Shown here one piece after another: positions 1-64,000 of a stretch of 64,000 bases of DNA. The position numbers and the translations under genes were made by a program. Positions within the stretch are counted from its first letter, which is position 1, and each line of letters begins with the position of its first letter. The DNA is from Pradoshia sp. D12 (GTDB lineage: Bacteria; Bacillota; Bacilli; Bacillales; Pradoshiaceae). The DNA lies in assembly GCF_008935075.1 (NCBI RefSeq), contig NZ_CP044545.1, positions 2,135,501 through 2,199,500 of the forward strand, written 5' to 3'. The notes under the pieces are model-generated. The model searched no databases and was not told the origin of the DNA. It was given only the letters and a program-made list of their open reading frames with translations.

Positions 1-683
1 TCAGATACATTTTGAAAAAGTGTGATATACCCCTGTTTACCATTTTCTAAATCATACTTCGACAGACGTACCATATAATGTTCGGATTGAAAAACCATTG
101 GAAAATGAGCTTCCATTTTCTCGGAAAAGTGATCTAATTGAGGGATATAAATCTCGAGGTTCTCATTGATGAGTGATGAATAAGGGATTCCAATCATCTC
201 AGTGATTTTTTCATTCACAAAGATAATTTGATTTTTTCCATCTGTCATAATGGCTCCCAAATTGGATGTTTGTAAAACTTTTTCAAGCTGTTCTTTTAAT
301 AATTTCGTTTCTCTCACGTAATTCATAACCGCATTTGTTTTTGTAAAAATACCTACAGGTGCACCCTGTTTGTTCACAACAATCCCCGTGCCAACCCTGC
401 TTTTTGATATTAACTTTTCCAATAGTTCAGCATTCACATCCTCCAAAACCGTTCCTACATCTTTTTTGATATACTCACTGATTGTCGTATCTTTTGAAAC
501 ATCAGTCAGAATCATTTGGTACAATGAACTTCTTGTAAATACGCCAATCAGTTTACCTGAACTGTTTGTCACCGGGATTGTATTCCACTTTTGCTTGTAC
601 ATGATAGATAGCGCTTCCATCAATGTGTTCGTTGGTGATAAACAATGTTCGAGCGGACTCATAATTTCTTTAACGGGCTTTAT
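1..683 (-). CDS. CBS-CBS-PAS regulator, probable sigma-54 activator (3' end outside window)
   Basis: Translated from the reverse strand, this partial gene encodes two CBS domains (about residues 1-120, beginning KPVKEIMSPLEHCLSP) followed by a PAS domain (LGAIMTDGKNQIIFVNEKI). It is cut at the window edge, so an AAA+ sigma-54-interaction domain and a helix-turn-helix are expected but not visible. CBS-PAS-AAA+ regulators are a known class of bacterial enhancer-binding protein, and sigma-54-type promoters precede two nearby transcription units, so the activator role is an inference from context. A GGGGGA ribosome binding site lies 7 bases before an ATA codon (683-681) which keeps the first CBS strand. 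The first in-frame ATG (662) has no good ribosome binding site and would remove that strand. ATA is therefore the annotated, unusual start. Confidence 0.75.
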   Translation of the reverse strand, partial: MKPVKEIMSPLEHCLSPTNTLMEALSIMYKQKWNTIPVTNSSGKLIGVFTRSSLYQMILTDVSKDTTISEYIKKDVGTVLEDVNAELLEKLISKSRVGTGIVVNKQGAPVGIFTKTNAVMNYVRETKLLKEQLEKVLQTSNLGAIMTDGKNQIIFVNEKITEMIGIPYSSLINENLEIYIPQLDHFSEKMEAHFPMVFQSEHYMVRLSKYDLENGKQGYITLFQNVS

Positions 684-767
684 AGTTTTCTCCCCCTTTT
701 AGATTCTATATACGTTTTCCACAAATACGTGTAAAACTCCTCTAAATATAGGAAGGGAATAAAAATC

Positions 768-804
768 GGCAAAATCCTTCTCGTTTAAGAATCAGGATTT
801 TGCC
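768..804 (-). terminator. Rho-independent terminator after the R2lox operon
   Basis: The arms GGCAAAATCCT (768-778) and AGGATTTTGCC (794-804) pair perfectly over 11 bp. On the minus strand they are followed by a T-rich stretch. The hairpin separates the acyl-CoA synthetase from the CBS-PAS regulator gene, so the regulator is probably transcribed from its own promoter. Confidence 0.85.
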
Positions 805-820
805 CCACTGAAATCATTTA

Positions 821-2338
821 TTATTTAATAGTATTTTTATCGTAATCTTTTAAAACAGTTTTTAGCATTTTTCCTGTTCCTGATTTCGGTAGTTGGTCAA
901 TAAAACAAATATAATCAGGAACCTTATACTCTGCCAGTCTCTCTTTACAATAGGAAACTACCTCTTCTTCCTGTAACTCTGGTTTTTTCTTTGCTACATA
1001 GGCCACCGTTTTTTCGCCAAAGACCGGATCAGGCCTGCCAATAACGGAACACTCCAAAATATCAGGGTGCGTGTACAATACTTCCTCTAACTCACGCGGG
1101 TAAATATTAAAGCCACCTCTGATGATCATGTCCTTCTTCCGGTCCACAATAAAATGGTATCCATCTTCATCATAATAGGCCAAATCACCAGTATATAACC
1201 ATCCATCTTTAATCGTGTTAATCGTATCATCTTCCTTCTTATAGTAGCCCTTCATCATGTTCGGTCCTCTGAAAATAATCTCCCCTACCGCGTGAGACTC
1301 TACTTCCTCACCTTCCGGGTCAACAATTTTCAAATCGACGCCAGGAATAGGCACTCCAACAGAATTCAATTTTTTAGCCATATCTCGAGGTGTGGTCATT
1401 AGCATAACTGTACTTTCTGTCAGACCATATCCTTCTGATATTTCTACACCAAGTGATTGATTGGTCTTATGGAGGATCTCAGCAGGCAAACTCGCACCAC
1501 CACAACCAGCTGTCCGAAGATGAGAAAAGTCTAAATCTGAAATGGCTGGATTTTGAAGAAAGAAAGCATACATAGTTGGGACGCCCAAGAATATCGAGAT
1601 TTGATAGTTTGATATCTTTTCAAGTGTATCAACAGGATGAAAACGTTCCTCTAAATAAATCGTACTTCCGTGGGCAATCGGCGCTAGGAATCCTTGTAAT
1701 TTGGCATAAGCATGAAAAAGAGGCAATACACAAAGGACCCTGTCTTTTGGCGTTAATTGATTAATGACGGCTGCCGTAATTGTCATCCAATTCAAGTTGG
1801 CATGTGTAATCATGGCTCCCTTTGGATTACCGGTTGTCCCGGATGTATAAATGATTTGCGCGACATCCTCCGCATGAACAGGGGCCACCTTGCTGATAGG
1901 AGATAGAGACTGCAATTCCTGCCAGTCAGTAAATGGATGATTTTCCTCTTCTCCAAAATAATAGATTTCTTTCATCTGTTTAAAGTCATTCATAGAGTTT
2001 TGAATGACAGCGGATGCAGCAACTTCCGTAATTAAATATTCCGATTCCGAATCATTAATAATATAGGTTGTTTCTTTTTCTTTAAAGGTAGGGTTAATGG
2101 GTACGACTGTTGCACCAGTTGCTAATATAGCAAAATACGTAATGATATATTCCGGTCGATTGGTCATCATCAACGCTACTTTTGTCTCCTGAGTAATGCC
2201 TTTATTTTTTAACCCGGCTGCAACACTGAAAATTTGATCTCTCAGCTCTAGATAAGTCATCACTTGTTCCCGGTAATGAATAGCGGACTGATTGGGCAAA
2301 CGCGACACAGTGGACGTAAGCAGTTCAACAATATTCAA
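821..2338 (-). CDS. acyl-CoA synthetase (AMP-forming), last gene of the R2lox operon
   Basis: This 505-residue protein belongs to the ANL superfamily of AMP-forming acyl-CoA synthetases, which activate a carboxylic acid through an acyl-adenylate to its CoA thioester. The phosphate-binding motif YTSGTTGNPKGA, the motif GYGLTE, the hinge region TGDLAYYDEDGYHFIVDRKK and the C-terminal catalytic lysine region PKSGTGKMLK are all present, so it should be active. The chain length of the acid cannot be read from sequence. The start is TTG with AAGGAGGT 9 bases upstream. It lies 44 bases after the alcohol dehydrogenase gene, and its likely role is the last step of the alcohol to aldehyde to acid to acyl-CoA route encoded by this operon. 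Confidence 0.9.
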   Translation of the reverse strand: MNIVELLTSTVSRLPNQSAIHYREQVMTYLELRDQIFSVAAGLKNKGITQETKVALMMTNRPEYIITYFAILATGATVVPINPTFKEKETTYIINDSESEYLITEVAASAVIQNSMNDFKQMKEIYYFGEEENHPFTDWQELQSLSPISKVAPVHAEDVAQIIYTSGTTGNPKGAMITHANLNWMTITAAVINQLTPKDRVLCVLPLFHAYAKLQGFLAPIAHGSTIYLEERFHPVDTLEKISNYQISIFLGVPTMYAFFLQNPAISDLDFSHLRTAGCGGASLPAEILHKTNQSLGVEISEGYGLTESTVMLMTTPRDMAKKLNSVGVPIPGVDLKIVDPEGEEVESHAVGEIIFRGPNMMKGYYKKEDDTINTIKDGWLYTGDLAYYDEDGYHFIVDRKKDMIIRGGFNIYPRELEEVLYTHPDILECSVIGRPDPVFGEKTVAYVAKKKPELQEEEVVSYCKERLAEYKVPDYICFIDQLPKSGTGKMLKTVLKDYDKNTIK

Positions 2339-2382
2339 AAAATAACTACCTCCTTAAAAACTGGAATCTATATATCAACCTA

Positions 2383-3585
2383 TTAAACAATCACCTTAGC
2401 CCATAAAACCTCTCGGCAAACCTGCTCAATGACTTCATTCGGTATACGATATGTCTGACCGGATGGATCATTTTGAATAGCTGATATAAGCTCCGGTATC
2501 TCTGCAGAGTTTATGTTAAATTCCGAAAAATCATCCGGTAAGTTTACAGCTCTACGAAGAGCGACAATTTCATCAATACATTGCTGCAAACACTCTTCCT
2601 CAGTATTAGCAATATCCTTAATACCAAGTGCCTGAGCAAATTCTTTAATCTTAGGTATATAAAGTGGAGCTAGGTTTTTCATAACACTCGGCATTAAAAC
2701 TGCATTAGCCAGACCATGTGGAATTCCATACTTTGCACCCAGGGCATGGGCCATATTATGGATAGGCATTTCGGCAAAAGCTAAGACAAAACTTGTTATA
2801 GCCATAGCGCTCGCCTGGAGCATATTGGCGCGCGCTGCAATATTGTTCCCTTCATGTACAGCTGTTTCCAAATTGGCTCGAATTAGTTTAGCAGAATGGA
2901 GTGCAAATGCATCTCCCATAGTATTTGAGTTATTGGAAAAATACCCTTCCACAGCATGAGTCAAGGCATCCAATCCAGTAAAAGCAGTAACTTTAGCCGG
3001 TAAGCCGACGGTTAACTCAGGATCAAGAATCGCGATATCTGAATTGATAAATGGATGGAGCAAATTACACTTCACTCCTAATTGTTCATTATAAACAACC
3101 GAAATACCCGATATTTCGGCGCCTGTTCCAGCTGTTGTCGCAATCGAAATATGAGGTATGCCCATATGCTGAGCCTCTGGCCAAACTTCTATGACATTTC
3201 CATTCAAGGCATGTTCAATTTTGTCCACTTTTTTATGAAGACACCATTTGATTGTTTTCGCCGTGTCCATGACCGAACCACCACCGATGGCAATAATAGA
3301 GTCTCCATTACATTGTTTAAAATAGTGCAGACCATTATTAATATTGGAAGATTTAGCATCCTGAGTAACATCGTCAAATACTCCCGCCAGCTGTATGCCA
3401 GGCACCATTTCAAATAAACGCTGTATTTTTTTCGTCAGTCCAGCCTGGGTTAACCCTTTATCGGAAAATAAAACCGGACGTTTACCACCCAATGACTGAA
3501 TTAAGTCTGGAATAAGTATATGCGACCCTGCTCCATTCTTAATGATTGATCGATGGATAAATTCATAATACGAAGTAACCTTCAT
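2383..3585 (-). CDS. iron-containing alcohol dehydrogenase
   Basis: This 400-residue protein is a group III (iron-activated) NAD(P)-dependent alcohol dehydrogenase. The dinucleotide-binding GGGSVMDTAK sits at about residues 101-110. The metal-site segments are TGLDALTHAVEGY and HNMAHALGAKYGIPHG, whose Asp and His residues are the family's iron ligands. Members interconvert primary alcohols and aldehydes; the exact substrate is not visible. It sits 35 bases downstream of the aldehyde dehydrogenase and 44 upstream of the acyl-CoA synthetase. This context suggests it oxidises an alcohol made by the R2lox oxidase. The ATG is preceded by GGGGAG. Confidence 0.9.
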   Translation of the reverse strand: MKVTSYYEFIHRSIIKNGAGSHILIPDLIQSLGGKRPVLFSDKGLTQAGLTKKIQRLFEMVPGIQLAGVFDDVTQDAKSSNINNGLHYFKQCNGDSIIAIGGGSVMDTAKTIKWCLHKKVDKIEHALNGNVIEVWPEAQHMGIPHISIATTAGTGAEISGISVVYNEQLGVKCNLLHPFINSDIAILDPELTVGLPAKVTAFTGLDALTHAVEGYFSNNSNTMGDAFALHSAKLIRANLETAVHEGNNIAARANMLQASAMAITSFVLAFAEMPIHNMAHALGAKYGIPHGLANAVLMPSVMKNLAPLYIPKIKEFAQALGIKDIANTEEECLQQCIDEIVALRRAVNLPDDFSEFNINSAEIPELISAIQNDPSGQTYRIPNEVIEQVCREVLWAKVIV

Positions 3586-3620
3586 CTTATCTCCCCATTC
3601 CTATTAGTTTTAAAAGAATG

Positions 3621-5138
3621 CTAGAATATCAGCCCTAAAGCTGCCCGTTGTTCATTTTCATTTGTAAGTGCGGTTATGATACTTTTCAGCTCTGTATACT
3701 CATTGAAAACCTGACTTCCCAATTCACGTCCAAGCCCGCTTTGTTTATAACCGCCGAATGGGGCATCATTTCTGAATGCGTGCCATTCATTAATCCAAAT
3801 TGTCCCTGCCCTAAGCTGCGTGGCAATTTCGTTTGCTTTTACGACATCACGTGACCATACTCCTGCTGTTAATCCATAAATCGTATCATTTGCGATTTCA
3901 ATAGCTTCTTCCACTGTTGAATACTTCATCACACACAGAACTGGTCCAAAGATTTCTTCCCGGGCTATTTTCATATCATTTGTGACATCTGCAAAAATAG
4001 TAGGCTCAATAAAATATCCTTGATCAAGTCCCGGTCCTTCTGCTTTTTTACCACCACAAACAAGACGTGCTCCTTCTTCTAAACCGGAGTCTATATAGCC
4101 CAAAATTTTATTCATTTGTATTTCTGAAATAACCGGACCCATACCTGTATTTGGATCAAGCGGATGACCCAGTTTAATTTTTGCACTCATTGCAACTAAC
4201 TGTTCAACGACAGTATCATACATGGATTCATGAACAAGGACACGCGTACTTGCTTCACAAACTTGACCAGCGTGGAAAAATACGCCAAGCAAAATACCTG
4301 GTATGGCCACTTCTAAATCAGCATCTGGAAGTACAATTGCAGGTGCCTTCCCGCCAAGCTCGAGCGTAACTTTTTTCACACCTGAAGAGGCTAACTCCAT
4401 GATTTTCTTTCCTGTTTCAGTTGAACCTGTGAACGCAATCTTCTCCACATCCAGATGTGTCACAAGCGCCTCTCCTACCTCTGAACCTGATCCGGTAATG
4501 ACATTGAAAACTCCTTTAGGAAGACCTGCTTCGACAGCAATCTCTGCTAATTTCAATGTGCCAAGCGGAGTATCTGATGCTGGCTTAACGATAATGGAAT
4601 TCCCCATGGCAATTGCAGGTGCAACCTTCCACATTGCCAATACAAGAGGAAAATTAAACGGTGTAATAGCTGCTACGACCCCTAATGGTTCCCGAACTAA
4701 CTGGGCTCTGTTTGCTCCGAACATTTGCTTTACAGGCAATGCCTCCACAAACTCATATTCAAGAGACATGCTGGCTGTTTGCTGGAGAGAGAGGATAAGC
4801 TGCATAATATCTGCCCCGCCAATTTTACGCAGGGTGGCTCCCGTACTGATTCCCTCCAAATAGATTAACTCCTGTGCATAATCCTTGATTTTACCGGCAA
4901 AACGCATCATAATTTGCGCTCTCTCTGCTTGTGTTTTCCTTGACCATATACCTGATTCAAAAACTTCTTTTGCATTTAGGACAGCTTTATTCACGTCATC
5001 TTTTGTACCTTTAGGGACTTTAGCAATTACTTCGGATGTAGCTGGATTTATGACATCGAACATTTCTCCCGTAGAGCCTGGTGTCCATTCTCCACCAATA
5101 AATTGTGCAAATTCCTGAACCTTCACGTCTGTACTCAT
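3621..5138 (-). CDS. NAD(P)-dependent aldehyde dehydrogenase
   Basis: This 505-residue protein is a full-length member of the aldehyde dehydrogenase superfamily, which oxidises aldehydes to carboxylic acids. Visible catalytic features are Asn162 in TPFNFP, Glu260 in TLELGGK and the nucleophile Cys294 in GQVCEASTR. The Rossmann segment FTGSTETGKKI is near residue 236. The start ATG has a good AAAGGGAGG site. It is 29 bases downstream of the R2lox gene and 35 bases upstream of the alcohol dehydrogenase, in one transcription unit. In this context it probably supplies the acid that the acyl-CoA synthetase activates. The preferred aldehyde is unknown. Confidence 0.92.
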   Translation of the reverse strand: MSTDVKVQEFAQFIGGEWTPGSTGEMFDVINPATSEVIAKVPKGTKDDVNKAVLNAKEVFESGIWSRKTQAERAQIMMRFAGKIKDYAQELIYLEGISTGATLRKIGGADIMQLILSLQQTASMSLEYEFVEALPVKQMFGANRAQLVREPLGVVAAITPFNFPLVLAMWKVAPAIAMGNSIIVKPASDTPLGTLKLAEIAVEAGLPKGVFNVITGSGSEVGEALVTHLDVEKIAFTGSTETGKKIMELASSGVKKVTLELGGKAPAIVLPDADLEVAIPGILLGVFFHAGQVCEASTRVLVHESMYDTVVEQLVAMSAKIKLGHPLDPNTGMGPVISEIQMNKILGYIDSGLEEGARLVCGGKKAEGPGLDQGYFIEPTIFADVTNDMKIAREEIFGPVLCVMKYSTVEEAIEIANDTIYGLTAGVWSRDVVKANEIATQLRAGTIWINEWHAFRNDAPFGGYKQSGLGRELGSQVFNEYTELKSIITALTNENEQRAALGLIF

Positions 5139-5167
5139 CCTATATCCTCCCTTTTCTACCTATTTTC

Positions 5168-6040
5168 TTACTCAAAAATAACTTCAGTTTCATGAATTTC
5201 TTCCAGCGTTTTCTCCTGGGCACGTGATAGTACCTCAATCCGAGCACTCAATTGTTTTAGCGCATATTCCATTGCTTTTCCTTCCTCGATACCGAGACTT
5301 GTCACTTTTTCCCCATCTTCCCTGGTTGTCAGCTCATAGGCAATTGGAAGCAACTCCTGGAGTCTTACTTGGACACGATCAAATAACTCGGGCTTTTCAT
5401 GAATCAAGCGCTGAATAAGGAATGTGCCAAATCCAATATGGCGTCCTTCGTCCCTCTTTACATTCCGGATTCCTTCAATAAATCCAGGGAACAAATTCGC
5501 TTTTGATAAAGCTTCATAGAAGAACCAATATCCCGTTTCCGCCAATACACCTTCAGCAAAGATATTGTATGTGACCGCAGCATCCAGCATTGCTTCAGGT
5601 GACTGATCTACGAGTAATCTATTCATTGTCTTAGGGAGGACATCGTCAAATAATTTCCTGTGCCCGGATGTCAGGAGATGGCTGAGATCCTCAGTCACGC
5701 CTATTTCTTCTAAAAATAAACTAAAGAACTCCGCATGCTTAGCTTCTTCAAATAAGAATGTAGATAGGTAAGATTCCTCTTCAAACCATCCTTTTTTGGA
5801 TACAGCCATAATCATCGGCAGGATATCCTCCGAGACAGCTTCCTCCCCGCCAATAAACTGTGCAAATTGAATCAGAACTTCCTGCTGTTGGTCAGGACTT
5901 AGCTTTTTCCAATCCTCTTTATCCTGGCTAAAGTCAATATCAACCGGATTCCATATCCCATGTCTTTTTGCCTTTTGGTATAGCCTATATGGGAGTGAAT
6001 CCTTTTTAATCATTTGTTTGGTAGTTACATATTCACGCAT
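5168..6040 (-). CDS. R2-like ligand-binding oxidase (R2lox), Mn/Fe type
   Basis: This 290-residue ferritin-like protein resembles R2lox enzymes rather than true ribonucleotide reductase R2. All six expected metal ligands are visible: Glu66 (GGEEAV), Glu99 and His102 (EEAKH), Glu163 (FAEGV), Glu198 and His201 (DEGRH). Val69 and Tyr158, corresponding to the residues that form the tyrosine-valine ether crosslink in characterised R2lox proteins, are both kept. No R1 or flavodoxin partner of a reductase is nearby. The start was set at the ATG with AAAGGAGGG seven bases upstream; an ATG 13 codons earlier lacks such a site. It is the first gene of the operon with an aldehyde dehydrogenase, an alcohol dehydrogenase and an acyl-CoA synthetase, behind a sigma-54-type promoter. 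The natural substrate of the family is not established. Confidence 0.88.
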   Translation of the reverse strand: MREYVTTKQMIKKDSLPYRLYQKAKRHGIWNPVDIDFSQDKEDWKKLSPDQQQEVLIQFAQFIGGEEAVSEDILPMIMAVSKKGWFEEESYLSTFLFEEAKHAEFFSLFLEEIGVTEDLSHLLTSGHRKLFDDVLPKTMNRLLVDQSPEAMLDAAVTYNIFAEGVLAETGYWFFYEALSKANLFPGFIEGIRNVKRDEGRHIGFGTFLIQRLIHEKPELFDRVQVRLQELLPIAYELTTREDGEKVTSLGIEEGKAMEYALKQLSARIEVLSRAQEKTLEEIHETEVIFE

Positions 6041-6116
6041 TCGTATCCCTCCTTTAAGAATAATTAGTTTTATTTTCATGGATACTTTTCGTATGTATTC
6101 CCTCCTCCCACCAATA

Positions 6117-6130
6117 ATAAAGCGCTTACA
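6117..6130 (-). promoter_or_regulatory. possible CcpA (cre) site in the R2lox leader
   Basis: On the minus strand the site reads TGTAAGCGCTTTAT, matching 12 of 14 positions of the cre consensus TGWAANCGNTNWCA with the palindromic AAGCGCTT core. It lies between the predicted sigma-54 start point and the R2lox start codon, where a bound CcpA could act as a roadblock. The two mismatches at the end make this a tentative call. Confidence 0.35.
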
Positions 6131-6170
6131 TTATGTTGCATCCACTTGGAACAGCCTTCACTTAACTAAT

Positions 6171-6187
6171 TGCAAGTTCCGTGCCAA
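6171..6187 (-). promoter_or_regulatory. sigma-54 (-24/-12) promoter of the R2lox operon
   Basis: On the minus strand the sequence is TTGGCACGGAACTTGCA, which matches the sigma-54 consensus TGGCAC-N5-TTGCA at every defined position, including the invariant GG and GC at the correct spacing. Transcription should start near 6160, leaving a leader of about 120 bases before the R2lox start codon. A sigma-54 promoter needs an enhancer-binding protein; the CBS-PAS regulator at the left edge is the obvious candidate. Confidence 0.85.
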
Positions 6188-6237
6188 CACACCATCCATG
6201 TGAGAATCAGAAAAATAGTATGGCTTTTATGTAGAAA

Positions 6238-6286
6238 TGATTGATTTCCAAACAACCTTTTTTCCTTGCTGTTTGAATATCAATCA
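6238..6286. promoter_or_regulatory. candidate enhancer (UAS) inverted repeat upstream of the sigma-54 promoter
   Basis: TGATTGATTTCCAAAC (6238-6253) and GTTTGAATATCAATCA (6271-6286) form an inverted repeat with 14 of 16 positions matching. It is centred about 80-90 bases upstream of the -24/-12 element, the usual place for binding sites of sigma-54 activators. The assignment is from position and symmetry only. Confidence 0.45.
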
Positions 6287-6560
6287 TAGGCTTTTTGACC
6301 TGCAGACGGAACTTCTTTACTTAAACTGTAACTTAAAACCTATACATAATATGTTGTAATTTGTAAGCTAACTAAAAAAAGATAGAATAAATCTATCATC
6401 AATTTCCACACTTCTATTCATAGGATTTAATTTTGAAACTATTATTCTTTGGAAACAGTGATACATTACTTCTTTTATTAAGACTTGTTAATTTAGAAAA
6501 AACGATTTCCCATTTAAAATCAATCCATATACATAGCTTAAAAGGTACTTTAAGTAAATA

Positions 6561-6634
6561 ATAAAGCGTGGATTAATAGTAATAGAGCGGATTTAATTAA
6601 TTATTGAGCCGAACTTCAACATAATTGAGCCAAA
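6561..6634. repeat. degenerate 21-bp tandem repeat (4 units), copy A
   Basis: Read on the minus strand, four units of about 21 bases follow each other, each starting with a GGCTCAATTAT- or CGCTCTATTAC-like core. The same unit in the opposite orientation recurs at 22989-23103. The rest of the gap between the R2lox promoter region and the next gene (6287-6848) is AT-rich, and I see no gene in it. Confidence 0.55.
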
Positions 6635-6848
6635 CCACTTTGTAATGATCAAATTAGTGAGAGTATGTGTGAAAAGAAGCCAAATAAGCGCAGATTTTCA
6701 TTTTTGAGATACTTCTATATTTAAGCCACTATAACGATTATTATTCTACCGTGCCTATTAGTATAGATAATTACCCGATAGACACATATAGTTGATCCTT
6801 TTTTCTCCCTTATAAATTAAAATTTAACTAGCAAAGTCGCATAAATAA

Positions 6849-6886
6849 AGGCAGTGATTAGCCACTAAATATGCCTCTCACTGCCT
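6849..6886 (-). terminator. terminator of the second acyl-CoA synthetase gene
   Basis: AGGCAGTGA (6849-6857) pairs with TCACTGCCT (6878-6886). On the minus strand the stem is followed by a T-rich stretch. It lies 24 bases after the stop codon of the upstream gene. Confidence 0.75.
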
Positions 6887-6909
6887 CATGCTCAAATGAC
6901 TGACCTTAT

Positions 6910-8463
6910 CTACTTTTCTGTCTCTAAATATCCCTTTCTAAGGACTGTCTTAACAATTTTCCCAGCTGCGTTTCTTGGCAATGAATCTACGAAATGTACC
7001 AGCTTAGGCTTTTTATAGGATGCCAAATGATTCTGGCAAAAGAGAATGACTTCTTCCTCTGTCATTGTTTCACCAGACTTCAGAACGATATATGCTTGAA
7101 CCACTTCTCCCCATTTTTCATCAACTGCACCGACCACAGCACTTTCAACCACTTTGGCATGCCTATTTAAGACTTGTTCGATTTCGGCTGGATAGATATT
7201 CTCTCCTCCACTAATAATCATATCTTTTTTACGGTCAACGACATAAATAAACCCTTCATCATCCATCCGAACTAAATCCCCGCTATGAAACCATCCTCCA
7301 TGGAATGCCTCTCTTGTTGCCTCTGGATTTTTATAATATTCTTTCATAACGGTTGGTCCACGGTAGACAATTTCACCTACATCCCCGAGCGGAACATCAT
7401 TCATATGGTCATCAACAACCCGGACTTCTACGTTGACCACCGGCTTACCAACGGATGAATTTTTCCTAATAGAGTCCTCTGGCTGAAGACAGGTGGTAAC
7501 TGGGCTCATTTCTGTTTGTCCAAAAGGATCGCGCAGTTTCCCATTTGGAAAATATTTTGTTATCTTCTCTTTCAATAATAGAGAACAGGGTGCACTCCCA
7601 GCGGCACACCTTTCTAATGATGTTAGATCATAGTCTTCAATCGAAGGGAATTCTACAAGCATATGCCACATGGTCGGTGCTAAAAAGATAAAATTAATTC
7701 GCTCTTTCTCGATGGTTTGAAGTACTGCTTCGGGGTTGAATTGTGAATGAATCACGGTAGTTCCATTAATGGGGTATAAAAGAGTTGATAGAGCAGCAAT
7801 GTGAAATAAGGGAGCAACTAATAATTGCTTAAAATTCGAGCTAAGTCCTGCTGTGACGACTTGGTTCATCCCATTCATGCACATATTTTGATGAGTTAAA
7901 ACTGCTCCTTTTGGACGCCCAGTTGTACCTGAAGTATAAATAATAAGCGCACCATCATCACCCGATAATGAATTGCATGGGCGATACGTTGAGGAGCGGT
8001 CATATATTGTCTCATATGGTATATGGGAAGAGGAAGAATCTCCATTCACGATAACTATACTGTCTACAAGCTGAATTTGTGATCGTATCGACTCAATCAC
8101 AGGTAAAAAAACGTGATCAACAAATAATATTTTACACTCAGATTGCCCTATGATATATGCTAGCTCATCTTTTGTGAGGCGAAAATTTATTGGAACTCCC
8201 AATGCTCCCACCAATGAGGTGGCAAAGAAAACATCAATAAAAGGAAGTCCATTCAAGAGCATAAATCCAACCTTATCCTGATATCCTATTCCATTTTCCT
8301 GCAACCAACCCGCTAAGTGGGTTGCTCTTTTCTCTGCCTCACGATAGGTCCGTCTCTCACTGCCAAATATGTATGCCTCTCTCTCATGAGCTGTGTGTGC
8401 TGACCTGCGTAGATACTCTCCGATCAACAATGATCTGGATAAATCCAAATTAGATGTCGTCAC
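6910..8463 (-). CDS. second acyl-CoA synthetase (AMP-forming)
   Basis: This 517-residue AMP-forming synthetase of the ANL superfamily carries the motif YTSGTTGRPKGAVLTH, the GQTEMSP region, the hinge segment SGDLVRMDDEGFIYVVDRKK and the C-terminal lysine motif RNAAGKIVK. It is a different paralogue from the one at 821-2338, with clearly divergent sequence. The start is GTG with GGAGGG 6 bases upstream. It is monocistronic, lying between a sigma-54-type promoter and a terminator, and is probably co-regulated with the R2lox operon. It may activate a related acid in the same pathway; chain-length specificity cannot be told from sequence. Confidence 0.9.
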   Translation of the reverse strand: MTTSNLDLSRSLLIGEYLRRSAHTAHEREAYIFGSERRTYREAEKRATHLAGWLQENGIGYQDKVGFMLLNGLPFIDVFFATSLVGALGVPINFRLTKDELAYIIGQSECKILFVDHVFLPVIESIRSQIQLVDSIVIVNGDSSSSHIPYETIYDRSSTYRPCNSLSGDDGALIIYTSGTTGRPKGAVLTHQNMCMNGMNQVVTAGLSSNFKQLLVAPLFHIAALSTLLYPINGTTVIHSQFNPEAVLQTIEKERINFIFLAPTMWHMLVEFPSIEDYDLTSLERCAAGSAPCSLLLKEKITKYFPNGKLRDPFGQTEMSPVTTCLQPEDSIRKNSSVGKPVVNVEVRVVDDHMNDVPLGDVGEIVYRGPTVMKEYYKNPEATREAFHGGWFHSGDLVRMDDEGFIYVVDRKKDMIISGGENIYPAEIEQVLNRHAKVVESAVVGAVDEKWGEVVQAYIVLKSGETMTEEEVILFCQNHLASYKKPKLVHFVDSLPRNAAGKIVKTVLRKGYLETEK

Positions 8464-8586
8464 ATAAATCCCTCCATATTTAAACTTTAATTTATTTGAA
8501 CAAAATCACTTAAATGGTTCAATATGAAATCATCCTCTATGGGGAATTGGCAAGCATCCATTGTATTTTGCCATCACTTACAATAA

Positions 8587-8603
8587 TGCAATTATGATGC
8601 CAA
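8587..8603 (-). promoter_or_regulatory. second sigma-54 (-24/-12) promoter
   Basis: The minus strand reads TTGGCATCATAATTGCA: TGGCAT, five bases, TTGCA. Element order and spacing are identical to the promoter at 6171-6187, with one deviation from the -24 consensus (T for C). It lies about 125 bases upstream of the GTG start of the second acyl-CoA synthetase. Confidence 0.72.
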
Positions 8604-8898
8604 CCTGTATTTTGGCAATCACACGCTAATGTTCAATTATTCATGTCTTCAAATCACACACATCAATGATTACAGGTGTTTGATAGTCTAACACATTTAT
8701 CCCCGTCGATTTTGATATCCATGAAAATGGAATCTGATGGAAATATACAAATTTCTCTTCTTCTTTCTTGTCCATTGTGTAAAACGACGTGGATTAATAG
8801 AATCTAAATCCGAGCGCCATAATAAGCTTTTATTACTGTTCCTGTGAGAATGCTTGCTCTTGCTCTTTTTCTTTTAAAACATAATTACCCATAAAAAA

Positions 8899-8927
8899 CA
8901 GCACCTGCCCATATTGGGTAAGTGCTG
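8899..8927 (-). terminator. terminator downstream of the sensor kinase
   Basis: CAGCAC (8899-8904) pairs with GTGCTG (8922-8927), with further pairing inside, and a T6 run follows on the minus strand. It is the first terminator after the histidine kinase at 9106-10251. The rest of the 8604-9105 gap contains no gene that I can support. Confidence 0.65.
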
Positions 8928-9105
8928 CTTAATTTCTATTACATATACAAATAAACAGCGTATTGATCCTGAGTCATTCATACAGCCCTGTCAGCCTCTC
9001 CGGACTGCTTTTAGAGGTATTTTTAATTACTAACCGAATAAATGTAAATGACCCATATCAAATTTGAAAAACGAATCCGAACAATAAAGAGCTCTTAAAT
9101 AGAAC

Positions 9106-10251
9106 TCACTGCGGAGGATTGATAATGATAGAATCGGGCAGATAAATACTGAATTCCGTCCATTCTGGATTGGATGTGCATAATAAGTCTCCATTATAAC
9201 TATCAATAATTTTTTTGCATACATACAGGCCAATACCCGTACCTAATTCCTTCGTAGTGAAAAATGGCTCAAAGATCGACTCAATAATATCATTTGCAAT
9301 CATTGGCCCATTATTGGACAAACTTATCACTAATTGATTGTTCTTAATTGTGGATTTTACTTTAATCACACGCTGAGGCGGCTGATTTTTCAAGGCATCA
9401 ATTGAGTTAACAAACAGATTAAGGGCAACCTGCTTCAATCCATTTCTGCTTGCCTTTATAATTAAATCTTCCGGAACATCGATTTCAACCTTAACATTGG
9501 TGTCGATAATGTTCGCATAGCTTAATTGTTTAATCTCTTCAATCAGATCTCTGATTGATATATCCATGATAATCTCTTCATTGAATTCAGCCTTTGATGT
9601 GTGCAAAAATTGGCTAATGCGAAAATTTAATTGATTAAGCTCATATTCCATGATATCCAAGTATTTCATATCCGGAAATTCTTTTCTCAAAATCTTATTA
9701 AAGCCCATTACAGCAGTAAGCGGATTACGGAATTCATGCACAAAGCTTGATGATATTTGGCCGAGCAGTGCTAATTTATCCTTATGGTTTTCATTGATGA
9801 ACGTAGTCTTCTGATCAATGACTTGATTTTTTAAGTGTATACAGGTCGAAACCATTTCATAGCTGAATGTGTCAAATTGTCTATTGATATTATTAACTGT
9901 ACTTTGTAGTACATAAGACGGTATATCCATCTTCAGCACAAAATTCACAAATATTCTGCGCCCCTGATTGATATTATATAAGACATCTCCTATATTAATA
10001 TCATCCATTCGCTCAACGGCTGTGCTTGCCGCCATTTCCTTAATTTGGCTTTCAGATATTTTCCCGTTTATCGTGTCAATCAATTGCATAAACATAATCT
10101 TACGCGGTTGTTTCAAAGATTCTAGATAATCCTCTTTATTCGGCGCCTTAATCGAATCTAAATACTCCTGAAATAAACTCGCCTCTTCTTTAATCAATAA
10201 ATCCTCAATCAGCTGTTGATATTCACTTTGCTTTAATAAAATTGGCTCCAT
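9106..10251 (-). CDS. sporulation-kinase-like sensor histidine kinase
   Basis: This protein of about 381 residues has a soluble N-terminal sensor region of about 150 residues without predicted membrane segments, then a HisKA dimerisation domain with the phospho-accepting His in SSFVHEFRNPL, and a HATPase domain with N box (LNLFVNSIDAL), G1 (LSNNGP), F box (FEPFFTTKE) and G2 (GTGIGLYVCK). The HisKA sequence resembles Bacillus sporulation kinases that feed the Spo0 phosphorelay, but no partner response regulator is adjacent, so the pathway is inferred. The reading frame extends to a GTG at 10272. The ATG at 10251 is preferred only weakly, because neither start has a strong ribosome binding site. 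Confidence 0.8.
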   Translation of the reverse strand: MEPILLKQSEYQQLIEDLLIKEEASLFQEYLDSIKAPNKEDYLESLKQPRKIMFMQLIDTINGKISESQIKEMAASTAVERMDDINIGDVLYNINQGRRIFVNFVLKMDIPSYVLQSTVNNINRQFDTFSYEMVSTCIHLKNQVIDQKTTFINENHKDKLALLGQISSSFVHEFRNPLTAVMGFNKILRKEFPDMKYLDIMEYELNQLNFRISQFLHTSKAEFNEEIIMDISIRDLIEEIKQLSYANIIDTNVKVEIDVPEDLIIKASRNGLKQVALNLFVNSIDALKNQPPQRVIKVKSTIKNNQLVISLSNNGPMIANDIIESIFEPFFTTKELGTGIGLYVCKKIIDSYNGDLLCTSNPEWTEFSIYLPDSIIINPPQ

Positions 10252-10526
10252 TCCATTAGACCACCATTTCACTTAGCTTTACATGTATGTTCTATATTCG
10301 ACAAATACACCTGATATCCTTTACTAACTTTAAAACATCTCCAGATTGAGAATATTGTAATATTCATGTAAAATGATTACTTTCGTGTAATTCCATTTTT
10401 TCGCTTAAAATATACTTTTCTTTGCTTTATCGTCTATGTAAAGAGGTAAAAAATAAGGTCAGATGTTTAATGATAATCAAAAAACAACTCGAGTAACGAA
10501 ACATACTCAATTCTGTCCATCTAAAA

Positions 10527-10564
10527 AGGACTATATATAGGAAGCAATGTCCTTATATAGTCCT
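10527..10564 (-). terminator. terminator of the small membrane protein gene
   Basis: AGGACTATATA (10527-10537) pairs with TATATAGTCCT (10554-10564) and is followed by TTTTT on the minus strand. It ends the short transcript from 10768. Confidence 0.75.
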
Positions 10565-10618
10565 CAATTAATTGGCTGATATAGTTAATGTGATTTCTTT
10601 AGTTTTAGATCTGCCTAT

Positions 10619-10768
10619 TCACCTTTGCGAAATTCTGTTTTTAATAATATTATAAACAAGTACTAACGCAGCCACTATTAAGAAAACATGGATAATTGCT
10701 CCGCCAATTTTAAATATAAGACCTAATAACCATATAGCCAATAAGATTCCAACTAATGTCCAAAGCAT
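10619..10768 (-). CDS. Lmo0937-type small membrane protein
   Basis: This 49-residue peptide begins MLWTLVGILLAIWLLG and is nearly all hydrophobic, with two short membrane segments (about residues 3-18 and 24-41) separated by FKIGG and a basic tail ending in NRISQR. It matches the Lmo0937/DUF5670 family of short membrane proteins, which are stress-associated in Listeria and Bacillus; their molecular role is unknown. A GAGAG site lies about 9 bases before the chosen ATG, and an in-frame ATG three codons upstream is less well placed. A sigma-B-like promoter precedes it and a terminator follows, so it is a single-gene stress unit. Confidence 0.8.
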   Translation of the reverse strand: MLWTLVGILLAIWLLGLIFKIGGAIIHVFLIVAALVLVYNIIKNRISQR

Positions 10769-10810
10769 TTGAATCATCTCTCTTCCAATAAGGGTTTCAT
10801 TTACCTATTT

Positions 10811-10835
10811 TTACCCATTTGAAAAGATTTAAAAC
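10811..10835 (-). promoter_or_regulatory. sigma-B-type promoter
   Basis: The minus strand carries GTTTTA, a 13-base spacer and GGGTAA, close to the general stress consensus GTTTAA-N12-15-GGGTAT. It lies about 40 bases upstream of the start of the small membrane protein gene, whose family is known in the Listeria sigma-B regulon. Confidence 0.65.
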
Positions 10836-10872
10836 AAAAGCGATTATTAATAACAATTTATTACCGTACCAA

Positions 10873-11349
10873 TCAGCGTTTGGTTGAACCAAATCCACCG
10901 GTTCTGCTTGCATGTAGTACTTGATCCTCATCTGCTAATAGATACTGTTTAAAAATACCCTGTGCAATCCTGTCCCCTTTTTTTACAAGAACCGGAGCTT
11001 CTCCGCGATTAGTAATGGAAATACCAATATTCCCATCATTTTCAGGGTTTCCATAGTAGGAAGAATCAATAATGCCTGTCCCATTTGATAGAACTAGCCC
11101 ATATTTCACTCCCAAACTACTTCTGATATGTATCTCCAATAATTCATTTTGCTGCATATAGGCTTTGACGTTAGTCCAAAACAGATGCTTTCCTCCAACA
11201 TTCAATGTAATGGTTTCGTTTGAAAAAAAATCATATCCTGCTGATCCGGCATCTCCGCGCATTGGGAGCTTGACTTCATCCTCCGTCATTTGAACCTTGA
11301 TATACGCAGAATTAACAACTTCGAATCCTCTTACTTTTTGCTCTTTCAT
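10873..11349 (-). CDS. dut: dUTP diphosphatase (trimeric dUTPase)
   Basis: This 158-residue protein hydrolyses dUTP to dUMP and pyrophosphate, keeping uracil out of DNA and supplying dUMP for thymidylate synthesis. The five motifs of the homotrimeric family are recognisable: DAGSAGYDFF, RSSLGVKYGL, NGTGIIDSSYYGN, KGDRIAQGIF and the P-loop-like C-terminal RTGGFGSTKR. The ATG has AAAGGAG at good spacing and follows the helicase stop codon by 12 bases, so the two genes are probably co-transcribed. Length is typical of the family. Confidence 0.9.
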   Translation of the reverse strand: MKEQKVRGFEVVNSAYIKVQMTEDEVKLPMRGDAGSAGYDFFSNETITLNVGGKHLFWTNVKAYMQQNELLEIHIRSSLGVKYGLVLSNGTGIIDSSYYGNPENDGNIGISITNRGEAPVLVKKGDRIAQGIFKQYLLADEDQVLHASRTGGFGSTKR

Positions 11350-11361
11350 ATAAATCTCCTT

Positions 11362-13671
11362 TTATGTAACAATATCCTTGTAACTATTAATAATTTTAAA
11401 CTGACTCCACATTTCAGGAAACAAAGATTGATATTTATCGGTTAAAAATCGATCATCTATTAAAGTAAGCGTACCTGTATCCTGATCACTGCGAATTAAT
11501 CGACCTGCAGCCTGCAATACTTTGTTCATCCCCGGATAAACATACGCGTAATCAAATCCATTTTTACTTTTTGAGTGATAATAGTCGCGAATTAAGTTTC
11601 TTTCTTCATTTAATTGAGGCAATCCAACTCCAATTATGATAACCCCACTCAATCTATTGCCAACCAGGTCGATTCCTTCAGAAAAGATTCCGCCTAATAC
11701 TGTAAAGCCAATTACAGGAATATCTAGGTTCTCTTCAAAGGCTGACAGAAAATCTTCTCTTTCCTGCTCACTCATTCCTTGATTTTGTATCAGAATTTTA
11801 GAAGGTTCCTCAAATTCCTCCAGTTCGTCCATAACCATTCTTAAAAATTGGTAGGACGGGAAAAACACTAAAAAATTACCTCTGTTTTTTGTAATTGCAT
11901 GAATGGTTCTGGCAATTTGAACACTAGATACCGAGCGATCATGGAATCTTGTAGAAAGCGGCTGTATTGCTATATCCAACTGATCTGGGGAAAATGGTGA
12001 ACCGATTTGAATCCGATAATCCCCATCACCACTTCCTAATGCATCCATGTAATAGCCAATTGGCGTCAATGTAGGCGAGAAGAATAGAGTGGAAGCAAAT
12101 CCCTTCGTCATCTTTTGCAAATTTAAAGCAGGATCCAAACAAAACAGCTTTAAGTATACATTATTGCTTCCCTTTATTACATGCGTCGTATAATGCTCAT
12201 TATAATACTTAGCTATCCGTAGGAAATTCTGTGATTGAAAAAAGGTTTCTAATAAATCAATTTCATTTGACGTATGATTTTCTCCATACCTGGTTAATTG
12301 AGCACCGGCATGAAGTACGAAATCTTCCAGTGCATCCAGCAACTCGTCCGGCTTTTCCGAATAAGCAGCTGATTTCCTTTCGCCCAATTTCTTCCTTTGC
12401 TGAATCAATAATGCATTAATTACTTTAGCTGCATTTGATAGCTCTGGATTCAATTGGCCGTACGCCCTTTTTATATCTAGAAATGCTTTCTTTTCCAACT
12501 CTGCAGAAAACATTTCCCGGCCGCGTTCCACCAGATTATGCGCTTCATCAACCAGAATTACAGTTCGTTTCTTTTGCTCATCAGATAGTCGTTTCAAGAA
12601 TACTCGTGGATCAAAAATATAATTATAATCGCAAATCACAATGTCTGCCAGGTATGCTAATTCAATCGAATATTCAAAAGGACATACTCGGTGGCGCTGA
12701 GCGTATTCCAGAATTGTTTCTCTATCCATTAACCATTCATTTTCTAAAATATCCAAAACAGCAGCATTAATTCGGTCATAATGCCCCTCCCCATATATAC
12801 ATTGGCCAGAGGTGCAATCAGGACACATTTTATCCTTAGCTGTAAGGGTAACAGTTTTCACTTTTAAACCTTTGCCAATTAAGATGTTTAGTGTATCCTC
12901 AGCCACTTGCCTCGTAATTGTTTTGGCTGTTAAATAGAAAAATCGTTCAATCTTATGGTCTATTTCTCCCATCATTTTTATGGATGGAAATATAAAAGAA
13001 ATGGTCTTTCCAATGCCAGTTGGCGCCAATGCGAATAATTTTTTTCGTTCAGAAATGGTTTTCCAGGCTGCTCCTATGAGCTTTCGCTGTCCCTTTCTAA
13101 AATTTCCGAACGGAAATTCAATTTTTGCTGCTGAATTGAGCTTTTCTCTCCGTATCTTTAATTGCAGGATTGCAAATGGTGTAAAGTTTTCGAGTACTTG
13201 AGTTAGAAATTGTTCTAATTCTTTAAATGTTAGGGTTTTGCGAAACGAGGCTGTTTGATTAGTCAATATTTGTACGTAAGTCAATTGTATATCAATATGT
13301 TTCAGACCTTCATTCAAACAGTATATATAGCCATAACACATTGCCTGAGCCCAGTGTACAGGGTATGTATTTTCATCAATCCCATCAAGAGCTCCAGAGG
13401 TTGATTTAATTTCCTCAATGACTGTTCCTTCTCGCCTATGTAAAATACCATCACATCTTCCTTCAATCTCATAAAGAATATCCCCGTATTCCATTATCAG
13501 ATTAAGAGGTACCTCTTTTTCATCGTTCTCCTCATATTCTGCTTGTCTTCTTTGATGAATTCTTGTCCCCTCAATCATAGAACTGGCCGTGCGAAAACGT
13601 CCGTCCAAATCGCCGCCCCGATAAACATATTCAACTAACTGTCTAATGGATATATGATACTCACCTAACAT
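11362..13671 (-). CDS. DinG/XPD-like ATP-dependent helicase with N-terminal nuclease-like domain
   Basis: This protein of about 769 residues is a superfamily 2 DNA helicase of the DinG/Rad3 type. The first 170 residues look like a PD-(D/E)XK nuclease fold (EGRCDGI followed by VIEEIKST). The Walker A motif is APTGIGKT and the DEAH box is VDEAHN. Four cysteines between them (MCPDCTSGQC and HRVCPFEY) should bind the 4Fe-4S cluster typical of XPD-like helicases. It presumably unwinds structured or damaged DNA in repair. The ATG at 13671 is preferred, with GGGTGAG six bases upstream; a GTG two codons earlier is an alternative. It is followed closely by dut. Confidence 0.85.
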   Translation of the reverse strand: MLGEYHISIRQLVEYVYRGGDLDGRFRTASSMIEGTRIHQRRQAEYEENDEKEVPLNLIMEYGDILYEIEGRCDGILHRREGTVIEEIKSTSGALDGIDENTYPVHWAQAMCYGYIYCLNEGLKHIDIQLTYVQILTNQTASFRKTLTFKELEQFLTQVLENFTPFAILQLKIRREKLNSAAKIEFPFGNFRKGQRKLIGAAWKTISERKKLFALAPTGIGKTISFIFPSIKMMGEIDHKIERFFYLTAKTITRQVAEDTLNILIGKGLKVKTVTLTAKDKMCPDCTSGQCIYGEGHYDRINAAVLDILENEWLMDRETILEYAQRHRVCPFEYSIELAYLADIVICDYNYIFDPRVFLKRLSDEQKKRTVILVDEAHNLVERGREMFSAELEKKAFLDIKRAYGQLNPELSNAAKVINALLIQQRKKLGERKSAAYSEKPDELLDALEDFVLHAGAQLTRYGENHTSNEIDLLETFFQSQNFLRIAKYYNEHYTTHVIKGSNNVYLKLFCLDPALNLQKMTKGFASTLFFSPTLTPIGYYMDALGSGDGDYRIQIGSPFSPDQLDIAIQPLSTRFHDRSVSSVQIARTIHAITKNRGNFLVFFPSYQFLRMVMDELEEFEEPSKILIQNQGMSEQEREDFLSAFEENLDIPVIGFTVLGGIFSEGIDLVGNRLSGVIIIGVGLPQLNEERNLIRDYYHSKSKNGFDYAYVYPGMNKVLQAAGRLIRSDQDTGTLTLIDDRFLTDKYQSLFPEMWSQFKIINSYKDIVT

Positions 13672-13813
13672 GTACACTCACCCAACCTGCGTCATAGTAC
13701 CATTATCATACCATATAGGGTACAGATGTTCTTACTTAAATGAAATTGAAAGAACATCATTCATATAAAGTAGGGACTATTGAAATCTCTTTGCTTCACC
13801 CTTAATAGTAACT

Positions 13814-13852
13814 AAAACAGGGTATTCTCAGATTTTGAGAATACCCTGTTTT
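13814..13852 (-). terminator. strong terminator after the CBS protein gene
   Basis: AAAACAGGGTATTCTCA (13814-13830) pairs perfectly with TGAGAATACCCTGTTTT (13836-13852). The 17-bp symmetric stem can work in either direction and lies between the CBS protein gene and the helicase gene. Confidence 0.85.
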
Positions 13853-13936
13853 GTTTGATTGCCTTGTCACATAATCACTTAATATGAATATTTCTAATTT
13901 CCGCTTTTATGAAGAATATATATACTCGGCTTTTTC

Positions 13937-14353
13937 TTAATTTTCTTCTGAAATATCCTGCAAAGCTTCACCGGCTTCGTCATTACCGGTATAGCTTACG
14001 GCCAAATCACCTAAGGATACAATTCCAACAAGTTTACCGTTTTCCAGGACAGGCAGACGCCTAATTTGATGTTGAGCCATTAGTGCAGCTGCTTCCTCCT
14101 CTGTTGTATCAGGGTTTGCAGTCACAACATTTTGATGCATCACATCTGTTACCCTAGTTGAACCTGGCCGTTTTTCAGCAATTCCGTCCACAACCAGATC
14201 GCGGTCCGTAATGATGCCAATCAATGTATTATCCTCACAGACAGGAATGATTCCTACATTATCTTCTTTCATTTTCAAAGCAACCTCATATACATTATCA
14301 AGCGGTGTAACATAGTCTACATTTGTGGTCATAATTTCTCTTAACATCGTCAT
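13937..14353 (-). CDS. two-CBS-domain protein (YhcV-like)
   Basis: This 138-residue protein consists of two CBS domains (about residues 3-60 and 68-125) and an acidic tail, with no catalytic domain. Each repeat has the typical end motif (IGIITDRDLV and VGIVSLGDLA). Stand-alone CBS-pair proteins bind adenine nucleotides and are thought to sense energy state. The closest remembered relative is Bacillus YhcV, of unknown function. The ATG is preceded by GAGG eight bases upstream. It is transcribed alone or after relP, 83 bases away, and ends at a strong terminator. Confidence 0.85.
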   Translation of the reverse strand: MTMLREIMTTNVDYVTPLDNVYEVALKMKEDNVGIIPVCEDNTLIGIITDRDLVVDGIAEKRPGSTRVTDVMHQNVVTANPDTTEEEAAALMAQHQIRRLPVLENGKLVGIVSLGDLAVSYTGNDEAGEALQDISEEN

Positions 14354-14436
14354 GAGCTATACCTCACTTCCTTTTACCTCTATCTTCCCCTTTTTTACCT
14401 TTTTGACACATTTTTTTAATGGAAGAAGGAGGTTAA

Positions 14437-15093
14437 TTAAAGTTTGGTTTCACTCATTAATTTATCAATATCTTTATATATCTGAACTTCTTCATTAATT
14501 CTGAGCATTTTATCGTCCAATTCTGCAATCATATCGGCAGACCCTTTTAATTCTTGGAGTAGATGCTCAGGTACATCCTTAGAGAATTTATAATAAATTT
14601 TATGTTCCAGGCTCGCCCAAAAGTCCATGGCAATGGTTCTAATTTGTATTTCCACCGGCATCCATTTTTTACAGTTCGAAAAAAACACTGGTATTTCCGT
14701 AATCAAATGAAGGCTCCTATACCCGTTTGACTTAGGGTTTTTAATATAATCTTTAATCTCAATAATATGTATATCATCCTGTTTTCCAAGGGCATCTACA
14801 ATCGCATAAATATCCGTCGTAAACGAACAGGAAATACGAATCCCGGCTATATCACGGACATTCTGCTGTGCATTTTCAACCGTAATATCTAGGTTTTTTC
14901 GTTTTAATTTTTTCATAATACTCTGTGGACTTTTCATTCTCGATTTAATATGTTCGATTGGATTGTAATTGTGAATCAATTCAAACTCCTGATTTAATAT
15001 TTCCAGTTTTGTATTCATTTCACTTAATGCAAACTTATAGCCAATTAAAAATTCTTTCCATTCATTTAATTCTTGTTCATAAGGCAAATTCAC
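14437..15093 (-). CDS. relP: small alarmone synthetase (RelP/YwaC type)
   Basis: This 218-residue protein is a single-domain (p)ppGpp synthetase that transfers pyrophosphate from ATP to GDP or GTP. The synthetase motifs are clear: RDIAGIRISCSF, the G-loop region KNPKSNGYRSLHL, and VEIQIRTIAMDFWASLEHK. There is no hydrolase or ACT domain. The N-terminal sequence (YKFALSEMNTKLEIL, NPIEHIKSR) resembles Bacillus YwaC (SAS2/RelP) more than YjbM (RelQ). Such enzymes respond to cell-wall stress in Bacillus. The start is GTG with AGAGG upstream. Confidence 0.9.
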   Translation of the reverse strand: MNLPYEQELNEWKEFLIGYKFALSEMNTKLEILNQEFELIHNYNPIEHIKSRMKSPQSIMKKLKRKNLDITVENAQQNVRDIAGIRISCSFTTDIYAIVDALGKQDDIHIIEIKDYIKNPKSNGYRSLHLITEIPVFFSNCKKWMPVEIQIRTIAMDFWASLEHKIYYKFSKDVPEHLLQELKGSADMIAELDDKMLRINEEVQIYKDIDKLMSETKL

Positions 15094-15216
15094 AGTTGGG
15101 ATACCTCTTTTCTGTAGTGTTTACATACCCCTACATACGATTAAGACGAATAAATGGTTTCATTTTGATCTATTGAAAATACTGTTAAATTCACAAAATA
15201 AAAAACAAGACAAAAA

Positions 15217-15245
15217 AAACAGACCACATATTCAATGGTCTGTTT
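15217..15245 (-). terminator. terminator of the YdjO gene
   Basis: AAACAGACCA (15217-15226) pairs with TGGTCTGTTT (15236-15245), and a T-rich tract follows on the minus strand. Confidence 0.8.
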
Positions 15246-15265
15246 CTGTGAGAAAGCTGGACGGC

Positions 15266-15463
15266 TTAATCGTTCCGTCTAGGATTATTAATCGCTTGAA
15301 GCATTTTAATTCCTTCTGTCATCTCACTACCACATAATGGACACTTAGGTGTTGCTGTAGCTTTGAAATTGTCACGTACCCAACCGTTACAATCATCAGA
15401 AGTACATTCCCACACCTTCGTTTCTTCAGGGATTATTTCCTCAACATTTTTTCGATTATACAT
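15266..15463 (-). CDS. ydjO: YdjO-like cold-inducible protein
   Basis: This 65-residue protein belongs to the YdjO family of small cold-inducible Bacillus proteins of unknown function. Four cysteines in two pairs (WECTSDDCNGW and KCPLCGSEM) suggest a zinc ribbon. The ATG at 15463 is preferred because AAAGGTG lies 8 bases upstream; a GTG three codons earlier would overlap that site. It lies directly downstream of a cold-shock protein gene on the same strand, which supports a shared cold response. Confidence 0.82.
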   Translation of the reverse strand: MYNRKNVEEIIPEETKVWECTSDDCNGWVRDNFKATATPKCPLCGSEMTEGIKMLQAINNPRRND

Positions 15464-15544
15464 AACCGGCACACCTTTCTTTTAGAAGTTAATTATGTAG
15501 TAAAAGACTATCCATACCTGGGATAGCCTTTATTCGCATACTTC

Positions 15545-15745
15545 TTAAAGCTTAATTACGTTTTCAGCTTGAGGTCCGCGAGCGCCTTCTGTTACGTCGA
15601 ACTGTACGCTTTGGCCTTCTTCTAGAGATTTGAAACCTTCGCCTTGAATAGCGGAGAAATGTACGAATACATCATTTTCGCCTTCAACTTCAATGAATCC
15701 GAAACCTTTTTCTGCATTAAACCATTTTACTTTACCGTTTTTCAT
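15545..15745 (-). CDS. cspD: cold-shock protein (CspD/CspB type)
   Basis: This 66-residue single-stranded nucleic-acid chaperone of the cold-shock domain family carries both RNA-binding motifs, KGFGFIEV and VFVHFSAI. The N terminus ([10 protein letters not shown]) and the C-terminal NVIKL are most like Bacillus CspD, although paralogue assignment from a single sequence is uncertain. GGAGG lies at ideal distance from the ATG at 15745; the frame upstream is leader. A long 5' leader of about 130 bases separates the promoter from the start, as is usual for cold-shock genes and typically used for temperature-dependent mRNA folding. Confidence 0.92.
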
Positions 15746-15880
15746 TTTGTTACCTCCAAAAATGTGTGATAAATAAAGATTCACCTATTATAAAAAGTAC
15801 CGCTCTGTAAAAAAGAGAACACTTTATAATAAGTGAATGTCTATTTACGGTCAATTTTATAAAGATAAACATTATACCTT

Positions 15881-15909
15881 ATAATACGGCACATTTTCAG
15901 AAATGTCAA
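15881..15909 (-). promoter_or_regulatory. sigma-A promoter of the cold-shock gene
   Basis: TTGACA (15904-15909), a 17-base spacer and TATTAT (15881-15886) on the minus strand form a near-consensus housekeeping promoter. An inverted repeat, AATCTGCTGA (15911-15920) with TCAGCAGAT (15946-15954), abuts the -35 box and may be the end of the upstream mug transcript or an operator. Confidence 0.75.
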
Positions 15910-15965
15910 TAATCTGCTGAACTTTCTAACCATATCATGCCTCTGTCAGCAGATATTATACCTAT

Positions 15966-16517
15966 TTATTTTTGAGATTTATTCCACTCATATAATTGCC
16001 GGAAATAGTCTATTCGTTCTTCTCTCGTATAATGGGCATTTACCCCGCTTGTAGATGGAACAACAAAGATATAGCAGCCTTCCCAATCAGGTGTAGCAAA
16101 AAACAAGCCGTCCTGAAGACCTGGTTCTACTTTGCCTTTAAGACGGTTTGTTGCATAGCGGAAGGCAGTAATCCCAATGAAGCATAAACATTTAGGCTTG
16201 TATTGAGTGATTAAATTCCTTAGGTCAGCCGCACCCTCTATAAATTCATCTTTTTTCAAATCAGAAGAAGATCTTGTTGCCCTGCCGACAATATCAGTTA
16301 TTCCGTAACCATAGTCCAAGAGCTTTGCCGTCTCCTCAGGTTTAAACTGATACGGCGTAATGCCACCCAAATACAAACCCTTCCAAAACAAATTCGCTGG
16401 ATTCGCAAAATGATACCCTTTTAGAGCAGAAATTCTGCCAGGATTAATCCCACAAAATACAATATCCAATCCAGGCTTGATATAGGTTGGCAATGTTAAA
16501 GATTCAAAATCCTCCAT
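15966..16517 (-). CDS. mug: mismatch-specific (G:U/G:T) DNA glycosylase, Mug family
   Basis: This 183-residue protein belongs to the Mug/TDG branch of uracil-DNA glycosylases, which remove uracil or thymine from mismatches with guanine. The catalytic-site motif GINPG (VFCGINPGRIS) is near residue 25, and the second motif VVPSTSGVNA near residue 153 corresponds to the DNA-intercalating loop. Length is typical. It stands alone on the minus strand between the SEC-C gene and the cold-shock gene. Confidence 0.88.
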   Translation of the reverse strand: MEDFESLTLPTYIKPGLDIVFCGINPGRISALKGYHFANPANLFWKGLYLGGITPYQFKPEETAKLLDYGYGITDIVGRATRSSSDLKKDEFIEGAADLRNLITQYKPKCLCFIGITAFRYATNRLKGKVEPGLQDGLFFATPDWEGCYIFVVPSTSGVNAHYTREERIDYFRQLYEWNKSQK

Positions 16518-16624
16518 TCATACCCTCCTCGCTCTATTTTGGATGATTATAACGCATTTAAGAATGATGATAAAGTAATCAACTTATGACTGTTCTTACA
16601 TCTACTTCTTTGTTAAAAATAAAA

Positions 16625-16672
16625 AACACGGCATATCCCCCGTAGCAAACGCCACGAGGTACACACCATGTT
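16625..16672 (-). terminator. terminator of the SEC-C protein gene
   Basis: The outer arms AACACGG (16625-16631) and CCATGTT (16666-16672) pair with one G-U, and inner CCTCGTGGC/GCTACGGGG pairing extends the stem. On the minus strand it is followed by a TTTTTTATTTTT tract. Confidence 0.65.
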
Positions 16673-16692
16673 CACAAGTTACCTGTATGAGA

Positions 16693-17787
16693 TTAAGCTT
16701 TACCGCAGCATTTTTTATATTTTTTGCCGCTGCCGCATGGGCAAGGTTCATTTCTGCCTACTTTTGGTTGAGTTTTTAGAACTGGAGCAGAAGCTGCAGG
16801 TTTACTAGCAGATGGAGAGGATAATTCAGAAGGTGTGTGACCTTTTAAAATCCATAGTCTTGTATTGTTTACGACAGTAACCATTTTTTCAACCAGTGCA
16901 TTAATATCTTTTTCTGACTCAAATTCAATTTGTTCTCCAAACCATTTCACCACATCAGGCAAGGATTCTCCGAATTGAACTTTAAAGATAAAACGGTCTG
17001 CCAATTCTGCTGCTTCTTCTTGTTTCAAAGAATACGTATCTGATAAATAGTGAATGAATTCAACCATTTGCTCTGTTCTTTCAAATGGCTCGTACCGGTT
17101 CACGTTTACCATAGTTTCAGCAGGAATATGGTAGTATTTCAAGCCTACTCTGCTTGCCTGAGCCTGTTTAAATCCATCTAATTCCTTGATAGTATCATGA
17201 ATAATATATTCATCATCTAGACGGAAATCTCCATAGAAATCTTCCAAATATCGAATGTAATTGTGCAGCCATTCAATATCCACTTCTTCCTGGATATATC
17301 CTTCAATCAATTTATGAGCTTTTTCAACCTCTATAAATCCATAATAACGAATTAACCCAAAAAGAATGTTTGTCACTTTTTGATTACGGTTAATGACAGT
17401 CATGATTTCTTTTGGATTTAAATTGTAAAATTGTTTCATTACTTCAGTCGGCATTACAACCACTGGTTGATCTTCCACTTTGGAAGGGTGGATATATCCG
17501 ATACTTGATAAGTAAAATACATTTTCAAGTCCAATTTGTTCGATTGGCATAATCCCGCTTTTTGTCATCATCGCTACAATAGCTGTGTATTGATGAAGAT
17601 CCATCATTTGAACCTTCTCAGGGACAGAAGCTGGTATTTTCTCAGCCAGTGCTGCTACCAATTCTTTTTTTCTTAATGAACTCATGTTTTTTAAATTTAG
17701 ATTTCTGCGGATATTCTTTAAAGCATCCATCTTTAATGAATCCAGCAAACTCTCTAAATTATATTCATCTACAGTTGCAGTTGTCAT
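16693..17787 (-). CDS. SEC-C motif protein with N-terminal SAP-like region
   Basis: This 364-residue protein ends in a zinc-binding SEC-C motif ([22 protein letters not shown]8-C-C), the same metal-binding tail found at the SecA C terminus and in many bacterial adaptor proteins. The N terminus (about residues 5-50) has a helical Rho-N/SAP-like region with [16 protein letters not shown]. The middle is helical without recognised motifs. Function is unknown. The start at 17787 has GGAGG at good spacing; the frame extends eight codons further without such a site. It is a single-gene unit ending in a terminator. Confidence 0.75.
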
Positions 17788-17979
17788 CAGAATTCCTCCA
17801 TATTGATTCAAAAACTAAAAATATAATAATTCCCCGTCAAAGAATTAAATTTTACTACAAATCACGAAAAAAATAAACTGTCGCTCTATTCCTAAATTTC
17901 AAATTCCTTCTATACACTTATGTAATTGACTAAAACATATGGTATTGATACTACCCCTCTTTTACTAGAATAGAAAGGA

Positions 17980-18010
17980 AAAAGCAATCCAGCGTGCTTG
18001 GATTGCTTTT
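17980..18010 (-). terminator. terminator of the 3D-domain protein gene
   Basis: AAAAGCAATCCA (17980-17991) pairs perfectly with TGGATTGCTTTT (17999-18010), just after the stop codon at 18032. Confidence 0.8.
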
Positions 18011-18031
18011 CATGACCAATCAAAAAACCTA

Positions 18032-18901
18032 TCAGTCTTCCAAAATTTTCACATCAACTGTTTTAATACCCCAGTCTTCCGCTTCACTTTGTGATGGAAT
18101 AAAAACATCAATTTTATTACCTTTAATTGCTCCTCCAATATCTCCGGCAATTGCATGTCCGTACCCTTCCACATAAACTTTTGTGCCCAGTGGAATTACA
18201 GATGGGTCAACAGCAATTACTTTTTGATTAGGATTAGCTTTAAGATCTATACCAGTGTATGTGACACCAGTTCCACCTTCACAATCCGCGGTATAAGCTG
18301 TTGCCTTAACAGTAATGATTTTCTCATCCTGCTCAGAGTTTTCAGCAGATGTATTTATTTCTTCATCTACTTCTTCAACTTCAGAAGTTACGGCAGTTTC
18401 TGTATTTTTATTTACCTCTTCTTCAATTGGTGATTTTACAGATGTTTCTTTTACCTCATCTTTATCTTCAACTGCAGGTGTTTTAATAACCTTATTTTCC
18501 TGAGTCTTTTCCGTCTTTACAGCCTTTTCTATCTTAGATAAGTCTGTTCTACGTTCAGTCGATTGCACGTCTTTCGTTTCGACTCGATCTGTTGCATCGG
18601 CAGCAGCGTTAGCAGATGATTGTATGTTCATTTCTGTATCTTTAATGCTTGAATTAATAGATTCATATGAAGTATGCTCAAACTCTTTATCATTCTGAAT
18701 GATTGTAGAGCTTGTCTTTTTTTCAGGCATATCTATAAACATAAAATCAGTCAAATCATCTTTCACTACTTGACTTACTTCAGCTGTTGGCTGCTGATCT
18801 ATATGTTGAGTTTTATTATTATTTGATGAGGAAACGAAGCCACCTTGTATGACTCCCGCAAGTGATGTTGAGATTAATACTGCAATAATCAATTGATTCA
18901 T
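18032..18901 (-). CDS. secreted 3D-domain cell-wall protein
   Basis: This 289-residue protein has an N-terminal signal or anchor segment (MNQLIIAVLISTSLAGV), a long low-complexity Ser/Thr/Glu/Lys linker (about residues 25-195) and a C-terminal 3D domain (ATAYTADCEGGTGVTYTG to the end). The three conserved aspartates fall in IAVDPSVIPLG, IAGDIGG and KIDVFIP. This double-psi barrel is the lytic transglycosylase-like fold of YocH, YuiC and YabE, so it probably acts on peptidoglycan. No LysM domain is present; the linker may pass through the wall. The start at 18901 has AAAGGAGG eight bases upstream. Confidence 0.82.
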   Translation of the reverse strand: MNQLIIAVLISTSLAGVIQGGFVSSSNNNKTQHIDQQPTAEVSQVVKDDLTDFMFIDMPEKKTSSTIIQNDKEFEHTSYESINSSIKDTEMNIQSSANAAADATDRVETKDVQSTERRTDLSKIEKAVKTEKTQENKVIKTPAVEDKDEVKETSVKSPIEEEVNKNTETAVTSEVEEVDEEINTSAENSEQDEKIITVKATAYTADCEGGTGVTYTGIDLKANPNQKVIAVDPSVIPLGTKVYVEGYGHAIAGDIGGAIKGNKIDVFIPSQSEAEDWGIKTVDVKILED

Positions 18902-19015
18902 CGGGCTAACCTCCTTTATTTTGACCGAATGAATTTCAGACATTATCCTACCAGCTAACTAAAATAGTTGTTAAGAACAAATAGATGTTAAACCTATTAC
19001 ATATATGTCACTAAT

Positions 19016-19032
19016 ATTACGTTAATGTAACA
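19016..19032. promoter_or_regulatory. possible WalR box upstream of the 3D gene
   Basis: On the minus strand TGTTAC, five bases and CGTAAT fit the WalR pattern TGTWAH-N5-TGTWAH except for one position in the second half. WalR controls yocH and other autolysin genes in Bacillus, so the location is plausible, but AT-rich sequence makes chance matches common. Confidence 0.3.
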
Positions 19033-19188
19033 AATTTACAGAAAAGTATATCAGTAAGCGCTTTATCTATTGATTCTGTTAGTACTGGATTTTTTGTCTT
19101 TATAGCTATCGAAGAAGCTGTTTTACACAAATTACCATCGTCAAAGTGCTGTTTTCTGACTAAAACACGAGAATGTTAGCACTTCTCT

Positions 19189-20845
<1,657 letters not shown>

Positions 20846-20852
20846 TGAATGC

Positions 20853-20889
20853 AAAAGACTATCAGTGAATTTTAACTGATAGTCTTTTT
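20853..20889 (+). terminator. terminator of ykpA
   Basis: AAAAGACTATCAGT (20853-20866) pairs with ACTGATAGTCTTTTT (20875-20889), ending in a T run on the plus strand. Confidence 0.85.
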
Positions 20890-21016
20890 CTTATAATTTG
20901 GATTAGTGCCTTGTTAAATATAAAAAATTACAAAACAGCTTAAATCCTTCTGTATTTTCTCCATAATTAAAGCCTTAATCTTAATCAAACGACTACATAC
21001 GGTGTCTTCTGGATGA

Positions 21017-21739
21017 TTAATCTTCTAATATCTCTCGCAAAAACTTGTGTCTATTTTGTAAAAAGTAATTCGTTATTTGATAGTGATCTGTCATTTCATA
21101 ATCTATCTCTTTAATTGTATCGTTATCAAAACTTAGAATTGTGGCGTTGGGATATCCTAAAAGAATTGGAGAATGTGTAGCGATTATAAATTGACTGTCC
21201 CCTGCAGTGACTAAATCATGTAAGATTTTCAAAAATGAAAGTTGTCGCTGGGGTGATAAGGCAGCTTCTGGTTCATCTAATAAATAGATGGCTCTCCCTT
21301 TAAATCGGTTTAAAAAGAGGGACAAAAAAGACTCGCCATGAGATTGTTGATGCAAAGAACGTCCGCCATAGGCATTATAAGCTTTTACTTCATCAATATG
21401 AGAAGCAAAATTATAAAATGACTCTGCTCTAAGAAAAAAACCGTCTGTGACTTTAGGAAGCCACGAAAGCCTTATATATTCGCCAAGTGCGGATTCTGAA
21501 GCATGAACATTATAAGTATTATTCCGCCCTCCACCTGCTGTATTAAACTGACATTTATCAGCAATTGCTTCTAGAAGTGTAGATTTTCCTGAACCGTTTT
21601 CCCCAACAAAAAATGTAACATTGATTTTCAAATTCAATTGGTGAAGATTCTTTATTGAAGGAATAGAGAAAGGATACTCATTATAAGAAGGTATGTTTTC
21701 ATGCTCAAGTTGAATTCTCTTTAAGAACAACACTATCAC
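21017..21739 (-). CDS. stand-alone ABC/SMC-like ATPase (COG3910 type)
   Basis: This 240-residue protein is an AAA/ABC-type ATPase with Walker A FVGENGSGKST (about residues 44-54), a signature-like SHGESFLSLF and Walker B IYLLDEPEAALS, followed by the H-loop region IIATHSPILL. It lacks the long coiled coil of Rad50/SMC and the nuclease partner of OLD-type defence systems, and no partner gene is adjacent. Such small predicted ATPases are widespread and uncharacterised. The start codon is GTG; the AAAGGA site is rather far upstream, so the exact start is uncertain. Confidence 0.75.
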   Translation of the reverse strand: MIVLFLKRIQLEHENIPSYNEYPFSIPSIKNLHQLNLKINVTFFVGENGSGKSTLLEAIADKCQFNTAGGGRNNTYNVHASESALGEYIRLSWLPKVTDGFFLRAESFYNFASHIDEVKAYNAYGGRSLHQQSHGESFLSLFLNRFKGRAIYLLDEPEAALSPQRQLSFLKILHDLVTAGDSQFIIATHSPILLGYPNATILSFDNDTIKEIDYEMTDHYQITNYFLQNRHKFLREILED

Positions 21740-22030
21740 CTACGATTTCCTTTTTTACTTTTTTTCGAATAAAACGTCCCTTTAACTGAATGAAAAAGAC
21801 AATAAACCATGCATAGCATTCGACAATCAAATCGGATCGCTTTATTTAACAATTATATACAAAATATCATTACTTTTCACAATTTAATCCCACTAAAATA
21901 GTATAAAGCCGCGTAGTTGGAAAAATTGATTATAGACGACACGTACTGCTTATTTTCCTTGAAATTACTCTATACTTAGTAACTTCTATAACACTTGATA
22001 ATAAGTTCAATCCAAACAGCAACTATAAAA

Positions 22031-22066
22031 AACGCCATTTTGAATATTGATATTCAAAATGGCGTT
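22031..22066 (-). terminator. terminator of the ECF S-component gene
   Basis: AACGCCATTTTGAATA (22031-22046) and TATTCAAAATGGCGTT (22051-22066) form a perfect 16-bp stem with a 4-base loop. A T-rich tract follows on the minus strand. Confidence 0.88.
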
Positions 22067-22124
22067 CAAATTAATATGTGAGTTTGACATTTCTTAATTG
22101 ATATTCAGAAATAGTGACATGAGT

Positions 22125-22748
22125 TTATCTTCTCGAAATCTTTAATAAAGGCGGAACTACCGCCATCGTTACCATCCCGGCAAGGAGTGCTTCGGCAAGT
22201 CCATTTGTAAAAAACACAGTTAAAACAGCTTTATAAATGGCACTTGTACTGCCAGCGTTAATAGCCTCTGCATAGGCATCCTGAAATAGAAAGGTAATAG
22301 AACCCATAACCAAGAATGTATGCATAAAAGTGGACACTAAAGCTGTAATAAATAAAGCAGGTTTTTGAAGCGAATTTTTCTTTGTTATAGCATTACGAAA
22401 TGCTTTAAAAATATAGTAAGGTATAAATCCAATCATTACTCTTGGAACAATGGCAATAAATAACGCCCAAAAACTTCCTTGATCTGTTCCTAATACGGGA
22501 ATTGCTGGTGAAAAAGCAAATGATAATAATGTCGGAGTAATCGTATTTACAGCAATACTAGTAAATCCAAATACTAATCCCAATAACGCACCTATCTTTG
22601 GGCCTAAAATAATAGAGGCAATAATAATTGGAATATGAATTAAGGTTGCTTTAATTACACCTAAATGAATAAAACCAAATGGTGTAAACGCAAATAATAG
22701 AATAATAGATAAAAAAATGGCTGTTAAAGTAAAGTCTTTTATTTTCAA
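22125..22748 (-). CDS. ECF transporter S component, substrate unknown
   Basis: This integral membrane protein of about 207 residues has roughly six hydrophobic segments and the pattern of the substrate-binding S components of energy-coupling factor vitamin transporters (HIPIIIASIILGPKIGALLG). It should work with shared EcfA/EcfA'/EcfT proteins encoded elsewhere. No riboswitch that would reveal the vitamin was found upstream. The start was set at the TTG (22748) because GAAGGAG lies 8 bases upstream; the frame continues eight codons further back, which would place that site inside the coding region. Confidence 0.75.
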   Translation of the reverse strand: MKIKDFTLTAIFLSIILLFAFTPFGFIHLGVIKATLIHIPIIIASIILGPKIGALLGLVFGFTSIAVNTITPTLLSFAFSPAIPVLGTDQGSFWALFIAIVPRVMIGFIPYYIFKAFRNAITKKNSLQKPALFITALVSTFMHTFLVMGSITFLFQDAYAEAINAGSTSAIYKAVLTVFFTNGLAEALLAGMVTMAVVPPLLKISRR

Positions 22749-22988
22749 CTTTCTAACTCCTTCAGTAATCAAATTTCTTTAAATTATCTTTTGATTAGTA
22801 AATTAAATTATAAGGATAAATTATTTGGTATGTAAAGATATTTCGCTTTGAGGATTCAAAATTTAATGTAAATCTTAAATATGTGAAATAACCCTTACAG
22901 ATACTGAATTACATAATTGTACTCATGGGATGTTCATTTATCGCTATACATCCTAAAGATTGAGAAAATATCCAATGGAAAACTAATC

Positions 22989-23103
22989 CGCTCTATTTCC
23001 TTACTGATTCGCTCAATTATTGCTGAATTCGGCTGAATTCTAGTCAGAATCGGCTCTATTATCACTAAAATTGGCTCTATTATTCTGAATAACGGCTCTA
23101 TTA
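22989..23103. repeat. degenerate 21-bp tandem repeat (6 units), copy B
   Basis: Units starting CGCTCTATT or CGGCTCTATT begin at 22989, 23010, 23030, 23051, 23072 and 23093, a period of 20-21 bases. The same unit in inverse orientation occurs at 6561-6634. Apart from this array, the 22749-23223 intergenic stretch has no gene I can support. Confidence 0.65.
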
Positions 23104-23223
23104 ATGGCTATTTAACCTCATATCTATTCTTTTCTCCTAATCCAGCAATCTTATTAGTAAAGTATATATGTTAAAAATCTATTTCCAGCAAGGGATTCGT
23201 TATAATCTATCCATAAAAAGCAA

Positions 23224-23264
23224 AACAGGTGGGAAAGAACAATTTGTTCTCTCTCCACCTGTTG
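23224..23264 (-). terminator. terminator after the HAD hydrolase gene
   Basis: AACAGGTGG (from 23224) pairs with CCACCTGTT (ending 23264), with additional inner pairing of GAACAA/TTGTTC. A T-rich tract follows on the minus strand. Confidence 0.8.
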
Positions 23265-23272
23265 AACTTAAC

Positions 23273-23836
23273 TTATCTTTTAACAATCTCAAAAAACGTT
23301 TCATAGCTATTAACATAATAATCCGCACCTGGCGTATCATTCTGAAATAAGCAGGTTTTGATTCCAATACTTTTGGCAGGTAAAATATCTAACTCCCTAT
23401 CCCCAACCGCGAGATCAATACGGTACTTATCGTGCAGGTACTGATAGCTTGCTGGATGAGGTTTTTTTGGATATCCGTCATCAATGGCTACTATTTCTGT
23501 GAAATATTGATCCATTCCGTTTGCTTTTAAAATACTCTCGGCACCTTCACGGTATTTATGCGTCATGATTACATTTAAATCCGCTGCCTCCAGCACATTC
23601 TTCACTCCCGGAAACGGTTTGAAATCCAAGGGCTTTAACTGCCTTTCAAGTATATGAATATGTTTAATTTGTTCTTCGGTTAGCTTAAGTTCGTTGAACG
23701 CATGGCCAAACGACACCTTTAGCAAGGAAAAGATTTCTTCCTCCGAAAGAGGTGTCTCCACTGCACTTTTGACCATTCTCGCATAACCGGGATAGGTATC
23801 AAATAAAGTGCCGTCAAAGTCCCAAAGTATATTCAT
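23273..23836 (-). CDS. HAD-superfamily phosphatase
   Basis: This 187-residue protein has the HAD core motifs: the nucleophile in WDFDGTLFDT (motif I), a conserved Thr in VIMTHK (motif II), Lys in GYPKKPHP (motif III) and VGDRELDI (motif IV). The small helical cap indicates a subfamily I phosphatase of the phosphoglycolate phosphatase kind. The substrate is unknown. The ATG at 23836 is chosen because AAGGGG lies seven bases upstream. It begins about ten bases after cvfB ends, so the two are probably co-transcribed. Confidence 0.85.
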   Translation of the reverse strand: MNILWDFDGTLFDTYPGYARMVKSAVETPLSEEEIFSLLKVSFGHAFNELKLTEEQIKHIHILERQLKPLDFKPFPGVKNVLEAADLNVIMTHKYREGAESILKANGMDQYFTEIVAIDDGYPKKPHPASYQYLHDKYRIDLAVGDRELDILPAKSIGIKTCLFQNDTPGADYYVNSYETFFEIVKR

Positions 23837-23847
23837 ATCCATTCCCC

Positions 23848-24708
23848 TTATTGTTTCGTTATCTTCGTCCAGCCATCCTCTTGTGTAATTCTGCGATCCT
23901 TCATTAGTCGGCCGAGTGCACGTTTAAAAGCTGCTTTACTCATACCAAAACGTTTTTGGATAGACTCCGGATCCGATTTATCCCAATAAGGCATGCTGCC
24001 CCCGCGGCTTTCAAGATAAGTAAAGATTGCTTCCGCATCTTCATCAAGGCGTTCATGCGTACGTGGCAGCAACGAGCCGTTTGTACTGCCATCAGGCTTA
24101 ACTTCAATAATTCTGCCCTTGACCAATTCACCCAGCCTTGGTTCATTCGCACGTTCACTCTCATGAATGAAACAGCGGTACCCTTCTGTTGTTAAAATAA
24201 AGGTGCCTACTTTTAATAAACGGTAAGCTCTTCCCTCAAAATCTTTATTTTTTATTGATTCAGGAGCATGCTCGCTTAATTCCTGTACAACGGTTTCAGT
24301 AGCAAGACGACCAAACATTCTGCCTCTATTGTCGACTTTTAATGTAACATAAAGCTGGTCTCCTACTTCTGGCCATAGGCTTTTTAATTTTGGTAAATCG
24401 TCACTGGAGATCAATAAATCCTTTTGAAGTCCGATATCAAGGAAAACCCCGTGGCTTGGATGAACATCCACGACCGGAACCCAATCATAATCACCTTCAG
24501 TAATGGTTGGCAATTTCATGGAGGCTGTCAATCGGCCTTCTTTATCGTTAAATAAGAAAACCTCTATTTCTTGCCCTATTTCAAGATCACCAACGATTTC
24601 ATGTGTGTGAAGCAAAACATCTTCTTCACCATTAGAAAGAAAGTATCCGAATGAAACCTCTCTTTCCACTGTTAATGTTGCTTTAATACCTGGTTGTAAA
24701 TAACTCAT
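23848..24708 (-). CDS. cvfB: S1-domain RNA-binding protein CvfB (YitL)
   Basis: This 286-residue protein matches the CvfB/YitL family, which has three S1-type RNA-binding beta barrels followed by a winged-helix domain. The barrels cover about residues 1-65, 68-135 and 150-215 (for example VVDVHPSHGVFLDIGLQKD). The C-terminal winged helix (about 225-286) contains KRFGMSKAAFKRALGRL. In Staphylococcus CvfB influences virulence gene expression; its molecular role is RNA binding. Length is as expected. Confidence 0.9.
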   Translation of the reverse strand: MSYLQPGIKATLTVEREVSFGYFLSNGEEDVLLHTHEIVGDLEIGQEIEVFLFNDKEGRLTASMKLPTITEGDYDWVPVVDVHPSHGVFLDIGLQKDLLISSDDLPKLKSLWPEVGDQLYVTLKVDNRGRMFGRLATETVVQELSEHAPESIKNKDFEGRAYRLLKVGTFILTTEGYRCFIHESERANEPRLGELVKGRIIEVKPDGSTNGSLLPRTHERLDEDAEAIFTYLESRGGSMPYWDKSDPESIQKRFGMSKAAFKRALGRLMKDRRITQEDGWTKITKQ

Positions 24709-24755
24709 TAACTCTTCACCGCTTCCTTTATACGATCCTTAAGTATATCATTATT

Positions 24756-25661
24756 TTACCCGTTTATCAGTAAATAAGGACTAGTTGGATCATGTTTTTG
24801 TCTATTTGTCTGCACCAGCTTCGGACTTCTTACCGCATAGCAATATACGCAGCCAAATGGGCATGTATCATATGAACCCATCTCTTCTGCCTCCATGCAC
24901 CCACATTCAGCCCGTTGGTATTTATCCTTTTTACCGGATAATTGCAGGTTAAATACTTCTTCAATAAAGTTTTTATCAATACACGCGCCATGTTTGATTC
25001 CGTGTGTATCCAAGTCAATAATCTCCGAACAAGTCTCTGGTACCATTCCATATTGCTTGCAAACTGAACCAATGGTACGGGTCAATGCATTTAAAGCTGA
25101 CCGATTGTTAGGGTCAAGCCAGTCATCGAATTGATAGCCCTCCACCTTTTCCAGATTAGCAAGTCTACCTTTTGTCTTCGTATAAAAATCTTGAAAACTA
25201 ATCACTACACGCGTAGTAAACCCGGATAATTGTTTTGCTATATGAGTAAATCGCTCGATATGATACTCCACATTCGTTTTATTGCTTAACACAATGGGAT
25301 CGTATCGCCAGATTACTTTCTCCTGCCCGATTAAATCAGATATATACTGGAACTCTTTCATTCTGTTAGATAAACTTGGCATCCCTGGCTCAATCTCTTT
25401 TGGATAGTCATTTAGAGTATATTGAAACATTAAACGGTAGCCCATCTCCACCAATTCAGGAATATAGGGATTCATCGGTTTTGGATTCTTTGTCCAAAAA
25501 CAAATTGCATCCACATCTACCGGCAAAAGTGAAACCTTCTTTGTTTGATGACGATTAAAAGGATTCACCTTCATATAATAGCCTTCTCTGATTCGATTCA
25601 TAAACCACTCAGAGTAAAACGCAGGTATATCTGTTCTCCTGCTGGCACTAATAATCATCAT
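24756..25661 (-). CDS. DUF1848 protein with radical-SAM-like cysteine cluster
   Basis: This protein of about 301 residues matches the DUF1848 family, starting MIISASRRTDIPAFYSEW. The C-terminal part has closely spaced cysteines (CGCMEAEE, then CPFGCVYCYA) similar to the iron-sulphur clusters of radical-SAM relatives such as spore photoproduct lyase, but the classic N-terminal CX3CX2C is not present in its usual place. The biochemical activity is unknown. The ATG at 25661 has AAAGGG at good spacing; a GTG two codons earlier is possible. Neighbouring genes do not suggest a pathway. Confidence 0.75.
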   Translation of the reverse strand: MMIISASRRTDIPAFYSEWFMNRIREGYYMKVNPFNRHQTKKVSLLPVDVDAICFWTKNPKPMNPYIPELVEMGYRLMFQYTLNDYPKEIEPGMPSLSNRMKEFQYISDLIGQEKVIWRYDPIVLSNKTNVEYHIERFTHIAKQLSGFTTRVVISFQDFYTKTKGRLANLEKVEGYQFDDWLDPNNRSALNALTRTIGSVCKQYGMVPETCSEIIDLDTHGIKHGACIDKNFIEEVFNLQLSGKKDKYQRAECGCMEAEEMGSYDTCPFGCVYCYAVRSPKLVQTNRQKHDPTSPYLLING

Positions 25662-25684
25662 TCTCACCCTTTCAGGCCTTTACT

Positions 25685-26440
25685 TTATACTGTTATATCC
25701 CTTTTTGCAAAGAAAAACCAAGCAACACCATAAAAGAAAATGAAATGCATGATAAGGATGATGATCGAAAAGCCTGGTGACATTCCAGACAGGATAGGTG
25801 TATTACCGAATAAGTATTGGTCCCACTGTGTATTGGCAAAGAGCAAAATCTTGCCAAGGGACAGCTCCAGCAACTCTGCAATTTCCGTTATAAACTTCCC
25901 GCCAAGTAACGCAGCTATTCCAAACCCAATTGCAAAGGCACTATTTTTAAATACGACAGATACTGCATATGTAAAGGTTGAAATCAGCATCAATTCCAAA
26001 AACGTAATTCCATACGTTAACAATAACTTTTGAAACATAAGCCCATAGCCCGCTCCAAAGCCGTAAATGATTCCTCCAATAAGCCAGGAAAAGATAAATG
26101 TAGTGGTTAATAAATATATACCATACAATTGAATCGTAAGCCATTTGGCAAATAAGACCATTGACCTTGTTCTCGGACGGATCAATAACAGTTTAATTGT
26201 TCCTGTTTGAAATTCATTAGCCAGTATACTCCCCGCCAAACCAATCGCTAGAAATATCGTGATGATTAGGAAGTTGGATAGCACAGACATAAAGTCAATC
26301 ACATTTCCGTCTGTTCCTTTAATCAGTTTTGTAAAAAAGAATGGTAATAAACAAATCAACAAAGGCATCACCAGAAAGGAGTATCTGACCATTTTGTTAT
26401 TTGTCATTTTATAGTGTTCGTTATAAAGTAATGACCTCAC
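25685..26440 (-). CDS. ABC-2 type permease (BcrB-like)
   Basis: This 251-residue membrane protein has about six hydrophobic segments and the ABC-2 permease pattern, including ANEFQTGTIKLLLIRPRTR after the second segment. It pairs with the ATPase encoded just upstream; the ATGA overlap means translational coupling. BcrAB-like transporters of this type export bacitracin or other peptides, or sense cell-envelope stress, but no two-component system is adjacent here, so the substrate is unknown. Confidence 0.88.
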   Translation of the reverse strand: MRSLLYNEHYKMTNNKMVRYSFLVMPLLICLLPFFFTKLIKGTDGNVIDFMSVLSNFLIITIFLAIGLAGSILANEFQTGTIKLLLIRPRTRSMVLFAKWLTIQLYGIYLLTTTFIFSWLIGGIIYGFGAGYGLMFQKLLLTYGITFLELMLISTFTYAVSVVFKNSAFAIGFGIAALLGGKFITEIAELLELSLGKILLFANTQWDQYLFGNTPILSGMSPGFSIIILIMHFIFFYGVAWFFFAKRDITV

Positions 26441-27345
26441 GAAATTCCAACCTCCCTCGCTGAAATCGTCTGTAAAAAGGTGTCTTCCAACTGATTTTGG
26501 TCATAAGCAAGCTGATACACGCTCACTTTATTCAGAACCAGCATTTCATTAAGCATCGGGATATCCTTTTTCTCAACTGATAAGCGAATAAGATTTCCCT
26601 TATATGAAATAACCTCATAATTTGCATCTAATACAGCCAGAGCATGTTGGATATCATCCACCTCAATAATAAGCACATGATGATCCATTTTTACATTTGT
26701 GATCTCCAATAATTCACCCGCTTTTATGATGCCAATTCGATCACAAAGCATTTCAACCTCAGATAATAGATGAGTGGAAATGAGAATCGATATATTCTCT
26801 TCTTTGGCCAAATAGAGAAGATGATTGCGTAAGTCACGCATTCCTTCTGGATCCAACCCGTTTGTTGGCTCGTCCAAAATCAAAATCTTCGGTTTGTGCA
26901 AAATGGCCTGGGCGACTCCTAATCTCTGTTTCATTCCTAACGAATATGTATGTACCTTGTCATCGATTCTTTCTGTCAGGTTGACTAATTCAACAACTTC
27001 TTCTATTCTATCAGATGATATATTCGAATATAAATTAGCGTATAATTCTAAATTTTGCCACCCAGTTAAATAATCGTAAAAGGCTGGATTTTCAATAATA
27101 GCTCCTACATGTTTGATGGCGTCAACAAAAGACGTTCCTACCTCGTGATTCATGATTCTAATCTGGCCGGCATTTTTCTTCATAAGTCCGCAAATCACTC
27201 GAATTAAGGTCGTTTTTCCAGCACCATTGGGTCCAATTAAGCCGAAAATTTCGCCTTCTTCTATTTCAAAGCTGATATTTTTAAGGATATCAGAACCAGC
27301 TATTTGTTTGCTGATTGATTTGACTTCTAAAACTGTATTTCTCAT
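26437..27345 (-). CDS. ABC transporter ATP-binding protein (BcrA-like)
   Basis: This 302-residue ATPase carries Walker A GPNGAGKTT, the Q-loop region, signature YSLGMKQRLG, Walker B ILILDEPTNGLDPEG and the H-loop STHLLSE. The C-terminal extension of about 80 residues after the cassette is usual for BcrA/CcmA-type exporters. It energises the permease encoded by the overlapping downstream gene. The start ATG follows a GGGAG-type site. Confidence 0.92.
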   Translation of the reverse strand: MRNTVLEVKSISKQIAGSDILKNISFEIEEGEIFGLIGPNGAGKTTLIRVICGLMKKNAGQIRIMNHEVGTSFVDAIKHVGAIIENPAFYDYLTGWQNLELYANLYSNISSDRIEEVVELVNLTERIDDKVHTYSLGMKQRLGVAQAILHKPKILILDEPTNGLDPEGMRDLRNHLLYLAKEENISILISTHLLSEVEMLCDRIGIIKAGELLEITNVKMDHHVLIIEVDDIQHALAVLDANYEVISYKGNLIRLSVEKKDIPMLNEMLVLNKVSVYQLAYDQNQLEDTFLQTISAREVGIS

Positions 27346-27449
27346 TCTCCCTGCCTTACCTCCCTAATCCAATCTACTTATCTATTTTACACTACTTACA
27401 ACCGCTTACCTATATACGGTAAACGTGTTTTCCAAAACAAATAGAAAAA

Positions 27450-27488
27450 GGGACATTTTCTCCAACAAATGTTAGAGAATAAATGCCC
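27450..27488 (-). terminator. terminator overlapping the helD stop codon
   Basis: GGGACATTTTCTC (27450-27462) pairs with GAGAATAAATGCCC (27475-27488) with minor bulges. The upstream arm lies in the last codons and stop of helD. On the minus strand the stem is followed by TTTTTC. Confidence 0.7.
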
Positions 27489-29712
27489 TCTTCTGTTTCC
27501 CCATTAGTATCAGTCGGTGAAGAGCTCTGGTCATTACAACATACAATAGTTTAATATCGATCTCATGGTTATCCGAGTATACTTCATTATATGTGACAGC
27601 AAATACAGCATCAAACTCCAATCCCTTCGCTAAGTACGACGGTACAATTACTATTTTATCCTTTGGAATAGATGTCGTTTCTTCAAGTAAATAGAGGTCT
27701 AGCTCAGTATGCTGTTTAAGAATGGAATTTACAATCGCTGCATCTTCCTCAGTCTTTGTAATAATCGCGAAAGTATTGAATTTTTCTTCCTTTAACTTCC
27801 TTACTTGATTAGACATCTGTTCAGCCCATTCCTCATCAGATGTGATCTCTAAAAATACAGGTGGTTTGCCATGTCGAATGATTGGTTCAACCTCCGGAAA
27901 TGAAGTGGATAGCCGTTTTAATAATTGATTGGCTTCATTCATAATCTCGACGGTTGTTCGGTAACTCTTTTTCAGCTCTCGATAAATGGCTCTTGGAAAA
28001 ATGGATTTTCTTACTTCCTGCCAGTCGGTTATTCCCCGGTAAGAATGGATGCCCTGCGCCAAATCACCGACAAGGGTAAACATATCTGTTTCCAAAGCTG
28101 TTTTAAGCCCTTGAAGCTGCAAAAAGCTATAATCCTGCGCCTCATCAATCACTACATTCTTTGCCTTTTTCTCCGGCTTAACTCCATAAATTTTTGCATA
28201 TAAATACAGAATAGGGCCCAAGTCCTCAAGCTCATATTTTTTCTTAGAAAAGATATTCTGACTGCTTTCGCAAAGCTCTAACGCCTCTTTTTTACTGAGT
28301 TTATGATCTGAGTATTGAACCAGCCTGTCCGGGTCGCTGTATAATTCTTTATAAAGTGTCCATATATCTCTCTTATCAAAATAGCTCATATAATCCTGGA
28401 CGGCTTTTTTGATTTCCATTTTCAGATCATTGATCCTCGCCTCTTTTTTATCCAAAGCCAGCGAAATGTATTGCTTCCGCTTTTTCTCATCACCCTTCCA
28501 GTTTAAGGCCCTGTCAATTCTGACCTCATAATGCTGAACTACTTTTTTCAGCATTTTATCTTTATTCAAACGTACTTGATTTTGAAGGACTTTTTTTAGT
28601 TTCTCGATTCGTTTATAAAGCGGCAAATATGTATACTCATTGTATAAAAGATGATTAAACTGTTTTGCTGTATACAATTTAAACTTATCAACCCGAAAGT
28701 CTTCATGCACCATTAAACTGGTTTTTATTTCTTCAACATAATGGTCAAGCACCCCTTGAAATAGAGAGGAACCTTTGATGCTTGAGATGTGAACGAATTG
28801 TTGATCCTTGAGGATGTCACGAAGCTTAGTATCCTCTGTCAATTTAATTTTCTTCCCCAGCACCTCTTCCACATATCCCTGAAAGGTCATTTGCCTTACT
28901 TTCTCAACACCGAGTTCCGGGAGTGCCTCTGAAATATAATCAAGGAATAAAAAGCTTGGTGCTAAAATTAATAATTGCTCAGGCTGGAATACATCTTTAT
29001 AGTGATACAAAAAATATGAAATACGGTGCAAAGCAATAGTTGTCTTCCCACTTCCTGCAGCTCCCTGCACAATAATAGGTTTATTTAAATCCGCTCGTAT
29101 GATTTGATTCTGCTCCTCCTGAATCGTTGCAACAATCTCTGTTAATCGATTGGCAGAACTGCCGGCAAGAGACTCCTGCAATAATTCATCCACCGTCGTA
29201 ACATCGATATCCCGTATGTCAAGCAACTCTCCATCCTCAATGATGAATTGCCTTTTTAGACTAATGGTACCGTCATAAGTTTCACCTTCTGATGTGTAAC
29301 TCACTTCTCCCAACCGGCCTTCATAGTATAAATTAGCAATAGGTGAACGCCAATCGATGATCAATTGCTCCTGATTGTCACGTTGGAATAAGGATGTCTT
29401 TCCAAAATAAAGCTTCTCCATTCCGCCAGCCTCACGAGAAGTGAAATCAACCCGCGCAAAATATGGTTTAGGTAATGCCTTAATTAAACTTTCCAGTTCG
29501 GACCTTGATAGCTGATAGAAGCTTGCACTCGTTAAAAGCTGCGAATACCCCGCACTCTCTACCCAGTCTTCATCTTTAAAAATGTCCTTCATTTTTTCCA
29601 TAAATTGTTCTTTGTTTGTTTCAGCTGTATCAATGACAACCTGCATGTATTTTTTTATAAATTCGAGCCGTTGTTTCTCCTCTTCAATCTCCTGATTTAT
29701 ACTACTTATCAC
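27472..29712 (-). CDS. helD: HelD-type RNA polymerase recycling ATPase
   Basis: This protein of about 746 residues is a UvrD/Rep-like superfamily 1 ATPase of the HelD family, which removes RNA polymerase from stalled complexes. Walker A is VQGAAGSGKTTIALHR and motif II VVIDEAQDYSFLQ. Other helicase motifs (GDLAQGIHSYRG, SYRTTVEIM, VVMTRALHRL) are intact. The N-terminal coiled coil (EIEEEKQRLEFIKKYMQ) corresponds to the arm that enters the secondary channel. The start was set at GTG 29712, with AGGTG five bases upstream; the frame runs 30 codons further to the divergent gene, giving an unlikely hydrophobic N terminus. Confidence 0.88.
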   Translation of the reverse strand: MISSINQEIEEEKQRLEFIKKYMQVVIDTAETNKEQFMEKMKDIFKDEDWVESAGYSQLLTSASFYQLSRSELESLIKALPKPYFARVDFTSREAGGMEKLYFGKTSLFQRDNQEQLIIDWRSPIANLYYEGRLGEVSYTSEGETYDGTISLKRQFIIEDGELLDIRDIDVTTVDELLQESLAGSSANRLTEIVATIQEEQNQIIRADLNKPIIVQGAAGSGKTTIALHRISYFLYHYKDVFQPEQLLILAPSFLFLDYISEALPELGVEKVRQMTFQGYVEEVLGKKIKLTEDTKLRDILKDQQFVHISSIKGSSLFQGVLDHYVEEIKTSLMVHEDFRVDKFKLYTAKQFNHLLYNEYTYLPLYKRIEKLKKVLQNQVRLNKDKMLKKVVQHYEVRIDRALNWKGDEKKRKQYISLALDKKEARINDLKMEIKKAVQDYMSYFDKRDIWTLYKELYSDPDRLVQYSDHKLSKKEALELCESSQNIFSKKKYELEDLGPILYLYAKIYGVKPEKKAKNVVIDEAQDYSFLQLQGLKTALETDMFTLVGDLAQGIHSYRGITDWQEVRKSIFPRAIYRELKKSYRTTVEIMNEANQLLKRLSTSFPEVEPIIRHGKPPVFLEITSDEEWAEQMSNQVRKLKEEKFNTFAIITKTEEDAAIVNSILKQHTELDLYLLEETTSIPKDKIVIVPSYLAKGLEFDAVFAVTYNEVYSDNHEIDIKLLYVVMTRALHRLILMGKQKRAFIL

Positions 29713-29800
29713 TCTTTCACCTATCCTTTCTTTATATATTTCAAGAATTCCTGTTTGAAAGACTAAACAAATTACCATACTGCTTATTGGAGGTGGAATC

Positions 29801-30085
29801 ATGTACAGAAATCAAATCGCTTTGGTCTTTTCTGATTTTGGTTTAGATCATCTTTATTTAAAATTTGAAGTGCCGCTTGAAGTTCATGGAATATTGAATG
29901 ACCCGGAGACGTGTGAAATAATGGAACAATTTTTGTCCGTGTATGACTTTAATTCACAGGAAACTCTCTTATTTGATGAATTTTTCACTCATTTTAAGAT
30001 ATTTAAACGAATAATTACATTCACTAGTGATTTACCCATCCATTATATTGATTTATATAAACCGAGCAGTGAAATCTCTTACTAA
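29801..30085 (+). CDS. small conserved-type protein of unknown function
   Basis: This 94-residue protein (MYRNQIALVFSDFGLDHLYL) has no motif that I recognise. It is acidic and rich in aromatic residues, with no membrane segment. GGAGG sits eight bases before the ATG, which supports a real gene. It is divergent from helD, with about 90 bases between the two starts, so the promoters must overlap. It ends before a shared terminator-like hairpin at 30143-30171. Confidence 0.6.
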   Translation: MYRNQIALVFSDFGLDHLYLKFEVPLEVHGILNDPETCEIMEQFLSVYDFNSQETLLFDEFFTHFKIFKRIITFTSDLPIHYIDLYKPSSEISY

Positions 30086-30142
30086 ATTGATTTTGGGATT
30101 TTGCAGGTAACGTTATATTCATACACCCGATACGACAAAATA

Positions 30143-30171
30143 ACCAGACAATCGTTTCATGATTGCCTGGT
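30143..30171 (-). terminator. terminator between convergent genes
   Basis: ACCAGACAATC (30143-30153) pairs with GATTGCCTGGT (30161-30171) with one mismatch. On the minus strand TTATTTT follows. It can end the membrane protein transcript and possibly the convergent plus-strand gene. Confidence 0.6.
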
Positions 30172-30188
30172 ATTCTTCTTAACGTTAT

Positions 30189-31721
30189 TCACAATAAGTA
30201 TGGCCCAAATAAACAGGTCATAACTAACAAATTATAGCCTATGTAGTAAAATAACCCAGCAAATAAACCTGTATCTTCCTTCATCACCCAGCGATAGATC
30301 ATATACGTAACAATACTGATGATTAAAGGCCAAATAATCAAGCTACCATCGAAGTTTAAATATGATGGAGCCGCAAAGAATGATCTTTCTGATAAGACCT
30401 CATTCAGCATATAGATCATAGTACCGATATAGAGCAGAATTCCCACCGGCTCTACCCAACTGCGTTCATTCCTTTCGAAAATATCACTCTTGATAAACGA
30501 CAGGATTCCGTAAAAGACCAATGGAGGAACAACCCATACCAGTCCAAGCACTAGCATAAAAAAGCCGCTGAATATGCCAGAAATAGAATAATATAGAGCG
30601 GAGGTATAATCTTCTTTGGTTATTTTTTGTGAAGATTCGATATATCGATCATCATCCGTTGTGCCGTTCAACACATATTCCTTCCCATCAAACGTTTGCC
30701 AAGTTATATAATTCTGATCAAGCCATTGAGGTCTGGCAGGTGTGTCTTCCGTATTACTTCTCCTCTCAGCTACCCAGGCTCCTTTTTGCTGCGTGGCATA
30801 GTAAACATTATACCCAGAACGCTTTGCAACTCGACTGCCCTCAGCAACAAATAAAATTGCCGGCTTATCATCCTGGTAGGAAATCTGCAAATAGCGAGGA
30901 TTATCTAACTCACTCCCATTCTTCTCATCATAAAAAGTATACTTCTCATTTTTTTCAACTTTTGAAGTAGCTAAATCAAAGCTTAACTCCAACGCTTGAT
31001 AGGCCCTTTGTCCCTGTGCCATCGAATATTTTTCGATAATAGCTGTAGCTTTTTTGTCTCCGGCATCATAGATGATATTCTCAATTGTTTCCCCGCCAGT
31101 TGCTGAATGCTCGAGCAGCTCTTTTAATTTTCCATTATACAATGAATAAAAATGAACCTCGGAATCAGATATTTGAAGTCCTACTAAAAAGGACTTACCA
31201 TTTTTAGCCTGCAATCCTGTGTAAATAGGTTGATCATATGTATGTATAAGCTTTGTTTGACCTGTACCTGCATTATATTCTTTTAGTTCATTCTGATTCC
31301 AAAAGAGAACTCCAGCTTGGGTAGGTGAAAAAGAAGTAATGTCTTGAGCGATTACCTGATCCGTTCCCTCTTGGTTGATGGTTAACTTATCATCATCCAT
31401 ATAAATCAGCTGACCCTCGGACGCCCAAATTGGTTCTGCCGGCGCCACTTCGGCTTGGATAGATTCTTCTTTTAACATGTTGAAATTTTGATCCAATACT
31501 TTGTGAGAAACATCTGTCTCATCCGGCATAAAAATGTATAACTCATCATCTATTTGATAACTGTAATATTCCATTGGATATTTTGATGATGCTTTCAAAT
31601 TGCTTGATCTTCCCCACCCATCATCAGGCAGAGTTGTTTCCAGTCTTACATTGTACACATAATAAAGCAGCAACATGATAAAACCTGTAATAATTGGTAT
31701 AATTATAGCCTTCTTACTCAA
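30189..31721 (-). CDS. membrane protein with extracytoplasmic propeller-like domain
   Basis: This 510-residue protein has one N-terminal membrane segment (about residues 5-23), a large outside domain (about 25-375) with repeated short strands and Asp/Gly turns that suggest a beta-propeller, and about four membrane segments at the C terminus (about 375-510). No catalytic motif is seen and I do not recognise the family. The start ATG has GGGGGA upstream. It is divergent from bioY. A sensory or transport accessory role is only a guess. Confidence 0.65.
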   Translation of the reverse strand: MSKKAIIIPIITGFIMLLLYYVYNVRLETTLPDDGWGRSSNLKASSKYPMEYYSYQIDDELYIFMPDETDVSHKVLDQNFNMLKEESIQAEVAPAEPIWASEGQLIYMDDDKLTINQEGTDQVIAQDITSFSPTQAGVLFWNQNELKEYNAGTGQTKLIHTYDQPIYTGLQAKNGKSFLVGLQISDSEVHFYSLYNGKLKELLEHSATGGETIENIIYDAGDKKATAIIEKYSMAQGQRAYQALELSFDLATSKVEKNEKYTFYDEKNGSELDNPRYLQISYQDDKPAILFVAEGSRVAKRSGYNVYYATQQKGAWVAERRSNTEDTPARPQWLDQNYITWQTFDGKEYVLNGTTDDDRYIESSQKITKEDYTSALYYSISGIFSGFFMLVLGLVWVVPPLVFYGILSFIKSDIFERNERSWVEPVGILLYIGTMIYMLNEVLSERSFFAAPSYLNFDGSLIIWPLIISIVTYMIYRWVMKEDTGLFAGLFYYIGYNLLVMTCLFGPYLL

Positions 31722-31866
31722 ATGAATCCCCCTTAATCTCTAGATCTTTATACTCATTTAAATAATATCACTATATTAGTTTAATTTGGTAGAATTTTCA
31801 ATAAATTATAATAGTTTAAATTTTACATTTATTTATTAAACAAATCTTGTTAACTTCCCATAAAAT

Positions 31867-31896
31867 ATGTTAACCTATTATTTAAATTGGTTTACT
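31867..31896 (+). promoter_or_regulatory. BirA operator upstream of bioY
   Basis: TGTTAAC (31868-31874), a 15-base spacer and GTTTAC (31890-31895) fit the Firmicute biotin repressor pattern TTGTTAAC-N14-16-GTTAACAA. A further half-site, TTGTTAAC, lies just upstream at 31847-31854. The location about 25 bases before the bioY start codon supports biotin-dependent repression. Confidence 0.72.
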
Positions 31897-31921
31897 TATT
31901 TTTCAGTTGAGGTGACTGTCT

Positions 31922-32491
31922 ATGGCTCATGATAAAACGAAAAAGCTAGTTCTCGCAGCAATGTGTGCATCCATCATCTGTCTGTTAGCCCAAATCACCA
32001 TTCCTTTGCCTCTCATTCCTATTACAGGACAAACATTAGCCGTTGGGATTGTGGCAACCATCTTGGGATCCAGACACAGTACGATTACAGTATTAGTCTA
32101 TTTAACACTCGGTCTTATAGGCTTACCTGTATTCTCTCAATTCACAAGCGGATTAGGTATTTTATTTGGACCAACGGGCGGTTACTTAATCGGATTCATT
32201 CCGACAGCCTTTCTGATTGGGCTATGGTTAGAAAAAACATCCTATACATACAGTCAAGCTTTTTTCGCAAACCTAATCGGTATGTGTATCACCTTAACCG
32301 TTGGATGCGTTTGGTTAAAACTATTTGCAGCACTTACCTGGCAGGAAGCTTTAGTAACAGGTATTTATCCTTTTTTACCAGTCGGCATCATTAAAGCATT
32401 CCTAGCCGCATGGTTCGGCATCACTATAAGGCAACGCTTGAACTCTGCTAAACTATTACCAGCTCAAGCTAAAAGATACTCCTCCCTTTGA
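31922..32491 (+). CDS. bioY: biotin transporter BioY
   Basis: This 189-residue membrane protein is the biotin-specific S component BioY, with six hydrophobic segments and the family motifs ITIPLPLIPITGQTLAVG and FGPTGGYLIGF. It imports biotin alone or with an ECF energising module. GAGGTG precedes the ATG. A BirA operator lies upstream and a terminator overlaps the last codons, so it is a single-gene biotin-controlled unit. Confidence 0.93.
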   Translation: MAHDKTKKLVLAAMCASIICLLAQITIPLPLIPITGQTLAVGIVATILGSRHSTITVLVYLTLGLIGLPVFSQFTSGLGILFGPTGGYLIGFIPTAFLIGLWLEKTSYTYSQAFFANLIGMCITLTVGCVWLKLFAALTWQEALVTGIYPFLPVGIIKAFLAAWFGITIRQRLNSAKLLPAQAKRYSSL

Positions 32492-32510
32492 ATTAGGTGG
32501 AGTATCTTTT
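32471..32510 (+). terminator. terminator overlapping the bioY stop codon
   Basis: AAAAGATACTCC (32471-32482) pairs perfectly with GGAGTATCTTTT (32499-32510), ending in a T run. The left arm is inside the coding region. Confidence 0.85.
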
Positions 32511-33147
32511 GCTATATTGGGAAGGTATTATCTGTAAGCCGATATAAAGTATGTTTTTATCAGCTTCTCTATTACTGATTATATTTCTACTAGTTATCAT
32601 AAAAGCAACTAGATACTCCATAGAAAATATGCAAAACTATATAATTCGTGCTGTAAAACCAAATAAAAGGCACCCTATTTGAGTGCCCACTAGTCAACAT
32701 TTCCTCTATACTCCTTTCATTTTTTCTTAAAAACAAATTTTATTTAAAGTCACACAAAAGATTATCCATCAACCAATTCTACCATTTTGTAATTTTCAAA
32801 GTGCCAACTCAATAACAACTATTATTTTCTTTTGAGCATCCATTGGTAAACTAACCTTCCACCCTATTGGAATGGCATTGTTCGTTAAATTATTCTTAAA
32901 TACCAGGTGTAACATTATATATTTTTCTACAATAAACTCTCGTTTCATTCTCTACACTTATGTCATTTACTAAGTATGGGTCCATTCAGTCCTTCTACTG
33001 ATTGAGAAATTAAATTAATAAATATTTCCAAATATTATTGTATAATCTGTTCTAAATACTGTAAACTTTAATTGTCTGAATATTTAATGGTTTCTATTTA
33101 GGGGTTTTGTTATTTTGCGCAGATACTACTCAAAGGGGGATTTTTTA
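32511..33147. other. 637-base AT-rich intergenic stretch
   Basis: I see no gene here. A hairpin with GGCAC/GTGCC arms (32669-32687) is followed on the minus strand by TTTTATTT and looks like a minus-strand terminator, although no minus-strand gene lies to its right. The final 100 bases must contain the promoter of the KstD-like gene. Confidence 0.5.
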
Positions 33148-34809
33148 ATGGGTTGGGATTACGAATATGATGTAGTAGTAGTCGGTTCTGGAGCAACAGG
33201 TTTTTCTGCCGCCATTACTGCAAAAAAAGAGGGATTAAGTACACTGCTAATTGAAAAGGAAAAGCATTTTGGAGGAGCTTCTGCTTTATCAGGCGGCGGT
33301 GTATGGGTTCCGAATAACAGATATTTAGTTGAGGCTGGTGTAGCCGATAGTTTTGAAGAGGCTAAATTATATTTAGATTCCACTGTAGGTGATTTAGTAA
33401 GTGATACAATTAAAGAAACCTATTTGAAAAAAGGGATCGAAATGCTGGATTATATGCATAATTTAAGCCCACATATGAGATTCTCCTATGCAAATAATTA
33501 CTCTGACTATTACCCGACACATCCGGGTGGAAAAGGGATCGGCCGGTCGATCGAGCCCAAAGTAATTGATTTAAATAAATTAGAAGATTGGAAGAGCAAG
33601 CTTCTCCCTCCTGCTATGGATACAAAAGGTTTCGTTATGACAGGACAGGATTTCGTTAAAGTGAATATGATCACCAGGTCCTGGGCAGGAAAAAGAGCTT
33701 CTTTAACACTTGGATGGCGATTAATTAAGCATAAATTATTCAAAAAAGATTATGCCGCATTAGGTAGAGCTTTAATAGCTCGATTGGCTCTAACTTACAA
33801 AGATTTAAACGGTGAAATTTGGCTTGATTCACCATTTGTTGATTTTATTTACGAAAACGATAAAGTAACAGGCCTAATCGTAAACAAAAACGGTAAACAA
33901 GTAACAATCAAAATCAATAAAGGCTTAATTTTTGGATCAGGTGGATTTTCTCGGGATCAAGAAAAGAGAGATAAATATCTTCCAAGTCCACAAGATGTGA
34001 GTTGGACAAGCTCACCAAAAGGTCAAACTGGTGATATTATTGAGCCTTTCGCAAAATTGAATGCGAAGTTTGGTTTAATGGACAGAGTTTGGGGTGCACC
34101 TACTGTCATTAATCATTTGGGTATGCCATTTTTCTTAGTAGCAGATAGAGGCTTGCCGAATATGATTATCGTTGACCAAGACGGAAATCGTTATATTAAT
34201 GAACCGACTCCATATCATGAATTCGTTGATAAAATGTATGAGCATAATGAAAAAACAGACGGGAAAGCCATCACTTCCTGGATTATTTTAGATGCAAGGG
34301 CTAAGAAAAGATATATCTTTACCGGCCTCTTCCCTGGGCAAGATTTCCCTCAAGCATACTATGACAATGATGTTGTTTTGAAAGGGAACACAGTCGAAGA
34401 ACTAGAAAATAAATTAAATATCCCAAAAGGAAATTTAGTTAAAACAATGAACAGATTCAATGAATTTGCTCGAAATGGTAAGGATTTAGATTTCCATAGA
34501 GGTGAAACGCCACATGATCGATATTACGGCGATCCTTCTTTGCCAAATCCAAATTTACTTGAAATCAATGAGACCCCCTACTATGCAATGAAAGTCTACC
34601 CAGGGGATATCGGCACTAAAGGCGGGGTAGTTACAGACGAATTAGCAAGGGTTGTCAAAGAAGACGGCACTGTATTTGATAATGTATACGCTTGTGGTAA
34701 CTGCTCATCATCCATTATGGGGCATTCTTACCCTGGGCCAGGAGCAACATTGGGACCAGGTATGACCTTTGGTTACGTAGCTTCCATGCACTGTAAGGAT
34801 AAAAAATAA
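33148..34809 (+). CDS. FAD-dependent 3-ketosteroid delta-1-dehydrogenase-like protein
   Basis: This 553-residue flavoprotein of the succinate dehydrogenase/fumarate reductase FAD family starts with the dinucleotide-binding GSGATGFSAAITAKKEG, followed by GGASALSGGGVW. The C-terminal SYPGPGATLGPGMTFGY (Tyr528, Gly532) matches the active-site segment of KstD enzymes, in which the Tyr and Gly polarise the 3-keto group. This supports a KstD-like desaturase more than a fumarate reductase. No other steroid genes are nearby, so the real substrate is unknown. The start ATG at 33148 has AAAGGGGGA upstream; the frame extends to a TTG 11 codons earlier. Confidence 0.8.
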   Translation: MGWDYEYDVVVVGSGATGFSAAITAKKEGLSTLLIEKEKHFGGASALSGGGVWVPNNRYLVEAGVADSFEEAKLYLDSTVGDLVSDTIKETYLKKGIEMLDYMHNLSPHMRFSYANNYSDYYPTHPGGKGIGRSIEPKVIDLNKLEDWKSKLLPPAMDTKGFVMTGQDFVKVNMITRSWAGKRASLTLGWRLIKHKLFKKDYAALGRALIARLALTYKDLNGEIWLDSPFVDFIYENDKVTGLIVNKNGKQVTIKINKGLIFGSGGFSRDQEKRDKYLPSPQDVSWTSSPKGQTGDIIEPFAKLNAKFGLMDRVWGAPTVINHLGMPFFLVADRGLPNMIIVDQDGNRYINEPTPYHEFVDKMYEHNEKTDGKAITSWIILDARAKKRYIFTGLFPGQDFPQAYYDNDVVLKGNTVEELENKLNIPKGNLVKTMNRFNEFARNGKDLDFHRGETPHDRYYGDPSLPNPNLLEINETPYYAMKVYPGDIGTKGGVVTDELARVVKEDGTVFDNVYACGNCSSSIMGHSYPGPGATLGPGMTFGYVASMHCKDKK

Positions 34810-34827
34810 GAGACTTTTTAAACCCAG

Positions 34828-34866
34828 ACAAAAGCATTTGAACAGCTAAAGTTCTTATGCTTTTGT
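34828..34866 (+). terminator. terminator of the KstD-like gene
   Basis: ACAAAAGCAT (34828-34837) pairs with ATGCTTTTGT (34857-34866), followed by a T-rich stretch, shortly after the stop codon. Confidence 0.7.
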
Positions 34867-34965
34867 TATTTCTATCAATATCTTTCTTCTTTTATACAAA
34901 AGGAAAAATACCTCCATTTTTAAAATGGTTAACCGTACTAAAGACCGTTCCATGGTAATACAGAC

Positions 34966-34996
34966 AAAAAGAACAACCAGATACTTGTTCTTTTTT
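34966..34996 (+). terminator. terminator-like hairpin in a gene-free stretch
   Basis: AAAAAGAACAA (34966-34976) pairs with TTGTTCTTTTTT (34985-34996). No complete gene lies directly before it. It may be the end of a lost gene or a back-up terminator. Nothing else is seen between 34867 and 35200. Confidence 0.45.
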
Positions 34997-35200
34997 ACTC
35001 AGTGCTTCATTCACGTTTTTTTAGATTATTTGGAAATTCATACCATTTCTCAAAAAATATATTCATGTTGTTCTCCTCCTTCGTTCTTCATTAACGCAAC
35101 ATCTCTAACTGGAAATTATTTGTAAATGGAAATTACAGTAAAATACCTCTCCCTTCCATGCTATAATAAGATCCTAATTTCACCAAAGGAGTGCACAACA

Positions 35201-35911
35201 GTGACGAAGCGATTTTTCATTATTATGTTTGGAGCGTTGTTGTTGACGGCTTGTTCGAACGCAACAAAAGACACAAACAATGAAACAACTTCTACCACCA
35301 CTAACGTTCAAGAAAACGATCAGCAGGAAGTCAACTTGGAATTCACCCAAGAAAAATATTATATCGAAACCGGTGATGACACGACCATTTACTACTATGC
35401 CGAACTGGAAAATACCAGCAACATCCCAGCAGTGTTGTATTCTTTTGACTTAGCGGCAGAAGACAAAGACGGAAATGTATTAGGTGCCCAAATGGGCGGA
35501 AGCAGTTACCCGCACATTGTCAATCCAGGGGAGAAAACCTATATTTCGAATACCCTCTTTATTGAAGAACCTATCAAACAAGAGAACATCGCCAAAGTGT
35601 ATTGCGTGCCTGAGTATGACAAGGCATCTGAGGAATATGTCGGTGTTAATGTGGAAAACCCTGTATTAAAAGAAGATGAGTACAAAATGTACACAGTAAC
35701 AGGCAAACTTGTGAATTCGACAGATGAAGAGTTTGATGCATCCTATGCAGCCGTTTTACTAGATGAAAATAACCAAATGGTCGCAGTCTTGTCAGGCTAT
35801 GCGGACAGCTTGAAAAAAGGCCAACCAAAGCCATTTGAAACGTATGAATATCTGCCAGAAGCGGTAAAAGGAAAAGTCAAAAGTGTAAAAGTGATTTCCT
35901 GTAAACATTAA
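35201..35911 (+). CDS. secreted lipoprotein (DUF5067-like)
   Basis: This 236-residue protein begins with a lipoprotein signal peptide: MTKRFFIIMFGALLLTACSN, with the lipobox LTAC placing the lipidated Cys at residue 18. A Thr/Asn-rich linker follows, then a beta-rich domain in which the FxSxG-like pattern of DUF5067 (immunoglobulin-like) proteins may be present. The function is unknown; it should be anchored on the outer face of the membrane. The GTG start at 35201 has AAAGGAG nine bases upstream. The longer frame from 35126 would hide the signal peptide. Confidence 0.75.
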   Translation: MTKRFFIIMFGALLLTACSNATKDTNNETTSTTTNVQENDQQEVNLEFTQEKYYIETGDDTTIYYYAELENTSNIPAVLYSFDLAAEDKDGNVLGAQMGGSSYPHIVNPGEKTYISNTLFIEEPIKQENIAKVYCVPEYDKASEEYVGVNVENPVLKEDEYKMYTVTGKLVNSTDEEFDASYAAVLLDENNQMVAVLSGYADSLKKGQPKPFETYEYLPEAVKGKVKSVKVISCKH

Positions 35912-35962
35912 GAAATAAAAGCGGTTCCCGTGTGATCTGATTCAAGAAATTTAGACATATAT

Positions 35963-36180
35963 AATTAGGCTGCTTCAAGACCTGAGTTCTGTATTCAACT
36001 GGACTCAGGTCTTTTAATTTCGCCTTCATTTGTTTTTGTGATTGTAATAATGGATTTAGTCCGCCATTTCTTTCTCAAAATACTCCAAACTCTTAAATTC
36101 CCGGAGAAAAAGAAGCTCGGACTTCAATAAGCCCTTAACCGTATCGGAAAAGCCATTTGATAGTTCTTTTTGTTTATTGT
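35963..36180 (-). pseudogene. IS3-family transposase remnant (C-terminal end of OrfB)
   Basis: The minus strand translates to NKQKELSNGFSDTVKGLLKS and FKSLEYFEKEMAD, then a stop in place of the expected Tyr, then IHYYNHK, then after a frameshift MKAKLKDLSPVEYRTQV. This is the typical C-terminal end of an IS3/IS150-type integrase-domain transposase. Only about 70 codons remain, with at least one stop and one frameshift, so it is a dead fragment. It abuts the VUT transporter gene. Confidence 0.8.
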
Positions 36181-36186
36181 ACTTTT

Positions 36187-36729
36187 TTATACTTTCGCCA
36201 GATATTTTTCTTTATAAGACAACCCTTGCCCTAATAGATATGCACCAATCATTTGCATAACCGTTTTCACGATAATCTGACCAATAATTGCAGCTGGTAC
36301 AGCTGACCAAGGAATATATCCAGCTCCTAATGGGCTTAGTCCTACAATGACGAACACAACTGAATCTAATAAACCACCAACCATTCCACTATAAAAGACA
36401 CGCCAAGCCATCGGAAGTTTTAAACGTGTATAAATTTCTGTATCTGTTGTTTCTGCGATTAAGAATGATAGCGCAGAGGCTGCGACGATAATTAGAGTAT
36501 CTCCTAATAAATAAGATGCAGTTGCTGATAATACTAAAGCTAAGAAAATAAAACCATAGGTCCTCTTACGACCAAGTTTATTTTGAACCAAATCACGGAA
36601 GATAAAGGTTGCACCAATTAAGAACGATCCCATTGGAATAATGAATATCCAAAATTCTAATGGAGCAAAGCGCGCTGTCAGTACATTTGCCGTTACAATT
36701 GATACTAAATAGAATAGAATGCGTATCAT
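36187..36729 (-). CDS. VUT-family queuosine precursor transporter (YhhQ-like)
   Basis: This 180-residue membrane protein has about five or six hydrophobic segments and belongs to the VUT (vitamin uptake) family, to which the queuosine precursor importer YhhQ belongs. It overlaps the end of queC (ATGA), and the whole unit lies behind a preQ1 riboswitch, which strongly supports transport of a queuine or preQ0/preQ1-type base. Sequence alone does not decide which base. Length is slightly shorter than enterobacterial YhhQ. Confidence 0.82.
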
Positions 36730-37397
36730 ATTGATCCTCCTATATGCTGTTTGGTATGTAAATATGTGTGCATTCCTTGCAGACGCAGCTTACAAGCGGG
36801 ACATTCACCACAGCCGTCCGCTTTAATACCGTGATAACACGTTAAGGTCTTTTCTTTCACAAAATCAAATGCACCTAATTCATCTGCTAAGGACCATGTT
36901 TCTGCTTTGTTCAACCACATTAAAGGTGTGTGTATAACAAAGGCTTCTTCCATTGATAAATTGATTGTGACATTAAATGATTTTATAAAAATATCACGAC
37001 AATCTGGATATCCGCTAAAATCTGTTTCACAAACACCTGTAATAATATGCTTTGCACCAATTTGTCTCGCTAATACACCTGCAAAAGATAAAAATAATAA
37101 ATTGCGACCCGGTACAAACGTTGATGGCAACTCTCCTTCCGCACCATCCTTCACCTCAATATCAGCGCGTGTTAATGCATTCGGAGCAAGTTGATTAAGT
37201 AATGACATATCTAAAATATGTTGATGGACGTTTAATTCATTAGCGATTTGTTTTGCACATTCAATTTCTAATGCATGTCGTTGCCCATAATTAAATGTCA
37301 CAACCTCTACCTCTCCAAAATTTTTCATTGCCCAGAACAAGCATGTCGTACTATCTTGTCCGCCGCTAAACACGACTAATGCTTTTTCTTGCTTCAT
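36726..37397 (-). CDS. queC: 7-cyano-7-deazaguanine synthase QueC
   Basis: This 223-residue enzyme converts 7-carboxy-7-deazaguanine to preQ0 using ATP and ammonia. The PP-loop [12 protein letters not shown] is at the N terminus, and the zinc-binding cysteines are in [11 protein letters not shown] near the C terminus. The ATG at 37397 has a strong GGAGGGGGG-type site; the upstream extension of 17 codons is not needed. It lies between queF and the transporter gene. QueD and QueE genes are not in this operon. Confidence 0.93.
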
Positions 37398-37452
37398 GAT
37401 CTTTCCCCCCTCCCAAGATAAAAGGATTTTAACGAATTGTGGTAACACTCAG

Positions 37453-37953
37453 TTAGCGATTATCAATTTTTTCGGGATATAAATCGTGATTCATTAAGCG
37501 ATGATTTGCGATTTCTTCATATTTCGTACCTGCACGGCCATAGTTACACCAAGGGTCGATTGATATACCCCCGCGTGGAGTAAATTTGCCCCATACCTCG
37601 ATATAACGAGGATCCAGAAGTTTAATTAAGTCATTCATAATGATATTGACACAGTCTTCGTGGAAGTCTCCATGATTGCGGAAACTAAATAAATATAATT
37701 TTAGTGACTTACTTTCTACAATTTTTTTATTTGGAATATACGAAATATACATGGTCGCAAAATCCGGTTGCTGCGTAATTGGGCAAAGACTTGTAAACTC
37801 AGGGCAATTAAACTTAACAAAGTAATCACGGTCTGAATGTAAATTATCTACAGACTCTAATACTTCAGGTGCATAATTAAATGCATACTTCACATTTTGA
37901 TTTCCCAATAACGTTAAATCCTCTAATCCTTCTGTTTGTTGTCGACCAGACAT
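37453..37953 (-). CDS. queF: NADPH-dependent preQ0 reductase QueF
   Basis: This 166-residue protein is the short (Bacillus-type, tunnelling-fold) QueF, which reduces the nitrile of preQ0 to the aminomethyl of preQ1. The nucleophile Cys57 (SLCPITQ) and the proton donor Asp64 (QPDFAT) are present, as is the NADPH motif [13 protein letters not shown]. The ATG at 37953 has AAGGAGGG seven bases upstream; this site is buried in a strong hairpin. It is the first gene after the preQ1 riboswitch. Confidence 0.95.
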
Positions 37954-37959
37954 AAATAA

Positions 37960-37997
37960 CCCTCCTTGAATTAGATATCTAATCATTCCAAGGAGGG
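37960..37997 (-). promoter_or_regulatory. hairpin that sequesters the queF ribosome binding site
   Basis: CCCTCCTTG and CAAGGAGGG (forward 37960-37968 and 37989-37997) pair over 9 bp and are extended by an inner ATTAGAT/ATCTAAT stem. The queF AAGGAGGG is entirely inside the stem. It lies downstream of the riboswitch terminator, suggesting a second, translational level of control. Confidence 0.7.
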
Positions 37998-38036
37998 CCA
38001 TACTCTTTTTCTATAAAAATAACTACTTAGAAAGTC

Positions 38037-38068
38037 AAAAAAGCCACGTCCAATATATGGACATGGCG
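38037..38068 (-). terminator. riboswitch-controlled terminator of the queF operon
   Basis: On the minus strand GCCATGTCC pairs with GGACGTGGC, with a T6 tract following. It directly follows the preQ1 aptamer and is its expression platform. Confidence 0.82.
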
Positions 38069-38082
38069 AGAATGACATGTAT

Positions 38083-38122
38083 CCATAGTTTTTTATAGAG
38101 GGTATCCGCTATGAACCTCTCC
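38083..38122 (-). promoter_or_regulatory. preQ1-I riboswitch aptamer
   Basis: The minus strand reads GGAGAGGTTCATAGCGGATA followed by CCCTCTATAAAAAACTATGG. The AGAGGTTC...CCCTCTATAAAAAACTA pattern is diagnostic of the preQ1-I aptamer found before queC/queF operons in Bacillus. When preQ1 binds, the H-type pseudoknot forms and the downstream terminator turns the operon off. Confidence 0.93.
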
Positions 38123-38397
38123 TGAAAATCTTCAGATATTATTTTAATTACATCTTATCATATCACACCCGATAATGGTTATAAAAGGAAAAAAGTTAAC
38201 AGATGTAAGTTGAATCACGGGTGTTTCATAAAATATGGAGCTGAGCTAAAAATGATAAACACAAGTTAGACGATAAAAGTATTTTGGCAATTTTACACAA
38301 ATAAATGGCCAGATGACTATTATCTAAAGGTCTGATGGTTTATTAATCAAACTCAATTATTTCTTTCTCCTTCGGTTTTTCATATCATACGAACCAG

Positions 38398-38411
38398 ACT
38401 TGTATACAAGT
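38398..38411. promoter_or_regulatory. palindromic operator upstream of yhcH
   Basis: ACTTGTATACAAGT is a perfect 14-bp palindrome of the TTGTATACAA type bound by GntR-family repressors of sugar genes. It lies about 70 bases before the YhcH start. The repressor gene is not in the window. Confidence 0.5.
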
Positions 38412-38479
38412 TCTTGTATCGCTATTACTGGTTATGTTACTATTTTATATACTTATATTACGTATCGGAGGAAACATAT

Positions 38480-38929
38480 ATGATTATCGATCAGTTATCA
38501 AATGCTCCATTATATGATGGAGTGCATCCTAGATTAAAGAAAGCCTTCGCTTTTTTAATGGAAAATGATTTGCAAGCCTTGCCGGTAGGAAAGTATGAAA
38601 TTGAAAATGACAAGGTCTTCGTAATGATTCAAGAGTATGAAACAAAGCTCATTGAAGACTGTCGCCTGGAAGCTCATTACTCATATACGGATATCCAATA
38701 CGTCATTAAAGGCGAGGAAAGAATGGTTTATATAAATAAGGAAGATACAGAAGTCGTAGAGGAACAAAAAGAAAATGATGTTATGTTCTTGAATGGCGAG
38801 GGTAATCATCTTATCGTGAAAGAAGGATGTTTTGCTGTGTTTATGCCCCAAGATGCTCATATGCCAGGTGTTTGTGTGCAACAACCGCAAACTGTAAAAA
38901 AAGCAGTAGTAAAAGTATTGTGTGATTAA
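38480..38929 (+). CDS. YhcH/YjgK/YiaL family protein
   Basis: This 149-residue protein belongs to the YhcH/YjgK/YiaL family of cupin-fold proteins, which includes the sialic acid anomerase NanQ/YhcH and EbgC. Family features are HYSYTDIQYVIKGEERM and the late FAVFMPQDAHMPG, whose His and Glu residues bind a metal. It probably acts on a sugar or sugar acid, but which one is not evident because it is isolated from other sugar genes. GGAGG precedes the ATG at 38480; the frame extends upstream without a start signal. A palindromic operator lies upstream and a terminator immediately follows. Confidence 0.85.
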   Translation: MIIDQLSNAPLYDGVHPRLKKAFAFLMENDLQALPVGKYEIENDKVFVMIQEYETKLIEDCRLEAHYSYTDIQYVIKGEERMVYINKEDTEVVEEQKENDVMFLNGEGNHLIVKEGCFAVFMPQDAHMPGVCVQQPQTVKKAVVKVLCD

Positions 38930-38933
38930 TGGA

Positions 38934-38964
38934 AGAGGCAAAATCAATTCATGATTTTGCCTCT
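38934..38964 (+). terminator. terminator of the yhcH gene
   Basis: AGAGGCAAAATCA (38934-38946) pairs perfectly with TGATTTTGCCTCT (38952-38964). An open frame that runs through it into the following transposase remnant is accidental. Confidence 0.85.
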
Positions 38965-38965
38965 C

Positions 38966-39300
38966 TTAATCTTTGTCGTGATTGCGGAAAGTTTTTCAAC
39001 GACCTAACTAACACTCCTATATCTGGCACTCGTTATCTTGGAAAGTGGTCTACTTTCTTTCATTTAATAGTTGAGGGTTACACCTTGCCGAAGATTGCCA
39101 AAAGACTAAAAATCCATTTGTCTACCGCATTTTACTGGCGACATAAGGTGCTTTTTGCCCTTCGTTCATTGGGATTTCAAACTTTAAAAGGAATTATCGA
39201 AAGCGATGAGACCTTTTTCAAAGAGTCTTTCAAAGGCCGAGAAGTAATTGATAGAAAGGCTAAGAAGCGTGGAGGTAGAGATGAACCAGCCTCAAACATA
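38966..39300 (+). pseudogene. IS1595-family transposase fragment
   Basis: The frame encodes LCRDCGKFFNDLTNTPISGT, then KWSTFFHLIVEGYTLPKIAK and IESDETFFKESFKGR, which is typical of IS1595-type transposases with a zinc ribbon and a DDE-like domain. The first half of the zinc ribbon and everything after RGGRDEPASNI are missing, so it is truncated at both ends and cannot be active. Downstream, 39301-39674 holds no gene; it has repeated TGTCCCACTGC motifs (near 39340 and 39535) that are probably further insertion debris. Confidence 0.8.
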
Positions 39301-39674
39301 TTTCTACAAGTAGGGGGTGAACAGTTTAGCGGACGGGATCATTTGTCCCACTGCCCCTTACGTTCTACCCTGGCTACTGATAGATTAAATTCAAATGAAA
39401 AAAGTTCAACCAGAAAGTTCTGGCTGAACTATATAATACGAACCTGCCCCTTTACTTCAACAAGATATTCAACCACAAAAAAGCATTAATCTTTCTAGGA
39501 TGAACGCCACTGTTTAATAATTTGGGATCTAACCTGTCCCACTGCTCGGGCAGGAATCGCCCGTCTTTCACTGCCATCCTGTCTTTGTATAATCAACATT
39601 GATATATAAAAGATCCTTATTTATAAATTTCTAGCAGCGTCTTTTATAGCCAAATCTCCGAGGAATGAATTTGT

Positions 39675-39920
39675 TTATTTATTTTTACCGTTTTTTTCGT
39701 TGCCGTGTTTAAAGTTCCCTGTAATTTTAGCTAATAAAAGCTGTACTTCCATTATATCTTCTGCTGCATTTAATTTTTCTATAAGTTGCGCAGCCTTCCC
39801 ATCCTTTACAATTTTGATTTGCTTGCCTTCGTAATAGATGATCACTGTCCCTTTTTTCGTTATTTGGTAATTGAATGGCTCTTCCTTTAATCTGTTGCGT
39901 TTATCTATTTCACTCACCAT
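39675..39920 (-). CDS. small hypothetical protein
   Basis: This 81-residue protein (MVSEIDKRNRLKEEPFNYQI, then TKKGTVIIYYEGKQIKIVKD) has no motif with a known function. It has a basic Lys/Asn-rich tail and no membrane segment. Similar short proteins occur in Bacillus genomes, from memory. The ATG at 39920 has AGGGGG upstream; the longer frame to 40076 adds 52 residues without a start signal. It lies in a stretch of insertion debris. Confidence 0.55.
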   Translation of the reverse strand: MVSEIDKRNRLKEEPFNYQITKKGTVIIYYEGKQIKIVKDGKAAQLIEKLNAAEDIMEVQLLLAKITGNFKHGNEKNGKNK

Positions 39921-40312
39921 ATTACCCCCTAATCGTTCGACAAAATAGCTTACAAGCCATTTTGTATAAATATATTCTCTTTGAGGACATTCTTTCTTGA
40001 ACTTAATTATAATGCCTTGGTCAAGCTTGATGTCTTTATATATGTCGTTTATTTTCCCGGTGGTATGTAAAACCATTATTATATATATGTCTTTAAAAAT
40101 AATATAAGTCCTTTTTTCGCTAACCTGCCCCGTTTGTTCAATAAGCTACTATAATCTAACCGTACCATAAAATGGATATAAATCAGCCTTTTTTATAAAG
40201 CAACAATCTTTACGAAAACAGCCTATTTTTAAGACGAAGTGTATTTAAAATGGCTTCGATTTGAGAGAACATATTGAAGTTTGACGAACGACAAGCCATC
40301 TTGAAATGCTAA

Positions 40313-40344
40313 AAATCCCTTTTCTCCTAGCAGAGAAGGGATTT
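40313..40344 (-). terminator. terminator of the DUF2227 gene
   Basis: AAATCCC...TCTC (40313-40326) pairs with GAGAAGGGATTT (40333-40344) with a small bulge, just after the stop codon at 40354. A short T tract follows on the minus strand. Confidence 0.65.
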
Positions 40345-40353
40345 GGATTTTGG

Positions 40354-40833
40354 CTAAAAGACCTTTTTGAAAGTGGTTGAAGCATGGTCGGTCAAAATGT
40401 GTGCGGTAGATGAAAGCATATTCCCGACAATAAAGGATAAGAAAGACAACTTATGTTGAATAACGAATTCCTCTAAATGATTGATATAAATTCCATATGG
40501 CACATCTGTCAGGATACTCATCGCTCCTGCTCCCAGCATGATCCAAGCCATCATATACAGATATCTGATGATATCTCCAATCACATACCCATGTGTCCAG
40601 ATGGAGCGATGCTTAAATTTTTGGTAGGGAATCCACATGAACCGTAAGAATCCCCACCTCCGATACGGATTGCTTTTTATATCCAAATCAGGGTTCATCC
40701 AATAAGTGCCGAAGAGATATCCTATAATCACGGAAATCCCATGCACATATTGTTGAGAACTGATCAATACGGCCCCAATTCCAATAGCTAAAAATACTAG
40801 GTTTATTTTCTTATGCGCTTTCCCGTTTGCCAC
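40354..40833 (-). CDS. DUF2227-type membrane protein (putative metal-binding)
   Basis: This 159-residue protein has a short His-containing N terminus (MANGKAHKKINL), two or more membrane segments and the motifs YWMNPDLDIKSNP and FKHRSIWTHGY. His and Asp residues in these positions mark the DUF2227 putative metal-binding family, related to YdjM-type membrane hydrolases. The function is unknown. The GTG at 40833 has CGGAGG at good spacing; the long upstream frame is dropped. It stands alone. Confidence 0.7.
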   Translation of the reverse strand: MANGKAHKKINLVFLAIGIGAVLISSQQYVHGISVIIGYLFGTYWMNPDLDIKSNPYRRWGFLRFMWIPYQKFKHRSIWTHGYVIGDIIRYLYMMAWIMLGAGAMSILTDVPYGIYINHLEEFVIQHKLSFLSFIVGNMLSSTAHILTDHASTTFKKVF

Positions 40834-41049
40834 CCTAATCCTCCGTTTTGTTCTTTTATGACGGTTCTCCTGAACCAGCCATTGTTTTCCATTATAGGGG
40901 ATAATCAGAGCTGGGAACACATTTTCGCTCAAAACAAGTGTTCGCTCTTCTGTTCGTCGTCGAAAAAACAAAAAAGCCAATAATTTTGGTTTTTTATCTA
41001 GGCATGATTCAGAATTGTAGAATGAATTTTCCCAGATTCAAAAGTCGCA

Positions 41050-41634
41050 TTACTTCTTTTGAATAAAAGAAATAATATCAATATATAGAGCTGTCATTTC
41101 TTCTGGTGTTTTGTCTAAACCATTTTGAACCCATTGTTCGACTAATCCTAAAAAAGCAGATGTGATAAAAGATAAAAAATATTCCATAGGGGCCTTTAAC
41201 CTTGCATTAATGCTATCATTTTTCTCTAAATTCAAACGTACTTTTTCTGAAAAGGCATCCCTGAATCTAATATGAAAACCTGCTCTACCATGATTGCTTA
41301 AGAAAATTTTTAATATTGGTGCATGCATTTTAATTGAACTAAATAGAGAAGCAGCTATTTGCTCTTGTCCATTTTCAAATGTATGTATGGAAGAGTAGCG
41401 AGATTGTAATTCGTCAATATGATTTCCTAAATCTCTAAACAATTGTTGTTCTATTTGATCAAGCAAATCGAATTTATCTTGATAGTGTAAATAAAAAGTT
41501 CCTCGATTAATTTGTGCGGTTTTTGTTATATCCCCGATCGTAATTTGTTCAAACGGCTTATTCTCTAAAATTTGCAAAAATGACATTTGAATTAGTTGTT
41601 TAGTTTTACGGTTTTTTTCTTCATAAATACTCAC
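41050..41634 (-). CDS. TetR-family repressor
   Basis: This 194-residue protein has an N-terminal TetR helix-turn-helix (about residues 15-60, with ITIGDITKTAQINRGTFYLH) and a C-terminal ligand-binding domain of the TetR_C33/YfiR-like kind. The GTG start at 41634 has GAGGG nearby; the frame extends 13 codons upstream through the operator. It is divergent from the membrane protein gene at 41764, and likely represses both. No ligand can be inferred. Confidence 0.85.
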   Translation of the reverse strand: MSIYEEKNRKTKQLIQMSFLQILENKPFEQITIGDITKTAQINRGTFYLHYQDKFDLLDQIEQQLFRDLGNHIDELQSRYSSIHTFENGQEQIAASLFSSIKMHAPILKIFLSNHGRAGFHIRFRDAFSEKVRLNLEKNDSINARLKAPMEYFLSFITSAFLGLVEQWVQNGLDKTPEEMTALYIDIISFIQKK

Positions 41635-41657
41635 AAAAATCCCTCTATTTCTAAAAA

Positions 41658-41740
41658 TGAACAAGCTGTTCACTTTTGTTCATTGCTTCTGTTTATACCT
41701 TGATTATAAAATGAATAAATATTACTGAACAATATGTTGT
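41658..41740. promoter_or_regulatory. two candidate TetR operators in the divergent promoter region
   Basis: TGAACAAGCTGTTCA (41658-41672) is a perfect 6-3-6 inverted repeat. A second imperfect copy, TGAACAATATGTTGT, lies at 41726-41740. Both are between the divergent starts at 41634 and 41764, where a TetR repressor would control both genes. Confidence 0.6.
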
Positions 41741-41763
41741 TTATTAAGAAAGGAAGAAATTGA

Positions 41764-42915
41764 TTGAGATTATTTAAAGAAAAATTAGCTTGGGCTGCTC
41801 CTATTGCAGTAATTTTAATTATTGCGTTATTCTCATTAAATTTATTTGCTCAAGGTAACCCACAAGTAAGAAATTTACCAGTTGCACTTATAGTAAATGA
41901 TGAAGGCGTACATGTAGATGCCGTGAAATCGGCAGTTGAACAAATGAGTAAAGGCACTGACGGCGAAGAACCAATGTTAGCTTTTACAAATGAAAAAGAA
42001 GAAGATATTGAAGATTTATTTGATGATAAACAGTATTATGCTGCATTAGTCATTCCTGAAGGTTATAATGATACATTGCAAAATGCGCTGACTAACAACT
42101 CTCCAGCAACTTTACAGGTATATATTAACCAAGGTTATAACATAACTGGTGCGAACTATGCTAAGACTGCTTTAACTGCTTTAATTACCCAATTAAACAA
42201 CCAATATTCTTCAAATTTTATTGCGCAAATGGACGGTCAACAAATCGAGGCTAACAAGGCAGCTGTACTTGTGAATCCGATTGTTTCTGAAGAAAAAGTA
42301 TTCAATGCCGTTACAGCCTCAACTGCAAACGGAAGTGCTCCAACCTTAATGGCAGTTCCTGCTTGGGTAGGTGCGTTAATCGGTGGTTTCATAGTATTTT
42401 TAGCTTCTTCAAACATTTTGAAAAAAGAATTATTAACTCGGAAACAAGCGTTACACCTAATGGGAGGTCAAGCATTATTCGGCATAATTATTGCCCTATT
42501 CTCTGGTTTTACCGTTGCAACGCTTGGTTTAATCGCTGGTATTAATATGCCTAGCTACTTCTTGGTTGGTTCGTTCGTATCGTTTGCAGCCTTCTGTTTC
42601 TTTTTATTAGTCTCCGGAGTAACTGCATGGATCGGTAAACCAGCCATTACCTTATTCATGGTTGTAATGCTGTTAGGTATGGGTGTTTTAATGACACCAC
42701 AAGAAATGCTTCCTGATTTCTTTGTAAACTTCATTCGTCCATGGGTTCCTATCCGATTTGCCTCTGAAGGTTTACGTGAAATCTTCTATTTCGGTAGCGG
42801 CTTCTATACTGGCCAATCATTCAACACCATTTTAGGAATTGGTATTGCAGGTTTAGTGATGTATGTTCTGTCTATTTTTAAACCAGTACGTGCACAAAAA
42901 ACTAAAGCTAAATAA
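41764..42915 (+). CDS. YhgE/Pip-type membrane protein (ABC-2-like exporter)
   Basis: This 383-residue protein has an N-terminal membrane segment (about 10-28), an extracytoplasmic domain of about 170 residues (NLPVALIVNDEGVHVDAVKS, LVIPEGYND) and five or six membrane segments in the C-terminal half. This layout is that of the YhgE/Pip and ABC-2 permease group of efflux-type proteins. The TTG start has AAAGGAAG seven bases upstream. It is divergent from a TetR gene, which suggests inducible efflux of a toxic compound; no ATPase partner is adjacent. Substrate unknown. Confidence 0.78.
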   Translation: MRLFKEKLAWAAPIAVILIIALFSLNLFAQGNPQVRNLPVALIVNDEGVHVDAVKSAVEQMSKGTDGEEPMLAFTNEKEEDIEDLFDDKQYYAALVIPEGYNDTLQNALTNNSPATLQVYINQGYNITGANYAKTALTALITQLNNQYSSNFIAQMDGQQIEANKAAVLVNPIVSEEKVFNAVTASTANGSAPTLMAVPAWVGALIGGFIVFLASSNILKKELLTRKQALHLMGGQALFGIIIALFSGFTVATLGLIAGINMPSYFLVGSFVSFAAFCFFLLVSGVTAWIGKPAITLFMVVMLLGMGVLMTPQEMLPDFFVNFIRPWVPIRFASEGLREIFYFGSGFYTGQSFNTILGIGIAGLVMYVLSIFKPVRAQKTKAK

Positions 42916-43050
42916 GTGTATTTATATTGATGTGCTCTGACAACATTCTGAATATTCGACTTCAGTCAATCCAACTAGATCTGTCCTTTTAAGTGCCTTA
43001 TACTACTTAAGCATGAATAGAAACAGGTACATCAGTAGATTTAAAATCAA

Positions 43051-43094
43051 AGCCGTTAGAATTTTACTCGTCGTAAAACTCTAACGGCTTTTTT
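43051..43094 (+). terminator. terminator downstream of the YhgE-type gene
   Basis: AGCCGTTAGA...TTTTAC pairs with GTAAAA...TCTAACGGCT across 43051-43089, with T6 following. It is about 135 bases after the stop codon of the YhgE-type gene. The rest of 42916-43443 has no gene I can support. Confidence 0.8.
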
Positions 43095-43443
43095 GTATAT
43101 TCGTAGATTTGTCCCAGTCTCTTTCGATTCCGTACCTATTCATGATTTTTACGTTTCACAGGAATCTATTTAAATGAGGTTTTTATTTAATTGGATGTGA
43201 TTCTAATTATTCTAATTTTGGTTTTCTCCTAAACTGTATACTTCTTGAAATTTCCCAAAAGCAAAACAATCCTATCCTTTATATAAGATATACACCGTCA
43301 CCCCGATGGTGTATTAAGTGTAAGTATCAGTTTATATTAAAATAAAAGTTAAATGTTTCTCTGCTTTATTTAAATCTCAGTCCATGCAAGCTGCCTTTTA
43401 TAGTCAACTTTGTATACCTGAACTGCATTTAATAAACCTCATC

Positions 43444-46400
43444 TTATTTCATTTGATTTTTATACTCTTCAATTTTAATAGCATCTCTAAAATACTCTTT
43501 CCAATATAATCCATATCTATCTTTAGCTTCTCTTATACAACTATGGAAGCTGCTATTTTGCAACTTTAATTTTATAACGAAAGGACCAGAATCCTGTGTT
43601 TCTATGAGCTCAAAAAACTTTAGAATATCAATAATTTCTTGGTAAGGTAATGCATTTATATCCGTACCATCTAGATTAGTTTTGAATATACTTGCAGGAG
43701 TTAATTTGCATTCTTTACTTTTAGTAAGAACATCAAATATATTAAAAAATTTATCGCTCAGTAACATATTTAAGGGCGCAACTTCCTTTTCATTTAAATA
43801 CTGAATAAATCTATAGGCTGGATTCGATTTTTCTAAATTTAATTTACTTTTTATTTCTTCAACATCCATTCCTTCTAATTTATATAGAAAACTTTGGATT
43901 TCTTTAATACTTATATTATCTTTATGCACAAAGTTTATCTTTTCTATCTCACCTTTTAACAAAGGTGGTACTCGAATATCATCTAAAAGCACACAGACAA
44001 AAGGTTTTTCTTTTTCTATACAATATTCTACTTCCTCCATTACCCATTTGAAATTTTCAGCTACATTTCTTGAATAAAACACTATTACTATGTCACTTTC
44101 ATCAATTTTTTTAGTTATTTCTCCTATTATAGATTTTCCCGGAATGAATTCATGAGTATCTAAAAGTGCTTTATGCTTTTTTTCATTACTTTCTATTAAG
44201 TTTATATAGGGAGTTATTCTTCCTTTATCTTTAGTTGAGTGACTAATAAAAAACTTCATCATTCTTTTCTCATCTCCCTTTTTATTTTCTAAGTAGTCAT
44301 TAAAACTTAGTATAGATAATCTTGATCGAGGATTTTTCTTAGTGAGTTTTTCAATAATACTCAGTAACTCATAAAAGACTTCTTGTATAGGAGATTTTAG
44401 TATAATATCTTTACTATAGACTTCTTTAAATGCGTCACTATTATTCTTCCATACTCTCTTTGGATTAAACTGTAATGAGATAGAATTTAAACTATTAATT
44501 TTATCCATTTCTTTAAGGAAGAGACTAAAAGCAATTAGGCCTATTCTAAAAGATATCTTTAATTCATTTTTGATATGCTGTCTATCAAAAAATTCTTCTG
44601 GAGCACTCAAATATAAGCTTCTATCTTTTACTGGGTTTGGATTTAATCTAACCTCCATATCATGGTAAATAGAAGTTTTTATCCATAAATTTTTGGAGTT
44701 TACGAAAGTAGGATTATTCATATATTGATTATTATTCTTAATTAAGGTAATAACCTTTTTTAAGAAAATATAGATATCTTTCACACTATTAAATGTAGCA
44801 TGTAAGCTATGTAGTGTGAAAAATCCTTCACTTGGTTCCAAAACTGCTTCCTGGACATTCTTTGCAATCAGTAGCTTATATAATTCCTGATATTCTCTTC
44901 TCAAAAAATTAAAAAAAGCTATATGCATCTTCTCATTTGAATTCTCAAACTGTTCTAGTAATGATGAATCTTTTAAAAAGGCATCTACTATAAATTGGCC
45001 ACAATTACTTGTTTCATAAATGTTTTTTTCTATAATTTTATCAATGATTGCTGACTTGAACCGTGTTGAGAAGCCTATTCCTTTTGCACCTGTACTCCTT
45101 GACATATGATATATAATAGAATTAATTAGATAAGGATTTGTTCTCTCTAACCTATTAAAACATTTATTAATAACTGTAGTTAAAATAAATATTTCTACCT
45201 TTTGAGATTTTGAGGTATTTAATAAATATAATTCAACAATACCCGTATCACTGGGAATCACCTTACCCAATTCATCTCGAAGTTTGATATTCCAATTGTG
45301 CAAATTTGCTATTGCCGCACCAACATAGATTTCATAAGGACGATCTAAATAGATACTATTAATACTAACTACATTGAGGTTCTTTTCTTTAAATCTATAG
45401 TTGAAAAGCTTTTCTAATAAATAGGTTACTTTTTCAGGTTTTGTATCCATTTGTGATACCAATAAAGGAAAGGATGCGGGATCACCTTTTCTAATTAAAT
45501 TATTAGCTGCAAAATTAACCTTCCTCTTTCTTAATTTTTCAAGTTCCTTGAAATCTCCTTTAGCTTGCGGAATCTTTTCATTTTTAGTTATTTCATCTTT
45601 ATATTGCTGAAGTAACTTATACAACTCTTCGTCAGATTCATCTTGTAGCGGTGACAACTTCTCTTTTTGCTCTTTTCTAAACTCTTCTAATTCTTCATCA
45701 TCTTCAACTTTATATACTTTTGTTTTACCAGCATTTATTTCTAGACCTAATTCCCATAAATGAGCCTGCAAATATAATAGACTTTTCTCTACTTCTTGTT
45801 TAGTCTTCCCCAAAATCCTTATATCATCTACATAACGAATATAATTAAATTTCGTAAATTCTTTCATGTTATGATCTAAATCATTTAAATATAAATTACT
45901 TAAAAAATAGGCCAAAGCCCCTCCTTGGGGAATACCTTTATCTGACTTTTTTCTATTACCTTTTAGTGAATAAAAGCTTTTTAAATAGGTTGGAATTAGT
46001 ATTCTTATGATATAAGAGTAAGTTTCATCTTTGAGATGTCGTTTTAACATACTCATTAGAATGTCATGGTCAATATGATCAAAATAAGAAACAAGGTCTG
46101 TCTCACATACCCATCTATTCCCTGCTTGTATTTTATAAATAGTTTGATTTAAAAATTTATTGTACTGTTTAAAATAAGGTATGAATGTTGCAGCAGAGAA
46201 TTTTGTTTTTTTCTTGGAATCCTGTTAGCACAACTCCAATAGTAAAATTTAGTGTCTAATTTTCTTCCTATAAAATTCAAGATTGCATGCGACACTATTT
46301 GATCTTCGATTTCCATAAAAGAGTTTTTTCTTAATAACCCATTATTTTTAGGCATTAAAAAAATTTGCTTATTAGAAAACCTATACTGGTTATTCTTCAA

Positions 46401-46556
46401 TCTATGATAAAGATCCAATATTATTTGATCGATATAAGTATCATAAAAACTCATCTCTGAATGTATTTTAAACTTTGTTACATCTTGGACTATAGCGTTT
46501 CTACATCTCATCCAAGCAATATATAACTCCTCTTTACCAAATGGATCTTTAATCAT
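43444..46556 (-). CDS. reverse transcriptase-TIR fusion protein (frame interrupted at an A7 run)
   Basis: Read with one frame correction, the product is about 1037 residues. The reverse transcriptase domain covers about residues 1-290: motif LVSYFDHIDHD, GIPQGG (208-213) and the catalytic YVDD (242-245). A long helical region (about 300-765) without known motifs follows, then a TIR domain (about 767-897) with KFFISHSTKDK and a Trp followed four residues later by a Glu (Glu842), the usual NADase glutamate, and a helical tail. The first part (46149-46556) and the rest (up to 46205) are in different frames; they join by a -1 shift or one added base at the A7 run at 46206-46212. The helical region recalls the alpha-repeat of UG/Abi-type reverse transcriptases. 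The start ATG at 46556 has GAGAG eight bases upstream. The retron VTG motif was not found. Confidence 0.75.
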
Positions 46557-47052
46557 TAAACAAACTCTCTCTTTCAAAAAAATATAATCTCATTTCACTT
46601 ACCAAGCTTTCTGTATGTAATCAAGTACATTTAATACTCTAGCAACATAAATTCCCCATACTTTAAGTATAGTTGTTTTACAATTAATGTATATTCAACC
46701 ACACAATAGTTTTCTACTCACTATTACCAACATACGCCTATTTATTGTGACTAATTTATACTATATCACTAACTTTTATTCTTTCTGTATTGCTTTATAT
46801 AGTATGATTGAGAGCTTAAATAATTATTAATAAAAACGACACACTATCAATTTTTAAAATGACGACCTCTCCCAGTAACCTCACTTACTTATGTTACGAT
46901 TCACCATGGTTATTTAAGAGTCAAAAAAGACGTTGGTAATTCACCCATACCTGCTGGCAACAGATGAATCAATAAAATCCTTCCGCTAAACTTTACAGTT
47001 ATTTCATTTTTAAAAATCTTGTTCGATTTAGTAATGATAACTAATAAATGTT
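46557..47052. other. AT-rich 496-base intergenic stretch before the RT-TIR gene
   Basis: No supported gene. It contains short perfect stems, for example ATACTT-A-AAGTAT and AATAGT-N9-ACTATT on the minus strand, and could hold a non-coding RNA. I did not find the long a1/a2 complementarity that marks retron msr-msd RNAs. Confidence 0.4.
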
Positions 47053-47775
47053 TTATGCACTCTGGATTCCCCATTTCTCAATATTAATGTCAAATTCTGT
47101 TGCAACCTGTTCTGTAAAGAATTTATTCAGTTTTTCAAAATCATTTTTTAGTTGTTCATAATGAAGGTAGCTTTCTTGTAGTTCACCTATTGGTTTCATA
47201 TAAAAAGTTTCTTCATCACTTTTTTCTATGTATGTATACCAACGTCGATAGTTACTTTGGTGCGTAGTCAAGAAATTGTTTAATTCTTTTATGATTTCAT
47301 TAGACAAATCATATAGATTAGTCTCTTTGCTTACTTTATTACTTTTTCTTTTTTTTGCATCCCCTAGTATCTTAATTTCATCTCTTACAAACTTATATAC
47401 TTCAAAATAAGAATCTAGTGTTTCCTTTATATTGTCATGTTCAAAATCCACCTTAAATAACGTTCGTTTTGTATCTAAGAACGTACGTAACTGCCTTTTA
47501 AACAATTGGTTTGGATTATCAAATAAAACATTAAATCCACCAATGGTTAATTTCTCAACACGAAAAGCCCATTTTTTAAGACCTATGAATACCATCAGGA
47601 GGGTTATAAAGATTAAGGGTATTAACGTGAATAGGGTAGTAGAAATAAAATTTAAATTTCGCCACAACGTATTTACATAATGAACTTGTATTTTTTGTAT
47701 ATCAACTATACTAAGAAAAACTATTAATCCACCGATAAGCAATGTTATGATTGACCATTTCGCTATTTTCTTCAT
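47053..47775 (-). CDS. two-membrane-segment protein, possible effector of the TIR module
   Basis: This 240-residue protein has two N-terminal membrane segments (about residues 5-22 and 45-66) and a mainly helical cytoplasmic part of about 170 residues, with LTIGGFNVLFDNPNQLFKRQ right after the membrane part. I recognise no enzymatic motif and no Macro or SLOG domain. GAGGTGG precedes the ATG at 47775. It starts 56 bases after the TIR gene in the same orientation, so the pair is probably an operon. By analogy with type II Thoeris and CBASS, a membrane protein next to a TIR enzyme may be the death effector; this is inference. Confidence 0.6.
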   Translation of the reverse strand: MKKIAKWSIITLLIGGLIVFLSIVDIQKIQVHYVNTLWRNLNFISTTLFTLIPLIFITLLMVFIGLKKWAFRVEKLTIGGFNVLFDNPNQLFKRQLRTFLDTKRTLFKVDFEHDNIKETLDSYFEVYKFVRDEIKILGDAKKRKSNKVSKETNLYDLSNEIIKELNNFLTTHQSNYRRWYTYIEKSDEETFYMKPIGELQESYLHYEQLKNDFEKLNKFFTEQVATEFDINIEKWGIQSA

Positions 47776-47831
47776 AATTCCACCTCGCATCCAAAGACAC
47801 CCATTTTCTCCATATATTAAATCAAAGAATA

Positions 47832-48674
47832 TTAGTTGTTAGTACTATTTATATATCTTTTTAATGAAGGAAGTATCTCTTTTGCTATTTTTTCTAGATT
47901 CTCATCTTTACGATGTAAATATTTAATGTCATCAAATAGAAAGTCTATTTTATCTATATCAACATCCTGATGAACTACAGCTATCGTTAATAAATTTTTT
48001 TTAGATGCATATCTACTTGAAAATTTAGTCAACTCCAAATCACACCAATTAGAGTTAATAAAGTCGTTAGTAATCCAAAAAATTACTCCTGCAGATTGTT
48101 TTATTCCTTTTTGAATTGCTTTAACAATTGATTCTCCATAATCAATATTAACTTTATCAAACCAAACAGGTAATCCTGCTCCATTTAAGTAAGGAATCAA
48201 ATCCTCGACTTCACTTTTATTTTTAGAAGAATGACTCAAGAATATAGGCATCTGATTTCCAAGTGGTTTATCTATTACATAACCCATCTTTTCTAATTCA
48301 CTTTTTTCATAATATCGGAAAAGTAATTCACTGTTCATCGCTTCTAATACATCGATGTCTCTTACTAAAGTTTGACTATTAAACCTTCTATAGCCTATTT
48401 CTTGACTTAATTCATTAAATGTAATATCCGGACGATAACGTAAACCTGCAGCCCTCATCATATTTTTCATTACCTCAATATGTCCTTCTTTTGGATTTTC
48501 ATAACTTACTACAATGAAAAATTCTAAATTATATGGAATCGAGTTAGTCATAAGATTTACCATTTGAAGAGAAGTTGCATCTTGATTTTTTAATAATTCC
48601 ATTAGTACCGGTACTAATGGTTTTCTTACACCATAATCACATTCCCACACATAATCTTTGTCTAATTTCACCAT
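47832..48674 (-). CDS. TIR-domain protein with unknown N-terminal domain
   Basis: This 280-residue protein has a C-terminal TIR domain (about residues 143-273) with IFLSHSSKNKSEVEDL, the loop PVWFDKVNIDYGES and SNWCDLELTKF, in which Trp210 and Glu214 correspond to the NADase active-site pair. The N-terminal 140 residues (WECDYGVRKPLVPVLMELLK) do not match a domain I know. The chosen ATG at 48674 has AAGGGAG seven bases upstream. It is the first gene of a probable operon with the two-membrane-segment protein and lies in an AT-rich island with an RT-TIR fusion, so a role in phage defence is likely but not shown. Confidence 0.75.
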   Translation of the reverse strand: MVKLDKDYVWECDYGVRKPLVPVLMELLKNQDATSLQMVNLMTNSIPYNLEFFIVVSYENPKEGHIEVMKNMMRAAGLRYRPDITFNELSQEIGYRRFNSQTLVRDIDVLEAMNSELLFRYYEKSELEKMGYVIDKPLGNQMPIFLSHSSKNKSEVEDLIPYLNGAGLPVWFDKVNIDYGESIVKAIQKGIKQSAGVIFWITNDFINSNWCDLELTKFSSRYASKKNLLTIAVVHQDVDIDKIDFLFDDIKYLHRKDENLEKIAKEILPSLKRYINSTNN

Positions 48675-49150
48675 TTTCACACTCCCTTATGGAAAATTCT
48701 ATCATTTTTAAATACTTACTATCATATTATCACGTTTAGAAATTATTTTAGTTACATATTTCTGTTTTTTTCTGCTTCGAATTCCTATTACTACAAATAT
48801 TTTTAGTTTTGCTTATACATTTGTATTATTTAAAATAAAAAAGAGTAAGAACTTTTGTCCTTTCTCTTTTGGAATGTATTTGTTTGTTGTTTTTTAATTT
48901 CCTCAATTCTTCTATTAGAATTATAAGTTCTAATTTCTTGTTGACCATCACTCCCGCACCCGTTATAGCGGCAGTTTTTATCTTTTACATCTATCTTAAA
49001 TTATTATCAAAAAATCTTTTTTGCTTATTTTTTCATCAAACTTTTGTTTTTCTTCCAGACCTCTTTAATTTTCTGCAGCCAAATGTTTAAAGGTGGCAAA
49101 GATTCATTTACTTGAATGTCACCTTCCAAAATAGATTTTTTATTATAATT
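48675..49150. other. 476-base stretch with possible gene remnant
   Basis: On the minus strand after the flavin oxidoreductase stop, a frame reads ILEGDIQVNESLPPLNIWLQ and continues to KKNKSLMKK before a stop near 49004. It has no start or ribosome binding site and looks like the tail of a lost gene. I see no complete gene here. Confidence 0.35.
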
Positions 49151-51064
49151 CTACAAATTTAAGACTGCATCATATGCTTCGTGTACCGCATCGAGTACTT
49201 TTCTAACCTTCACGCTATCACCAACGTTAACAATATTCGTTTTATTTTTTAAAGAGTGATATAGATGATTGTTAGGCGAAAATCCTGCTGCTACCACAAC
49301 GCTATCACAATCATTCCATTCTTTATTGCCGTTTACCTCAATTTCTACGGCTTGATCTAGTACTTCTGTTACTTTAGCAGATGTTTTAAACGTGATATTT
49401 GGGTGCTGCAAAAGCTGGTTTAACATCATTGCATTTTGTATAAATAAAGGTTCAGGTAACATTTTTTCAGCCATTTCGATAATAGTGATCTGCATTCCTT
49501 TATTTGCAAGCACAACTGCGGTTTCACAGCCGACTAGCCCGCCGCCAATAACCGATATCTTTTTTCCAAGAAGAGCTTGATTTTGCAGAACGTCTGTTGC
49601 TGTGTAAACATGGCTCTTATTCAGTCCCTTGATTGCACTTGGCATTATAGGATTGCCACCGGTAGCATGAACCACCAAATCTGCTTTATAGGATAATATC
49701 GCTTCTTCCGTTGCCTCTTTACAATACCTAATCGAGATATTTAACCGGTCAAGTTTTGTCCGATAATAATCGAGAATTTTCATTCCATCCCGCTTAAACG
49801 GAGGCATACAGGCATTATGAAAGTTCCCTCCTAGATAGGCTTTTTTCTCCCATATTTCCACATCATGACCTGCTTCTGCAGCTGTTATGGCAGCTTGACA
49901 GCCGCCAGGACCAGCACCTATCACTAGAACCCGCTTCGATTCATCTGCTGCTTTCAATTCTTTCAATCCCTCATAGCCCGTAAGAGGATTGACGGCGCAG
50001 TTTATGCTCTTACCAGCAGCAACGGTAGCAATACAGCCTTCATTACAATAAATGCAATGTCTGATTTCGTCCGTTCTATTTTCCATCACTTTCTTTGGAA
50101 AATTTGGGTCTGCCAAAAACTCTCTTCCAACTCCCGCGATATCAATCCAACCATTTCGAAGTGCAGCTTCAGCCTTTTCAATGTCACCCAGGCGCCCATT
50201 TGAAAGAACTGGCAAAGACGTGACAGCCTTAATTTTAGCAGATGAAATCATTTGTGGAACCATATCCTGCTGGTAAATAGGCGGCATTGCTATGTACCAA
50301 TTATCATGACAGCCAGCGTCAACATGTAATGCATGGACACCCTTGCTTTCTAATAGTTTGGCAATCTCTATTCCTTCTTCAATTCCCCTGTACCCTTCTT
50401 CTACTGGCAAGAAATGATCCGGGGTAAATTTAACAAGGAGAGGGAAGTCACTTCCAAGGTCTTCCTTGATGACATCGATTATTTCTGTTAAAAATCTCAT
50501 CCTGTTTTCAAAGCTTCCGCCATATTCATCCTGGCGGATATTCCATCGTTTAGTCATGAATTTATCTGTCAGGTACCCGCCATAAGCATGGATTTCAATG
50601 GCGTCTGCTCCTGCTCTCTTCGCTAATTTTACTGTTCTCGAGATTTCACCTTGTATAAACTTAATTTCATCAATCGTCAATTCTTCAAAGGTTATATTAG
50701 CACCGGGATACAATGGTAAAGCTGATGCTGAAGCAGGCTTTAGCCTGCCCTCTCCTATACCACCTAATCCAATTCCGGGCACCACTTGAAGGCAGATTTT
50801 ACAATCAAATTCATGGGCCCTATCCACTAGCTCTTTAAAGCCTGCAAAACTTTCTTCTGTCAATGTGGATGCAGGGGTATGGCCATCGATAGCTTCTGTT
50901 GCAATAACGGTTGTCATCACCATCGATGCTCCGCCCTTTGCTCTGGTAACATAGTAATCTACTGTTCTTGGATCAAAATTTCCGAGTTCTGCTCCCATTG
51001 GAACCATAACAAATCTGTTTTTCAGTTCCAAATTTCCGACTTTAATAGGTTCTAATACCAACAT
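49151..51064 (-). CDS. NADH:flavin oxidoreductase / 2,4-dienoyl-CoA reductase-like enzyme
   Basis: This 637-residue protein has an N-terminal old-yellow-enzyme TIM barrel (about 1-340) that binds FMN, an iron-sulphur cluster motif (CIYCNEGC then C in SINCAVNP), and a C-terminal FAD/NAD-binding part (VLVIGAGPGG near 380; ISVIGGGLVG near 520). This is the architecture of 2,4-dienoyl-CoA reductase, enoate reductase and BaiCD-type enzymes, which reduce conjugated C=C bonds. The substrate is not known from context. GAGGTGG precedes the ATG. It lies between the defence island and the galactoside locus. Confidence 0.88.
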   Translation of the reverse strand: MLVLEPIKVGNLELKNRFVMVPMGAELGNFDPRTVDYYVTRAKGGASMVMTTVIATEAIDGHTPASTLTEESFAGFKELVDRAHEFDCKICLQVVPGIGLGGIGEGRLKPASASALPLYPGANITFEELTIDEIKFIQGEISRTVKLAKRAGADAIEIHAYGGYLTDKFMTKRWNIRQDEYGGSFENRMRFLTEIIDVIKEDLGSDFPLLVKFTPDHFLPVEEGYRGIEEGIEIAKLLESKGVHALHVDAGCHDNWYIAMPPIYQQDMVPQMISSAKIKAVTSLPVLSNGRLGDIEKAEAALRNGWIDIAGVGREFLADPNFPKKVMENRTDEIRHCIYCNEGCIATVAAGKSINCAVNPLTGYEGLKELKAADESKRVLVIGAGPGGCQAAITAAEAGHDVEIWEKKAYLGGNFHNACMPPFKRDGMKILDYYRTKLDRLNISIRYCKEATEEAILSYKADLVVHATGGNPIMPSAIKGLNKSHVYTATDVLQNQALLGKKISVIGGGLVGCETAVVLANKGMQITIIEMAEKMLPEPLFIQNAMMLNQLLQHPNITFKTSAKVTEVLDQAVEIEVNGNKEWNDCDSVVVAAGFSPNNHLYHSLKNKTNIVNVGDSVKVRKVLDAVHEAYDAVLNL

Positions 51065-51276
51065 TTTGTGGCCACCTCATTAAAAGGGACGATCAAAACC
51101 ATGCCAGAAGCGTCCCCTTGCTTTCATATATTATTAGATAATTTTATGTGATATATTTCACATAAAGAATGATGACTGGATTTTAAAGATAAGTACCATC
51201 CATACAATTATTGTAAATTTTTCTATAAATTTAATCAATGTGATTTAAACGCTTTATTTGTACGGTTTGTGAAAAA

Positions 51277-51307
51277 AACAGTAGTCATACTCTGCGTGAC
51301 TGCTGTT
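51277..51307 (-). terminator. terminator after the GH20 pseudogene
   Basis: AACAGTAGTCA (51277-51287) pairs with TGACTGCTGTT (51297-51307) with one mismatch; on the minus strand a T7 run follows. It ends the galactoside locus. Confidence 0.8.
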
Positions 51308-51356
51308 TACACAGGTTTTAGAACATATTATGATTTCTTATATTGTTTATTCATTT

Positions 51357-53255
51357 CTATATAACTTTAAATCGGATAAAGATATGCCATATTCCTGCTA
51401 TAACAGAAGGTGTTGCAATTGTATGCCATAAGTTAGCACTGATAGCGCTTGTTTCTTCTTCCTTTTCCCGGCCATCAAAATAGAGAATCTCTTGTTCTAA
51501 TTCTTCCAACTCGTTTATCCTGCCTTTAAGGTAGTCATTGAGACGGTTAATGGCGGATTGAATCCGCTGCAGCAGGCCGCCCATCCGAAGATCGAATACA
51601 CAAGACCGAATATTTTATTCTCTTCCATCCACTGCGTTTGATAAGCTTTCATGAATTCCTCTGCTAACTTTTTCATTTCAGGTAAGAAGGTATTACAATA
51701 GTCCTCCATAATTTCACGATTTTGATTATGATAGGCTTGCCGAATGTTTATCCCTGCCTCACACTTAATTGCTAATAAACTGCTTAAGGAATACTGTGTC
51801 AGAAACAATGCCTGCCAATCGGGATTTCTATTGATACACTTTTTAAAACGATCTGCACAGTTTTGAAAGTGCGAAGCATACTCATTAGGTATCACATGTC
51901 TATCAAATAACCCGAATAATACATCTTGATACAATAGATACTTAGCCGGGTTAATTGAATGGTTATTCGGCAATTTATTACCAGGTACCATCATCGTCAT
52001 ATCCAAGCTCATAAAATCAGAGTAATTCCCTCCGACACATGTGGTAAAGCGCTCCTCCAGGCGGCTTGTTTCAGCATTATCCGTATAACAAAGCTGTAAG
52101 GTCGGAAGTATGGAATAAATTGATGCTTCCGCGCCGTTATCACCCCAGGCTGTAATAAATACATCTTTAACTCCATTACGAAGGCAGCTTTTATGAGCAA
52201 TTTCACCTGCATGATGACTAAAATGATTATTTGAGGAAAAGCCAGTCCATTTCCAAGCGCCGCCAGCAAAAATTATGTTGTTACTGAGTTGTTTATGTTT
52301 TTTCAACATACCATCATATTTTTCCGACTCAACCGAATAGTAATCCCAATAAACTAATGATATGTCATCTGGGATCATTTCTATAACATCCTCTCGAATT
52401 GGGCTTTCGGTATCGTAATACTCTCCCGAACTCGCCAACCGGAAAAACATATCACTCCACATCATCGGCTCATAGCTGTACTTTCTGGCAATTTCCATCA
52501 AGCGGCCAAAATGCTTAAGCAACAAAGTCGACCGGTCCCGAAAACCATGTTTATCCAGATACTTGCCAAGCCCGACCATATGGGCCTCATCCATTCCAAT
52601 ATTGATTTTTCTGCTGGAAATATGTTTGGACATAGTCCTGAACATTGCATCAATCAAATCGTACGTTTTCTCTTCATCAATAAGCAGGATATCATCACAA
52701 TCCACGATATCGGAAAATGTCTCCCATTTTAATGCTGTACCCAAATGTGCCAGCGTTTGAATACAGGGAATCAGCTCGATTCCGAAGCTGCTTGTATACA
52801 GATCCATACTTTTTAATTGTTCTCCCGAATAACGGCCACGCATATAGCCAAAATACGGATACTCTTTTATCTCATACGTGTCTTCAGTATATAGCTGCAC
52901 AGAAGAATACCCCATTAAGGCCAAATGTTTGATCAACTTTTGAAAGGTTTCGACTTTTAAAACGGCATTTCTGGAGCAGTCAATTAAGACCCCAAGGGAA
53001 TTATAAACTGGTTTCTCCGAAGAGCTCATCCTTTTTCATCCTTTCTATCAATAGGCCTAGTGCACGGAAGAATTGGCACGGTTCTTGATAGGCAATCGTT
53101 CCACTTTTACCATCATATTGAACGTGAATTCCAGATTCTGAAGATTCCACTAAAATGGTAATCCCATTGTCTGATTGCTTGATGTTTAATAGATTTAAGA
53201 TTTCCTGAGAAGCTGAATCCAATTGCTCATCCAACCCAATTAATTATATTTGCAT
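51357..53255 (-). pseudogene. GH20 beta-N-acetylhexosaminidase, broken by three lesions
   Basis: Three minus-strand pieces together make a GH20 hexosaminidase of about 630 residues. Its ATG (53255) has GGAGG but codon 4 is TAA. The N-terminal domain then continues (LDEQLDSASQEILNLLNIK) to near 53005-53017, where a frame change at an AAA run leads to the main catalytic part (VYNSLGVLIDCSRNAVL, catalytic DE in INIGMDEAHM). Near 51598-51606 a second frame change leads to the C terminus (FDLRMGGLLQRIQSAINRL). The middle piece alone (51515-53029, 504 residues) keeps the catalytic residues. It follows lacZ and would release HexNAc in a functional relative. Confidence 0.82.
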
Positions 53256-53280
53256 GGCTACCTCCACCTCTATTCAAAAT

Positions 53281-53325
53281 CAGCGAAATCCTAATGAGCG
53301 TACGTACTCTCACGGGATTTCGCTG
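53281..53325. terminator. hairpin between lacZ and the GH20 gene
   Basis: CAGCGAAATCC (53281-53291) pairs perfectly with GGATTTCGCTG (53315-53325). The T run is strong on the plus side (CTTTTTTT) and weak on the minus side, so it may only partly reduce read-through into the GH20 gene or may stabilise the lacZ mRNA end. Confidence 0.65.
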
Positions 53326-53331
53326 CTTTTT

Positions 53332-56502
<3,171 letters not shown>

Positions 56503-56765
56503 TCACCCTTCTTTCTACATAATCGAATACTTACTTACTTTTTGATTGCTCTGTATTTTCTCATCATTCATTCGCCATTAAGTTCATCGGCAGTTAGCAA
56601 ATTAAACGGAAACGAAAAGTTTATTCGTCCAGTAAAAGCGTGAAATCGCTTATAGAAACTGAGCATAATCTCATTAAGTCAGCCATTTTAGAGTTGCATG
56701 AATGATGAAGAACAACTTGTTTCTCAGCCTTTTATCCAATTCCTTTTTGAATACTCGAAAATCAA

Positions 56766-57590
56766 CTACTTCACTGACCCCATCATGCCGGCAACGAAAT
56801 GTTTTTGGAGAAGGAAGAATATCAGTGCAGTTGGCAGCGTTGCAATAACAATCGTTGTCATAATCACTCCAAAGTCTGGAGAATATCCTGATCCAAGATT
56901 TGATATTAACAACGGCAAGGTATGGTTCTCTGGTGACTGGAGCACTACAAGAGGCCATATGTAATTGTTCCAGCTTGCCATAAAAGTAATAATAGCGGCT
57001 GCAGCATATGTTGTTTTCATTGTTGGAATATAAATCCTAAGGAAAACCCCTAGCTCCGATAATCCATCAATTCGGCCAGCCTCAATTATTTCCCTTGGGA
57101 ACATCTTTGTACTTTGGCGGAAGAAAAATATCAGAAAGGCTGTTACACTTGTTGGTAAAATAACTGCAGCAAGTGTATCAATACCCACCATTGGAGTAGC
57201 TTCGGAAATAGTTCCAAACATCCGAAATAACGGAACCATTAAAGCAGCAAAAGGAATCATCATGGAGAGTAATAAGAAGTTAAAAACATAGTCCTTCATT
57301 TTGCTTCTGAAAATTTCAAATCCATAACCAGCCAAAGAGGCAATCAACAAGGAAAGCAGTGTTGTAATAACCGCTATTTTAATAGAATTACTTAAAACAG
57401 ATACAAGATCGGTGGTATTCAACAAACTTTGAAAATTTTCAACTAGATGACTCCCTGGTAATAAGCGACCCTTTGTCACATCCACCGACTTATTAGTCGA
57501 ACTGACGACCATCCATATAAAAGGAAAGATGGAAATAATGGAGACTATGCTTAAAAAAGTATAGTTGAAAATGCTTTTAAGTTTACTCAT
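56766..57590 (-). CDS. carbohydrate ABC transporter permease (MalG/LacG-like)
   Basis: This 274-residue protein has six membrane segments and the permease EAA motif (EAGRIDGLSELGVFLRIYIP), so it couples to an MsmX-type shared ATPase; none is encoded here. It overlaps the preceding permease gene by eight bases. The start at 57590 has AGGTGAT upstream. The 270 bases between it and lacZ contain no gene. It is the inner-membrane half of a CUT1-type sugar importer, most likely for a galactoside oligosaccharide in view of LacZ and the GH20 gene. Confidence 0.9.
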   Translation of the reverse strand: MSKLKSIFNYTFLSIVSIISIFPFIWMVVSSTNKSVDVTKGRLLPGSHLVENFQSLLNTTDLVSVLSNSIKIAVITTLLSLLIASLAGYGFEIFRSKMKDYVFNFLLLSMMIPFAALMVPLFRMFGTISEATPMVGIDTLAAVILPTSVTAFLIFFFRQSTKMFPREIIEAGRIDGLSELGVFLRIYIPTMKTTYAAAAIITFMASWNNYIWPLVVLQSPENHTLPLLISNLGSGYSPDFGVIMTTIVIATLPTALIFFLLQKHFVAGMMGSVK

Positions 57591-58533
57591 TTTTATCACC
57601 TGCCACTTTAAATTGAATGATGGAGAAGAATACAATCATAATCACAATTGCATAGGAGACAGTGGCCGCATAACCAAAATCAGGGGTATATTTAAATGAC
57701 AGATTGTAAATATACTGAGAAATGGTCATCGTTGCATTCCCTGGTCCGCCTTGTGTAATATTCATCACTTCATCAAACAATTGAAGTGTCCCGATTGTTG
57801 AGATAATGGACGTAAACAAAATAATTGGTTTTAGTAATGGTATGGTTATTTTAAAAAACTGTTGAAATGAGGATGCGCCGTCAATTTTTGCTGATTCATA
57901 AATGGAATAATCAATATTTTGCAGAGCAGATAAGTAGAAGATCATATTATAACCAGTCCATCTCCAAGTGATGGCAATAATAATCGTGATTTTTGCCCAA
58001 AAGGGATCAGTCAACCACTGGATTGGTTCAGAGATAAGAGCTAATTTCATTAACATGGTATTCACAATGCCATCCATAGAAAATAAATATTTGAAAATAA
58101 CAGAGTATGCAACAAGTGAGGTTACACATGGTAAGAAAATGGCTGTTCGAAATAATCCCCTATACTTTAGTTTCGGATTATTCAGTAAAACTGATATAAA
58201 CAAAGCAAGGATAATCATAATCGGAACCTGAATAATGAGATAGATAACCGTATTTTTTACCGTTGTCAAAAAAGTGGGATCCTTAAGTAAACGTGCATAA
58301 TTGTCCAATCCGACAAAGGAAAGATTTGTACCCGTTCCAGATTGCAAAGACATTATAAATGCCTGAATCATTGGATAGAAAGTAAATGTGGAAATCATGA
58401 TGACTGCAAGCACGACAAAGGACCATCCAATCGTTGCATTTTTCACCCGATGCTTCCGACTGTTTTTTTGGGGTATTACATTCTGGCCGGTTGTGTTCGT
58501 ATGATAACTTTGTTTGGTTTTAGCCGGGAACAC
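57583..58533 (-). CDS. carbohydrate ABC transporter permease (MalF/LacF-like)
   Basis: This 316-residue protein has six membrane segments and the EAA motif ESAKIDGASSFQQFFKITIP. It pairs with the MalG-like protein, whose gene overlaps its stop codon (translational coupling). The start at 58533 leaves a gap of 140 bases after the binding-protein gene, which contains a strong stem-loop. Confidence 0.9.
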   Translation of the reverse strand: MFPAKTKQSYHTNTTGQNVIPQKNSRKHRVKNATIGWSFVVLAVIMISTFTFYPMIQAFIMSLQSGTGTNLSFVGLDNYARLLKDPTFLTTVKNTVIYLIIQVPIMIILALFISVLLNNPKLKYRGLFRTAIFLPCVTSLVAYSVIFKYLFSMDGIVNTMLMKLALISEPIQWLTDPFWAKITIIIAITWRWTGYNMIFYLSALQNIDYSIYESAKIDGASSFQQFFKITIPLLKPIILFTSIISTIGTLQLFDEVMNITQGGPGNATMTISQYIYNLSFKYTPDFGYAATVSYAIVIMIVFFSIIQFKVAGDKNE

Positions 58534-58566
58534 TATACATCAACTCCTTACTAGATTGATAAAAAA

Positions 58567-58633
58567 CTCGGGAAACGCGCCTGTTGATCAAAGTAGCTCC
58601 TATTCTTATAGGAGAAGCTTGCAATTTCCCGAG
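58567..58633 (-). promoter_or_regulatory. intergenic stem-loop between binding-protein and permease genes
   Basis: CTCGGGAAA (58567-58575) pairs with TTTCCCGAG (58625-58633), with an inner hairpin of CTCCTAT/ATAGGAG. A short T run follows on the minus strand. Such stems after the binding-protein gene usually lower permease expression and stabilise the upstream mRNA. Confidence 0.7.
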
Positions 58634-58673
58634 GCTTGAATTTTTATTTGCTAGATTAGCAGAGACCAACCTA

Positions 58674-59966
58674 TTATTTAATTTGCTGTTCCGCTTGTGT
58701 TTGTGCGTCATTCAAGACTTTATCAAGTTCTTTTCCTTTTAAGAAATCCTGCATTCCCACTGCTAATATATCTTCAATTACATACGTGTGTGCACCATAG
58801 TTTACTTGTGGTATTTCAGCCACCCATTTGGAAAAATCTTCTGTGATTTTCTGACCGTCAAAGAATTCATCTGCCGCTTTATAAGCCTCACCTTCTGCAG
58901 CAGGCTTATACGTACCAATTGCACCAATTTCTTTGTTTAGATCCTGATAAAAATCAACGTTCGAACCGAAAGTTTTTGCCAACAAATCTGCCGCCTTCTC
59001 TTTGCCCGGAATATCAAGAACATACCAAGAGGATCCGCCAAGGTTAGTAGCATTAACAGAATTTGCATTACCAGATTGTTTAGGGAAAGGAACAACTGCC
59101 CACTTGCCTTTTTGAGATACCTCCTGCTTTACTGAAGCTGTCATCCAGTTACCTGTTAGAATGGATGCTGTTTCACCGCTATTAAAGGAAGCAAGATATT
59201 GACCCCAGTCGGAAACCGGTTTTGATATATCTGCTTCTACAATCTCTTTGTAAGTTTGAAATGCTTCTTTAAGATACTCATTGTCTGCCAAGTTCGGGGT
59301 AACGCCATCTTCCTTCAAATACCATGAACCGCTCGTCTGAATCATTTGACGAATAAGACCAAGATCTTTAGGATCCATTGAAATCATAGATTTGCCAGTG
59401 GCTTCTTTAACTTTTTTGCCTATTTCTATATATTTGTTCCAGTCTATACCCTGCAAATCTTCAACAGCGTAGCCTGCTTTCTCTAAATAATCTGTTCTTA
59501 CATAAAATCCAGATACTCCTGAATCAAATGGAATACCATAATGCTTATCTTCTAAACTGGTAGGAGCAAGTTTGTATTCTGCAAAATCTTCCGCTTTATA
59601 ATATTTTGATAAATCGAAGAATGCATCTGGATACGCTTTAAGAAAGCTTTGCGCACGATAATCCTCAATTAAGACAATATTCGGCATTCCTTTAGTTGTA
59701 CCGGAGCTTAAGCTGGTATTAAGTTTTTGGACAATGTCTGCTTGTGCATTTTCAATGATTTTTAAACTAAGCTCGGAATTTTCCTTATTATAATAGTCCT
59801 TTGCCATATCGATAGCTTTCACGTTGAAATTTGGATCCCAAGTCCATACCGTTAATTCATTGCTACCCTTTTCTGTGTCGGAAGCCTCTTCGTTCGTTTT
59901 TGATTCAGAAGAACAAGCTGATAACAAAAGAATACTGGCTAACAATAATGCAAAAATCTTATTCAT
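58674..59966 (-). CDS. extracellular sugar-binding lipoprotein
   Basis: This 430-residue protein starts with a lipoprotein signal (MNKIFALLLASILLLSACSS, lipobox LSAC with Cys at residue 18) and belongs to the family 1 extracellular solute-binding proteins of CUT1 sugar importers. It delivers the sugar to the two permeases encoded downstream. The start at 59966 has GGAGGGG at good spacing. A perfect cre site lies just upstream, so glucose repression is expected; the upstream YesMN-type system likely activates it. Confidence 0.92.
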   Translation of the reverse strand: MNKIFALLLASILLLSACSSESKTNEEASDTEKGSNELTVWTWDPNFNVKAIDMAKDYYNKENSELSLKIIENAQADIVQKLNTSLSSGTTKGMPNIVLIEDYRAQSFLKAYPDAFFDLSKYYKAEDFAEYKLAPTSLEDKHYGIPFDSGVSGFYVRTDYLEKAGYAVEDLQGIDWNKYIEIGKKVKEATGKSMISMDPKDLGLIRQMIQTSGSWYLKEDGVTPNLADNEYLKEAFQTYKEIVEADISKPVSDWGQYLASFNSGETASILTGNWMTASVKQEVSQKGKWAVVPFPKQSGNANSVNATNLGGSSWYVLDIPGKEKAADLLAKTFGSNVDFYQDLNKEIGAIGTYKPAAEGEAYKAADEFFDGQKITEDFSKWVAEIPQVNYGAHTYVIEDILAVGMQDFLKGKELDKVLNDAQTQAEQQIK

Positions 59967-59988
59967 TGACATCCCCTCCATCTCTAAT

Positions 59989-60002
59989 TGTAAGCGTTAT
60001 CA
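59989..60002 (-). promoter_or_regulatory. CcpA binding site (cre)
   Basis: TGTAAGCGTTATCA on the plus strand matches all positions of the cre consensus TGWAANCGNTNWCA. It lies about 23 bases upstream of the binding-protein gene start, near the expected transcription start, where CcpA would repress. Confidence 0.8.
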
Positions 60003-60130
60003 ATCTTACATGTATTATGTTAGCACCCCTTTGCTACAACTCGATAGGAAGATATTTTCGTAAACTTGTATTATTTTTGCAAATTGAAAGCGTATTCATT
60101 TTTGGGAATTTGGAATATCTTTAGATTTTA

Positions 60131-61912
60131 TTACGATTTTTGTTCCATATGAGAAGGAATGATAATCCGTACCTTTGTTCCTTCTCCCTGTTTGCTGGAA
60201 ATGGTTACTCCATATTCTTCTCCATATATAAGTTGAATACGCTCATGAACATTCCTAACACCGATTCCTGAGAAAAGCTGTCGTTTGTACGTTTGATTAG
60301 GAAGATTTTCACCTTGCTCATCCGCTATTCCGTCACCATTATCTACTACTTCACAAATCAGGTTGTTCTCTTCCTGCCAAATAAGGACATGGATAGATCC
60401 CCCCGCTTTACGATTGAACCCATGGAAAAATGAATTTTCCATAAAAGGTTGAAGAATTAGCTTAGGCAGATGAAAATCCATACAATCTGGCGAAACCATA
60501 TAGCTTACATGTATTTTATTTCCATAACGTTTTTGATTAATGAAGACATAGTTTTTCAAATTATCCAGTTCCTGTTTAACAGTAACCGTTTCATTCACAT
60601 TGCCTATTGTATTTTGAAGTAAGGAAATCAAAGCAGTAATCATAGCTTCCGTATCTTCCTTGCGGTCTTGCTGAACCATAAATTTAATGGAAGCTAATGT
60701 ATTGTACAAGAAATGTGGATTGATTTGTCGCTGCAGGGCTGCCAGCTCCGCATTCCGTTTCTGTTTTTGCGACAGCATTAACTGCTCAACATATTCATGC
60801 AGCTCATCCAGCATGGAATTAAAAGCATTTCCGATTTGCCTCGTTTCATATGTACCTAAAACAGCCACGTTTTGACGAAATTTAGATTTTGGCGCATTTT
60901 CAATCTGTCTAACAAGTCTTGATAAAGAATTAGTCAATCTTTTTGATACGAAAAATATACTGACCAGACCTATCAAAACAATCCCTAGCGAGATGAATAC
61001 AATTTTTCTCTTATCAATTAAATTTCCAAATGTCTTTTCTTTATCGATAATATTAAATAAATACATATCAAAAGAGGGAAGTGCTTCTACAAAAATGACC
61101 TGATCCTTCCCTTTAAAACTACCAATCATATAATTATTTGAGTTGTTTTTACTCTCTTTCGCATACCGAAGGAGTTCCACTTCCTTTTGCCCAATAAATT
61201 GAGACTGGTTACTGGAAACAATCCTCCCTGACTTATCAATAATGAAAATATCATTCCCAGGGCTAGTATAGTTGGAATAGACCTTTTTGAATTCACTTTC
61301 CCTATAAGAAAAATACATGGAGCCATAAACAGTACCGGAAAGTCGATCCATTAACGCTTTTGTAGCTACAACATACCTTCTATCCTCAATACTTCTCGTT
61401 TCGTTCTTACGTTCATCATATTGATACAGAAGCCGTTTCGGTTCTTTAAATGTATTGCTTGTTAAGATACTTTCATTAAGCTCCTGATCAGATATCGGCC
61501 AGTGGGTACGATTGGTCGTTAAGGTAACCCCATTTTCTCCTTTAACGATGATTTCAAGCTCGTAAGCTTCAATATTCGATTGAATTTGTTTAATATATTC
61601 CCCCATCGTATAAAATGAGATCATTTTTTGAGCATTCGTTTGCTCCTCAGTTAGGTTGGTCTTAATTGTGCCGCTTTGTAAAATATTATTTGACGCAATG
61701 ACAATAGAATAATGAAAAGACTCAAAGCGTTCTTTTATTTCGTTTATTATTTTCGCATTCGTAATACTGAATTTTTCAAAAAAGAATTCCTCCGACATGC
61801 GAATTGTTGTCCATGTAATCGTCACAGAAACAAGAATGATAATGGTGAAGGTGATAAGGGAAATCGTAATAAATAAAGTGTGGTGTTTAAATCGCTCGGG
61901 TATAAGTCTCAT
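60131..61912 (-). CDS. YesM-like sensor histidine kinase
   Basis: This 593-residue kinase has an N-terminal membrane segment (about 12-36), an extracytoplasmic Cache-like domain (about 37-295), a second membrane segment (about 300-322), a HAMP domain and a His_kinase domain with the phospho-accepting His in QINPHFLYNT and an HATPase (EVVDNGDGIADEQ, GIGVRNVHERI). It forms a two-component system with the response regulator encoded just upstream (15-base gap), and probably senses a sugar or a sugar-loaded binding protein outside the cell. Confidence 0.9.
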   Translation of the reverse strand: MRLIPERFKHHTLFITISLITFTIIILVSVTITWTTIRMSEEFFFEKFSITNAKIINEIKERFESFHYSIVIASNNILQSGTIKTNLTEEQTNAQKMISFYTMGEYIKQIQSNIEAYELEIIVKGENGVTLTTNRTHWPISDQELNESILTSNTFKEPKRLLYQYDERKNETRSIEDRRYVVATKALMDRLSGTVYGSMYFSYRESEFKKVYSNYTSPGNDIFIIDKSGRIVSSNQSQFIGQKEVELLRYAKESKNNSNNYMIGSFKGKDQVIFVEALPSFDMYLFNIIDKEKTFGNLIDKRKIVFISLGIVLIGLVSIFFVSKRLTNSLSRLVRQIENAPKSKFRQNVAVLGTYETRQIGNAFNSMLDELHEYVEQLMLSQKQKRNAELAALQRQINPHFLYNTLASIKFMVQQDRKEDTEAMITALISLLQNTIGNVNETVTVKQELDNLKNYVFINQKRYGNKIHVSYMVSPDCMDFHLPKLILQPFMENSFFHGFNRKAGGSIHVLIWQEENNLICEVVDNGDGIADEQGENLPNQTYKRQLFSGIGVRNVHERIQLIYGEEYGVTISSKQGEGTKVRIIIPSHMEQKS

Positions 61913-61927
61913 ATTTAATCACGTCCC

Positions 61928-63486
61928 TTATCCTATAAATTGTTTTCTTTTGTATTGACTAGGGGACATCCCCTTTATTTTTTTAAATACTTTGCAAAAA
62001 TAGCTATGCTCCGAGAAACCGACCATTTCACTTATTTCTGCGATAGTAGCTGTTTCGTTAAGGAGTAGCTTACATGCCTCTTCAATCCGGATTCTATTCA
62101 AAGAATCTATAAATCCTTCATGATTATGAGTTGTAAAATAGCTTGAAATATAAGAAGGATTAAAATGAAAATAAGTAGCCACATCGGTTAAGGTAAGCGG
62201 CTCTGCATAATGACTCTTAATGTAGTCCATAAACTTCTTCATAGTGATATTCTCTGCTCGATTTTCCATTAAGAATATGCATTTATTCGCTTCCTCAATA
62301 AAACAATCCAAAAGTTTAATTGTCTCATTTGCAGAATGTGCTTCATCAATGAGCTTGAAAAACGAGTACCTGCTTTGTTCAAGCTCTTTGATATCATAAT
62401 TCATATTGCCAAGGAGGATTGTAATGTTAAATATGATGTTACTGATAAATGATTTATACTCGAAAACATCCACAAAAAAACAATTAGATAATTTTAGGGC
62501 ATGATTCCTTAAATAGTGAAAAGCCGAATCAAAGTGCTTATTTCTGAACTCTTCTGTAAACCAATCCAGATTGAATTTTTCACTCCTATGTACAGTCTTA
62601 GGTAAAGATCGTTCAGTTAGAACTAAGATATCAGGAAAATAAAAGCGATAGTTTAACAGTTTTAGAAGGCTGTTCTTTAAAATTCCTCCTAATTGACCAA
62701 AACTTTGGAATCCCTCCGTTAAAGCAAAACCACATGCGACCTGTGAAGCTGCCAATTGATTAGCAACATCCTTAACTCTTGTCATATGATCTAATTTGTA
62801 TTCAAAAGAAATACAATGATATGCGGATCATAGTTAAAAGAATAGTAAGAGACCTCGCTTATCTTTTTGTTGAATACGTTTTCAACCTTAGTTTTGACTT
62901 GAATTAAAAATTCAGCAGCACCCTTGGATGGGTGTTTTTTTAAGTCCACACCCAATAAACTGTAATGACTGTAAGGAAAAGCTCTAATAATCTGTTTTGA
63001 ATCAAAATGTACATCATACCCTAAAACTAACCTGTTGATAATTTGATCGATAGATAGACTTACATTCAGTTCCTTTTCCCTTGATTGAAAACCTGGTATT
63101 CTTTTAACAGCGGTTTTTAAAACTTTTAATAGACTTTGCGCCTCGAGCTTTGGTTTTAAAATATAATCAACCACTCCACATTGAAAGGCCGAGCGTACAT
63201 AGTCAAATTCGCCATAACTGCTCAGGATAATGACCTCTATTTGGGGATATTTTTCTTTAACGACTCGTGTTAATTCTTCTCCATTCATGATAGGCATGAC
63301 GATGTCTGTAATAATGATGTGCGGACTCAAAACTTCTATCATTTCCAATGCTTCCTGACCATTTGAAGCTTCTCCAACGATTTGAAAACCTTCAGACTCC
63401 CAATCTAAATAATGCTTAATTCCCTGTCTAATTAGTATTTCATCATCTACAATCAGTATTCTGCAAATTCCATCGTCTTTTACCAT
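61928..63486 (-). pseudogene. YesN-like AraC-type response regulator (frameshifted)
   Basis: The first piece (62791-63486) is a receiver domain with Asp in IIITDIVMP and a Lys in YILKPK. It stops after FLLNTN. The second piece (61928-62785) starts MTRVKDVANQLAASQVACGF and ends in an AraC helix-turn-helix (IAEISEMVGFSEHSYFCKVF). Together they give one YesN-type regulator of about 520 residues; the preceding frame LDHMTRVKDV shows a one-base loss near 62791-62798. The start at 63486 has GGAGGT. If the break is real, the operon has lost its activator; otherwise it may be a sequencing error. AraC and receiver parts are each complete. Confidence 0.8.
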
Positions 63487-64000
63487 AATCTACCTCCAAA
63501 TGCTGACAACTTTAATCGTTCAATTTATTATTTATAAGCTTTTAAGTAGTAACATTAGTTGTTGCTACCATATCTTCTATGATAATTCCTACAGAAATAG
63601 CTTAATGAAGTTGTATATTTTATACCTTTTTAAGAACAAAGGAGTAACTTATCCTAGTTAGGTAGGACGCTTCAAATAGCTGCCTCTGATGGAATAGAAG
63701 TTTCCGTATTATACCTTAAATTATAAATTCTGGTTCTCTGTATGATAAGTCTCTTTTTATTGCTGAAATGCTTTTATTGATTCGAAATTACCTTGAGTGA
63801 TATCAGCGGCATAATAAAGTTCGACAGGCAGTCTAAAATGTAGTTTTTGTCAATTCATGGAAAAATAAGTCGAAGCCACTCGTGAAAAAAACATTTAAGC
63901 AGGTTGTTATTAGGGTCTTAGTGTTTGTCTGATAACATACTTATTTCGACATTTTGGAAAGGCACTCCTTTTTGCATTACAACGGGGACTCTATTGTTCC
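63487..64000. other. 514-base right-end region without recognised gene
   Basis: This stretch upstream of the response regulator is AT-rich and must contain its promoter. I see no gene, repeat or known operator that I can support. Confidence 0.5.

What the first reader, a model, noticed from the sequence alone, without database searches (positions are those of the whole stretch)
43444..46556. Reverse transcriptase fused to a TIR domain through a long helical region
RT motifs (GIPQGG, YVDD), about 465 residues of helical sequence and a TIR domain with the Trp-x3-Glu pair occur in one protein. UG/Abi reverse transcriptases such as AbiA have RT-alpha-repeat-HEPN order; here a TIR NADase would replace HEPN. 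This would be an abortive infection system in which reverse transcription gates NAD depletion. I could not match it to a named DRT or retron type.
Basis: partly seen in the sequence, partly recalled or inferred. Interest (0 to 1): 0.88.

Follow-up and report, generated by a model that had tools for sequence, protein, structure and literature searches.

The report
Split reverse transcriptase–TIR defence gene
A bacterial gene joins a reverse transcriptase of the phage-defence type to a TIR domain (an NAD-destroying 'suicide' enzyme in many immune systems) in one protein, a combination I could not find in about 80 relatives or any held family model, but its reading frame is interrupted once, so it may be switched off or need frameshifting to work.

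Summary
On the minus strand, 46556..43444, one gene of about 1,038 codons encodes complete RT motifs (DLVSYFD, GIPQGG, YVDD), a long all-helical region and a TIR domain (Pfam TIR_2 50.7 bits, cut-off 28) with W671/E675 in the W-x3-E position, then about 155 residues of unknown fold. The frame breaks once, inside the RT, at or near a run of seven A (46206-46212). The RT scores best against UG19, UG21 and UG34 of the UG/Abi (DRT) family, but far below true UG19/UG21 members, and a tree puts it on one long branch outside both clades. UG19 relatives have the order RT-helical/HEAT-HEPN-like (R-x4-H); none of 81 relatives' C-termini has a TIR. The predicted RT+helical part resembles class 1 Abi polymerases. 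So a TIR standing where AbiA/UG19 carry HEPN is supported as architecture; NAD depletion gated by DNA synthesis is inference. The gene is an orphan: no second RT-helical-TIR protein was found, so conservation cannot vouch for the fusion or decide whether the frame break is mutation, sequencing error or programmed. It is not the known retron-TIR (type XII). It lies in a 28% G+C accessory island with a second TIR gene.

The parts
43444..46556 (-). RT-helical-TIR gene, about 1,038 codons in two overlapping frames; ATG at 46556, TAA at 43444
46149..46556 (-). Upstream frame: RT fingers (KNNGLLRKNSFMEIEDQIVSHAI), homologous to UG19/UG21 N-terminus
   Evidence: PADLOC UG19 E 3e-17, UG21 1.8e-11 on this part alone
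46206..46212 (-). Run of seven A in the 78-base stretch (46149-46226) where both frames are open; likely site of the frame change (-1 relative)
45640..46224 (-). Downstream frame, RT palm/thumb: motif A DLVSYFD (46098), GIPQGG (45936), YVDD (45834), LGLEINAGKTKV
   Evidence: RVT_1; model pLDDT above 90 over most of the palm; PDB RT matches Z up to 15
44320..45640 (-). All-helical region of about 430 residues, resembling the alpha-helical repeat domain of class 1 Abi polymerases; low-to-moderate model confidence
43921..44259 (-). TIR domain; W671 (44046-44044) and E675 (44034-44032) of the 870-aa frame in the W-x3-E position
   Evidence: Pfam TIR_2/TIR/ThsB_TIR; beta-alpha model matching TIR structures Z 11-13; Glu aligned with three other bacterial TIRs
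43447..43920 (-). C-terminal extension of about 155 residues, no family match
47832..48680 (-). Neighbour in the same low-GC island: second TIR gene (282 aa, TIR at 142-266), 33% identical to the RT-TIR's TIR; probably a separate system
47053..47790 (-). Neighbour: 245-aa predicted membrane protein (by eye), 42 bases after the second TIR gene; probably its operon partner

Best explanation
It is a phage-defence gene of the UG/Abi (defence-associated reverse transcriptase) kind, of an unassigned lineage next to UG19 and UG21, in which a TIR domain occupies the C-terminal position that holds a HEPN-like domain in UG19 and AbiA. Most likely working (inferred): the RT plus helical domain forms an oligomer that makes protein-primed, untemplated DNA; infection changes the oligomer or its DNA; this brings TIR domains together, they hydrolyse NAD+, and the infected cell stops growing. 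Shown: the domains, their order, intact RT and TIR catalytic residues, the kinship of the RT, accessory-island location. Inferred: oligomerisation, untemplated synthesis, NADase activity, gating and defence. In the sequenced strain the frame is split once, so full-length protein is made only if the ribosome or polymerase slips, or if the break is a sequencing error; otherwise the copy is off.
For: Domains at curated cut-offs. The frame-joined RT+helical part scores UG19 199 bits (profile 5-523 of 562), UG21 190, UG34 157. The tree places it in the UG19/UG21 assemblage against group II/Cas1-type RTs (100/99) but outside UG19 (98/94) and UG21 (100/99). UG19 relatives end in a HEPN-like RNRVxHP motif and 0 of 81 relatives' C-termini match TIR. 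Among PDB entries that align well beyond the palm (to model residue 378-492) are class 1 Abi polymerases: DRT6, Abi-P2, AbiK, DRT4/UG15; AbiA is among Foldseek's hits. TIR model matches SPARTA TIR-APAZ, AbTir, TIR-STING, RUN1. Class 1 UG/Abi RTs make protein-primed template-free DNA (PMC13275509, PMC11077055). Island G+C 28% against 36% for the window, and different genes at this place in both same-genus genomes.
Against: No second RT-helical-TIR protein: not in 80 relatives from 84,980 species genomes, 387 order and 398 phylum genomes by UG19 profile, nor in the places found in plasmids, phages or viral contigs. The frame is split. Helical part: no sequence-level match to the UG19 helical profile, model confidence 30-80 and rmsd 7-10 A to class 1 structures. 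In AbiA the corresponding C-terminal domain is enzymatically inactive (PMC11077055).
Confidence: 0.5

Rival explanations
1. Decaying gene: a once-functional RT-TIR defence gene inactivated by a homopolymer indel; nothing full-length is made in this strain.
For: One frame break in the RT fingers-palm region, no recognisable stimulatory structure after the A-run (z +0.7), orphan status.
Against: Only one lesion in about 1,038 codons, all catalytic residues intact, no other stop. A7 is a slippery and indel-prone tract, so programmed slippage, phase variation or sequencing error are all open.
Confidence: 0.35
2. The TIR is not a toxin but a structural or signalling module: it oligomerises the RT (as HEPN does in AbiA) or makes a cyclic ADP-ribose signal for another effector, possibly the neighbouring TIR/membrane pair.
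For: AbiA HEPN is inactive yet needed for dimerisation and polymerase activity (PMC11077055); a second TIR gene and a membrane protein lie upstream.
Against: The TIR keeps W and Glu at the catalytic position; the neighbours end 476 bases upstream with no sign of co-transcription.
Confidence: 0.2
3. It is a retron-TIR (RT-TIR type XII) with a long insert.
For: Both fuse RT and TIR.
Against: NCBIfam NF042941 (464 positions) does not match at E 0.1 although it matches the neighbouring TIR gene; RT scores are UG, the TIR is about 525 residues after YVDD instead of directly after the RT; no Rfam match around the gene.
Confidence: 0.03

Closest known systems
UG19 RTs (PADLOC RT_UG19)
   Same: RT fingers and palm, helical/HEAT region, C-terminal effector-like domain; best-scoring group (199 bits)
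   Different: True members score 430-585 bits, are 690-810 aa and end in a HEPN-like R-x4-H domain; none has TIR; tree excludes this RT from their clade
UG21 RTs (PADLOC RT_UG21)
   Same: Second-best score (190 bits), RT plus HEAT repeats
   Different: Member L023 scores 528 bits; 630-680 aa, no effector domain found; tree excludes this RT
AbiA, Lactococcus (PDB 8oz7)
   Same: RT, helical domain, C-terminal accessory domain in the same order; structural match
   Different: HEPN instead of TIR, about 600 aa, HEPN catalytically inactive (PMC11077055)
Retron-TIR, type XII (NCBIfam NF042941, PADLOC RT-TIR_XII)
   Same: RT and TIR in one protein
   Different: 464 aa, retron RT, no helical repeat region; no match to this protein
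DRT4/UG15, DRT6, Abi-P2, AbiK
   Same: RT plus alpha-helical repeat shape; align with the model past the palm
   Different: No fused TIR

Membership tests
Class 1 UG/Abi (DRT) reverse transcriptases | RT fold with intact motif A Asp and YxDD | tested here: met
Class 1 UG/Abi (DRT) reverse transcriptases | C-terminal alpha-helical repeat domain | tested here: inconclusive
   All-helical in the model; DRT6 Z 13.4 (291 aligned, rmsd 7.9), Abi-P2 12.7 (280, 7.6), AbiK 11.9 (333, 9.6), DRT4 11.8 (326, 7.2); but pLDDT 30-80 and no profile match in sequence
Class 1 UG/Abi (DRT) reverse transcriptases | Protein-primed template-free DNA synthesis by an oligomer | not testable with these tools
   needs purified protein
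UG19 | Membership score and clade | tested here: not met
   199 bits against 430-585 for members; outside the 37-row clade with 98/94 support
UG19 | C-terminal HEPN-like R-x4-H domain | tested here: not met
   TIR instead
UG21 | Membership score and clade | tested here: not met
   190 bits against 528; outside the 11-row clade, 100/99
UG34 | Membership score | tested here: inconclusive
   157 bits; no reference member could be fetched for comparison
Retron-TIR type XII | Whole-protein match to NF042941 | tested here: not met
   no match at E 0.1
Retron-TIR type XII | Adjacent msr-msd non-coding RNA | tested here: inconclusive
   no Rfam match in 42900-49200; intergenic 46910-47052 folds better than shuffles (z -2.3) but lies 350 bases upstream and is untested
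Group II intron RT | TIGR04416 at its cut-off and maturase domain | tested here: not met
   82 bits against 300; no maturase domain
TIR domain | Fold and family match | tested here: met
TIR NADases | Catalytic Glu four residues after Trp; NAD hydrolysis | tested here: inconclusive
   Glu675 aligned and conserved in three other TIRs; activity not testable here

The most novel reading that the evidence does not exclude
A new DRT group, sister to UG19/UG21, in which untemplated DNA synthesis directly switches on a fused TIR NADase, with expression controlled by -1 slippage at the A7 run.
Probability: 0.12. Interest if true: 0.85.

Novelty: new variant of a known kind. Interest (0 to 1): 0.55.

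Why it matters
What the DNA made by class 1 Abi polymerases does is an open question (stated for Abi RTs in PMC12632851 and PMC13275509). A natural fusion of such an RT to a TIR, whose output (NAD+ loss) is easy to measure, would give a direct read-out of when and how the polymerase signals. If the TIR merely oligomerises, as HEPN does in AbiA, that would be informative too. Its worth is limited by there being one copy with a split frame.

Tried and rejected
Single-protein pattern scans of genome contigs and viral contigs with the 870-aa frame gave no relative; an alignment query did. Order-wide protein search found only group II intron-type RTs among the hits read: L002-L004 are 500-aa maturases. 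A TIR pair alignment gave no confirmed viral TIR. Long-ORF UG19 hits L027 and L037 turned out to be methyltransferase-RT fusions, L035 a primase-like fusion (readings by eye). Programmed frameshift: the downstream 100 bases do not fold better than shuffles, so no support beyond the A7 run itself. ncRNA: no Rfam match. Boundary repeats of the island: longest shared word 11 bases of low complexity. Literature: the UG/Abi census (Mestre et al. 2022, known from memory) is not held, so I could not check whether one of its 42 groups lists a TIR fusion; searches of the held library found none, and the word TIR is absent from the AbiA, DRT9, DRT10 and DRT3 papers.

Full report
What is there. The minus strand of 46556..43444 carries an open frame of 926 codons (46224..43444) and, upstream, a second frame (46577..46149) that overlaps it. 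The upstream part alone matches the N-terminal 100 positions of the PADLOC UG19 and UG21 RT models, and the downstream part matches from motif A onwards; both sides of the junction align with UG19/UG21 relatives. The frame must change inside 46226..46149, where a run of seven A sits at 46206-46212. The change is -1 relative to the upstream frame. In frame the A-run reads A AAA AAA, which is both a slippery and an indel-prone sequence; no stimulatory fold was seen after it. I therefore leave open mutation, phase variation, sequencing error and programmed slippage. The other long genes of the window looked intact, which argues mildly against pervasive sequencing error.

Domains. RVT_1, TIR_2, TIR and ThsB_TIR exceed Pfam's cut-offs. 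Motifs: DLVSYFD, GIPQGG, YVDD; W671 and E675 in the 870-aa frame. E675 aligns with the Glu of two other Bacillota TIRs and of the neighbouring TIR gene; phmmer aligns the same stretch with the plant TIR protein Roq1, whose Glu at this position is catalytic (own knowledge). A model of the TIR part has low confidence (mean pLDDT 50) but the beta-alpha order of a TIR, with Z 11-13 to TIR structures, among them TIR-APAZ of SPARTA, AbTir, TIR-STING and RUN1; nucleoside deoxyribosyltransferases, a related fold, score alike. After the TIR come about 155 residues without any family match. The 430 or so residues between RT and TIR are predicted almost entirely helical.

Kinship. The frame-joined protein up to the TIR scores UG19 199 bits, UG21 190, UG34 157, UG32 129. 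Members score far higher (UG19 430-585; UG21 528, same call). An alignment-based scan of 84,980 species genomes returned 80 relatives. On trees of the RT domain the window's RT is a single long branch (1.7-1.9 changes per site) in the UG19/UG21 assemblage, outside UG19 (98/94) and outside UG21 (100/99); its exact sister is unresolved. References for the other UG groups could not be added, so 'between UG19 and UG21' is a local statement.

Architecture of relatives. UG19 relatives carry a HEAT/helical region and end with a motif such as RNRVDHP, R-x4-H, as in HEPN domains; the HEPN naming is mine, from the motif, since no Pfam HEPN model matched. UG21 relatives are RT plus HEAT. None of 81 C-termini matches a TIR. 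In the Foldseek/VIA comparison, the structures that match the palm include all kinds of RT, but those that go on far into the helical region are mainly DRT6, Abi-P2, AbiK, DRT4/UG15. The rmsd there is 7-10 A and the model confidence moderate, and a sequence profile of the relatives' helical part does not match; the alpha-repeat assignment is likely, not proven.

Context. G+C is 28% for this gene and 29% for its two upstream neighbours against 36% for the window and 37-41% for flanking genes. The tetR-permease pair downstream is conserved in both same-genus genomes, but other genes stand next to it there. The gene is single-copy. A second TIR gene and a membrane-protein gene lie upstream; they look like their own operon. 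The 476-base gap before the RT gene and lack of any RNA family make a shared system unproven. All this fits an acquired defence island.

How it may work. Class 1 Abi polymerases oligomerise and make protein-primed, template-free DNA (PMC13275509, PMC11077055). TIR domains become NADases when brought into contact (established for SPARTA, TIR-STING and others; own knowledge). The simplest joining of the two: phage infection alters the RT oligomer or its DNA, TIRs meet, NAD+ falls, the cell stops. Each of these steps is untested here. The AbiA precedent warns that a C-terminal domain with a perfect catalytic motif can be inactive and serve dimerisation.

Verdict. Real domain fusion as read from the sequence, an unassigned UG/Abi lineage, not a member of UG19, UG21 or retron-TIR by the tests run; a new variant of a known kind. 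Held back by the single example and the split frame.

Noticed in passing
window 47832-48680 and 47053-47790 (-): Second TIR gene (N-terminal 140 aa of unknown family) 42 bases before a small membrane-protein gene: a likely two-gene defence operon; no homolog of the TIR gene at E 1e-10 in 140 genomes of the order.
   Followed up: partly
window 44259-44300 (-): GGGAG followed 11 bases later by ATGATG exactly at the start of the TIR domain: a possible internal start that would make a free TIR protein.
   Followed up: no
window 46910-47052 (-): Intergenic stretch upstream of the RT gene folds better than shuffles (z -2.3); a long hairpin that could be the end of the upstream operon or an RNA.
   Followed up: no
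L027 610-3405 and L037 754-3405: Fusions of a methyltransferase-like N-terminus to a UG-type RT with helical repeats, next to genes resembling radical-SAM proteins, in two Bacillota genomes.
   Followed up: no
window 38929-39489 (+): Remnant of an IS transposase with a garbled C-terminus near the island.
   Followed up: no
L060-L066, L069: UG19-like RTs of cyanobacteria and others with RNRVxHP C-termini, about 760-810 aa, a uniform subgroup longer than other UG19 (690-730 aa).
   Followed up: partly
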